DNA of 64,000 bases, from positions 1 to 64,000 of the forward strand of contig JAQGBZ010000030.1 in the NCBI GenBank assembly GCA_034687125.1, in the 5' to 3' direction. The notes beneath the pieces are model-generated. The model saw only the letters and a list, made by a program, of their open reading frames with translations. It had not been told where the DNA came from and ran no database searches. Position 1 is the first letter of the stretch. Each line of letters starts with the position of its first letter. Position numbers and translations under genes: made by a program. Positions 1-64,000 of the stretch are shown in pieces. The DNA is from Neelides folsomi. Taxonomy: Eukaryota > Arthropoda > Collembola > Neelipleona > Neelidae.

Positions 1-1500
1 ATATCGGTTTATTTGAATTTCTAATGACTTGTCAAGTAACATGATTCAATTCTCAATAATCTTCTCAAATGGAATAGTGTATATGCATGTATAATTGTAT
101 AAAATTATATTATATTACCTATTTAATATATTAGAGCCAATTATTAAATGCAATTTTGTAAAAACATTCAATTATTTTCTTTAATTATAGGCTTTCAATT
201 ATTTATGTTTAAAGGCATTTATTGTACTAATTTGATAATTATTACTACTGCAAATTTTTCAGGTTTAGCCAGGTACGAAGCTTTGCACAATTGTCCATCG
301 TCAACACGAACGGTTTTTTTGTAAATGTTACGGAAAATGGCTAATTGTATTAAAATCATCAGAATTATTTTTTAGCTTTCCTGTAGTAAATATTACGGAA
401 ATTCTGTCAAGTAGGAAGTGATAACGGTATTAACAAATAAAAAATATTTGTCATATAGCTGTAAGCTAATGTAATAAATACTTATCTAATAAATACAGAT
501 ATAATAAATACATGAATACTTATATCTATACTTTTGCTCATACATACCTATACCGGAACTAAAAACTTAAAGAGACAAAATGCTATGCAGTGCAATGGAA
601 CAAATTTAAAAGCGGTAGCAGCAAAGACCTTCAACTTGAATAGAAAAATTATCAATTCCTCAATACAGTATACCATACCACACCGGTACAAACGAGTGTG
701 CAGATACATATAAAGTATTAGCATACCAAAAATTAATTTCAATTTATAAAATTAAAATTTTAACATTAAATATATTTAGCATCATTCTGCATCATTTATA
801 CTAAGCGTCATTGAGGCAAATTCATCGTCAACACAATGATCCCAAATCTTATATTTTTCAAATTTATTAAAACTCTTACGAATCATAACTATTACATTAA
901 TTACATTAATTTGCATTAAATATTTGACAACATTTTAATCCATTCGATTGGCATCTCGAAATGTGTAATGCGTACATTCCGACTTCACAAAAAGAACAAT
1001 TGAAAAGTCATCCCCATAATCATTAATTTATAAAAGAATCTCGTTTCTATCAATATTTAACCGGAAAGAGTTGACTGGCTAAATGGTCCAATATGAGTAA
1101 TTGTTATGTGGAGAACGAGTGATTCACATGTTCATTTAAATCATTTGAATGTAGCCAAAAATGATATCTAAATTCTCGAGGTCGGAATGAGATGAAGCAG
1201 AGTTGATGTTAAATTGCTAATTCACGACAATTATGAGACTCCCAACAAACAGAGTCAACGCTAATATGAACAAAGTATGTTTTTCAGGATATGTATTTAC
1301 ACAAAGTTATTATTATTGAATTGCCTTCACAGTTGACTTGCTCAGTAAGTGGTGGATAGGAACTTATTTGTTCAATTGACTTGTCTAGTAGATGCCTTGT
1401 GCGGCAGTGGCAGGTGAGAATTGGGAGAAAGGTTATAAAAATTAGTAGTTTAGTCTTGGTCTTGAATTTATGTTTTTCGAGGAAGCGAGTCTTCAACTCC
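1..1500. other. AT-rich intergenic stretch
   Basis: I see no supported gene here. Open frames are short and lack splice context or family resemblance. The right end is the upstream region of the Kazal inhibitor gene. A donor-like site follows a slightly GC-richer patch near 1400-1415, but I could not connect it to any exon. Confidence 0.6.
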
Positions 1501-1518
1501 ACACGTCAGTCCTAGTCG

Positions 1519-1553
1519 TATAAAAGGAAAAGTTGATCCTCAATTTCCTCACA
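1519..1553 (+). promoter_or_regulatory. TATA box and initiator of the Kazal gene
   Basis: TATAAAAG at 1519-1526 is followed about 30 bp later by a TCACAGT initiator-like sequence around 1549-1555. Transcription would start near 1551, leaving a 5' UTR of about 65 nt before the ATG at 1617. A strong TATA fits a highly expressed secreted product. The start site itself is inferred. Confidence 0.7.
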
Positions 1554-1616
1554 GTCGCTCAGGTCCTCTTGTACACCAACAAACAGAATCACATTGGATT
1601 AGGTAAAGATCTGAAA

Positions 1617-3457
1617 ATGAAAACAATTTTCATTTTAGCTTTTATTCTCGTCGCCTCCAATGGTGAACGCCCAGCAGATCATCCAATGGAAAATAAACCA
1701 ATGGATATGCCATCAAAACCAAACGTAAGCATTTGAATTTATATAAAAACCAAAATATCATAATATCAAAATATCTTAAGTATACTTTACTTATTTTATA
1801 TTAATAAATCTGCTAATGAATTTAATTTAATTAATTTGAATAATTAATCTATAATTAATTTTTACCAATATTTATTTTTCAGATGCTTACGAGACCAGCA
1901 ATGCCTATGATGGGAATGGGAATGATGGACAAAGGAAACGATTCTCTCGCAGCCGCCGCCGCCGAAACCGTTGAAGGGGCTGTTATGAACAAGACAATGA
2001 CAAATTGTAATTGCCCATTCAATTTCAGTCCTATTTGTGGTTCCAATGGAGTCACTTACACAAATGATTGCCAATTCGCTTGTGGACAAAAGGCAGACCC
2101 AAGTAAGAAAATTTGATTATTGAATTATTGAAACTCTATTATTTTTTATTTAACTCTGATATTTTACTTACATAGAACTTTAAAATACTTGTAACTTGTA
2201 ATTATAATTTATTTTTATGATCAGCATTGACTAAGAAAAGTAACGGAGAATGTGACATGATGATGAACATGATGAACAAGAAGGACATGGCAAGGAGCAG
2301 AAGAGATGATGCATGTGGTTGTGCTGCTGATTATGCACCAGTTTGTGGATCCGATGGTCAAACTTACTCCAATGGATGCAAATTCGAATGCGCTCACAAG
2401 AAAATGCCAAGTAAGATTTATTGTTATTTTATTAATCAAAGTTGAAAACAAATTAAATAAATAGTAAAGAAAGTTATAAATTTAATTAAATTTTTAAGTA
2501 ATTCGAATCAATTGATCTTAATAGGTTTAACGATGAAAGCTGGAAAGTGTGATCCAATGATGATGAAAACTGACATGATGATGCCAATGATGTCAAACAA
2601 GACCACAAGAGCTGCAGATGATTGCATGTGCACTATGGAAAACAAACCTCTTTGTGGATCAGATGGAAAAACTTATTCAAATTCTTGCCAATTCGAATGT
2701 GCTCAAAAGAAAGATCCAAGTAAGAATTTAATCCAAAGATCTAATCAAAACATTTATCCGTAAAACCTATCTTATTCAGAGTATATACAGATTATACTTA
2801 TAACGCTAAATTATATAACCTTACATTAATACGTTTAATTGTTTCAAATAGAACTCATCATGATGAGCATGGGAATGTGCATGATGATGACAATGGACGA
2901 TAAAAATAGGACAAGGAGGGATGACGCGAGTTGCATGTGCATGCTTGAATACAAACCAGTGTGCGGATCTGACAGCATGACTTATTCCAACATGTGCCAG
3001 TTTATGTGTGCACAAAAGAAAAATAAAAGTAAATTGAAACTACTCAATTTAAACCTCTGCCAAATATCCAAATTCTAATTAAAATTTTGTTCCAGCACTA
3101 ACGAGTATGAACGGACCTTGCAATGGAACTGCTCCTTCCATGATGCCCATGATGGGAATGATGGCCATGAATGACAAAAGCGGTCCTCAACCAGCAGTGC
3201 TTTTCAACAGGCCAGAAAAAGATTCGGCTCCCTGTGTTTGCCCTCAAAATTATGAACCAATTTGTGGATCTGATGGGAAAACGTACACTAACGTGTGCGA
3301 CTTTAATTGTGGTCTTAAAATGAACAGTGGTAAGTAAAATTATGTAATTATTTAAATTATTTATTCTAGTTTTATGTCACATAAAAATGTTAAATAAAAA
3401 TATATAATTAAAATTTATCTTGTAGGACTTAAAATGACCAAGAAAGACGCCTGCTAA
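1617..3457 (+). CDS. Secreted five-domain Kazal-type protease inhibitor
   Basis: Exons: 1617-1724, 1883-2102, 2225-2410, 2525-2719, 2852-3028, 3096-3329, 3426-3457; 383 residues. Residues 1-16 form a signal peptide. Five Kazal domains follow, each with the order C-x-C-x7-CGS, then TY, two more Cys, and a sixth Cys about 15-20 residues on. Every domain has its own exon, and its sixth Cys lies in the next exon, so the last 32-nt exon exists mainly to supply the final Cys. Linkers are rich in Met and Asp/Lys. The P1 position (two residues after the second Cys) reads Phe, Ala, Met, Leu and Gln. None is Lys or Arg, so chymotrypsin-, elastase- or subtilisin-like targets are more likely than trypsin. 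The protein is presumably secreted and defensive or digestive. A polyadenylation signal lies at 3896-3901. The family call is firm; the targets are inferred. Confidence 0.93.
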
Positions 3458-4944
3458 ATAAAAATTTCAACGATGAGTCAAACCTGAAAAAGAAGCTGAA
3501 AAATTATTTATTATTACCAATTATGTACCGATCGACACAATTCTTGAAACTTCCATACGTAATACGTACCAATGCCTACTTAATGATATGTAAATGTTAG
3601 TTAAGATTCTTGATTCGAACCGATCCGCAATTAACATGTACTAACGATAGCTAATTTAAAATAGTATGATCTTACTCAATATCAATTTAATATAAAATTA
3701 TGAATACTAACATTACTTAACCACAAGATCAGCCGAAATAAACTACTTTGTATGCCTATTAACGATAAGTTAATGTCTGTGGGTAATTGAGTTAGCCAAA
3801 TATTTCTTCCGACTTTTCTATTCAGTTCGCTGTTCTTATACAATTTTTATGTAATTCGTATTTGTTCGCGAAAACTTTGTATACGAAAAAATATTAATAA
3901 AGTAAAAATGCAATTTCAAATCTTACCCCTATGCATATTTTTATTTATGAAATTATTTATGAAATTATTAGTCAATTCGAAAGTTTAAAGGTTGCAAAAT
4001 CTTCTATTTATTCAATTGATATTTTAATTTCATCATATTTTTGTATGATTCTCAAATTAAGACATTTATAGCATTTACTTTTCTAAGCATAACAATAACA
4101 CGAAATATAAAGCAGCATTATTTATTATATTGGAAATTATGAAGTTAACAACTTTGCTAGAGATCTAAATTAATTCCATATTTAGAACTCGCCTATAGTT
4201 TACAATAGTAATGGCAAAAGTTACAATGATGTATATTCTGTGAAAACAGAAAATTAGCATTGAATATTAAACTATCACAAGAACTTTAAAATTATATAAG
4301 CTTTAGCATGTAATATTATAAATATATAATTTTTCTATATTTTAATTTCAATGAACTATTCGTTCTTTTCGTTATTACATATTAGAGCTTTAAGAAGAAA
4401 TCCTAAAAAACGACTAGAACAATAAACCAAAGAATAATTGCGAATTTTTAAATCCGCTGTCAATTTAATAAACTAATCTAGGTATTACATACTAATAATG
4501 ATTAATGATTACAACTACGAACCAGCGTAACTTATTGATGAAGGTTTTTTTTAAATGAATACTTTTATAGGCTTCAAAAATAACAATTTAGCACGTCAAT
4601 TTAATTGGAGAGTTAATTTCTCCACGAGTTTTTACACATATTTGACGGCGGATTATTAACTTACATTTAGAATCAATTCACAAGAATTTCCAACATCTTA
4701 CGATGTGAGTCAGTTGCGATTAATTGAATTAAGATTCCTCATATGAAGATTAATAATAATATAATTAGCAAGTGCATTTTCTCAATTTTGAATTAAACAG
4801 AGTATACAAGAAAAGGCACTTAAATGATTATATGATTTAGGTAAAAAGTTGGGAATCACACTATTTTAAATTTTAAACATATACTTAAAAACTTTAAGTA
4901 TTTAATAGAATATTAGAAATAATTAGGCAAATAGCTTATGATTT
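3458..4944. other. Convergent 3' regions
   Basis: This AT-rich stretch lies between the stop codons of the Kazal gene and the oppositely oriented GPCPD1 gene. It holds the Kazal 3' UTR up to the AATAAA at 3896-3901, and presumably the GPCPD1 3' UTR. No other coding sequence is visible. Confidence 0.6.
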
Positions 4945-7900
4945 TCATGCGGGTTTTCTCTCATTTTCATCGTTTTTGAACGGGATGAGGTTGAGTAGAT
5001 TTCCATTTGAAAGCTGAGTGTGAGACGATGAAGCAATGGAGGAATTTGGATTTGAAGAATTCGCGATCTAAACACAGAAAAATATTAAACATGGCTTACA
5101 TATTATATACTTATTTCTAATATATAAAGGTGGATTAATGCATAATATAACAATATATAAAAATACTGAATATATGTTAATTACTTTAATGAGTTCCTGT
5201 TGACTTTCCAAATAGAAGATGCTCTTTTTATCATGTTTGGGTAAATGATCATCAATCCGATCATAAATGACACCGTTGAGCCCGAGTTCCTTAAGGTATT
5301 TGATTGTACCAGAGTCATTATTGTCTTCGCCCCAGCAAAAAGCTACGAGGCCATGTGAAAGGACGACTTTGATTTGACTCGGGTCACGAAGAATATCTTC
5401 AGTGTGAATACTTAAACCCTGCAAAATAAATGTCTCACTCAATCTGATTCTTTCATGCATACAATTTAATATTAAACATTTTATTGGGTAATTATATCAA
5501 CTTACTAAAATTCCTGATGACAAAGCATAGTAAATAGCAATAGGGATGCTCCTTGTTCTGGGATCGTTGTAAGCAGGCCATTTTTGTGTAACGCCTTGAG
5601 TGAGAAATAACACAGGATATTTGTTTTGCTTGTACCGAATCCTATTTAGGACAAATAAAATCTATTTGTTAGTTTAAATATAATTTCTTTCATGAGTCAA
5701 TTTGATTAAATTTAGCTTTACATTAGGCAAATATCTGGATGAAAGCAGGAAAAAACGATACGTCTTGACCCACTGAACTTCAAAACCGTCTCGAGTACAA
5801 TATCGACAAATAAATTGAGTTCGAATGGATTCTCCAACTCCCAAGATCCGTCCTATAAAAATAACAAATAATGTTTATTTACGAGCTAATTTATTATTTA
5901 TTGTGTTTACTAGTATTTTACTATCATGTTTATGTCTTTAATGAGTTTCAAATTACGTTTAATTGCATTGTCCATTTGAGTTCCACATTGAATCCAACAT
6001 GATAATCAATGATTTCAAGTGCATGTTGTAAAGTTGGAAATGGTTCTTCAAGATCGTCAACGATTTTTTCCCCAGTGTGCGGTTCTTCAACATGATAAAC
6101 CTATAAAAAACTGTGTTAACCACATTATTGAATTAACAATATGTCAATATTTAAATGTTTATCATGAATGCTAAAATATCTTTTTAGATTTAAAATATAC
6201 GTGTATACTAATTTAAAATGTAAGTATTAATTGACAGTAATTAATGAATTGGTTAAAAATTAACCCTAAATCTTTATTTTAAATTGCTATTAATTCTATA
6301 CTAATTTTAACATTCAATACCTATGTGTATATTCTAAATGAATATTAATGTACTGTAATGTAAGTTTATATTATTAATAGGAGATGTTAGGAATTTAAAA
6401 ACCTCCAATCCATTCATATTCTGTCATATTAAGATACATTATCTTACTTTTATTTATTACATACACATAAGACGTGCATATTATGTATATTATGAGTATT
6501 TCTTTTCTGTCTCAATTGAAGTTGAATTTGATTGTTAAAGGCTATTTAAAGTGTAATGTTAATTCTTGCTATCAGATTTATTCCTGAATTCAAATTCTAT
6601 CAGTAGATATATACAAACCTTTGATGGTTCACTGAAATTCGATTCTTTGGGGCAAAGAACCGAATCGTTATCCCTCAAATTTTCGAGTAAAATCCCCTGA
6701 GTTAAAATCATAAAACTCAGAGCACTAAATTATAAATTGCATCCTGTTGATTCATCATGAAAATTCTATAAGTAGCATTATCTATAAAAAAAACTTACGC
6801 TCAATTCGTGCAATTGACTCAATGTGAGTTCTTTAACTGGAACAGTGATTTTTGTTATTCCTCCTCCTTGTTTCGGTTTTTGATTCAATCTGATGTTGGC
6901 GTGAAAGTCGTGAAAGAGAACTGGAACCAAATCTTTGGAAAGTTGCACGTCAAATTCTACAAAATCAGCCCCATGGTCGGCAGCTCTTTGGAGTGAAGCA
7001 ATTGTGTTTTCTCTCATGTTAGCACAGCTGTACGAACAATAAAAGCGTCTTTATTAACCATATTGTTACAATAATCTTTAATTAACTAATTAATTAATTT
7101 TTAAAAATGTATTTATGTTAGAGAAAAGAATTAAATTACGATTTGAAAGAGCTTGATGAATTTCCCATTCCACGATGACCAACGTCCAAACCAGTCCAAG
7201 AATTTTTCCAATACTTTGTGAAACTGACGGACATATCACAAATTGAAGAATCTCTCATTGGGAAAACGACTACATAGTCAACTAGAATAGATTTAAATTA
7301 TGATTAGTTTCGGAAATATCATCAATCATTATCATCTTAAAATAAATATCTGTACATATATAGGTATGTCTCTTTATTACTTGATAGTTGGCCAATAGGT
7401 CTGTGATGTCCTTTATGAGTACTCGTAATAGGGACGATCATACTACCGCAAGACGTCCTCAAGTTTGAAGGTAAAATGTGGGAAGATCCGAGATGACTTG
7501 GGATGTCGATCGAATCTTCGTAGATGTCAATCATGTAAGCCTAATAAATATTTTATTTTATATACATATTTTAAAGTTTTCAAATAAATATTAAAGTATA
7601 AAAATTCCGGTTGTATATAAATTGCATTGAAGGTTAGGTTGACATTATTTAATTACCACAGTAGAAAAATCTAAGACTTGTGCTTGAAAAACGAGCATTT
7701 CACTATCTTCGTAAATATGGCCAAATTGAGTCTGCAATTTGAATTTGAATTCATTTTCCGTTATCACTGCAACTTCAATAATTGGCCAAGTTCGTTGTGA
7801 TAAATTCGTGTCCTTTGAAGAAGAGCTCTAGCAGATTTAAGTAATCGGTTAATAATGGAGTTATATAATTTTTAACATTGAGCTGATTAGAAAATTATTA

Positions 7901-8884
7901 CCTGGTGTTCAACACTGTTTGAATCAAGAAAATCGCTCGAAGTGTTGGTATGTGTTTGCACAAGGTCGATTGGAATCATTTTCAATCGAATCTATTTACA
8001 TAATTGAAAGTAAATACAGATGCAGCAAGTGGTATTCAATAAGAGATTGCTTTAATCAATGTTTATTTACCTTTGACGACTTTTTACTTTTTTTCCAAAG
8101 TTGAATGGCATTTGAAATTTTAAATTGAATAACGGTCTCAGCTGTCAACCATCCATTGTCAATATGCTCTGTTTCACTATTGAAATACCCAAAAGTTTCC
8201 GTTTGAATCTCTGTTGAATCTCTTTGACCTTCAAAAAATCATCAATTTAAAACATGTCAATAAATACTTTTATTGGCCAGTAGACCAATAGAGCATTTTG
8301 ATTAACAATAAGATTATGAAGGATTTAAATCTTAAATTCAATCATTAACCAAGATCTTGTTTGACCTCAATGTAAAAAAATAATATGATTGGCTTACTTA
8401 GCCTAATTAATCGGGGCTCAATGTTCGTTTCCCACCGACGGACCACAAAAGACTTTTGCCTGACTTCCTTGTCATTGTTCTCCAAAATCACGCAAACGAA
8501 GTATCGGTACTTAATGTCAGTGTTAATCTGAAGTCTGATTTTCGAAGACCATTCCGAGCTATCACTAAAATAAAAATTATGTTAATTATCTCTCTACTCC
8601 CTCATAACTTAAAATCTAATGAATTTGAATAAAACCAACTTTCTAAAATGAATACAAGTTAATTAAATCGTAAGTTATACTAACCTTGATTCTCTACTAA
8701 GGACGAGAGACTCGTCATGTTTCCAACTCCCAAGCTCCGGACAATCTCCGACGACACATACCGTCTCGCCCACGTCCGTGTCACATGAAACACGGAAGAC
8801 CCAATCTTTGCCCTTGATGGTCTCCCCAAACGGATGGAAACAATTAGAGACTTCTCTCGAAAGAGAGCTGACAAAATCTGTCAT
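4945..8884 (-). CDS. GPCPD1: Glycerophosphocholine phosphodiesterase (GPCPD1/GDE5)
   Basis: Fourteen exons, reading leftward: 8884-8685, 8564-8398, 8228-8071, 7991-7902, 7827-7657, 7540-7381, 7281-7140, 7027-6799, 6696-6619, 6100-5957, 5852-5722, 5641-5506, 5418-5185, 5067-4945; 720 residues. The N-terminus (about 20-115) is a CBM20 starch-binding-like domain containing VGDCPELGSW. A conserved middle region (GSSHILPS, RPIGQLS) leads to the glycerophosphodiester phosphodiesterase barrel. Catalytic residues visible are His351 in GHRG, Glu387 and Asp389 in VEFDVQLSKD, and His402. The C-terminal FCWGEDNND and GVIYDRI match the GPCPD1 subfamily. The enzyme hydrolyses glycerophosphocholine to choline and glycerol-3-phosphate in the cytosol. 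The ATG at 8884 is the only one that precedes the CBM20 in frame. The last exon adds a low-complexity Ser/Asn tail. Human GPCPD1 is 672 residues, so the length fits. Confidence 0.95.
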
Positions 8885-10827
8885 GGTCGGTGTGAGCTAG
8901 GAGAACATGAGGACGCTTTCAAATTCTGATTTATCCCACTAACCACAATTCCAATGGCCAATTAAAGTTAAAGTTGATGAGGGATGGGAAAGGAGGGGAG
9001 GGACGAAAGAAATAGATTTTACTCTTCTTGTACTTGGTCAACCTTTCACCAACAGCCTTTAGCTTTCACTTCTTTGCTTTACATACAGAGAAATCCTGAC
9101 GGGGAATTTAAGACCCTTGATCGTAAAACTTTAATAATTTAATAATAATGTTTACTATTGAACACTATGGAACTAATGGAGAAGTTGTAATAGGTTTGGG
9201 CTAATGTAATGCACCAACCAGCGTGTAATATAATTAACGTTAACCAAGGCCTGTTAAATTATCAAGCTTGGTGGACTTGTGCTACAAAATGAATGATGAA
9301 ATTTAATGATAAAAATACATAATAACCACTACATGTTGAAAGATATTGAAAATGATATTTAATATAACATGTCCATTTGTCCGTGTTGTGTTCTTTTGTT
9401 GGTTCGATCCGTTTGATGGTCATGTATTGTATGTATAAAAGAGTAAATAAATGCCGAGCATACCATTGGTTGTAGAGATAAAGATTGTATTTATTATTAT
9501 TAGGGTTAGATAGAAGTTTATAAGTATTGGTATCTGTATACTCATGAATGGAATTTATTCTTTATTATTTTGATAATGAATTGACTTCGAACGATGGTAT
9601 GAACATCACCGCACCATCATTAGGTCATCGTCATCAAACACCATGGGATAATCATGACCGGCAAGTAAATTGAGATAGATGACAATTTAAATAGGGTAAA
9701 TGAAACTTTGAAGCCAATGACCAGTGTGAGTTATTATTATTACAATTATTCATCTCATATAACATTTTAAGTAACATATCTCTTATCTTTGTTCTAGCCT
9801 ATGCCTATAACCATCTAATAAACATGTATTTTTTATGAATATGATCTTCATATTACAATACTTAACACGCTTCTTTCTAGAGCTCTAAATTTAAATTAAA
9901 CTCTTCAAAGAGATCAATGAAGTAAAAATGCCAAAATGGTTAAATGTCTGAAATATAAAAATATTTTCATCATATTTTATGCAATTTAATATAACAAGAT
10001 ACCAAACTGTGATTACGCATTTAAGCTGCTTGTCTCATGAAACTCATGATCATTATCCATGATTCATATATTTAATTGGGTATGTAGGGAAAGTGTAAAT
10101 GTTAAAGGAGCACACATTTAAGGTGATTACCTATTCATGTTTATTTTATTTATAAAATAGGCATGCTTTTATATGATACTTATCATAAGAGAATGTTTTA
10201 ATTTACAAAAGATTAAATATCATAATTAATAAATATTATTTTAAGTGAATAAGTACCGTGAGTATACATAATTGTTCAAATGTTTACATATTTCAGAATT
10301 TTAAATTGAAAAATATATGAGTTTGTGTAACAATAAATTGTAGCATGATCTTAAAAACACTTAAAGCGTCAAAAGGAGCATTATTTGGATAATAAAATCA
10401 TTATCCGATAGATTGTTAATTAGTTAGCATCTGAAATAAGTATTTCATTGAATGACAATATAAATATACATTTATTGTAAAATTTATAATTAAAACGATA
10501 ATTCTTCATCGTAAGTTGCTAAAAACATTATTAAATTGAAGTAACAACAAATCAATGAGAATCCACACTTAGTTATACATTGAAACATTCTTAAACATAA
10601 AAACTTATAATTAATAACTAGATAGAATATGAAGTTAGTCTTTATGTCTGTATTACTCTTATTAATATTACTTGTCACTCAAACTTTAAATTCAAATATT
10701 AACTATAAACTTTGAACAATAAGTGGTACGTTAATTGCTAGTGTTATCTTTAAGGTACTGATACTTTCTTTGATTGCTCTTAATTATTTAGATTATTATA
10801 AAAACTAATATAAACGATGTTGAGATT
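8885..10827. other. Intergenic region upstream of GPCPD1 and downstream of PNUTS
   Basis: The part next to 8885-9060 is less AT-rich and probably holds the GPCPD1 promoter. The rest, to 10827, is AT-rich and would contain the PNUTS 3' UTR. I see no coding exon, tRNA or repeat I can support. Confidence 0.55.
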
Positions 10828-13800
10828 TTATGAAAAGGTAGTTGGTTCACAACCAGGTGGATAAATCCCATCGATTTGTTCTGTCGGAGAACTTGGAGGT
10901 TGTTCAAAAGTATCAAAGTTGTCTTTAACACTATTCCCAGAATCATCTTTTAATTCACGTTTTGGAGGGGATTCATTCCGACTTCTTTCACTTCTATCAT
11001 CCGGTGGAGATCTGGAGGATTCACGTTTTTTAACTTCATATCCCCTATTACTACTTCCAAAAGAATTAAATCGACTGGTATTGGAAGAATTTTCCATGTG
11101 GAGGAAATCACAAAGGTCTTTCTTTGAACAAAATCCATTAGTAAAAAACTTGCATGGAACAGTCTTGATTCGTCCTATAATAATAACATAGTCTCATTTA
11201 GTTAATTCTTCTTTTAATAATTAACATAATAATATATCAATTATGTAAAATGCTTCGCATTTAAGATAAATACAAAATGTGTAGTAAATAACATTTTATT
11301 ATGAAATGATAAAAGTTCTAACCTTTTGTATTTCTATTAGCATCACGTTGATCCCGATCGAATCTCTCGTTTCTATCTCTGTCTCTGTTAAACCGAGAAT
11401 CTCTATCCCTGTCACGATCACGTTCTCGATCATTGTGGAATCCTTTTCTATTGCGATCCTCTCGATCTCTTCCTCGATCTGTTGACCGGTTGTTGGAACG
11501 GAAAGAGGAAGAATTGGAAGGCGCATTGGAAAAGTTCCCCCCTCCAGGTGATCGAAAATCAGGTAACATTTGTGCATTCTGAGGAACTGCTGGAACATTC
11601 GGAAATCCAAAACCAAAATTTGATGAACCAAAACCTGGATTTGGCATGTTCAATAAATTCGGATTCGTTCCGTTATTAAATCCAAATCCATTGTCTACAC
11701 CCTATAAATAAAAATACAATAAATATTGAATACATTTAAACTAAAATACATTCCAATAATATTTTTAATTATTCGCTAGATCAAAAAAATGTTAACTTAC
11801 ATTCCACCCTGTTGCTGAATTTGGCTGATGAGAATTTGTAGGTACGTTGGCCATTGAAAATAAATTATTAACTATTGGATTCTGCCATGGGTTAACATCA
11901 AGTGGATTCTGAACTGGAAATTGTGGAAAGTTCCCAAGGGCATTGAACTGATCTGTGGATACGGCAGGGATTGAAGGCATATTCGGGTTAAAATCAAAAG
12001 AATTAATCTTTCGATAATCAAATATATCCAAATTCACTTTCGGATCAGGCCAAGGAAGCCCCAGAAATTCTGTACATTTGGTCATTCCAGGAATATCTTC
12101 TGATGGAATTTTTCTATAAAAACAAAAACAAATTAAGGAATTGTATTAAATGAACAATTACAAACAATTACAAAACTCTTATTAAATTAATTATACATTT
12201 AATAATTCAAAAATATCCTTACTTTTCTTCAATTCGAATATCTGGATGAGTATCGGGTTCGCTGGGTGAATCTGAAGGGACGAAGTTAGGAAAGTACAAA
12301 GTTCCAAGCGTAGTTTTCTCCCTCGCATCTTGTACTCTATTTTCATTGCTGTCCACAATGGGCCGCGGAGGTTCGATATCAAAGACAATGATAAAAGGCA
12401 AATGCCATGGGCGGACATTGAAAACTTTATCATTTTTATTGCCAATTTTATTGGAATTATGAGATTGAAGTTGAAATCTTTCATCAGATCTTTCCTTCAA
12501 TTTCATCTCGTTGAAGTTTTTTGCCGGATGGACATTATTCATAGCATTTAATTTGCTCACATTAATCCTTTCAGTCTCATCAAATTCAAAAAAATGGAAT
12601 TCCTTTAAATTGTCATCTTCTTTCCATGTTACATTTTTCTTCTTTCTCCCTCGTTCCCGATGAATAACAAGAACACTTTTTAATTTCCCTTCCTCTTCGT
12701 CCGGGGTAAATCCGCTGCACATATCCTCTTCAATTTTCTTTTCAAGAGTAGGAACTTTCTCAATTTCTTCTTCCTCTTTATCTTTCATTGTTTCTAAATA
12801 AAAGTTAAATTTGGGTTTAGACAGATCAGGTTCAACAATCGGACTTGCTGGCGGCGGTTTGGAATCTATACTTGAATTGCTTCCACGCCTGGTATTTTCC
12901 TTTGATTCAGATTTGTCTTTCGATTCTTTCTCTTTGCTTTCGGTACTTGACGGGATTCGTTTCCGTTTGACATGTTTGGTAGTAATAGCAGCTTCAAGTT
13001 CTAAACCAAAAATATCAGATTCTACAATACCCTGTTTGACTGATTTGGCTTCTTTCTTCGCTTCAGATTTCTTTGCTTCTTTTACCTTCTTCTCTTTCTC
13101 TTCTTCTTCTTTAGACAATTTGGGCTTCTTTGAATCAACAGACTTATTATCAAGCGATGGACGTTTGCCTCGAGATAAAGATCCAGCTGACTTGTCCGAA
13201 GATGACTTTTTTATTTCTTTTTCACCATCAAGGGATTTAACTCCCATTTCGACTAAAAGAGCCATTGAACGATTTTTGTCTCTGGGAACCTTAACACTTG
13301 ACGGTTTCCTTTCGCTAGGTTTTTCTGATGACTTGTCAGGAGAAATTTTAGTTTCATTTTTAGCATCAACATCAGTGGGTTTTGACTTGAGTTTAATCAC
13401 TTTTTCCTTCTCGACCAAATCCGTCCCGCCGAGTTCACTCAAAGCGTCAGAGAAACTTGACCTTTTGGGGATCTTATTAAATTTTGCACTTGGGGTAGAA
13501 GTGGCTCCCAATTTGACTAAAGCGCCAAGACCAACAGCTTGAAGAGTTTCTTTGTCCTTTTCAATTTGTTGCATTTGGAGTTCTTGTTTCTGCTTTTCTT
13601 TTTCACGCTTCCGAACAATCTTCTTTTGCTCTCGAATCTTTTTATTGAGCATTTCATTCTGACGAGCCAATTCCAAATCCCTACGCTTCTTTTTTTCAGA
13701 ATTAGGAGCCGTCCGTTTGGCACCGCCTTCTGTTTTTGTACGAACTTTATCTGGTTTTTGGTCTTTAGAGGAAGAAGACGCAAGTGATTCTGAAGATGAA

Positions 13801-15851
13801 CTCGGGATCTCGATCTTCACCGGAGGTGGAGGCAAAGGCCTTTTCTTATTTGAGTATACTTTGACTTCATTATCCGAGCTTTCGTTGATAGTCTTATTTG
13901 CTTCATTTTTCTTTCCTTTCTTCTTATCAACGTCATCAGCTTGAGCATTGTTCTTGGCCAGTCCTTGACCCCCCACTGGACTTTTATTAACCTTGAGAAT
14001 TATAGCAGTAGGTGAGGATTTGAACAAAGAATACGTATCACCATTAGATGAAGGAAATGCCCTTCTTTCAACCCTCTTCACTTGTTTGGAGTCTTCGGAT
14101 CCTTTAGCTGCTTCCTGTTCCGATTGATTCTGATCGCTACTCATCCCCAAATGTTTTTCGACAGCTTTGCTAAAGGCATCTGGATTGAATTCCAAATCAT
14201 CAAGATTAGTCCCATTGATGTAAATGCTCATGTCCATAAGCTGCTGGTTGTCGCTTTCAATAATTCCACCGTTTTCGAAGTTCTCGCTCAATCCAAGCGT
14301 CGGGTTAGGAGGACTTGTGATGGTATATGAATGGATGGGTTGGCTGCCAGTTTGACCATGTTCAACGGCTGGAATCTGAATGTTGATGTTTTGATCCGGT
14401 TTCGTTTGAGGTTTGCCGTAATCTTCTTTGGCAATGTGGATCCATTTCTTAACCAATTCTTGAGCAAGGACTCTCGTTTCTATTGATCAAATTATGATAA
14501 CATTATTAAATGATTCATTAGATTAAAATACATATTATTATATAATTGTAGTAAGGTACATATTATTATATATTAATTGTATAATATTTAGATATTTAAT
14601 ATACCTTCATGTTCACAGTCTTTGGAAATATTCTTAATGAGCTTTGGAAGATCATTTTCTCGCAATCTACTAATGTTTGTTGGAGTCTGAAGAAGCAATC
14701 TTTCAATTTGGCATAGTAATGAATAATTCTGGGTAGCTGTTGCTTCTTCAATCCAAGTAAACATCATATCCCATCCGCCTCGAGTCATAAATCTGAGTAA
14801 AGAAAAATTTTCAACATTAACAAAACAAAATTACATCAATGAATATATTTAAAATAATAGTTTTAAATGTGAAGTAGAGAAATAAACATTTTGACATTTT
14901 GAATAGGAGTAGTCTTTGAATTGAATTAATAATTCCACATTTATTTGTAAATTAAAATTAGAGTTTTTAGTATTAATATTTCACGAATTTGATGTTTAAA
15001 AATTCTTTTGAATATGTAATCACAATGAAACATGGGTGAAATATTTATGTGGATGTTGATTTCAATTCAATGTGAAATGACCGAAGGACTATAAGAAATG
15101 CCTCAATATTTATTTCTATCTCCATCATGGTCATAATTTAACATACACGTCGAGGACTGGCGGGTTTGTAACTTTTAATATATTAATATAAGTACATCGG
15201 CTGACAAGTTTCTTTGAAAATTTGGACATTAACCTTAAAATTCAAAAATTATACTTTGAACAAATGTTTCAAATTAGTTATATATTTTTAATTAATAAAC
15301 TTTAAATCTTATTACTTACGCTATTATTTTATCAACTTCCTTGTCTGATTTTATTGATGACGTTTGTTTGTCCAAGAGCGGCAAAAGGCACTTCAAAAGC
15401 CGTTCGGGTTCAATTTGCGGCTGAAATTGAAAAAATTCAATTATTAAATGATAATTATTTAAGCATTATAATATTTAAATTCTTATTGATTATACAGATT
15501 TAAAGTAAGTCAAAAAAATCGAATAACCAGAGTGAAAAAGTTAACTTGTGATTAAATCTAATCATGTGTCTCATATGACATATGAAATTCAATTGTGTCT
15601 CCTTTAAGTTGCATCTTTGTGCCCAATTTACCACTACTATACTGAATAAATAGCTTATAATGCTTTTCTATATAAACATTTTATAAACGAGCATGAATTC
15701 CCATCCATTTGTCTAATCAGGTCAGTAATGTATCAAATGTTTTTAAAACATCATTTATTAATGATCAAAGATTTAGTATATAAATTAAGAATCACAAGTC
15801 AATTGTTTCAATAAGGTAATTCGAATGTAATTTAATATTAATATTTACCAT
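10828..15851 (-). CDS. PPP1R10: PNUTS, nuclear targeting subunit of protein phosphatase 1
   Basis: Exons, reading leftward: 15851-15849 (ATG only), 15420-15320, 14792-14605, 14479-12223, 12113-11801, 11701-11323, 11174-10828; 1,195 residues. The N-terminus is a TFIIS N-terminal (LW) domain spread over the first exons, ending near VLAQELVKKW. A long Lys/Glu/Ser-rich disordered region follows. The PP1-docking RVxF-type motif is KNVTW at about 712-716, followed by FDETERINVSKL, closely matching vertebrate PNUTS. The C-terminal half has a Gly/Asn/Phe-rich stretch and an Arg-Asp repeat region like the PNUTS RGG/RD tail. A CCCH zinc finger follows (C-x7-C-x5-C-x3-H, starting VPCKFF, coded around 11100-11150). 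PNUTS targets PP1 to the Pol II elongation and termination machinery in the nucleus. The large fourth exon (2,257 nt) is unusual for this window. The start is discussed in the findings. Confidence 0.95.
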
Positions 15852-17797
15852 TTTTCCTGAAATTAGTGAAAAATTATAGAGAAAAATTCAGCATATCATG
15901 GAAATTGCAGCATCATGAATAACGTTTCCCGTTGTGGTCTCCCCGCCAAATGAGGACCTAGAACAAAAATAAAATCAATTAAATTAAATCTACAACAAAA
16001 TTATAAGTATTCGTAATTTAATTATAATTGATAAAAATTGATAATTGGAGTACTTAAGGGTATAAAATGGGATTCATAGCTTGATGTAGCTAAATTACTA
16101 GACATAAAATGCCCTATTGTATTTATATAAAAAAAAATCTATAATTTTGCGCTTATTGTATATTTCGAAAATTAAAAAAAGAATTAGCAAATTCTACCGC
16201 ATGAATTTTCCACAATAATGCTCATCATAATGAATTTACATTTATTGAGCCATGAAACAAACGGTGTGCATTCTCTCAATTCCTCAATATCGTTTATTCA
16301 TGTGAATAACTCAGAAATAATCTTAGACTTTCGGTACAAATATCAATAATTTTGCGTTCCATTTAAAATCCATTTAAATAAAAGCAACATTTAAAAGTTT
16401 TAAATTATAATTTGGTATTTAAATATTTTTCTTTCCCTTCACTAAAGAGTTCTTTTTCTATTTCTTAAAAATATATAATTATTTGTATGCGCTTACTTTT
16501 CGATTATAATATTTACTACCTTTAAGTTTTATCTAATGTAAATTTTAAATATAATAATACTGTTTAAATCAATCACAATTAGCCATCCTTATTTTTGACT
16601 GAAAAATATACGGAGGAATAAATACGATTAGCGGTTGTGTGAAGATAATGGGGAAGGAATGAGTCAGAATGAGTCAGAATTCGGCTCGAAATTCAAACCG
16701 AGGAAAATGAACGTTTGTTGAATCTTTGCGCTTGTCAAAGACAAGTTGTTGTTGTTTTATATATATTATTCATTTGATGGGGTGCAGTGAGACAGCCTAA
16801 ATAAATGCATTCATTTAGGCCGTCTTGATCATTGAAATGATCTGACTCGGGGACGGTGCTCGAAAGGAGCTCGCATCGAGGAACGTTATGAATCCACCCA
16901 CTGCGACGGCTCAACTTCTCGTCTCGCTTCGCGAATGGAGAGATCGAAAGGGTGATATTTGGGTTGGGGATCCGACCGCACCCATCGCGGCCTCAACCGT
17001 ACCGTTGGTTGCATGAAGCAAGATTCCCTACGCCCCTTCTGAACATGAGCTCTCCCGCAGCAGCTCTCTTGTTCCTCTGGCCGCTTTTGGCCCTAATCTC
17101 CGTCTTCTCACTTTTTTTATAATTTTAGGATGCGATGAAGAGATGTTTTAACTTTATCTTCAGTCTTGTCCGTTTTTAAACATATTTTATATAATCATCC
17201 TACTCTATGAAATGTCTTATTTTTATGAAATGCACTCAGGCTTTTTAAATTCTTGTGCGAAACCCCGAAATTTTTTTACAACAATTTGAGTACCATATAA
17301 TACTCACACATTTCAACAATTAAAAATAATAATTAATATATTATTGTAATATAAGATTCTTAAGTATGGGGAGATAGTTGATGGAAGACAATGGGTTCAC
17401 CTTTCTTATAAATTAGTGATTGCTATTCAGAATATTGAATTTTAAATAGGCTCAATCGGAAAGTAGGAGCTTCGTCTTCTTGGTCTTTTGATTTGATCTC
17501 TTCGACTCTCTTTTGTTAAATGGTCCGAAGAAGCATCAGGCACTCGGAAGCTTCACATTCAAGGACTCAAGGTGATCATTCGAGGACCATTTGGGTATTC
17601 AAATTACTTCGTCCAAGCTTCCTAAAACAACTCCAATGGATCAAGGTGAGATTAATTAATCAGCATCATCTGGAACTGAGAAAAGAAAACGGACTTTAGG
17701 ACTTGAAAGCTACTAGAAGATAAATGACCCCAAAACACTTTTAATTGATTATTTTCCAATCTCTTATTGGGCCAGTAAATGAAAATGACAGACTTAC
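15852..17797 (-). other. Probable 5' UTR exons and introns of PNUTS
   Basis: No coding gene is supported. Read on the minus strand, an acceptor with a good pyrimidine tract precedes 15957, giving a likely untranslated exon that runs toward the start codon. A consensus donor (AG|GTAAGT) lies at 17797-17796, so a first untranslated exon probably ends at 17798. Within the presumed intron, 16810-17110 is a GC-rich island. It contains a 43-codon plus-strand open frame from 16888, which I do not consider a gene. Confidence 0.5.
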
Positions 17798-18181
17798 CTC
17801 TTGGAACCTAAATTCGCCATTGAGGAATTGGAAGGGCGAGGAAAAAGAAGTGAAACGCCACCCACCACCCAACCCCTCCTTTCACGCCCCCAAACCAATT
17901 CACAAAGATAAGAAATATAATGAAGTCACGTGGTCTCAACCTTCGACCGTAAGTTCCCAGAGGCCGCCTCTTTGCTCAACTTTTAGTTTCGACCGGCGGC
18001 CAGGATAAATTGATAAATTGACCAAACAACCACGAGGGCGGCGAGGACCGAGAACGACCGACGGCGACAACGAAAGAAATATTAATCCAATTTGACGTCT
18101 GCTGATCTCTGACCTTGCATCGTTCAAATACACATCTCGGCAATTACCATATTTTAATTGAACCCGTTTCTCCATTACAAG
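17798..18181. promoter_or_regulatory. GC-rich bidirectional promoter of PNUTS and mS40
   Basis: The two genes are divergent and this interval is clearly GC-richer than its surroundings. A minus-strand donor at 17797-17796 implies a PNUTS first exon just right of it. A plus-strand donor after 18181 (AAG|GTATAA) implies an mS40 untranslated first exon ending there, joined to the acceptor at 18306-18307. Both transcription starts would then fall inside roughly 17.95-18.15 kb. The open frames on both strands here are explained by the low AT content. Confidence 0.55.
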
Positions 18182-18308
18182 GTATAATAACCCCAAAGAG
18201 TCAAAGACTCGAAAGCTCGAAACATTACAAATTATAATAATTTATCGCCTTTTTAATACACATGATTAAATATACCTAATTAAAATTAATTGTGCTGTAA
18301 CTTTTAGA

Positions 18309-19167
18309 ATGATTCGTCGAGTAATATCTTCAATAAAGTTGACTAAAGGAGGAAATGGCTCTGGATTGTCGACAGTCATTTATCAACATCTCAGGATCCC
18401 TGCTCAAAAACTAATACTGACACGACAATTGAGTCTTTTCAAACCTCTTTGTGCTACAGATCCAGCAAAAGTAAAAGAAAAAAATGAAACGGTTAAAATT
18501 ATAGAAGATATTGTTAGCAGCGAAGTTGAAGAAAGTGAGACGAAGATGAATAAAGGTGCCAGAAAAGAAGAACCACTTTCACGAGAAATGAATAAAGATA
18601 GAACTAAAGAGATCTCAGTTGAGACAAGTATGAAATATATGAAAAGTGAAGGTAATTTTCATTACTCGTTAAATAAGCTACAAAACTATAATGACTAAAC
18701 TTTAAAAATTCTCATTTTTATTACTTTTAGCTTACAAATCAACGTATGGCGACAATAATGTTTGGGTTTTGTACAGAAGAAATCACAAGGGCCAAATTCC
18801 ACCAGAGAAAACTAGAAAAGTCTGCATTGTAAGTTTAAATAAAATATTTTAAATATTTAAGTTTGCGCAATTTCAATTAATGGAATTTTATTATTTTCAG
18901 AGAGGAGGAAAAATTTCAACCGGGAGCCCATGTCCAATTTGCCGTGATGAATATTTAGTTCTCCATTATAAAAATGTTGACCTTCTTAAACAGTTCATTT
19001 CTCCTTTCAATGGAGAGACTCTTAGCTATAAGAAAACAAATATTTGTCAAGTGAAGCATTTCCAATTATTAGTAGCAATTGAACAAGCCAAAGATCGCGG
19101 AACCATTACATTCGATATTCCTCATAGAGAATACGATTACTCGGATTATAAAGATTCATATCAATGA
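18309..19167 (+). CDS. MRPS18B: Mitochondrial small ribosomal subunit protein mS40 (MRPS18B)
   Basis: Exons 18309-18651, 18731-18828 and 18901-19167; 235 residues. The first exon encodes a basic, Ser/Arg-rich N-terminus consistent with a mitochondrial presequence, then a charged variable region. The conserved S18-family core starts with WVLYRRNHKGQIPP and continues with KVCIRGG and the Cys pair CPIC. It ends with a helix rich in charged residues and an acidic tail. The core wording and the YRRNHKG..PP element match mS40/MRPS18B rather than the 18A or 18C paralogues. The protein sits in the mitoribosomal small subunit. An acceptor lies one base before the ATG, so the 5' UTR is probably spliced. 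The AATAAA at 19171-19176 comes only four bases after the stop, so the 3' UTR must be very short. Confidence 0.93.
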
Positions 19168-19765
19168 TCCAATAAAAAATGCAATAGTTTATGTAAGTCT
19201 TAAAAGCTTTTTTACTAATTATTTAAAATGATAATAAAAGTTGAAAATATAAAATTCATTTGAAACATTTCATTATCTTATTCATCCTATTTACAACATA
19301 CCAAAGTTGTTTAATTATTATTGCATATTAGATGCATTTATATGCATTTAAATATCAGCAAATTATATAGATTTTTAAAGTTGAATAAAATAATTATAAT
19401 TAAAATAGGTTTCATTCGGTTTTTCATTTTCCGTGCATAGAAGTGAGATATCCTTTTTCATTGGCTAAAGCCTGCTCATTGGAAAGATTGAAATTAAAAA
19501 CCAGTGTGGAGTTGAAGTGTGACGTGTAGATTTTGTAGATTTGCCGCATAACAATACGGCAGATTATTCGGTTATATCTTAATTAAATAAGATATAAAAA
19601 TTTAAACAATAATGACCAATCAATATTTATAAATTACAATATGAAAAGTAACGAGTGAATTAATTAAATACAATCATTTTCATCGAGTAATATCAAATAT
19701 TTATCAAAATACTTTACTACTTTTGACATACAAGTGTTCATTATTTAATACAAAACATCGTTAAA

Positions 19766-21510
19766 ATGGTTGAAAACCCGGATGTAAAAAAGAGAGCAGT
19801 TTTTGAGAAAAAGTCAGATTGGAGGAATTGGATTTATATCACAGCAATCCTCGTCATTTTCATTTGGGCCTTCCAGAGTCAAATCCCTGGAGTTGGGGCC
19901 CATTCCCATGATCATGGACACGCACACGATCATGGAGCTCATGGACATTCACACGACCACGATGACCACGATCATGGTCATGAAGAACCTCCTTCGTTCA
20001 AGTACTCTAAGCAGGCCAACGAAGCTTATGTAAGTTTAAATACTTTAAATTCAACTCATTTATATCAAATCATATTATTATTTAATTTGCAATGTTTTTT
20101 GAGAATTCATCTGATATTTTGAATTTTTATTATTTTAGCAAGGGAGTAGCAAAAGCGAAAAGCCGGTCGACTCCAAACCTAAAGCAAAAGTTAATGAAAA
20201 ACCAATTGAAAGAAATCCGAATTTGTGGTTTGAAGCAATTATGTCAACTTTAGTTATAAGCGCCGCTCCGTTTCTCATTCTCTTCCTCATTCCAATCGAC
20301 AATGCCAGTCAACATAAGACGTCACTTAAAGTTCTCCTCAGCTTTGCATCTGGTGGACTTCTTGGAGATGCATTTCTTCATTTGATTCCTCATGCCATTT
20401 TGGCTAAAGGACCAGATGGACACAGCCACTCTCACTCCCACTCCCATTCTCACGGTGATGGAGAAAAGGGAGAAGAACTTGAGTATCATGGCCATGATCT
20501 TTCGGTTGGCATTTGGGTCCTTGTCGGCATTGTCACTTTCCTTCTTGTGGAAAAAATCATTAGAATAATGAAAAGAGGAAGTCCCCACTCGCATTCACAT
20601 TCGGCTCCATCCACAACCAAAGAATCGGAAGATGAAGGAACCAAAGGAAAAGGGAAAAAGGGAGCCGGAAAGAAAAAAGCTCAGTCCACTGGTTTGTTTA
20701 AATTATTTCACATTAATTATAAAATTGTATTTTTATGCAATAGACAAATTAATTTAACGATAATTATAATTAATCCCTAAACTTATTGTGAACATAACTT
20801 GTCATTTCAGCATTGGCTACAACTAGTGGAGACATCAAAGTTGCTGGTTATCTTAATTTGGCTGCTGATTTCACTCATAATTTTACTGATGGTCTTGCAA
20901 TCGGAGCATCTTATTTAGCTGGACGCACTGTCGGATTAGTGACAACATTTACTGTTTTACTTCATGAGATTCCTCATGAAATTGGAGATTTCGCTATTCT
21001 CATACAATCAGGGTGCAACAAAAGAAAGGTAAAACTTATTCAATATCAAACACAATTTTTATAACTGATAGACACGCTGTATGAATTATAATTATTATAA
21101 ATACGAATTATTTGGAATTGGAAGAGTGAAATTAACTAAAACTTTATTTGTGTTTTCATTAGGCGATGTGCTTGCAACTTATTACGGCTCTTGGCGCTTT
21201 ATCTGGTACCATCGTGTCGCTCATGGCTGAAGGAATTGGTATTAAAAATTGAAAATTAATGTTTGATAAATAAATAACTTAAACCATTCTAAATGTAAGT
21301 TACTCAATATTGGATTTTTATTTTATTTGTATAGGAGATGCCGCAACTGCATGGATTCTTCCATTTACGGCTGGAGGTTTCATATACATTGCGACCGTGT
21401 CTGTGATCCCTGAGCTCCTCCACGATTCAAAGTTTTATGAAAGTGTATTAGAGGTCTTTGCTCTTCTTGCTGGTGTTTACATGATGGTTCTAATAGCCAA
21501 ATATGAGTAA
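19766..21510 (+). CDS. SLC39A7: ZIP7-type zinc transporter (Catsup/SLC39A7)
   Basis: Exons 19766-20029, 20139-20691, 20811-21028, 21163-21238 and 21335-21510; 428 residues. A first hydrophobic segment at about 21-40 is followed by a His/Asp-rich luminal or cytosolic stretch (about 46-72), a second hydrophobic block near 115-160, and a second His-Ser repeat cluster. The signature of the LIV-1 zinc transporters is present: HNFTDG at 295-300 and [10 protein letters not shown] at 324-333, which supply metal ligands. The C-terminus ([17 protein letters not shown]) is typical of ZIP7. The protein should move zinc from the ER/Golgi lumen to the cytosol. The His-to-Glu change that defines LIV-1 members (HEIPHE) is seen, which separates it from other ZIP groups. 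The ATG fits a good Kozak context. An AATAAA overlaps 21520-21525, just after the stop. Confidence 0.95.
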
Positions 21511-21996
21511 CTTATTGTTAATAAAACATCTATCACTATCCAATTATTAATAAAAATCTATTTCACTAATCGTTAATATTCTATTATTATGGGCAATCAT
21601 TTATTTTTATTAATTTTAAAAAGGGAGGTCATATAAATATTTTGATCTAATCAAACAGTTTCATAAAATGAATTAATAAATAACTTGTGTTCAAAAGTCA
21701 AAATATAATATTTTTCCTTATATCCACGCATCATTCGTGTTCATGTGTATATTTTTGGTATTCTATTTCCATTACTCTTCTTATTGCAGTAGAATTTTTA
21801 AAGGAAGTTTCGACAACAACTATATTTAATTTTTTATGTTTAATTAAATGTTGAAGATTATTAATAATTTCTCATTATAGGATAAAAACAAGGTGGATCA
21901 ACATCGACACATATTAATTTAAAGTCGATTAATTATTCGATATATGATTACAAGAATTTAAGATTTATATTCCACTGTAGTAAATAAGTCCAAACA

Positions 21997-23406
21997 ATGG
22001 CTACTCCTCTGCCACCCACAATCATCTTCAATAATGGTCAAAAATTCCCGTTGTTTGGTCTCGGTACATGGAAAGTATGTGAAATAAAACAATTTTTGAG
22101 CATTTTATAGATCCAGATTCAACTGTGTTTAATGTTAAATAACGAACGACGACTCCTTTTTAGTCTCAGCCTGGACTTGTCACCCAAGTAGTGAAAGACG
22201 CCATTGATCTTGGATATCGCCATTTTGATTGCGCTGCTGTTTTTCAAAACGAGGTTGAAATTGGAAAAGCCCTCACGGAGAAAATCCAAGAAGGGAAAGT
22301 GACCCGAGATGAACTTTTCGTTTCAAGCAAGGTAAATTGCAAAATAGCAATATCAAGGTTGAATCTTGCATTTAGTTATTCTTAGAACAATTTCGCCCAT
22401 GTTGAATTTGACTAATAAATGAGTAAAATAACGTTTTAGCTATGGAACACATTCCACAGCTATGACCTCGTTCTTCCAGCATTAAAGAAAACCTTGGCGG
22501 AATTAAATCTCCAATACATCGACTTGTATTTGCTTCAATGGCCAATGGGATTTCTAGAAGGAGGCCAAATTTTCCCTAAAGACAAAGATGACAAGCTTCA
22601 ATTCTCCGATGTTGACTACGTCACCACGTGGAAAGCAATGGAAGAATGTGTGAATATGGGACTGGCAAAGTCAATTGGAGTTTCAAACTTCAATAGTGAG
22701 CAGTTGAAGAGAATTCTCAATATATGTAAAATCAAACCAGTCACAAATCAGGTTTGAATGAAAAATATATTCAAATAGCCAATTATATCAAATAAATTAT
22801 GATTTTACAAGTTTATTTCATGACAAAGGTTGAATGTCATCCTTACATGAGTCAAGGCAAAATGATAGCGTTTTGCAAAAAATTCGACATTTTTTTGTCT
22901 GCTGCTTGTCCACTCGGATCTCCCGAAAGGCCATGGTCAACTCCTGAAGAAAAAAAGCTTCTTGATGATCAAAGACTTGTTCAAATTGGGGAAAAATACA
23001 AGAAAACTCCAGCGCAAATTGTTCTTCGTTGGTCGGTAAAGATTGAGAAAATCATACTCGTAAAAACTTATGTCGCGATTTCTGTTATCTATCCAAACTA
23101 TACATACAATATAACAAATATGATGTAAAAATATAAAATAAATGAAGGGAAAAGAACGAATGAAGATAGCATTGGTTTATTGGTATACGAAATTTAATTT
23201 ATTTTGATTTAAAGATTCAGCGAAATGTGATCACAATTCCCAAGTCAATTACAAAGGCAAGGGTCGCGGAGAATTTCAACATTTTTGATTTTGTATTGGA
23301 CGAAGATGACATGCAGGCCATCAACAAGTTTAACGAGGGAGCTCGTGGCATTCATTTATACTGGAACAGGGAACACAAATATTATCCATTTTCAATTGAA
23401 TATTGA
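21997..23406 (+). CDS. Aldo-keto reductase with two altered catalytic residues
   Basis: Exons 21997-22074, 22164-22331, 22440-22751, 22829-23035 and 23215-23406; 318 residues, the usual length for an AKR1-like (beta/alpha)8 barrel. AKR hallmarks are present: [26 protein letters not shown], and the NADP-binding IPKS. Of the catalytic tetrad (Asp, Tyr, Lys, His), Asp48 and Lys82 are kept. The Tyr position is Phe53 (DCAAVF) and the His position is Gln115 (YLLQWP). Hydride transfer normally needs the Tyr acid, so this copy is probably a pseudoenzyme, or has a changed reaction, while the fold and cofactor site look whole. Exons 2-5 have exactly the same lengths as in the next gene, showing tandem duplication. 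The frame is intact throughout, so it is not a decayed pseudogene. A polyadenylation signal lies at 23485-23490. Confidence 0.95.
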
Positions 23407-24610
23407 ATTATTATCATGACTTGAAATGTTAATTTTATATACTTATTTAAATGATTTTCAATGAAGTCATTACATCATTAAATTAATAAAATGCCTATTA
23501 AAGTATTAAAACATTATACAATTTTTATTTGGTTCTCGAATTCCTAAAACATAAAACTCATAAAATTGTTTAAGTTATAGTCTAACCATACGCTAATAAT
23601 AAAGTCACCATCAACATCAACGTGTCATTTTTCTTTTTTCGCAACTGTCTGCTAGCTTAATTCTGATAACCGACAATTACTTATATAAAACGACCAGATA
23701 ATAAATATTTATTTAGTAATTATTGGTGAAGCTCTAAAAAGTCTTTAATAGGATAGCAAATACCAAGCAAATACTTACATACTTGGAGTTGAAGCTCTCA
23801 TTACTCCCTTATATAGTCATATTCGTTAAACATTCTTTTATTGGTAATACTACTTTTAATCTACATGTACGATAAAATCTTATATTTAAGCATGTTATAT
23901 AGCAAGTGAACGTTAAACTCAAGGATAAGCAAAATCCGGGGGTGTCTGGACTGGAGTTATCCATTGTGATTGCGAGTTATTCTTCAGCGAAATATATTCT
24001 GCCTCTGTAACAAAATCCATAGAGAGACACAGCCGAGCAGTTCGACACACCTCCACATTTTGACTGATTAAATTGCTGTTAGATCATTTTTATCTTTAGC
24101 TTTAATCACGTTCTTATAATCCATTTTAAACCAACTATTGCTGGAACTGACTGACATTCAATTTTAGGTACTTTTATAATGGTTTTTTCCTATGGATATT
24201 TTACAGAAATAAAATTTGGTTATATTGGGTTTTGGGTTTGATGGATTTAAAAGTGGAAATTAACTTTTCGATAAGCTTAAGTTTTGATTTAAACCCTCGA
24301 TATGTCGAGATTCGTAAAATTATCATTTGGAATTGTACCAAGTAAATATTTTAATCTTTTCTTTAGATTGTCATACTTTTATATCAATTTTGGTATTAGT
24401 CATTTAAATGATTTAAACCATTTGGTTATCACTCTCTTATTCATTTAAAATTCAACTTCTAACACTTCACATTCTTTTTTTAATTTAATTTCTTTACAGT
24501 AAGTAACATCTATCTACAGTATATTAGTAAAAGTTTATTGAAACTAATTGTTCTATTTATTTAAAAAAAACTATTAGCCAAATACTAAAAAGTTTATATT
24601 TAATTTAGAA
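23407..24610. other. Spacer between the tandem aldo-keto reductases
   Basis: Apart from the candidate unit at 23919-24178, the 1.2 kb between the two reductase copies is AT-rich and holds no supported exon. No third reductase remnant was seen. An acceptor-like sequence ends two bases before the ATG of the second copy, so an untranslated first exon may lie here. Confidence 0.5.
23919..24178 (-). other. Candidate small minus-strand transcription unit
   Basis: On the minus strand a TATAAAAG (24178-24171) is followed about 29 bp downstream by TCAGTCAGT (around 24150). This is the same spacing as at the Kazal gene. Downstream sequence is less AT-rich than its surroundings. It has three short frames: MDYKNVIKA (18 codons), one starting at the next ATG, and one that runs to a stop at 23919 with 33 codons after its internal ATG. 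I recognise no protein family and cannot choose between frames. It could be a small peptide gene, a noncoding RNA or an alternative promoter. Confidence 0.3.
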
Positions 24611-26044
24611 ATGACAACTACAATCACCTTCAACAATGGAGAGAAATTCATTAATTTCGGACTTGGAACTTGGAAGGTAAACTATAAAAATTTATTCAAT
24701 ATACCTTGTAACATATATAAATCTTACGATTTCAGTGTGACAATGATTCTGATTTTTAGTCGAAACCGGGTCAGGTTGAACAAGCAGTGAAAGACGCAAT
24801 TGACATTGGCTATCGTCATATTGATTGTGCTCGTGCTTATGAAAATGAAGCTGAAGTTGGAAAAGCAATCACTGCTAAGATTGCTGAAGGAATTGTTAAA
24901 AGAGAAGATCTCTTCATTACCAGCAAGGTATCATTGTTAACTATTATTGATTTTTTAAGTTTATATTCATTTACAGCATGTAATATTTTTATTTCACTTG
25001 TAATATTATTATACTGATATCTGTACTGATACAGTTATTTTTTCAATTAAACTTAATTTAATGATTCAATTTCAGCTTTGGAACACATTCCACAGCACCG
25101 ACTTGGTCGTACCAGCAATGAAGAAAACACTTGCTGATCTTAATATTGACCAACTTGACTTATACCTCATTCATTGGCCAATGGGATTCAAAGAAGGAGG
25201 AGAACTCTTCCCCAAAGACAGTGAAGGAAAAATGATGTGTTCTGACGTCGACTACCTTGACACTTGGAAGGGAATGGAGGAATGTGTGAAACTTGGATTG
25301 ACAAAATCAATCGGAGTTTCGAACTTCAACAGCGAGCAATTGACTCGTCTTCTTTCTGTTTGCAAAATCAAGCCAGTTACCAACCAGGTTTGTTTAAATC
25401 ATAAGTTAGTACAATATATTGATTTGAAAGATGATAATTTACTATGCAGTATGAATTGTTAACCATGTTAAATGTTAAAACTAAAACTAAATTCAATGTC
25501 AATGATATATTTATTATTTCAATATGATTCAATTCACAGGTCGAGTGTCATCCATATCTTAACCAGACAAAACTCATTGAATTTTGCAAGAACCTTGACA
25601 TTGTGGTGACTGGATACAGTCCACTTGGGTCTCCTGATAGGCCATGGGTTACTGACAAAGATAAAATTCTTATCGATGACCCGAGATTTGTTCCAATTGC
25701 CGAAAAACATAAAAAATCACCGGCACAAATTGCTCTTCGTTGGGCTGTGAGTTAAAAATAAGTTACAAAAGACATTTTTTGAAACCTCCATAAGGAGTAG
25801 TTCAAGTAATGTTATTGAATTTAGTGTGAATAATTGTTTAATGGTTTTTAAGATTCAAAAAGGTGTGATCACGATTCCAAAATCAGTGACGAAAAGCCGA
25901 ATTGCTGAAAATTTCAACATCTTTGATTTTGCATTGGATGCTGCCGACATGGAAGAACTCAATAAATTCGAGGAAGGAGGTCGCGGATGTCATTTGAACT
26001 GGGTCAAGTCACATCCACATTTCCCATTTGCAATTGAATTCTAA
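24611..26044 (+). CDS. Aldo-keto reductase, complete catalytic tetrad
   Basis: Exons 24611-24676, 24760-24927, 25076-25387, 25540-25746 and 25853-26044; 314 residues. The AKR barrel motifs are all visible: [35 protein letters not shown], and IPKS near the C-terminus. The catalytic residues Asp44, Tyr49, Lys78 and His111 are all present, unlike the upstream paralogue. The enzyme should reduce aldehydes or ketones using NADPH in the cytosol. The substrate cannot be read from the sequence. Introns sit at the same places and phases as in the 21997-23406 gene; only the first exon differs in length, by four codons at the N-terminus. The C-terminal tail (HFPFAIEF) is of the type seen in arthropod AKR1-like enzymes. 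Confidence 0.95.
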
Positions 26045-26609
26045 AGATCCTTTTAGAATTTGATATTTACCATTTTACCATTCATTACCAATCATTTATC
26101 ATTTAAATTTTAGCTTTAAGGTGATGGTTCTTGTTCAATTTAATCATTGAAATTCAGAATAAACGATTAAATAATGTTATTGATAAAATGTATTTCCATT
26201 TTCTCACACATCAATTGGAACAATTAAGTATTACCTATAATTAAATAGTAAAATAGCTTATACCATAGTCGTATCTTTTCATGATTATTTAATAAGTTCG
26301 TATGTAAGTTTAATATAATTAATAATTACCTTTATATATTGTAGTAATTCATTACATCAGATCAGTTTTTAAATTGAAATTCTAATCGTATGCAAATTGT
26401 ATTCAATTAATGCAATTTTCTTGTGATCAATAATTAATTTGTTTTTTACCTATATTAAGGTATTTTATCTCACATTGGTGGCATCATATTCCTCATTATC
26501 ATTAACGCTGATGTTGCAATCTTATATCTCAATAGCTTTTATAATAACTCGGTTATTCAGTTCATATTATTCATTCCAATAATTAGAGTTGATTAGAAAA
26601 TATTCTAAA
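26045..26609. other. Intergenic AT-rich spacer
   Basis: This is the 3' region of the second reductase and the upstream region of carboxypeptidase Q. No feature I can support beyond that. Confidence 0.5.
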
Positions 26610-28639
26610 ATGAAAATTCCCATCATTTTACTGTGTTTTGCTATTTTTCATAATTCAAAGTGCGAAATCGTTCCTTTAAAGCATGTAGATTTTGATAATG
26701 AGCCAAAATTTGATCTCCCATTCAATTGCTCTTTAAGTCAAGAAATCATAGACGAAATCGCAAGTTATGAAGAAGTCGCAAATAGAATTATGGACGCCGT
26801 TCTTAATGGTGCTTTCAAGGGAGAAACTTACAAACAACTCCAAATGTTCGTGGATCAATATCCCCATCGGTTGTCCGGGTCAGAACAACTTGAAGACTCA
26901 ATTGATTACTTTTTAGATATTATGACAAAAATCAAGTTGGACAATGTTCGAGGAGAACCAGCACCAGTCCCTAAATGGACAAGGTAATTGAATATTTCAA
27001 AAATAAAACAAAGTGTTTTATACTTATATCCTATAATACATATAAGTACTTTTATACCCAATAAAATATCTCACATTGGTTAAATAAATAAAAAAATTTT
27101 GCAAACAAAGAGGAGAAGAAACTGGAGAGATGATTCTTCCTAGAAGACAGAAAATTCCTATTATGGCATACGGAATGTCTATTGGAACTCCGGAAGAAGG
27201 AATTACTGCAGATGTGATTGTAGTGAAAAATTTTGAAGAATTGCTTGATAAAGCAGAAGAGGTTTTACATAGTTTTGATAACAAAACTTACTAATATATT
27301 AATTTTAATAAAAAATCGAAATGATTCATTATAAAGCAAAGTGCTTAACTAACTAATATAATAAATTCAATTTAGGCAAAAGATAAAATCGTAATTTATA
27401 ATCAAGACTATTTCGGCTACGGTGCATCAAATCAATATCGTGGCTATGGAGCAACTGAAGCCGCTAAAGTTGGAGCCGTCGCTGCACTTGTTCGTTCAAT
27501 TACTCCCTTCTCCCTTTACACCCTTCATACTGGATATACAGTTTACGGGAATGAATCTCTTAAAATACCTTGTGGAGCTATTACAGTGGAAGATGCTGAA
27601 CTTTTATATAGAATTTATAACCGAGGTTTGTGTTAAAGTTAAATATCTGCATCAACCGTTGAAACTAACAATTAAAATTATAGAGAATTGAAATTTTAAT
27701 AATTTTAATATTAAAGGCGAGCGGATTCAAATGAAAATTACAATGGGAGCTCAACTTCATGAACCATCAATTTCTAGAAATGCCATTGGTGATTTCATAG
27801 GAGATGAAAAGCCAGATGAGTTTGTCATTGTGTCAGGGCATATTGACAATTGGGATATTGGGTGAGAAATTGGCACTGGATTAAAATTGGCACTTTTTGC
27901 AAGTTTATTTCTTTTCTTTTAATTTCTTTTAATTTCCAGAACTGGTCCTTTGGATGATGCTGGAGGTGTTTTCATCTCATATGAAGCCGTTGCTCTTCTA
28001 AAAGCTTTAGGTCTAAGGCCCAAAAGAACACTTCAAGTTATTGGTTGGACAGTTGAAGAGTAAGATAATTTTAATTTATAGTTCTTATACATTTATTGAA
28101 TTATTATAATTTATTTAGAATTATTGTATAATTGTTTACACTTTAAATTATTTGTTGATTTTAACAGGTTTGGTCTTTATGGTGCAAAACAACATAGAGA
28201 AGATCATTTGGACGAATATAGCAAAATTGTAGCTGCTTTTAATTCCGACGTTGGGACTTTTAAACCTACTGGATTGGATTTTGCTGGATCTGATGAAGCT
28301 GCTTGCATTGTTGAACAAATCCTCACATTATTAGAGCCTTTGAATGCAACGATGTTTAGGAAGTTTCCCATTGTAGGAACGGACATTTGGTACATGTTAG
28401 AAACCGGAGTTCCTGGAGTGAGTTTGAATACGACAGAAACGGAACCTCCAACTTTTATCCCAACAAATCCACCATTTTCAAGAATTCCCAATTACGATTC
28501 TTATAAATTCTTTTGGTATCATCATTCTGGTGCTGACACAATGACGATGATGAATTCAAGAGATCTGGATTTATGCACAGCAGTTTGGGCGGTTGCTTCT
28601 TATGTAATTGCTGACATGAAAGAAGCTTTGCCACGTTAA
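26610..28639 (+). CDS. CPQ: Carboxypeptidase Q (secreted M28 metallopeptidase)
   Basis: Exons 26610-26983, 27111-27261, 27376-27625, 27717-27861, 27940-28059 and 28168-28639; 503 residues. Residues 1-19 are a signal peptide ending near NSKCE. The N-terminal region carries QYPHRLSGSEQ, typical of CPQ. A protease-associated insert with YGYGASNQYRGYGA-type sequence follows. The dizinc site of family M28 is complete in order: His in SGHID, Asp in LDDAGG, the Glu pair in WTVEE, Asp in NSDVGT, and His in HHSGADT. The C-terminal AVWAVASYVIADM matches CPQ/PGCP. CPQ removes unsubstituted amino acids from dipeptides in lysosomes or outside the cell. The ATG at 26610 is chosen because it starts the signal peptide. 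A polyadenylation signal is at 28695-28700. Confidence 0.95.
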
Positions 28640-28842
28640 CGTTTTACAATATTCAATTAAAATTTATAATTGTTAAGAAAACATTTAAAATTATAATAAA
28701 AGCGTTTATTAATAAGTATTTTGTTCTCTCATTTCATTCAAATTCATTAAAAATAAAATAATTTGACCTACCCTCCATAACTCAAGACTTTCCCAAATCT
28801 CAAAATTCTCAAGTGATTTTCAAAACTTCGTCTTCAATCAAG

Positions 28843-29271
28843 ATGTACTGTGGTGTAAGTTGTCAATATATGTAAAATAATAAATATGGCATACTAAAAA
28901 TTGAATTCAAACAATTATGCTCATATTATTATAATCAAATTTTAATTTAACAATAATGTATAAAGGCCAACGGCGTGTGCGCTTATTGTTTTCCTAAACA
29001 ATGTTGTCAAAAGTGCAAATGTCCACGTTGCGAATGTTGCGGCTGCCATTCTTGTCGCCTTTCCCAAGTGAATCCTCCGGTTTGGTGCGAAAAGTTCTGT
29101 GCACCAAGAAGATCCCGCCCGGTCTTTGACATTGACAATCATCTTAACAACAACATGTGCTTTACATACGCAAGGAAGGCTATGGTTGGACCCGCTCCAT
29201 ACTCGACCCTCAGTTGTCCATATAACAAAGCAGGAATCCCGGAAATGTTTCCAACTTATCATGCTGGATAA
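28843..29271 (+). CDS. Small cysteine-rich protein, function unknown
   Basis: Exon 1 (28843-28854) encodes only Met-Tyr-Cys-Gly. Exon 2 (28966-29271) completes a 105-residue protein. Sixteen residues are Cys, twelve of them crowded in the first 40 as CxxC, CC and CxC spacings (for example CCQKCKCPRCECCGC). The C-terminal half is ordinary, with few Cys and Pro/Tyr-rich ends (PEMFPTYHAG). No signal peptide is visible, so it is probably cytoplasmic: a metal binder, or a structural protein such as a sperm or axoneme component. I do not recognise the family. The reading frame, donor, acceptor and composition make it convincing as a gene. A donor eight bases after the stop (29279) and an acceptor before 29390 suggest a 3' UTR intron, with AATAAA at 29627-29632. 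Confidence 0.75.
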
Positions 29272-29389
29272 GGCTCAGGTAAGTTTATTTGATCCAAACA
29301 AAGGCTGACAATAATTCAATATTTGTTCTATGTATTGAACTATCGCATCATCAAAATAACACTATAAAAATATGTGTAACTTATTACAG

Positions 29390-31860
29390 GTTATTATCTT
29401 CTTGGAATTCCCAAAACATGTGGAAATGGCGGATATAACAGTGGAGTTATTTGTTAAAGAGATCAAGAAAAACATACTACAACTTTATCGCCCTCGTCCA
29501 TTGAAAAACCTAAATGTACATAAGAGTAATAATGACAATTATTTAATGAAATTAACATTCAAAATAATAAGCAGAGCCTAAATATTATTATTTTATTATG
29601 TATGTAAGTAAATACGTAATACGCTAATAAAGTTATTATAAATGGAATTAAATTGTTTATATAGGTGGTTTTATCAACAACATTGTTGAGATTTTAAGTA
29701 TATGGTATCTACCCAAAGTTGATTAAAAATTTTAAATTGCTTAATTAATGTCAAATAAAATTAAATTTTAAATGTTTTAAGATTGGTTTTGAAAATTCAA
29801 TTTGTTGATTACTTTGAAAATTGGTTGGTATATTTGGAAAATGTATAGTCAAGATAAATTCAATCAGCAGTGATTGTAGAATGGTTATGCTATTCTGAAT
29901 AATTAAAATAGCAATCAAATTGCATGCACTTAAATATCATGATAATGACATTAAATTTGAAAGTTTGCATTTATACATTTATGACAAGATTAAGGTAGAT
30001 TAAATTATTAATATGCTGCTCACTTTTTAATTTATATGTAATATAAATTAAAAAGTTTATAGCTATAATATAGCTTAAAATTACATTTGGTAAAATTATC
30101 TTATTTTAATATAATTCATAAATGACATAATCATCATATTATAGTTATAATAGATAATACAAGTTATAAAACTATAGAATTACCTAGGTTGAATGATTGA
30201 CGAATTCAAGAATAATATAGTAAATTAATATATAAACCTAATCTGGACAATTGTCTACAATGCAATTAGCATAGGTAATTATAATAAATTTCTAGGTAAA
30301 GAAGATAAAATTTTTACTGTCTCAAAAATTAAGAATACAAAGAAGCAATAAAGACGAAGTAGACTTTTAAGAACAAGTTAATTAAAGTGAAACAACTGCA
30401 ATCAAAGCTTTCCATCTCCAAAAACTTCAACGTTCACGAGTTTCTATGTGATGGCAGATGCCAAACTGGGCATTCCTCAGTTGAGTCGGCAAAACCATTT
30501 CCTGTTTCCCGTCTCTCTATGTCCCCTTTTCACAATAAAAGATTGAAAAATTTTATTAAATCACCATCTTTCTAACAATTTGGTATATTTAGTAGGTATA
30601 CTTACTTTATCAAGGAATTATTTATTTCATACAATACTACCTGTACACCTACAGACCTACACATATTGCTTATATTTACAGGTTAATTGTATTACGTCTG
30701 CAATGTAATTAATCTGTCAACTATGAATGAAAAAACATAAAATTTAATTATTAAGACAATAATTCAATATAGATTCCTATACGGAACTTGCCCATTTACT
30801 CAAAAATGCAATTTAATGAAAGATAAATTAAAGATAAATGCATTGTAATATATAATATAAATAAAGTACCATTTCTGCATTCTTTGAATAAATTAAAAAT
30901 TTTGTTTTAATTGTGATGAACTGATGATTCATAAACTTACTAACATGACTTTATCATTAGCCGATTGATCCTTATTATTATCATCAATAATTTTAGCTAA
31001 ATATCATTTATTAATGCTAAAACATAAACAAGTTTATGGTTAAATAATATGTAATAGAAACAACATTTAACTATTATTGATAACCGTCTGACTAATTTTG
31101 GAGCTTTAGACGACTGGCGGATATGCAAATGAGAGATCCGTTCTGACTTTACAAACTCGATTTGTAAGCGTTTTCTATCCATTAAAAAGTTGTTTTTCCA
31201 CTGTTGATTCCTTTGAGTCACTTTCATATCTTTGCTCTTCGTTCCTCTCCAACAAATAAGATGACTTGAGTTTACATGCGTTTGTACATTGATTCGCCAT
31301 TGTATCCAATCATTCGTAATTTCATTTTGGACTACCATTTAACATACATAATATGGGTGGTATATTGAACTTTGTACCAAAAATAAATATGTATTTTATA
31401 TTTAGTCATCGAAGATTTAAGTGATATCTATCCCGTGTGTCGCCTATTTAAAGACCAGAAATTTTTAGCTACTTTACAATGAATGAGTATCAAAGATGAG
31501 TTTTTTGTCTTTATTATTATTTTTCTTGATATTTGAATAATATTTATGAGGTAATGAAAAGGGAAGAGTCAACAAGACGAGTTGCAAATGACGTTTATGT
31601 GGGGAAATGAAGAGTCGGGAAATAATGAGCATTATATTATTAAGTGTGCGAGAATGTCAATAATATGCACTCTTTGTGTTGAGAGTTGGATTGTTTTTTT
31701 CTCTCAAAGGAGCTGTCAAGCGACTGTGGTGCGACTACCTTAATAATAATTACACCATAGCTCACTTCATTCTCTTCGTGGAACAACAACAAAGAGAAAT
31801 AATAAAAATTCCATTTCTCCCTATAAGGCGTATTATTCTGACTTGGATATTGGGGAGTTT
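29390..31860. other. 3' UTR then AT-rich intergenic region
   Basis: Up to about 29650 this is the probable 3' UTR exon of the cysteine-rich gene. The rest is AT-rich. A 113-codon minus-strand open frame at 30997-31338 has no recognisable domain, and that length is expected by chance in a window this size. A 62-codon plus-strand frame near 30387 is no better. No gene is supported. Confidence 0.5.
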
Positions 31861-31861
31861 G

Positions 31862-31895
31862 TATAAAAAGGAAATCCGTCCACTTTCCTCGTTAT
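31862..31895 (+). promoter_or_regulatory. TATA box of the astacin gene
   Basis: TATAAAAA at 31862-31869 lies about 150 bp before the astacin ATG at 32018. Transcription would start near 31892. The leader contains a three-codon upstream frame (ATG at 32010) whose stop overlaps the real start codon by ATGA. Confidence 0.55.
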
Positions 31896-32017
31896 TTGCC
31901 AAGTGAAACTTGAGCTTTTTAATTGAAGAGACATGTCGTTCCTTCTTAATTCTTAAAATTAATTGTGCTTTTGTGTAATATTTATTATCCATTTGTCAAT
32001 TATTTCTTTATGGAAAT

Positions 32018-33396
<1,379 letters not shown>

Positions 33397-35649
33397 GAAA
33401 ATTTAGTTAATGTATCATTACTTCCATATTCTTTATTAAACGTTATTTTAATTGTAAAGCTAAAGCCTTATGTATAAATAAATCGATGTGCTTATTTCAT
33501 CTTACATATTCAAATGTTTTATTTCTCATACATAAATCTTTTCTCCAAATAAAAATTGTCTAGCTGGTGATATAATTCATAGTAAGTACATATTAGATGC
33601 CGCTAAATATATTTACAATGAATTGAATAACATCATAATCATCGTACGTGTGTATTTGATATGCGTATAGTAAATAGTTGTTGTATGGCTGTATTTAAAA
33701 TAGTGTGCAATATAAGTAAATACAACAAATGTTCCCAAATGGTCAAATATGTTCTTCCACATGGCACGTGGAATACAGAATCCCATATATGGTACAATCC
33801 ATACCTACTGTTTGTATGAGTTGTAAAGGGATATTAAAATAAATCCTCCATGTCAGAATATTAGAATGAGCTGAGGGTGATTGGGTGAGGGTTGGGAAAT
33901 CATAGTTGTGAAGCTAATGGGGGAAACAGGGACGTGTGACAGATAATCGGGTCAGAACAATGATGTTGAATGCGGGATGTAAAAGGGTGGGTTGTGAGCG
34001 GTCAGGGGGAATCAAAAAATGAGCAGATGTGCCGGGAAATGGAAGATCGATAACTTCGATCGTCATTCGGATGGAAGCTCTCAAACTCGTCCAACGTCCC
34101 AACATTTTCGGATCGTTCTTAGCAACCTGTGACTCCGAAAACGGGAATTCGGGGAGCTCGGAACTCGATTTCGACCCCGATCCCGGCTCCTGAGGACGAC
34201 CCTTTATTTACGCCAACAACCCCAAGCCTATTTACGTGGAAGGGAACAGTGGACGGGTTTCCCCTATCCTTTCCCATGGTGGTTCGCCATCCAAGCCAAC
34301 CGACTCTTTCCACTTGCACCTTTCCCTTCCTCTTACAGAGAAACACAAAGGAACCAAAACCCTCATGCACAGCAAACCCGTTCTTTTACTCCCTTCTATT
34401 TATTTATTTTCTATTTTTTGATTAACCCTTTTTATTCATTCAAACAAATCAGTCCTTTGTTTTAATTTGTTTTTACACATTTTTCAAAATGTTCTTATTC
34501 CAAAGATGGAATCATTCTAGTTCTATTGATGCCTAATAGTTATTAGCATTTGCTCAACATTTCGGAACTTTATTCTTTGTTATATTGGCCGGTATAGTAT
34601 GACTGACTGCTATTACATGAATGATAAATTTTAAACTACAACATTAAGTAATTTCAGCTTAAAGTAATTTATTAAGTATTAGATTAGGTGCCTTTAACGT
34701 AAAGTGTTATAAATTTGATGATGAAGGCATCTGTTATTAGAAACGATGAAAGTATCTGTTATTAGGAGAAAGAATCTTTAATTTTAATTAACATTTTTAA
34801 AATTTCCATCGGCTTATAAATGCATTCATCAAAATTCATAATAGGAAAATAGAATAGGAGAATTGTTTTAAATGAGTTAGTTTCATATGGTTATTTAACG
34901 ATTCTTGTATGCTATCAAACACAAATACATTTACAACAGTGAACAGTGAACATTCCAAAATTCAATCAAACACATTGTTTTATACAATTAACAATGCACT
35001 AAACAATAGTACAAATAAATATTGAACAATAAATAGAGCTTTATTGCAGTTTTTAGTAAGTATTAGCTTCGAAAAATAATGAGATTAGAAATTAAAAATC
35101 ATTTTTATATAAATAAATATTGTAGAATTCAAATTAAATAAACTTTACATTAACCATTCTTTATTTTAACCGAGATTTGTCACTTTAAAGATAAAGTAAA
35201 AGAAATCGTAAGCTAAATCATAGGAAATTGGAAATTGTTTTTAGTGAGTTAAACTTTTGATATTTTAAGGAGATTCAGAATTATCCATTAAATTTAAGTA
35301 AATCGATATTCTAGAATTTGAATAAAATTAACTTGTTATTATAAATTATGTCAATTTAATTAATGTTGGCAGATCGAAATTACACAATTTTTAATTATTC
35401 TTCGTCAGATGTCTCATAATACCCATTCTTTAAGTTTTGAACTAAACTTCGGAAGAGACGGCGGGAGTATATCAAATATTTGTGAGTTTCAATTTTCAAT
35501 TTTCGGCAATTTCGGCTCTTCGGTGTTTTCGGTTTCATTCGGAAAGTCAGAAGCGGAAACTTTGTGACTTGATAATTTCAATTAGATAAATATTTAATTC
35601 CTTCATTGGAATAAAAAGCAATAATTATCTTTGAGTAAAAAGATTTAAA
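33397..35649. other. Intergenic region with an orphan GC-rich island
   Basis: No gene is supported. The interval 34070-34390 is much GC-richer than its flanks and carries overlapping open frames on both strands, as expected from few stops. A second, milder rise at 35450-35580, with runs of TTTCGG, directly precedes TFIIH p34 and is its likely promoter. The rest is AT-rich. Confidence 0.5.
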
Positions 35650-37127
35650 ATGGAGAGTAGTTTACTTGTAGTTGTAATTGACATCAGTCCGATACAGAAA
35701 TATCTTCGATCTGACCAAAGAGTATTTTTCAAAACAGTTGATGCTCTTATGACATTCTGTAATGCTCATCTGATGCTTCAAGCTGGCAATCAAGTTGCTT
35801 TCATCACATCTCACGTTAACCATTGGTATAATTAAGTTTACTGTTTAAATAATGTAAATAATACATTTTTACTATAATTTGCCACAATCTTAAATTCTAA
35901 TAATGATTTTAATTTTTTAGTTATTTCATCTATCCTCCACCTGATATTCCTAATCAAAAGAAGCCAACTATCCGTCAACAAGACGGACAATATGAAATAT
36001 TTTTAGAATTCGAACACACTGTGCGGCACAGCATAAAGAAATTAATCGAAGATAAAACATTTTTGTCTCCGAATATGGCTTCAGGAACTGCTGACAGACC
36101 TCCAATCACCACTTCATCTTTAGCTAGCGGCCTTTCAAGAGCCCTTTGTTACGTTAATAGGTGTTTTAAATTATTAATTAAACTATGTAATTATTTTCCT
36201 CATATCTGATTTAAAAGCCATTTTAATATGAATTGATTAATTAACCCCAAAACATTTTTAAATTGAATTTCTTTTAGGAGAACCAAAGAACTTCAACCTG
36301 GGGATAAATTGAATTCTCGCATATTGGTGGTCACTGGAAGCTCAGAATCAACTTCACAATATATGTCTTTCATGAACGTCTTCTTCGCTGCTCAGAAAAT
36401 TGTAACTTGCCAAAATTCTCAAAAGTATACAAACGATTTTATAAATATTATAATTTGTAATTTTTATATTAATAAAGGGCGTCATAATTGATGCATGTGT
36501 TTTGGAGACATATGCAACCCTTTTGAGCCAAGGAGCAGATATCACTGGAGGGATTTATTTACGACCGCCACAAGTTAACGGACTATTGGAATATTTAATG
36601 GTATTTAAACAATTTATTGCTTTAATTTAGAAAATCTTACATTTGAAAAATCGATTATAAATATTTTTAATTAATTAATTATTAGTGGATCTTCCTTCCT
36701 GATTCTAAAACGCGAAAGCAGTTAGCCCTTCCACCACCTGTACCTGTTGATTACCGAGCTGCTTGTTTCTGCCATCGCCAGCTTATTTCTTCCGGTTTTG
36801 TTTGCAGCGTTTGTCTTTCAAGTGAGTTGATTTTCATGAATTTTATTGACTCAAAATATTATTTAGGAATTTATTTACGAAGATTTTAAATCAACTTTGT
36901 TTTTTTAGTTTTTTGCAAATACAGTCCAATATGCACAACCTGCAAGTAAGTTCCAATACTATAAATATTTTACATTGATTTGGATTTTAATAGATCCTCA
37001 CTCGTTGTCCGTTCAATCATCAATTACTAATTTATCATTCGTTTCTTATTTTAGTGCAGTATTCAAGGCCCCAGTGATTGTGCCAGCAAGTTCGAAAAAG
37101 CGTCATTTAAAGAGAAACGGCCACTGA
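35650..37127 (+). CDS. GTF2H3: TFIIH core subunit p34 (GTF2H3/Tfb4)
   Basis: Exons 35650-35825, 35921-36160, 36278-36401, 36478-36600, 36686-36821, 36909-36945 and 37055-37127; 302 residues against about 308 in human. A von Willebrand A-like fold occupies the first 230 residues, starting [10 protein letters not shown] and including [15 protein letters not shown] and DITGGIYL. It ends in the FLPD segment. A C-terminal C4-type zinc ribbon follows, with Cys in CFCH, CSVC, FCKY and CTTC. p34 pairs with p44 in the TFIIH core, which acts in Pol II promoter opening and nucleotide excision repair. The ATG is the first after the presumed promoter and matches the family N-terminus. AATAAA lies at 37179-37184. 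Confidence 0.97.
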
Positions 37128-38384
37128 TTCTTTCAAGTGTTCTCTGGTACTACACTCTAATTTCCTTTACGTTTTTATAATAAAATATTTTCACAATGAA
37201 TCGTTTCATTTTAGAATATAAAACCTTCTATAAGTCGAAATCGAAAGTTCATTTGTTATTTTCATATCCAATTAAATACAATCAACACAATACAACACAG
37301 CACAACATTCATAATATCATAATAAATTCAGATCCAATAGGTTGAGAATGAATTTATCCATAAGTTGAAAATGAATTCCATACATTTTATTCAAAATTTT
37401 GATCAGATATTTAACATTTAAATCATTTTTATATTTTTCACTAATCTGATTTTTTATTAAAGATCTTTTTGCAAAGTGTTACATGCATACCTATATTTAT
37501 ATAGAGGCCATTAAGAGAATTGTCATTTGATATGTCTGCTTAATATTACACTGTCTGATTTGTCTGGGTTATTGAGTGAATGCCATGAGTAAGAAAAGAT
37601 TAAAAGAGCTACTTAAAATAAAGAAAAGGTATGTATAGGAAATTAATGTTCATTTATGCTTGTAAATACTTTCCTCTTTTTCTCCTCTCTGAATCGGAAG
37701 ATGTTTTGGATTTTGTTATCCGTGATCCGGGGGGCCGGGAGGAATCTCCGTGGTCTTCCTCAGCTATAATGTATTTATAGGCCAAAGCCTCGCTCTCTGG
37801 CTCATGCGGCTCCGAACACTCCGAAATCATTCCAACCTAAAATTAGACATGGGCCACTTTCCGAGTCGGCTGCCGAAGAGGAGGACGAGGCCCTCCACCG
37901 CAAAACAATATTAATTCCTCCTGACCCTTGACCTCTCAACCCCGACCCTCCATTGGCCAATTTCTCCATACGTTTCCTCATTCGTGTTGAGGGGTTTTTA
38001 AACGAAGTTGGAGTCTGGTGTGATTATTGTGAGATTATTAGGGCATCTGCCCGTTCCCATTGTCTTTGAAAGTATTTTTACTTCATTAAAAATTTAAACA
38101 AGAATTTATTGCCTCTTCTACTTTTCCCCACGCGTTTCCTTTTTCGCCATTTCTCCTCCTCGACTCCAAACAAGAGCGGAGGAATCTGACAAGAAAAGCC
38201 GGCTCAAAGTGGTTCGACTGTAACGAAGAAACGGAATTTCACTCTTCCCTGACGATCACAAAATCCAGGGGCCTCCCTGGTGGCGGCGAAGGGAGGAGAC
38301 GGCGTGAAGACAAAGAATGCCAAAGGATCCATTGTGTCCCCTCGGATTCCACCCGCAAGTGAGGTGGCCGACGAGGTGCAAACG
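37128..38384. other. Promoter region and 5' UTR of the SOGA/MTCL gene
   Basis: Sequence from about 37720 to 38040 and again from 38150 to 38393 is GC-rich, in sharp contrast to its flanks. The left block has a CCAAT-type element in CATTGGCCAATTT near 37950. The right block probably forms the untranslated first exon. Open frames here on either strand are not supported as genes. An upstream ATG at 38317 lies out of frame with the proposed start. Confidence 0.5.
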
Positions 38385-41300
38385 ATGTTTCAGGTTCATT
38401 CAATTTTTCCTTATTTAAAATCATTGTAAGTTAAATACAAAATTACAATTAATGCTTCCCTTGTGGAGAGCAGTAACACTTTTAAGGTAATTTTTAAATC
38501 ATGATTTAAAATAATAATCTGTAAAATAAAATATTTATAATCTAAACTATTTAATTATAATAAAAAACATTTACCAATTTGGTAATAAATCATGACATGG
38601 ATGAAAAATGATCAATTGATATGAATTTAATGTTAGTGAAATTGTTAAATTAAAATCCAAGTTAATTATTTAATGTGTTTTTTCTTATTAAAGAGAGTAC
38701 AAGGAACATGCTCCGAAGAAGGAAGAAACGGACAGAACGAATATAAGAAATGAATTAGAATCCGAATCTCGGAGGGAACGACTCACTTCACAAAATTCAT
38801 CTTCATTTTCTTCTTCCTTCTCGACCTCCTTCGACGCTGGAGATGAGTCCGTGTCGAGGTATCGGAGTTCTCCTTCTTCTTCCTCCACCGCCGAAGAGGA
38901 GGAAGAAAAGAAGGACACGAGCAGATTCAGAACTCCGTATTCTTCAATTTCTTCAGAAGCCCTCAACAGGTCAATGTTGTTACACCCTAGACTAGCCCGC
39001 ATGACCCTTTCTCACTTTCCTCTCTCCCTCCTCCCTCAGCTCTATGTACGATTATTCTAGGCTCAACCGACTTCGAGAAGAGAGAAAAGCAGCCCCTGTC
39101 ATTTCCGCTACGACTGAGACACTCGCCCTTCCAACTCCTGGTAAATTTAAGCATAATTAAATTCAATTTAATCATTAATTAAAAATTAAATACAATTTAA
39201 CCATAATTTACGAATTACAGATTAATTCAAGTACATACATTATATTACAAGTAAAGTAACTTAAGACTTAAAGTATATCAGATAAGCAATTTTTGTTTAT
39301 TTTGACCCTTATTTGTTGTTTGATTTTGATAGAAAGTGACGTGTCACTCAGAAGGAGAACTACCGATCTTTCCAACATTGACATAAACCTTCCAGTAGAA
39401 CCTATCAAAAGAGACCGTTCGCTTTCTCCAAGACCCTCATCCATAACCCCGACACCAACCGTAGAACCCGCAGCAGTAAAAGAGAAACCAGTCGACTCAG
39501 TCAAGGAGAAAGTTCCAGAGAAAAAGACAATTGGAACGGTTGGAGCGACGAAACCTCCCATAGTCAAAAAACTCGATAATCTTGGAAAAACCCCTTCAAC
39601 TCCAATAGCTCCCTTAGCCACCCCTGAAGAATCTGTAACATTTCGAATAACAAAGAAAAGCCCGCTCCTTCCCAAGAAAACATTGGGAGATGTTGGAAAT
39701 TTCAAAAAGGAGATTTCAAGAGAAACTTCGCCGATTCCTCCACCAAGATCAAAAACTCCAACTCCCCCCGATTCCCCTTCCGGGTCAGGCGGATCTGACG
39801 GGGATTCTCCGATTTTCCGTCGTAAGGAAGAAGACGTGACGCAGCCAGCGAAGACGAAGAAACCTAAACGAAAACGATTGTTAATTCAAGGCGTCCAGGA
39901 AGTCGTGCCGCAACCATCTGTTGATTCTGATCCTGAAAATTACGAAGGTGGGGAATCGGCTGATGTGGCTTTTATCATTCAGGTAACTCAATCCACTTAT
40001 TTGTTTCCAATTAACCTCAATATTTCCTTACAACATTTATTATCTACATTGGCCATTGGATAATTTGGATGAGTAAATGGCGGTTTAAGTGTTTGAGTTC
40101 ATAATATGTCTGGTTGGATGATTTAGTATAATGGAAACAGAGTAAATCTGTAGTGGGTCTTAAATCATTGTAGGGAGGGCATGAGCGTAAATATTTATTC
40201 GATATTATCATTTAAACATTGGGCTGTATGGAGAAAGTGTGTTTGGATTGGGTCCAACTCATTTCCTCTTTCCCGTCTCCCACGATTTCATCCTCGTTAA
40301 CTGATTGCAAAGTCCATTCTTCATATTCAACGACGTTTTCGGAGTCAATAAGGATGAGAGTGTGAGTTCTGGGAAATTGTATAAAAGAAGTTTAATTGTC
40401 ATTTAAATATCATTTAACATAGTTTTACGTATATTTAAAGAGTGGATGATTCATAAAGATGTTTGGGGGATCTTCAGGGTTTATTTAATGTTCGTATTCG
40501 TATTGTAGGCAATGTAGGCATTGTTATTGGGCTTTTAATGTTTATAAAGTGAATTCTTTCCTTGGGTTTAGTTTTAGATGTCAAGCACTTAACTTTCACT
40601 CCTTTTTAACATTTGGTAAAAGAAATAGATTAAGATGGGAATTCCTCCGTTTAGAAGTGGAGAGTTAACTGACCTTGTTCCATAGCCAATTTCTGGCATC
40701 TTGACATAAATCGAACTCAGCCTTCTGAGGACGTCTGGGTGAAACTCTCGAGTGAATTTCGTTTGCTTCTCAAGTTGATGATCGGGAAAATAGCTAATGA
40801 AGTGACAATTAAAGTTCTTATTTTAGATTTCATTGAATGTCATAAATCTCTTAATATTTTAATGCCAAATCAATAGCATATTTTCTGGCGTCTGGTATTT
40901 ACGAATTTAAGAAATTATTATTATTGATTTATTATTGAATAATGAAAATAATCAATAATGAAATTTTTATTACAATTTTAAAGTAACTTGTCAAGTCTTG
41001 TTAAAATTAATTACCTTTCGCTAGATTTGAGAAACTCCAAAAGTTTAGAATTTAAATTGGAAGTTGACTTATTTGAATTATTCACGCCGTTTTTATGAGT
41101 TTGAATTATCGACTTAAAAGAGTTTATCCCAACTGACGCCTTCATAAATGGAGAATCGTATGTTGAATTTCCTATTGAGAAAAATTCTTCTGGAGTGTCT
41201 TTTGATGTCAGTTGAATTGGTTTCTTGTTTTTACCAACATTCGTTATATAAGTCATTGAAAATTCAGAATTCTCCTTTCTCGCGTCGGTTATAAAACTAA

Positions 41301-44300
41301 AAAATAATTAAACATTTAACAAAGTCTTATATTATAATAGCTTTTTTAGGTTTAAATATGCAATTCATGGTCCTCTTTCTTTCCCATTAGCTTTTCAACT
41401 GTATGTTTTTCTAATCATATCATTTCAGTTTACATTTTCAAATATTTTTAAAAGTTGAATGCAAATATCATATTCGTCTAATGGTGCAATGACGAAGGCG
41501 ATGCTTGGCATTGACAACGAAATTGTTTATAAATGTTGAAAATGCCGATAAGACAATGATCGCCTCCAGATTGAAAGATCCTTTGGTTCTTTGTTTATTA
41601 TTCTTTTCAACGCCTCCTTCACCTCCCACGAGCTGATATAAAAGCCAATGTCGCTTTCACGGAACTTTTATTCCTCCTCGCAATTTTGAGCTGAGAGTTT
41701 ATCTCTCGTTTAGTTTTAGTTGATATCAGTGTAGGATCAGTGTCGGGATTAAAATTAAATATCGTTTGGACACAACAAACAACTAAACATTACATGCTGT
41801 TTACTCTTACATAATATCAGTCAGTATTGATGTCTGATGTCTATAGACTGTAGATCAAATCAATCATTAGAAAATATAAAAAACTTGAAAAAAGTGTATA
41901 CTTTTTTGAAAAGTCGATAGCGAGAAAGTTGAAAGGATTAAAGTTTGTGGCGATGTCGGTTCCAAAGAGTTGGCTCAGACTGTTACAGTACGTCCAACCA
42001 CTCCGAGATGTGGGAGAACGCAAAAAAGTGGTAACGAGTGATCCTCTTGATTGCCTATTTTTGAACTTTGGTCCTCCAATTATATTCAGCACAGTTCCAA
42101 TCCGACCATCTCTATTCATTCCTAACCATGTTCCACCTTCTTCTTCATCTTGGCCTATTAAAATGATAGTTATTGAATTACTTCATGGTTTGAAGTTTTA
42201 TCAACATGTTACTTTTTATAAGTAGTGCGATAGTGTGTATTATGTAAATTGTAGATAATTAGAGGATAACTACAAATACATATTTTGCACATTAAGGATC
42301 ATTTTAGAATTTATTGATTATTTAAATAGAGATTAAATGGAGTTTTGAAGTTTCTTTGTCTTTACCGGCTACAATATTTGGATCTGATTTCCAAAAACAT
42401 GCCGGTTTTGTTTTTCTTTTATAAGACTCATCACGATTGGACGCTATGATCAATTTGTAGAATTTTTCTCCTGGTTTAACTTTAGACACGAGTTGATTAT
42501 TTACGTAGAGGAAAAGAATGCACATAATCCTAAATTTGTCTTTGAAGGTTAAAAGTACGAGGAAGAAAAAGAATCGCGATGATGATGATGAGACGATGAG
42601 TATGACCACGACGACAGACACGACTGAGACGACGCTCGTTGACGTAAACGAGAGTAATTCGAGTGGTATCAGCTCTTGGGAATATGAAGAGATGAAGACG
42701 GAAGTGGAAAGACTCCGTGAGAAATGTGATAAACTTGAAAAAGAGAAGGCTGAGATTCTCTCAAGACGGGTAGCGAATTTGGAAGCTCCGAAAGCACAAG
42801 TAAGTTTTTTTAAATCTCTACTTTACCTTCATTACACGTGGAATATTGGCATGGAGTTGTGCGAAGGAGTTCAATGCCTGTGATTAAACTTTTGGGTCTC
42901 TTGAGGATTTTCCCAGCTGGATCCCCTACGTTAAATTCAATCTATTTGTTGACATTAGACTGGATAAGATAACACCTTTATAGTATCGGCATGGGCGGAA
43001 TATAAAATGTTGTGTTTGCAAAATGTTGGAAATTGAGTGATTCCATTCTTGTTTTATAGTCGAGCGAATACTTGAAGATCCAACAGAAGGTTAACCAGCT
43101 GACGACTGTCAATGAAGATCTTAAAGACGAGCAGAAACATTTGGAGATCAAAATCCGTGAGCTTGAGAATGAACTTGCAGTGCGGCCGAGTGCAGAACTC
43201 ACACAAGTAACTTTTAGTTTTTTTCACCATTGAGAAATTGAGATTGAGTTCATTGAGATAATACGGAACGTTTATTGTTAAATAAATGGTTCAATGAACA
43301 TTTCATTACACTTTTGATATTTGTAGAGAACGGTTGCTGACCTTCGAACGAAGCTTTCTTCGGCCGAAGCTCTTGTGGAGCAACTGAATGAAGAAAAAAG
43401 AGAAGCCGTTCAACAAATGAATGACATGCAAGAGGAGTTTGAAGAAATGCAAGATGGTTTTAGGGAAGAACAATCAGAGGAATTTGCAAGCATCAAGAAA
43501 GAATTGGATGAAGCAACAAAGAACTGCAGATTATTACAATTCAAATTGAGGAAAACTGAAAAACGCGCTGATCAGTTGGAAGCCGAAAAGAAGGAGTTGG
43601 AAACGCGAGTTGAAAACTCTCCATCTGGGAAAGTTGCAAAATTGGAAGAAGAATTGGCAAAGACAAAAGCTGAGAATGAAAAGTTGCTCAAAGCATCATC
43701 ATCCCTCTCCACAGGGAAACCCGAAGGGGGAAGTTCACCTGGGCTAAAGAAGAAAAGCCCGGTTTTGACAAAAGCTCCTTCTGGAGAAGTATAATTCATT
43801 ATTTTATTTTTTTATTTGAAAAATCTGTACAAACACTGAATTGTAATATAACATACCAATATACAGATATTTGAAATTATATGGTAAAATTAATGTTGCG
43901 TATTTGTTGATTTTTTAGAAAGTGGATCCTCCAATATTCTCAGATGTTGATTCAGGTCAATTATTAAGAGACCTCCAATCAACCCTGGAACGAGAATCAG
44001 ATCTGAGAGAACAACTCAAATTTACTGAAGAGGAAGTAACGAGTATGAGACAAAAGGTATTTTTATTTTACCTAGTTTAATAACAATGCTAGTAAATTGT
44101 TTTAAAAGTTTTTAAATCACGAACTAAAGGTTTAACAATATTTTGTCAATAGATCAGTAGAATTGAAGACGAAAATGAATCTTTGCTAATCCAAATTAAG
44201 AAAATGTCAACGAAGCCAAAGTTGGATTTAATTAAAGGAAAAGATGGAGGAAAAGTTAATGGTGCTCAGATTGCGGAAAAAGCTGATGTATCTGATTTGA

Positions 44301-47300
44301 AGATTCAATTAGATCTTAATGAACAGGTTAAAACTAATATAATATTTACAAATTATAAAATATTTACAATTACAGAGTTCTATTATTAATTTATATTCAT
44401 CAGGAATCAAAAATTCTACGAAGAAAAGTCGAGGAACTTGAAAATTCTAATAGTAAATTAACAAAAGATCTTCAGAAAGCAGAAGAAAAGTTTCAAACTC
44501 ATACGAATTCTCCCGCTTACACAAAATCAAAAGTTAGCGTTAATTATTTTTATCGCTTTATGATTACATGATTTAATTTGGTATTAACACTGCATGTTCT
44601 GTAGAGTGTTGACGAAGTTTCAATATTACGAAGAAAACTTATCGAAAAAGAACGAGAAATTGAACGTCTTGAAACAGAGCTTCTTGCCGTTGCTTCTAAA
44701 AATAAAGGAAAAATGACACGAGCAAAGTGAGTTCTCATATTCCGTATTTATTAACTATACAAGATATTTAACAAATAGGGCACTAAAACATATAATTTTA
44801 AATAATGTTTTTATTTTTAAGATCGAATGAGGTATTATTGGATGACGCGTCGAAGAAGGCTGAAACGGAAGCTAAAGCAGAATTAAAGAAAGTTCAAGCA
44901 GAATTAAAGAAGGCTAAAGAAGAAGCCGCAGCTCAAAGAAATCAACTTGACGATGAATTGGCCCGTTCAAAGAAAGATTTGGATAGCCAGCAATCACAAA
45001 TTGTACAAATGGGTGTTTTGAACCAAAATCTCCTCGATCAACTTGAAAAGTTTAACAGAGAAGTTGGGACCATGAAAGATCATTATGAAACTATTCAAGA
45101 TGACTTTGTTATTAAAAACTCACATTTGGATAGTCAAAAAGAAGAAGCTGAAAGGTAAAATCCCAATTCCCATACAATATATTTGTAAATTATATTATAA
45201 TTCTCATTATGTTTGTATGTTATTTAATTGATACATAAGGGTAATTAAGATTAATTTAATAAATTATACTTTATTTTAATTATTTTAAGAAATTTGGTGC
45301 TATTGAAAAAAGAATACGATACAATCGAAAATGAACTTAAAGCTCTTAGAGAAACATTCAATACACGACATGATGCATGGATTATTGAGAAATTATCAAT
45401 GCAGGCAAGTTTTTAAAATCTTACATTAAATCATCTAATCATCTGCCATATAATTTTTTACCTTTAGTATTATTTATTAATTAATTATCAATTTATTTTT
45501 AAAGTATGTTGGTGTTGTATGTTACATATTTATGTTTTATATAACTATTTACATTTACATAGGACAAAATACGAGAACTTGATTCAGAAACAATGCGTAT
45601 GAAAATGATCATTCCAGGAGAAAAAGAATCGGTATTATTGAAAGCTCAGATCAAAGAACAAGTGAAGGAATTGGATGTTAAAAAGCAAGAGATCTTGACT
45701 TACAAAGATCAAATATTATTTATGCAGAAAGAAGTAAGAATTTTTTTAAAATAAAAGCTATGTATTTTCCAATCATTTAAAACCATTTATCAAAATATTA
45801 TTTTTAATTTAAACTTCAAGAGTGATGAGTTGAGGCGTCAACTCGAAGATTTTGAAAAAGTTTCTCAAGTTCAAATGCGGAGTCTTGTTTCTGAAAACCC
45901 GAAATCGGAGCTAGAACTCAAAACCATGAAAGAAAAGTAAGAAAGTGATAAATATCTATGCAGAGTGAAATGATGTGATCATATTTTTTGCTGCAGGCTG
46001 CAAGTGCTGGAGAAGAGCCATAAAACCGAACTGGCTCAATTGAAACTTCGTCAGGACCAACATGCGGCCATGAAGGCAGAGGAGATCTCATCTTTACAAG
46101 CAAATCTCAGCCGATCCAAAAGGGAAAGAGACATGTTCCGTCAAATGGTCGACTCTGCACAAAGAGCCATTGCGGAACTCAAGTCTCGTGATCAATTTGA
46201 AAGTCCGAATTCTGTTAGGAAAAATTCCATTTCTTCAGGATTTGAAGAAGCCGCGACTGGGGCAAGAGCTGCAGTGATTTCTCTCCAAGAAAGAGTTTCT
46301 TCACTTGAAGATGATTTGACGGACGCCAGGAGGGAAACGTCAAGAACTAAAACAGAAATGGCTACGGAGAAATCAACCTGGGAATTGAAACTTGGCGAAA
46401 TGCAACAAAAAATCAATGAGGCATTTAATTGCATAACATTAGTAGATGTTACATAATTACATACATTTGATTTAGTTATATGAAATTATTTTTAATGATG
46501 ATTTTATAGTTGGAAGAAGATCGACTTTTGGGAAGCGGAAGATCTCGAGCTGCGGGACAAAGAACGAGATTGGAACTTGCATGGCAAAAAGAAAGAGAAG
46601 AACAGCAGAGGAGATTGAAAGAAGCAACAACTTTGGCTAGAGATTTGAAAACAACTTTACTTGAAGTAATGATTAACTTTTGAAAACAATTTTACTTGAA
46701 GTAATGATTAACTTTTGAAAACAACTTTACTTGAAGTAATGATTAACTTTTGAAAACAACTTTACTTGAAGTAATGATTAACTTTTTATTGCCAATTCTT
46801 GGACCAACAAATGCAGATTTCTGTAATCTGAATCTGAATTTTGATTAATTGTAATTAAATATACGTTTAGATTGAAAGAGAAAGAGACCGAGAAAAGTCC
46901 GAGAATAAAAGACGTCAAGACCAAATTAAATTTTCTCTTGATGAAGAACAAGAAGAGCTGAGGAGAAAAGTGAGCGAATCTCATAACGACCTTCTGGAAC
47001 TTCGTGATGCTCATGCTAAGCTAAGAACGGCAAATGAGAAACTCCGAAGAGATCGTGAGAAACTTGAGAAAGATCGAGAAACTCAATTGAAAAAAGAACT
47101 TGAGGCGAAGAGACTTCAACAAGAGAGAGAAGTCTTATTAGGGCAACTTATTGGAAAGCTTAGCGCACTTCCTCCTTCAGCTCCTTCAACTCCCGGAGGA
47201 AAAATTAACACTGGAGAGGTTTTACACTACTTACAAAATATCAGAGAATTAAAGCAAACCGAAGATTTATTGAATCCTAAAGAAAAACGGAGGAGTAATT

Positions 47301-48700
47301 TTAGAAGAGCTGCTTCTGCAGGTTCATAAAATTAATTATTATTATGTTTAATTTTATCAGTATAATTATATTAACCCTACTAACATTAAGTGTAATAATG
47401 TGATTTTGCAATTTTTAGGTATTTTGGTTTATAATGTTAATTTGAACTTTTTTAGGGGAGACAGACGACGGAGCATCGTTGTTGCAATCTCAAGAAAGTC
47501 TTGCATCTGTGGGAAGTTCTTCTTACTATGGTAAAGAACACTATGGTGCGGCTGGTGCAAGGAAAGCTATTCGATATGGAGGTTCAAGTTCCACGCTTAC
47601 TCTTCCATCAAAGCCCCGGATCGGGTTGAGCAGTGGAAATGGGAGCAGGAGCAACATGAGTGATGCAGGTGGGCAAAGTGCCAATTCGAGCACCGGCTAC
47701 AACCCACGAGGCAGTTTGTATAGGAAGAGTCTCTCGCTTGAACAAACTGTCGCCATGCCAGATGAACAGGTAACGTCTCTTTGCTCATTATCCGAATCCT
47801 AACAAATTAATAACATCTTTCAGAGGATTTGGAAAGGGGAATCGGAAACAGGAAGTGGTTCGAGTCTCAAATCTATTACATCTATGGATGGCCAACTTTC
47901 GAGAGGTTCAAGCATCGACAGGTAATTTTTGTTTATTGGCAGAATTAGCACAAAGTAACAAGTTTAAATAATAAGAAGTAATCTTAAGTAATAGACTTAT
48001 GTATTAAGTTTACGAGAATCTCATTATCATAGAAAACCAATGACAAATTATGTGTTTAGAATGTCGACAATTTCAACTAAAAGTGAAAAGCCAAAAAGTC
48101 AAAGTTTAGTTGGCAAAATGAAGAAATTGGTCAAATCAAAAAGTATTGAAGAAAAGACTCCCACTGCTGAATCACTGGTCAAAGCTGGAGTTCAGGTAAT
48201 TCATAAATCTCTCATAGCTCTTACCATAAGTCTTTTCACAAATCAATTGATTTTTATTAAAGGCTGCTGGTGTTGCTTCAACCACTGGTTCAGATCTTTC
48301 TCTTAATTCCGAATCTGAAAGAGGTCGCGATCCAGTCAAAGGAATCAAAGCGAAAGTCAAAGGAATATTTAAAAGAAGCGGAAGATCCCCAAGGTTCATT
48401 ACTGATTGCCAATTTAATTATTTCAATAAAAACCACAAATCCTAGCTTTACATACATTTCAAAGGTTAATAATCTATAGTTTTAGTTAATATTTTAAAAA
48501 AAATGTTTTTTCTCATTTTCAGTACTGAAAGAAAGTCTTCTCAACCTCCAACACTTCCATCAACATCTTCTCCATCACCAGTTCAAATCGGAAGTGGTGT
48601 TAAGCCTCTTACAGCCTCTTCTCGCTCCTCGAGAGAATCCACACCCAAACGAGAATCAACTCAAAGGCCACTAATGCCTTCCAATATGACTTTGAGGTAG
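38385..48700 (+). CDS. MTCL: SOGA/MTCL-family coiled-coil microtubule crosslinker
   Basis: Proposed exons: 38385-38393, 38698-38969, 39040-39140, 39333-39982, 42548-42799, 43060-43206, 43327-43788, 43919-44056, 44153-44326, 44404-44532, 44605-44726, 44822-45154, 45290-45404, 45563-45733, 45821-45936, 45997-46441, 46510-46665, 46871-47321, 47456-47769, 47824-47921, 48060-48195, 48263-48393 and 48523-48700. The sum is 5,100 nt, or 1,699 residues. The N-terminus is Ser/Pro/Glu-rich and disordered. From exon 5 onward it is long coiled coil. The SOGA domain motifs are clear: FREEQSEEF, ATKNCRLLQFKLRKTEK, LREQLKFTEEE and LRRKVEELE. The C-terminus has SLYRKSLSLEQ and SLVGKMKKLVKS, also typical. Family members bundle and stabilise microtubules and set polarity. 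The first exon is the weakest part. One donor is ambiguous (46420 or 46441). An AATAAA is at 48996-49001. Confidence 0.85.
40212..42525 (-). CDS. TANGO2: TANGO2 homologue, nested antisense in an MTCL intron
   Basis: Exons, reading leftward: 42525-42366, 42154-41902, 41296-41015, 40793-40674 and 40368-40212; 323 residues. The N-terminus MCILFLYVN with ASNRDE, then GGTWLG, GSLVTTFL and FNFLAID are the conserved TANGO2 (NRDE, Ntn-hydrolase-like) motifs, and Cys2 is the putative nucleophile position. The C-terminus ends with IGYGTRTHTLILIDSENVVEYEEW, of which GYGTRTHTLILID is the family signature. An extra Ser/Asn-rich linker in exon 3 accounts for the length over the 276 residues of human TANGO2. 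The protein is linked to mitochondrial/cytosolic heme and lipid metabolism and Golgi organisation. The whole gene lies within the intron 39983-42547 of the plus-strand coiled-coil gene. An acceptor ends four bases before the ATG, so a 5' UTR exon probably lies to the right, overlapping sense exons. Confidence 0.93.
45405..45562 (+). other. GC-AG intron in the SOGA/MTCL gene
   Basis: The exon ends ATGCAG and the intron begins GCAAGT, the standard context for the minor GC donor class, with a normal AG acceptor at 45561-45562. Joining here keeps the coiled-coil frame (EKLSMQ|DKIREL), matching the family. No GT donor nearby gives an open frame. Confidence 0.8.
46647..46786 (+). repeat. 35-bp tandem repeat, four copies, across an exon-intron border
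   Basis: The unit begins GAAAACAACTTTACTTGAAG and recurs at 46647, 46682, 46717 and 46752. Only one base differs in the second copy. The first copy contains the end of a coding exon and its donor (TTGAA|GTAATG at 46665/46666). The remaining three lie in the intron and repeat the same donor site. Near-identity of the copies points to a recent expansion. Confidence 0.95.
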
Positions 48701-49362
48701 CCACTTTTTGTATAAAGCGAAATCCAGAAGTTTCCCTCGCACACTTTTTTCAATCTCCGTACCCAAACTACAATTATTAAACCTTAATTCTATAGATGTT
48801 TCGAGATGACATTTTAATATAGATTACGTTGGCTCAAATGTACCTACCATTATCATTCATTTCGATTTTATTGATTCCTTCCAAATTATTTTTACCTTCA
48901 TTTGAAAGAAAATGTCATTTCGTAGTGACTTTGTGACTGTGAAATTTACATTACGACATTGCTATAAAATACATGTCTCTCGGATGTCTCAGATGAATAA
49001 AAGACATTTATTGTTTACAATGGATGGAAATTTTTATTATAATTTAAAAGGCACATCATGAGAAACAAAACGTCTACCTTTAACTAATATACCTAACTAA
49101 ATAATTATATTCTACAAATATACATAATATATAAATAATCAACATAATTGTACGATAATTGATTTTTTGTTCTGCTTTTTAAATAATAAAAATTAACATA
49201 AAATTGTCGGACATCTAAAATCAAGCAAAATGCACTATCCTTTTAAATGATTTCTAGATATACAAAAAACTTGTAGATTTGAAAAAATATTTGAGATCTT
49301 CCATGAAGCAGAGTTAAAATAATTGTATTTAAAAATACCAATGTGGATATTCTGTAATAATT
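48701..49362. other. Convergent 3' ends of SOGA/MTCL and CFAP20
   Basis: The plus-strand 3' UTR runs to the AATAAA at 48996-49001. The remainder is AT-rich and would be the CFAP20 3' UTR on the other strand. No coding sequence is seen. Confidence 0.6.
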
Positions 49363-50274
49363 CTAAGTTCCACGAGGTTTGGTCTGAATTGGTAAATAAA
49401 GTTTAAACTCTGCAGGGAGCTCATCTTCTGCATAGAGTCGATCAGAGAAATACACGCGACGAACTCGGCAATTTGCATGGATTTGGACACGAAGAGTTTC
49501 CATATAATTGGACCCATATGCACGCTTGGTAAAGTCACTTAAATTAAACTGGATCTGGAAAACAATAAAATTTATAATTTAATTTATTTGCAATCCCCCA
49601 CATTTGTCACAAAATTGAAATATCGACATTTAAAAAATTGTTACAATACCTGATTCCATCCATCGTCAAGTCTCATCGGCATGGTGCAAATGAAAGGTTT
49701 AACACGCGTGGTCGATTGATAATTTGATGCTCTAAATCTTCTCCTTACATTTTTATCATCAAGAACCTAAAAGTCAAATCAATAATTTTATAATTGTCTT
49801 TTAAAAAGTTAAAAATTTATAAACTTTGTAAGTTTCTAAAATCCTTTGAAGGTCTTTGAAGTAAATAATTTTGAATTAAAATAATTTTCTCACCTGCACT
49901 TCAAAACTGAAATATTTCTTCATATTCTTCACAATCATGACCAAAAATGGTAATTTGATCCCGAGAGTTTTGCTCGTATCGGCAGGACATGTGATGTAAG
50001 TCGTTGAGACGTTCGTTCCAACAATTTCCAATACAAGAGACTGAATGTCGTTGTCAGTAATTCTTTTAATGTGTCCATTTCTCACCTGAACAAAACAAAG
50101 TCAATATTATGACAATCTTTGCATTTGTGCAAAAATACAGAAAGTGTAATATGACATTCTTGCAATTCATAAAATAACAAATAAAAATACCTTTTTGTCC
50201 CAAATCTGGAGCGGCTTGCTTCCGATGCTATAAAGCACCGACAAAAATCCACTTTGAAAGGTGTTCTTGAACAT
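49363..50274 (-). CDS. CFAP20: Cilia and flagella associated protein 20 (CFAP20/Bug22)
   Basis: Exons, reading leftward: 50274-50191, 50085-49894, 49766-49650 and 49554-49363; 194 residues against 193 in human. Identity is very high along the whole length, for example [62 protein letters not shown] and [23 protein letters not shown]20 is an inner-junction protein of ciliary doublet microtubules and is also linked to centriole and transcription-associated roles. All exons are in phase 0. The ATG gives the standard MFKNTFQSG start. Only the last few residues (QTKPRGT) differ from the vertebrate ending. Confidence 0.98.
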
Positions 50275-52118
50275 TTTATCAAGATCAAAGGGAGCAGGTA
50301 AAAATAATAACTAATGAATATTTAGAAAATGGAAAGAATTCGATTTATCACTCGAGGGTTATACTTCCATTCAAATGAGTTGTTGGATCAATAAAAAGCG
50401 TTCTTTGCGATTAATCCATTGACTTGATTCAGACCTGAGCCTGGCACATGAATCCCCTTTGCTTGTTTGATTAAATAATAAACATTGAATGATGAAAATT
50501 AAATTGTACTTATTAATATGGATAAATCAATGTTAAAATAGAAGACCCAGAATACGTTCTGAAATATATTATAAAAATTTTAAATTCTTAACTTTTAGTA
50601 AAAAATTTTAAATGGATTTAATGTTTATGGATATTGTTTAAAATAAAGAAGTAATTTTTCGTTCTCGATCACGACAGCTTACGACAGCCGACGACAGATG
50701 AAGGAAAAAAGCGAGAAAGTGGAAGTGATGAGAAAAATCAATACTTTTGTAATCTCTTCGGCGGGTCCAAATTCTCATGTGTTCTTTCTGAGGCGCTAAA
50801 GATAAGATTCATCATCGAATATTTATCTTTTTTCCCTCGCGTCTCATTTATTACATCACTTTCAATTACATTTTCAGTTTAAGATAATCATTCATTTAAT
50901 TTTTATCATTTAGTTAACATTATTAATTGTTACACACGCCATTTTATTGGCGGTTTCTTATCCTTTTCCTAGCAAGATGATTGCTAATTCTCAATCTTTG
51001 AAAATGTGATTCACATAAAATGGTTGGAGCATAATTGGAGAATTCACGGTAATTTCATTTCCTTTTTAAAATATTTAGATTTAATTTATTATTGTAGAAT
51101 TAATCTAAAATTGCAATTGTCAGCTAAATGGCGGTTAAAATGCGATTGACCGATAAAACGGATAAACCACCATCATCACTTTATTTGTTAGATAACTTTA
51201 ATTGGTCAAAACAAATCTCTCTTTCTGCAATCTCTACATTTATATAATTTTATACATTTTATATCTCTATATTGTATAGAGATATTTTTATCAATATTTA
51301 TTCTAAAAAGTTTATATCATGTCATTGAAGTCTTTTTGAATCATGCTTAAAGGAATTTTATATTTAACATGTTTATTTATAAGATAGATTTATAAAAGTA
51401 TATTTGGACATGATAAGTTAATGGATTAAAAACTCATGTGATATTTATTAAAACTTTCCAGACTACAATGTAGTTCGAGTCCTTCTCAAGCAAATAACAA
51501 CATCAAAGAGGATCGTGGAGATCGAAGTAAGTTAATTTTTATACATAATTTATTCGTAATCGTAATCCATATAATTCGGATATATTTAAAATAATATGTG
51601 GAACAAAGTAATTTAATCATCTTAAATTATACATTAGACAATGTAGAATGTGAATTAAAATGTGATAATTATAATAACGATGATGGTAATGGCAGGTTTG
51701 AATGTGATTCTCATGATTTGATTGAGAAACTATCGACATTCAAACTTCACGACCAATTAGCGAATAATAATACGACCCCACGAATCCACCAATTTTCGCA
51801 TACTAAATTATATCCATTTTCTAATTTCTAATGGTGGTTCGTGTGCTGGGAGTCGAATAAAAGACTTTTTCTTCTCATTGTCTCCTCTTTCCGAAGGTCG
51901 AAGGTCTAGCAAAGGAAAATTATGATGTTCATTCAAGGGCTGAATTTGAGATAGAGAATATATTGAGACCCAAATTAAAAATTGATTTGTATCACCTCGT
52001 TCCTGGGACCGTCTCGGTTCTCCCGGACCGAAACCCGCACCGAATAAAGCTCCGATTTCTCCCCTTTCTCCACGTTTCTTCTCCATTCCGTGCCCAGTAC
52101 TCTCCGTCCTTCCCTCCC
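50275..52118. other. Intergenic region with unassigned exon-like sequence
   Basis: The left part (to about 50850) is probably the CFAP20 promoter and leader. A 65-nt block at 51472-51536 has a good acceptor (TTTCCAG) and a consensus donor (GAA|GTAAGT) and is open in one frame. An open frame of 77 codons without an ATG follows at 51598-51831. The two cannot be joined in phase by any acceptor I can see, so I do not call a gene. GC content rises from 51980 into the NAPRT promoter. Confidence 0.35.
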
Positions 52119-52186
52119 TATATAAACACTAACTAAAGTAGGCAATAATTCGGATAATAATTCTAACAACCAAACAACGATTTTTG
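52119..52186 (+). promoter_or_regulatory. NAPRT promoter and untranslated first exon
   Basis: TATATAAA at 52119-52126 sits at the right edge of a GC-rich block. Transcription would start near 52150. A donor (TTTTTG|GTAAGA) follows 52186, and an acceptor (TTTTCAG) precedes 53328 just ahead of the NAPRT start codon. The 5' UTR would therefore be split by an intron of about 1.1 kb. The pairing of donor and acceptor is inferred. Confidence 0.5.
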
Positions 52187-53361
52187 GTAAGACTTTTAGA
52201 ATAAAATCTCAGTGTCAGTGTTTAAGATCATTAGATTTTTCTAAAATTATAATTATCTAATATACATAAGAAAAAGGCATTTAAAAGAATATCTATAATA
52301 TTATAGGTCACAAATTAATACTATTTTACTGATATATAAAGTTTAATCGAAAGAGGAACGGCAATTTTATGATTTTATGGTTCATTAAATTCATTATTTA
52401 GTAAAGTTAATGTGCAAACGCAAACAGGCAAAATGTCGATATTGAAAGCAGAAAGCTTAGCGCTCAATTAAAGGCAAAATATTTATCCATCTCTTTATGA
52501 ACTATCGCCGACATATTATTTATTAATTGGAAATTCGGTTTTCTTTCTTAGACCTACATTTCTTAGATCTTATTACATACTAAAGATATGTACTTACTTA
52601 CATTAGATAAATACATGTTGTATTTGTTTACTATTGATATTCGTTATGCTCCGAAGACTCCTAGAGTAGAAATGAAGTATTTATTCATTAAGATTGGAAA
52701 GAAAATTATATGCGCTTTTACTGTATTTACTGTATGATGCACGCTATCGATATAAAGATACATTTTCATAAATTCTTACTTCTATAGTTTATTGGCATTA
52801 AGTACAGTATCAAGCAAATGGCCATTCAAAAGAGTTGAATTCTTAAATAACGAAAGTGAGTATAAAGTTTATGGATCTATTTGAAGTAATATTTTATCAT
52901 TGTTTTAACGGTCTAGGTTGGATTTTTGGTTTCATATTTTATAACTACATTTAACTACGCATTGTATCCTCCTATTCAATATGAGAATTTGAGCGTGTCA
53001 CTCCGGTGTTTTTTTAAGTTGTCCTTTAATAAGGGAGTGATAAGGAAGGTAAATCCATAAACAAGTATTTGTCAAAGTGACTTTTTCCAAGTGATGGATG
53101 AAAGTCCACATGCACATAAACTTGCTTAGCTTGTTAATCAAGTTGCTAAATCTTAAGGTCAAATTAATTCATAAAACAATGGGGTAATTTACTGAAACCG
53201 TGTCCTACCATTCAGTCCTATAATATCCAATTGTTTGCATTGTTTCAAGTATTGGCACTTTTTAAATAAAAACCTGATTTCCTTCAAACCTCCATGAATG
53301 CAAATTAATTGTAAGGTCTATTTTCAGAGTTTGCTTGTCGAATGACAAGCAAAAGTTGGTG

Positions 53362-56360
53362 ATGGCAGAAAACGAAATTATCATCCAAGAATCCTCCACA
53401 GTATCTGCTGCGGTCAAAGTGAGAAAAAATAGTCATCGTCAAAATGCAGTCATCCAGCCACTTCTCACAGGTAAACCTATCCAAATTATTATTTATAGCG
53501 ATTTTACAAAAAAGATTTTACATAAGTTAAAAGTTTGCTATATTGAAAGGTTAGCTCATCATTTTATGATTAGGTTTTAGATACCCAACTCCTTCAAATT
53601 GACGTGTTTATTTGTTATGCTAATAAACATTTGGTGGGACAATTGGAGTTGGCACGAAAGATCTCCGAACCATTAATTTATAAAATGGAGAGTTTGTTTA
53701 GAAAAAGAAAATCGATTTTAATATAGATATAATAAATCATACTGACTTAATATATTTATTCATTATCACTTGTTAGACAATATAAAATGCGTACATGTAT
53801 AGTCTTAATATTTTATACAATATATGGAATTAACATCGTAAATTCATTTTCTTAGAAAGAGTTTTAGAATTTAATAGCTCATTCATTATTGATTTTATTT
53901 TTTAATTTATTTTTGATTTTTCTTTTTAGATTTGTATCAAATCACAATGGCCTACGCCTACTGGAGGTCTCGTAAAACTGAAGATTGGGCTGTCTTCGAT
54001 CTCTTCTTTAGAAAGAATCCGTTCCATGGGGAATTCACCATATTTGCCGGGCTTGATGAATGCCTTAAATTTCTTGAGAATTTTCACTACTCAGCGAGTG
54101 GTAAAATCTCATTACTCATTACCATAATTAAGAAGGAAAAATTAATTATTGTAACAAGTAATTGAGCAAATGGTTCAATTTTAGATATCGAGTATTTGAG
54201 AGAAACTCTACCAACAGTCGAGCCAGATTTTTTTAATTTCTTGGGTGATCTGACAGCTGATGGAATAACGGTCAATGCGATTCCTGAAGGATCCATTGTT
54301 TTTCCTCGAGTTCCTATTATGAGAATTGAAGGACCGTTGATTGTAGCTCAGCTATTGGAAACAACGCTTTTGACCCTTGTTAATTACGCGAGTCTTGTGG
54401 CGACCAACGCTGCAAGATATAGGCTTGCTGCTGGACCCAACGTTACACTTTTAGAGTTTGGTTTAAGGAGAGCACAGGGACCTGATGGTGGACTTTCGGC
54501 TTCAAAATATGCTTATTTGGGTAAATTGCGAATTATAATTTATTATAATTTATAGTTGAAACATGGTTAATCTAATACTACTTTAAATGTTTACTCTAAA
54601 TTAACATTTTATTAAAAAATATTAGGTGGATTTGATGGAACGAGTAATGTTTTGGCTGGTAAGCTGTACAACATTCCGGTCAAAGGAACTCATGCACATG
54701 CATACATTTCAAGCTTCACTGATTGCAAGGAACTAAAATTAAGAGTAATTTCAAGATTTGAATATTCAAAATATTCAGAATATAAATTATACAATATATA
54801 CAATACCTACTATATATTTAATGTATTGTATTAATATATTATTTATTTTTCTTCTAATTAGACTCTTAAGCACAAAGATACAAATGAAGAAAAGGATTTC
54901 ATTGCAATGTGCGCAGAGCGAAAAAATGAATTGACACCTGTTTTAAATCTTCTTCAAGAAGAATCTTCAGATGGGGAACTTGCAGCGTTTGCTTCTTACG
55001 CTATTGCATTCCCAGATGCCTTCATTGCGCTGGTGGACACGTACGATACCGTGAGGTAGAGATTAGTGTGCTACCCTCGCTAATCCCATTCCTCAACCTA
55101 TATTTCATTTTTTAAACAAACAATTATCCTTTTATTCATTTTTATTGATTAGTTAGCTTAGCTATTTTGATTATTTTTTTTTAAATTTCAAAGCACCAAA
55201 TTGCACCTTATACAATATTAACTATATTACTAATATTTAAGTAATGTATAGTTAGTGTAATATTGGTTCCAAATCTTGTTTCATTTTTAATGGATTAACA
55301 TTTTATAGGAGCGGACTTTTGAATTTCTGTGCTGTTGCAATGGCTCTCAACGATATGGGATATTTACCGAAGGGAATACGAATCGATAGTGGAGATTTGG
55401 CTTATTTGTCTACATTGGCAAGAGAGATTTTTGAAAGAGTTGCTGAAAAGTAAATTGAAGATCATTTTAATTTTAATGCATATACTACATTTATTATATT
55501 TTTTAAAACTTTATTTAATGATATATTATTTATTTTATATTAGATATTCATTGGAGTGGTTCCGTACTTTGACAATTGTTGCATCAAATGATATCAATGA
55601 AGAAACAATTTGGTCATTGAATGAACAAGGACATCAAATTAATTGTTTCGGAATCGGAACTCATTTGGTGACTTGTCAACGTCAGCCAGCTCTTGGCTGC
55701 GTTTACAAACTTGTTGAAATTAATTCAATTCCAAAGATCAAACTAAGCGAGGATGTTGAGAAAGTGACAATGCCAGGGAGAAAGGACGTTTACAGGTAAA
55801 TATTTAAATATCCACCTTGAAGAAAAATTTAAACTAGTTTTAAGAGGGATAATATCCTATATTTAATTAATAAATAATTATTTTATTCAGATTGTATGGA
55901 GCTGATGGTCATGCATTAATTGACCTTCTTGTACAAACTGGAGAACAAGCACCAGAAGCAAAAAATAAAGTTCTTTGTCGTCACCCGTTTCATGAATCTA
56001 AGCGTGCTTGGGTGAATCCAGCTAAAGTTGAACCACTTTACAAAGTATTTTGGAAGGATGGGCAAATCTGCCAAGAACTTCCCAATTTACAAGAAATAAG
56101 ACAACGAGTGAAGGAATCGATGATTACGTTGAGACAAGACCATAAAAGAAATTTGAACCCAACACCGTATAAAGTATTATTTCACATTTATATTAATCCA
56201 ATATTGGATTAAACAAATTACAGATGTTTTTGCATTTTATGACGCCATTGATAAAAGTAAAAAATATATTTAATTATTTCAGGTAGCTGTGAGTGACGCT
56301 TTATATCATTTCATTCATGACCTTTGGCTCGAAAACGCTCCGATTGGGCAGCTCTCTTGA
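53362..56360 (+). CDS. NAPRT: Nicotinate phosphoribosyltransferase
   Basis: Exons 53362-53470, 53930-54100, 54185-54520, 54626-54744, 54862-55055, 55309-55449, 55544-55795, 55891-56173 and 56283-56360; 560 residues against about 538 in human. NAPRT motifs run in order: [44 protein letters not shown] (nicotinate and phosphate site), [27 protein letters not shown] (phosphoribosyl site), ASNDINEE, and FGIGTHLVT. The enzyme converts nicotinate and PRPP to nicotinate mononucleotide, the first step of the Preiss-Handler route to NAD, in the cytosol. The ATG at 53362 is the first in frame after the acceptor. About 37 variable residues precede the conserved DLYQ. The C-terminus ([12 protein letters not shown]) is also conserved. 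Confidence 0.97.
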
Positions 56361-58124
56361 CAATGAAAGTTGGGCCTCAGCCCCACCACTTACTGAAAGT
56401 AACGATTTCACTGGAAGAGTTTGTAGTGGGTTCTAATATTGAAAGCAATTCCTTTTAAACAAGTTCACATTTATTCCAAATGCCTTTGCATGATCAATGA
56501 ATTAATTCTATTTTATTCATTGAATACTATTATTAAGCAATTCAATGGATACATGATCAATGAATTAATAAGCACAAATTGCAAATAATTATAATATTGT
56601 GCAAATTGTTTGTAATCCATATTTTTGGAAAAATGAAATTAATGAGTAAAAATTAAATATTATATTAATATGCTATATTAATATATAAATATAGACATTT
56701 ACAATACATATTGTATTGTATTGTACATGTACCTACTAAGACAAAAGATTATATATATATATACGGATATTATAATCAATTAGAAAATTTTTATCTAATC
56801 AAAACTATAATTAATGGTACTTCATAATAAACATGATAATTTTTTTAATATAAAATTATATAGTTTTAAATGAATTCGTTTAAAATAATAAGTTTTTAGT
56901 TTTTTAATCTATTTTGCATTACTTATTCTCGTCTAATTCAGGAGCTTTACATCAGCTGCAATAAATACTAATTTGTATAAGTATACAGCAGGAGAATTAT
57001 AAATGATATTAAGTTATAATCATATGAAAAAGAAAAATGAAATATTGTCAAAATACAAATACAAATAGTCAAATATTTAAGTAAAGCGTGCCGGTAAAAT
57101 AGACCTTAAAATACTCAAAAGGATAGAAATTAGAATTTCAATTATCTAGTAAAGAATAATAGCTTAAACATTTGATCGAAAACTTCCTAAAATTAATAAA
57201 TTACTGAAGCTGGATTATAGAAAAATTAAATAAATAATTAGATTAAATAATATTTCAAACTTAATTATTAACCAAACGAGAAAATTCAAATCGTGGTTTA
57301 TCTCAAATTTCATCTTCAATTCAATATACCTTACAATGTTAATGGAAATTCAATCTAAATTCCTTTCATTATTTGTACATCAAATAATCTATTTATTATG
57401 TATACTTAAGATACGCAAAAGATAAATCTGTTATTAAAAATACTCTGAATTAAGTCATTTACTAATAGGTACTATTGAACAATTATACCAAACATAATGA
57501 ATAGTATGTAATTAGTGTAATAATAACTTTTAAATTATTCTTGTTTCTAAATTATAGTTTTCATGTTCAAAGAAGTGTTATTGGTTAAAAACCATTTCGA
57601 TCAATAATTCAACAATTGACAAAACTTAAAGAAATTATACTTATTATTACAATATTGAATTATTAAAGGTTAGTTAATTGAGTACAAAATTATAATTGGC
57701 CATTATTTCATTGCATAAGTACATAACCAAGGATAGTTGTTTATTGGTTATTATTTTTATGATGCATTAAAGTTCCATTTTTCCCTTCCAATAGTTTAAA
57801 TCTCTATAATTAAATTAATAGGATACCTAATCATCACATACAGAGAAGGTTTTGTAACAATTAAATCACAAATAACAATATTTTACATTCATAAACAATA
57901 CATGTATTGTATTTATTTATATAAGATTATGAACATAAAAATCTATTAAAATAGATAAATGTAAATAAAAATTTATCCATAATCTCATTATAATTATTTC
58001 TCTATTTAATGATTGTTTTTTACATTGGTCATTAGAATTCCAAAGGTCTCAAGTTCTCATTAAAAATAATTGATAAACTTTGATTTATAAATACTAAGAA
58101 TTTACAATTATTTTAGCAAGAATC
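56361..58124. other. AT-rich intergenic stretch
   Basis: No gene, RNA or element is supported. The sequence has a short run of AT dinucleotides near 56750-56760 and simple AT-rich words. An acceptor-like site ends eight bases before the next start codon (58125), so an untranslated exon may lie within it. Confidence 0.5.
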
Positions 58125-60477
58125 ATGTCGATCCAAATGACTGATGTCTCTACGGCTAACTCGGACGTTTATTCAGTTCGTAATGCGGTCATGCCCAATT
58201 CCAACGTTCTGAGCACTTTCAGTTCCTGCATCTTCTCAGAATTATCATCCATTGTTGAAGAGGATAAAGATGAAGTTGAGGATGAAGAAGCAGAAAAGAA
58301 AGCCAAAGCAGAAGCAATGAAAACGATTTATGTCAGATATCCTAAAATTTATACAAAAGTGTTTCAAATCATGATGAAAGAAAATGATCTGATGGAATTG
58401 AAGAAACACAAACAAGATTGGATGCTTATGAATGCAATATCCCGAGTAACTACGATGGCAGCTCTGAAGAAGAAAACGGCTCTTCTGAAAGAAAGAAGGA
58501 AACGGAGATTCAAAGATCCTTATGCGCATTTGAAAACAAAGAGAAGATCTTCTTTGCCACCTTACAAAGATATGGAAGATGATTGGATCATATTTGAGTA
58601 CTTTTATAGGAATATATTTATTTTCCAGTAATTACTCAAAATATCATCTTCAAATTGATCCAATTTTTTGTATATTTTGCATGTTTTTTAATTTTTTAAA
58701 GGCTTGTTGATCCAGTTGTGTTGAATATGAGAATGCAAGCTGTAATGGGCTCAAACTTGATGAAATTGAACGATGAATTCTTAAGCACGTTATACAAACG
58801 GATCCGAAAAAAAGAAAATGCTGAAATTAACGCTCGCTTAGTTTCGCGGAAAATGACTGAACGTGCACGTTTAAAAAAACTAATTCTTGATGGTAAATTA
58901 CATTAGAAACCCCTTTTATGTAATATGTAATATGTAATATGTATATTTGAAAGTATATGACTCCACTCCATATTTGGTAAATTTTAAGGAAAGGCCGAAA
59001 TGACAGAAGAGTATAAAGATTCTTTAAAGGACGTAAGGGGTCATCCATTGTTTACGTAAATGAATTTTTCTTTTTTTTGTATTTCATGGATAAATTTTGT
59101 TCTTTTGGATAAGCTCGCACAACTTATGGATTTTGGCTAAAGTTATATAAAATATAAACATAAGTATAAGCGTAATATAATGAATTAATTAATTAATAAT
59201 GCCAATCTTAAATTAAAATTTTATTTTAATAATATCGCACATTTCACAGGGCAAACAGGCTTATTGAGCGAATCAATATTTATGGTCAAAAGTTTTCTGC
59301 TCCACCCAAATTCATGAAGGAATCAATGAATCCAGTCGAACCTTGTGGTATATGAATTTTTATAATATTTAGCACCGTGTATTTAAATAGTACACAAATG
59401 ACATAAATAATGTATATTGGAATATATATATGCCAAAAGTATTATTTATATTAACTATGGTATAAAACATGCAATTCAACATAGGGAAATATATTGTATA
59501 TGAAATAATTCCATATTATTTTTTAAAGAGTTTGACATTGCCAAATTCTTCAGACATCTTGATCATACTGGAAGAAAATGGCGTCCAACAGAAGAGGAAT
59601 TAAGAAGATGCATAAAACTGAAGAGAGATAATAATAAAATAAGGAAAAAAGAGATTAAAAAGAAAAAGAAATCGTGTCATGAATTACCAAACGAGAAAGA
59701 CAAAGCTGCATGTAATTCAGATTTTCTCGGAGAGCATGACGAAGTTGAAATTGGCGAATCCAAAAGCGACATTTCCCCAATAGGATCGGGAATAGTTAGA
59801 AGGCGTAAAACTTTGATCGAAACCCTTCCAGACACTGATGAAGAAATCGATGAAAAAGAAAGTACAATTATTAAAATATGAATTTTTTATCTAGAATATC
59901 TATTTCATATACAGTTATCTTAAAAACGTGTTAAATTAAATTGCAGCATATCTTAAAATTCTTATGGGCCACACTATCGAAGCAGAAAAGGAGTTTGAAA
60001 AGGATTACATAAGCGTTAAGAAACTGTATGCAAATCTTGATGAACTCAACGAAACTATGAAACAACGATCATTGGATGCGGCCAAAATGCAAAAGTTCCT
60101 TACAGACAAATGCAACACTCCTCCTTTTAGGAGGCAAAAAAAGATTTTTGCAACAATGAAGCAGGAGACAGGAATTCAAAGTCTGGATAATTGTAAACCG
60201 TTCAAAGACCCGCTCATTAAAAAATACATTGATGATGTTAAGGTAAGTTGCTTTAATTTAAACTTTATGTAATTAAAAACTTAACTTTACTGTGATAAAT
60301 AATCGTTTATTTTAATGCTCATAAAATATTTTTTATATTTCCCAGAATCCTGATACAATGATAACTAACTTTACTAAAATCCACAATCTCCTGGAAAGAA
60401 GTCAACTTGTTGCGAATGAATTTACTCAGAAACTTGGCGGTATGATCATTGCAACGCTTAAGCCACCAATGGATTGA
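58125..60477 (+). CDS. Basic, helix-rich protein of unknown function
   Basis: Exons 58125-58597, 58702-58892, 58989-59055, 59250-59347, 59529-59861, 59947-60242 and 60346-60477; 529 residues, all junctions in phase. I do not recognise a family. The first 50 residues are Ser/Thr/Val-rich. A Glu/Asp then Lys/Arg-rich helical section follows, with RYPKIYTKVF and KERRKRRFKDPYAH. Exons 2-4 are helical and basic (RIRKKENAEINARL). Exon 5 has a basic patch (KIRKKEIKKKKKSC, likely nuclear signal or nucleic-acid/tubulin binding) and an acidic end. Exon 6 has a coiled coil and exon 7 a short helical end. No signal peptide or membrane segment is seen. The style resembles rapidly evolving axonemal or sperm proteins, but that is a guess. 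The ATG has an upstream acceptor-like site eight bases before it. Confidence 0.8.
58917..58945 (+). repeat. Short 7-bp microsatellite
   Basis: The word TAATATG is repeated three times with partial copies at each side, within the intron that follows the second exon of the unknown gene. Confidence 0.8.
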
Positions 60478-63400
60478 TCCAGCAATTAAAAAACATTTTA
60501 CGTCAAACAAATTCAAAAAGTATGTTAAATATGAAGAAATTAAATTTAATTAAATTAAATTAAAAACACGAAAAATTCGAGTCAGAAAAAGTCCCAAGTT
60601 TCTTTTGAACAACGCTTTTGTAGCTATGAAAAATTAAATTAATATATTTTAGATGTATTTATAACTATAATAATAGTATATGGCTGAATTGGAGGTGTAC
60701 AATAAAATTAAGATGCAATTCTAACATAACGTGTTTATTAAACCACACAAAAATAATTTGACAGAGGTTGACTTTGACAATTGTGTACGTTTGGAAACTC
60801 ACTTATTCTATTACACGAGTAATATCTAGGTACATGTATTTAGATACGATGGTAAGTGTTCAGTACACTTATTGCACACCGTTTGACTGTTTTTTTTAAT
60901 AAAGTCCGCATGATTTACCCCTTATTACCAAATTTCCTCTTTTCTTTGTTTTCCAAAATGTTATATGTTAATTTCGCTTTTTAAATATTATAAACTTCTT
61001 TTTACCTAGTTAAAATCTTTGTTTTAAACTGTACGACAAATGTTGAAATGTATGGGTAAACACAATACAAAGTTACACACATAATAATTAGTTAAGGTTT
61101 TGTATGACATTGAAGTCTAATAAAAGTTTCAATCCTTAAATTATAAAACATTCTTTTAAGTTTTGGAACTATTAACAATTTACAATTACTATCAACAGAT
61201 AGGTTTGACATTATGTACTTTAATTATGGTTAATCCAGTATAATGTTATATCCAGTGTACTATACTATAGATTTTATATTACATCGATTTTAATACCTAG
61301 AGTAAGTAAAAATTAGCAACATGTAACTTAATTTTGCATAAATAAGTCGTAACATATTATACATACTTACCATTAGTTTAACATATTCATATGTAATTTA
61401 AGATTTCTCGTACAATAGATATTTGTTAGAATACCTACAATACAAATAAATGTATATGTATGTATGTATCTATAAATAGATGTACAGATCGTCATTTAGC
61501 GAAAAATTATCCGGATCTACTTTGATATACCTATCATATATAAATTCAAAGGGTTAATTATTATAATATTAATACCTAATATAATATATTTATTTTAAAT
61601 ATCGGGAATTTTAGGGAATAAATACAGATATTACAACGTTCTTTACGATTTATAAATGTTTCAAACTTTTTAGATAAATATTATAATTATATTATAGTGT
61701 CCAATTTCGGTGTAGGATTAAACATAATTATATTTATATGAGAGTAAATGTTTTGTATGATAAATAATATGTATTTATGGATTATTAGTTAAAAGGTGAA
61801 GAGAGGCAAATCCACATTTAGTTTATATTGTGGGTTTAAATGTTTAATTAAAGTTATTAACAATGCAATTTTATTAAAATTCGATTTTAAAATTTCTAAA
61901 CGGTAAGGTGAAATGGATGAATTTTGGTTAAACAGTTAGGTAATTTCTTAATTATTTATAAATATTTTTTAGGAAATCATTACTACTATCTGTATAATAT
62001 ATTCTATGGTATATATTCAACTTAATTAATTTATATATATATTCATTATTCACACACATATAGGATTTGATTGATAAAGGTACTTAAGAGAGTTTCAAAA
62101 ATTGTTTCACTTCCTTTCACATTCAACGAAGCAGATCACATTTTCAAAATAATATTTTAATTGAATACTCAGAAACCAAATTACTCAAGGCGTTCCATAT
62201 TTAATTTCAAGTAATTATTAATTTACAAATACGGAGTTAATTTTATATATAATTTTAAAGCTTTCAGCACCATAATGTTTATATTGAATTCCAGAAAAAG
62301 TCCAGCAAAAGTCAGCAAATAATTTTGTTAATTTTTAATGTTTAATTTGCATTAGCGTAAGTTTACAATAATTCTAATGCACCATAATATTATTAATCGT
62401 TGTATTCTAATATCATATCTTACAATTAGTTAGTTCTTATTGAACGCTATTTAGCATGCCTAAAAATTACAGTTTTGCTATAATGAGAAAATTAAGGCAA
62501 AATCCACAAAACCTTTAGTATTATATAATAATACTTGGAAAATAAGTCATAAATTGAATAGCAAACTCTTACTTCATTAATTTGGAAGCATTGGTGATTG
62601 TGATCGCCTTTACAGACCCCAATATACATAAATTATATAATTAATTTATCTCTAATTTTTATACCAATCATTGTTCAATTTTTTTGCATTACTTTTAGAT
62701 TTAAATTGATATATAATTTTTTATAATCAATATTTTAATATCATTTCTCGCATAATGTCAATGTTAATATTTCTACTACATAATATATTAAACTATTTAA
62801 TTTATATCGCAAATCCTATGATTTTCACAATTCAATGTACAATAAATGAATATTGCATATTAAAATTATACATAGAGTATATACATAGAATCTACCAACT
62901 ACAATAGAACAACCAAGCATTGTATTTTGTTCATAGAGTTCATACACATGAATGCAATACTTTAGCATTACTGATCCCTATGATCAAACAAGCTTTGCAA
63001 AACTTTTCAATGCATAAGGAATGAACGAGTGATTGAAGGGGAATTTGGAATGATTGGAGCTTGATAAATTTTCAAATAGAGTAGAATACTAAACATTTTT
63101 TATATTATTTATCAATATTGGTATATTTATTATAATTCAAAATTCAACAAAAATGAATCTAACGTCATACAGGTAATATTTAAAGTCAGACAATCGTATC
63201 TGATTAAATAAAACTTTATCAAAAATTAAATGATACCAATACAATTCCTTACTTTTAGTAAGATACTTTATATTCACTAGGTATTCATGAATATTTATAT
63301 ATTTCAACTTCGTCCTGCAAGGTCCTGCATTCAACTAATCCTAAATACCTTAAGATGTAATTAATCTGTATACATGATCACATTCAAAACTGTTCATTCA

Positions 63401-63692
63401 ATATGTAATTTACTGTGTGTTCAACTTTAAGAACTTTCTCTTTAAGATATTTTAGTATATTCAGTTCTTGTACATTTTAGAATATTAGACATAAAATATG
63501 TATGGAATTAATTACCCATTTAGTAATAATTTTAAATCTAATGTGTTAACATTCCATACATATTTTATATCTAATATATCATCCCATCTGTGTATCAAGT
63601 TTCATTTTCAGGTTTTTCGTTTCAGTCAACATTGGAATTTTAGGTTCGATTTACCTAATTAAATGAGATTTCAATTTAATGAAAGTGTTGCT
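60478..63692. other. AT-rich gene desert, possible long 3' UTR
   Basis: Over 3 kb has no supported exon on either strand. It lies downstream of the stop codon of a minus-strand terminal exon (63693-63848), so part of it may be a long 3' UTR of that gene. A strong inverted repeat at 63482-63577 falls in this part. The left few hundred bases belong to the 3' region of the 529-residue gene. Confidence 0.5.
63482..63577. repeat. Inverted repeat, 27-bp arms, 42-nt loop
   Basis: Arms at 63482-63508 and 63551-63577 are reverse complements with one mismatch (core ATTCCATACATATTTTAT). RNA from either strand would form a stable hairpin. It could be a short non-autonomous DNA transposon with terminal repeats, a small-RNA precursor, or a 3' UTR structure of the gene ending at 63693. 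Confidence 0.85.
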
Positions 63693-63848
63693 TCAATTAT
63701 GTTCTTTGGAAGCAGCCTTTGAAGTGTTTGAAGCTTCAGGTTCCTCAATTTCAACAGTCGGGGCTTCAGGAGTTTTTCTACCCATATTCGGAGTCGCGGG
63801 AGTTGGCTCATCAGCAAACAAAGGATTCTTCACTTCCATTTCTCCAGC
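63693..63848 (-). CDS. Last coding exon of a gene continuing beyond the window
   Basis: Reading leftward from an acceptor (TTTATCTCAG) at 63850-63849, the exon encodes AGEMEVKNPLFADEPTPATP, then a Pro/Thr/Glu-rich tail ending SKEHN and TGA at 63695-63693. It is 52 codons in phase 0. Composition (acidic, Pro/Thr-rich, no hydrophobic segment) suits the cytoplasmic tail of a membrane protein or a disordered C-terminus. I do not recognise the gene. The remaining exons would lie to the right, outside the window. Confidence 0.55.
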   Translation of the reverse strand, partial: AGEMEVKNPLFADEPTPATPNMGRKTPEAPTVEIEEPEASNTSKAASKEHN

Positions 63849-64000
63849 CTGAGATAAATGAAAAATAAATGATAAATCAGTTTGCACGAATCTTCCATCC
63901 ACCAATTAATTCTAGAAACATCATGTTTCACCCAAACCACAACACAACCAATCCTATAAGTTTCTCATGTTTACATGCAAGGCTTGCACGCAATATCAAA

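Follow-up and report, generated by a model that had tools for sequence, protein, structure and literature searches.

An aldose reductase-like gene of the collembolan Neelides folsomi in which the tyrosine and histidine of the catalytic tetrad are replaced

In the Asp-Tyr-Lys-His (D-Y-K-H) tetrad of the human aldose reductase AKR1B1, a member of the aldo-keto reductase (AKR) superfamily, Tyr48 is the general acid. An AKR-like protein without reductase activity is also known, namely the glutamate-cysteine ligase modifier (GCLM), which is distant from the gene described here. The tyrosine of AKRs serves as the acid/base catalyst; its relay partner is His when the enzyme reduces, and Lys and Asp take this part when it oxidises (PMC8524200). 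Catalysis by AKR1B1 is reported to require Y48, K77 and H110 (PMC6372189). In the former source, codeinone reductase mutants of Asp, Lys or His showed undetectable oxidation and only traces of reduction; Tyr is not among these mutants.

Two natural AKRs with changed tetrads are described as active. The DRR domain of poppy REPI, in which His is replaced by Pro and Lys by Met with Asp and Tyr kept, reduces a C=N bond (PMC8524200), and AKR1D1, in which His is replaced by Glu and Tyr is kept, reduces a C=C bond (PMC10813097). The gene reported here resembles both in being a natural AKR with a changed tetrad; however, it combines Phe at the Tyr position and Gln at the His position with a retained Lys, and thus fits neither the AKR1D1-type nor the DRR-type pattern. 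A further point of comparison is provided by the Kv-beta subunits (AKR6), AKR proteins that bind pyridine nucleotides as part of their regulatory role, but these have the catalytic Tyr and a slow activity (PMC9317154), whereas the best solved relatives of our gene are aldose reductases. In the titles and abstract beginnings listed for our searches of the open-licence literature, no AKR with Phe and Gln at these tetrad positions was described. In this paper, we report the analysis of this gene (gene A) and of its downstream neighbour (gene B) in a stretch of 64,000 nucleotides of the Neelides folsomi genome (contig JAQGBZ010000030.1, positions 1 to 64,000), hereafter the window.

Gene structure and catalytic tetrad

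Gene A occupies positions 21997-23406 of the forward strand in five exons and encodes 318 amino acids with no internal stop. Its four introns are all GT-AG and all in phase 0, and their positions are the same as those of gene B. The features of the two genes are as follows.

21997-22074, forward strand: gene A exon 1, with the start codon and the motif GLGTWKS, in which AKR1B1 Trp20 is kept
22164-22331, forward strand: gene A exon 2, holding Asp48, Phe53 (for Tyr) and Lys82
22227-22229, forward strand: gene A Asp48 codon GAT, kept
22242-22244, forward strand: gene A Phe53 codon TTT, replacing AKR1B1 Tyr48, the general acid; gene B Tyr49 is TAT
22329-22331, forward strand: gene A Lys82 codon AAG, kept
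22440-22751, forward strand: gene A exon 3, holding Gln115; Ser164, Asn165 and Gln186 kept
22536-22538, forward strand: gene A Gln115 codon CAA, replacing AKR1B1 His110; gene B His111 is CAT
22829-23035, forward strand: gene A exon 4, holding Ala212-Cys213
22904-22909, forward strand: gene A Ala212-Cys213 codons GCT TGT, AKR1B1 Tyr209-Ser210 lost; gene B has TAC AGT
23215-23406, forward strand: gene A exon 5 and stop, with a 13-residue stretch in which Lys265, Ser266, Arg271, Glu274 and Asn275 are kept
23485-23490, forward strand: candidate polyadenylation signal AATAAA of gene A, as a motif only
24611-26044, forward strand: gene B, exons 24611-24676, 24760-24927, 25076-25387, 25540-25746 and 25853-26044; 314 amino acids, tetrad intact

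Gene A matched the Pfam profile Aldo_ket_red (PF00248) with an E value of 3e-48 over residues 22-295 and profile positions 4-290 of 291, and by this family profile it is a member of the aldo-keto reductase superfamily; gene B matched the same profile with an E value of 5.5e-56. Among the best 60 of 161 matches in a PDB sequence search with gene A, aldose reductase AKR1B1 came first (2pdx_A, E 2.5e-105), followed by AKR1B10, and 158 of 310 aligned residues are alike between gene A and human AKR1B1. With AKR1B as the closest characterised relative by this search and by identity to AKR1B1, gene A appears to be of the AKR1B type (aldose reductase-like). It is not classed as a catalytic aldose reductase since its tetrad is incomplete, reading Asp48, Phe53, Lys82 and Gln115 against Asp44, Tyr49, Lys78 and His111 in gene B. 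The original prediction that Phe and Gln stand where the neighbour has Tyr and His, that Asp and Lys are retained and that neither the frame nor any splice site is broken agrees in full with the codons and the gene model given above.

In a six-sequence MAFFT alignment, the two genes have the same residue at 206 of 314 aligned positions (208 with a pairwise aligner). Only 28 of 71 fourfold sites are identical and the introns are not alignable, with common matches of 7 to 10 bases only, which together argue that the duplication is old; gene A would thus descend from an ancient tandem duplication of an aldose reductase-like gene. This divergence also bears on a sequencing or assembly error at the Phe53 and Gln115 codons. 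Both codons do differ from those of gene B by single bases, as such an error would have it, but gene A diverges from gene B throughout, its frame and splice sites are clean, and Ala212, where a third residue was lost, takes a minimum of two substitutions to arise, so that we hold an error to be extremely improbable.

Several other coding stretches were noted in the window. Upstream of gene A and on the same strand are exons of a ZIP zinc transporter with His-rich stretches (19727-20780; PF02535 for 20139-20777), preceded by an exon of the ribosomal protein S18 family (18853-19167; PF01084). Downstream of gene B lies a Peptidase M28 family exon (28100-28636; PF04389); the reading frame at 26583-26984 had no Pfam match. 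An exon for the N-terminal domain of nicotinate phosphoribosyltransferase (PF17767) was found at 54166-54552.

Tetrad conservation in paralogues and bacterial relatives

In the 75.1 Mb genome of the same species, three further AKR1-type paralogues (C250, C178 and C33) were modelled over most of their length; all three models end before the C-terminus and that of C33 is without the N-terminal part. Left out of the paralogue counts were C91 (L054) and C13 (L055), which are weak AKR matches consisting of fragments only, and C10 (L053), which has a Pfam match but no model and whose reading frames resemble another AKR type. C91 (L054 1815-2027, reverse strand) consists of one exon that matches the AKR family only weakly (E 6.7e-08); it resembles GCLM and may be the copy of that gene in this genome.

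The tetrad is intact in gene B, C250, C178, C33 and human AKR1B1 in the six-sequence alignment. As a bacterial control, prokaryotic contigs were scanned with peptide patterns holding no tetrad position. At least 590 stretches were matched, at least 558 of which encode a relative, and the best 80 of these were analysed. D-Y-K-H was present in 80/80 of these best-ranking sequences, which are those closest to gene B and thus favour canonical members.

When a column was called near-invariant if 95% or more of the remaining 85 sequences shared its residue, gene A was found to break 2 of 43, exactly those of Tyr48 and His110. Leaving out each comparison protein in the same manner gave breaks at 1/43 columns for gene B, 3/43 for C250, 4/43 for C178, 5/40 for C33 and 1/44 for AKR1B1, none of them in the tetrad; these 14 breaks in sum come from each protein's own set of 40 to 44 columns and some are common to paralogues. 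The probability that both breaks of gene A fall in the four tetrad columns of the 43 is P=0.0066, as tested post hoc. In the six-sequence comparison, gene A breaks 6/66 invariant columns, three of which (48, 110 and 209) are in the nicotinamide pocket (P 0.02), whereas the other five sequences break 3/63, 2/62, 5/65, 9/69 and 6/66 columns, with none at the nine positions assigned to this pocket. As judged from these alignments, the tetrad loss in gene A appears to be more than chance.

The tetrad is thus constant among the best 80 of the bacterial relatives, and the two natural variants described above keep Tyr. If gene A is retained without the Tyr, the His and the stacking ring of the cofactor site, next to an intact sister, the two genes would form a clean natural pair for a binding-only AKR fold.

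Cofactor site, substrate pocket and predicted function

The third loss in gene A concerns position 209, whose aromatic residue stacks on the nicotinamide. An aromatic residue occupies this position in 80/80 bacterial relatives (W 72, Y 5, F 3; best 80 of at least 558), and it is Tyr in gene B, C250, C178 and C33. In gene A it is Ala212, and AKR1B1 Tyr48, His110, Tyr209 and Ser210 therefore correspond to Phe, Gln, Ala and Cys. The opposite holds at the clamp for the 2'-phosphate, formed in AKR1B1 by Lys262, Ser263, Arg268 and Asn272, of which gene A keeps 4/4. At this adenosine-phosphate end, gene A retains Lys265, Ser266, Arg271, Glu274 and Asn275. Intact cofactor motifs had been predicted for gene A; this stands for the 2'-phosphate clamp and fails at Tyr209 and Ser210. 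With the latter two residues changed, ordinary NADPH hydride transfer becomes less likely, and the proposal of an NADP(H)-binding pseudoenzyme is weakened to that of a ligand-binding pseudoenzyme with NADP(H) as a possible ligand. A different substitution in the clamp was seen in the C33 paralogue (L052, reverse strand; C33:221500-226000), which keeps the Tyr and the His and has Asn at the position of Arg268; its NADP preference may differ, given this Asn.

Contacts were counted against lists of 25 cofactor/tetrad positions and 10 substrate-pocket residues of AKR1B1. Gene A matched 19/25 of the former, against 25/25 for gene B and 17/25 each for C250 and C178; as these last two keep the tetrad, the total of 19/25 says little by itself, and gene A is special for which residues were lost rather than for its total contact score. 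Between genes A and B, changes numbered 6 v 0 inside the contact set and 31 v 21 outside it, which is marginal (P=0.057). The aromatic substrate pocket is close to that of AKR1B1, with 8/10 residues matched in gene A, 9/10 in gene B and 3/10 in each of C250 and C178, and the two missed by gene A are exactly Tyr48 and His110.

Now that the acid, the stacking ring and His are all gone, standard carbonyl reduction is unlikely, and the retention of the frame, the conserved columns and the pocket makes a binding protein the simplest account. On balance we favour the interpretation that gene A encodes an AKR1B-type protein that is kept by selection, with its carbonyl reductase chemistry dismantled, and that acts by ligand binding. 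The sequence itself shows an intact gene that no longer has Tyr as general acid, His, or an aromatic residue at position 209, and in which Asp and Lys, the clamp for the 2'-phosphate and the aromatic pocket stay in place. The protein would be unable to protonate a carbonyl at the normal rate, would use the retained pocket to hold a ligand of aromatic or hydrophobic character, perhaps with NADP(H) gripped by the adenosine-phosphate end, and would serve for sensing, for buffering or as the partner of another protein instead of as an enzyme. Loss of the standard AKR chemistry, as first suggested, is supported by the three missing residues; the NADP(H)-binding role proposed with it has been downgraded. 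It is a tentative extension of this interpretation that selection acted on just these three sites, taking away the general acid, His and the ring that stacks on the nicotinamide and sparing the pocket, so that an aldose reductase became a protein devoted to ligand binding or sensing in an arthropod lineage.

Alternatively, and as the chief rival to this interpretation, gene A may still be an enzyme with altered chemistry, either by hydride transfer that needs no Tyr acid (e.g. where the substrate is an iminium or carries an activated double bond) or by another reaction of Asp and Lys. Its retained Asp48, Lys82 and substrate pocket are in keeping with this, as is the loss of tetrad residues in the active DRR domain and AKR1D1 (PMC8524200, PMC10813097), but both keep the very Tyr that gene A has lost. 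Productive hydride geometry is also doubtful given that the aromatic residue present in 80/80 bacterial relatives (best 80 of at least 558) is gone, and we consider an altered enzyme unlikely, though worth weighing.

Selection on gene A

The retention of gene A by selection was examined with branch codon models. Without a clock, omega was 0.124 for gene A and 0.072 for gene B, and omega_A=1 was weakly rejected (2dlnL 4.48, p=0.034), with saturated outgroups; the rejection is weak because this model can shift synonymous change onto gene B. In a dS-clock model, which gives genes A and B equal synonymous time on the assumption of a single duplication, the values were 0.10 and 0.08, and setting omega_A=1 cost 54 log units (2dlnL 108). 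The earlier suggestion that selection keeps gene A is thus well supported under a shared clock and weakly without one. No difference between omega_A and omega_B was found in either model (p 0.55 without and 0.52 with the clock), hence there is no sign of altered constraint on gene A as a whole. In Tajima relative-rate tests, gene A was faster only against AKR1B1 (37 v 21, P=0.036), and no faster against C250 (24 v 18) or C178 (19 v 23).

The overall constraint on gene A could come mostly from an earlier enzyme phase. Another reading is that gene A is a recent pseudogene, i.e. an enzyme that worked for most of its history and is now decaying, and that chance hit its catalytic residues before a first stop or frameshift arose. 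In a late-neutral model, in which the end of the gene A branch is neutral and the remainder evolves at the omega of gene B, the best neutral fraction on the grid was 0.01 with an interpolated 95% limit of about 0.07, so that the likelihood tolerates a short neutral phase covering as much as about 7% of the branch; TTT and CAA are, moreover, each one base from the TAT and CAT of gene B. Against decay, the frame is unbroken and every splice site is preserved, and 41 of the 43 near-invariant columns are kept, both of the broken ones being catalytic. The codon of Ala212 (GCT) differs from TAC of gene B at 3/3 bases, and no route from Tyr to Ala is shorter than two substitutions. Neutral decay was also simulated from gene B at six distances (0.01-0.30 substitutions per site; 200,000 runs each), and the combination of no stop, both Tyr and His changed and the other 41 columns intact arose in at most 15 of 200,000 runs (7.5e-05) at any of the six. 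We therefore judge a recent pseudogene to be improbable.

Some further families were noted in the same genome. A search for intradiol dioxygenase (PF00775) gave no match, and 39 matches to cuticle protein (PF00379) were obtained, in line with an arthropod genome. C1 peptidases gave at least 79 exon-level matches on many contigs, with several exons per gene, which suggests that this family may be expanded in this arthropod.
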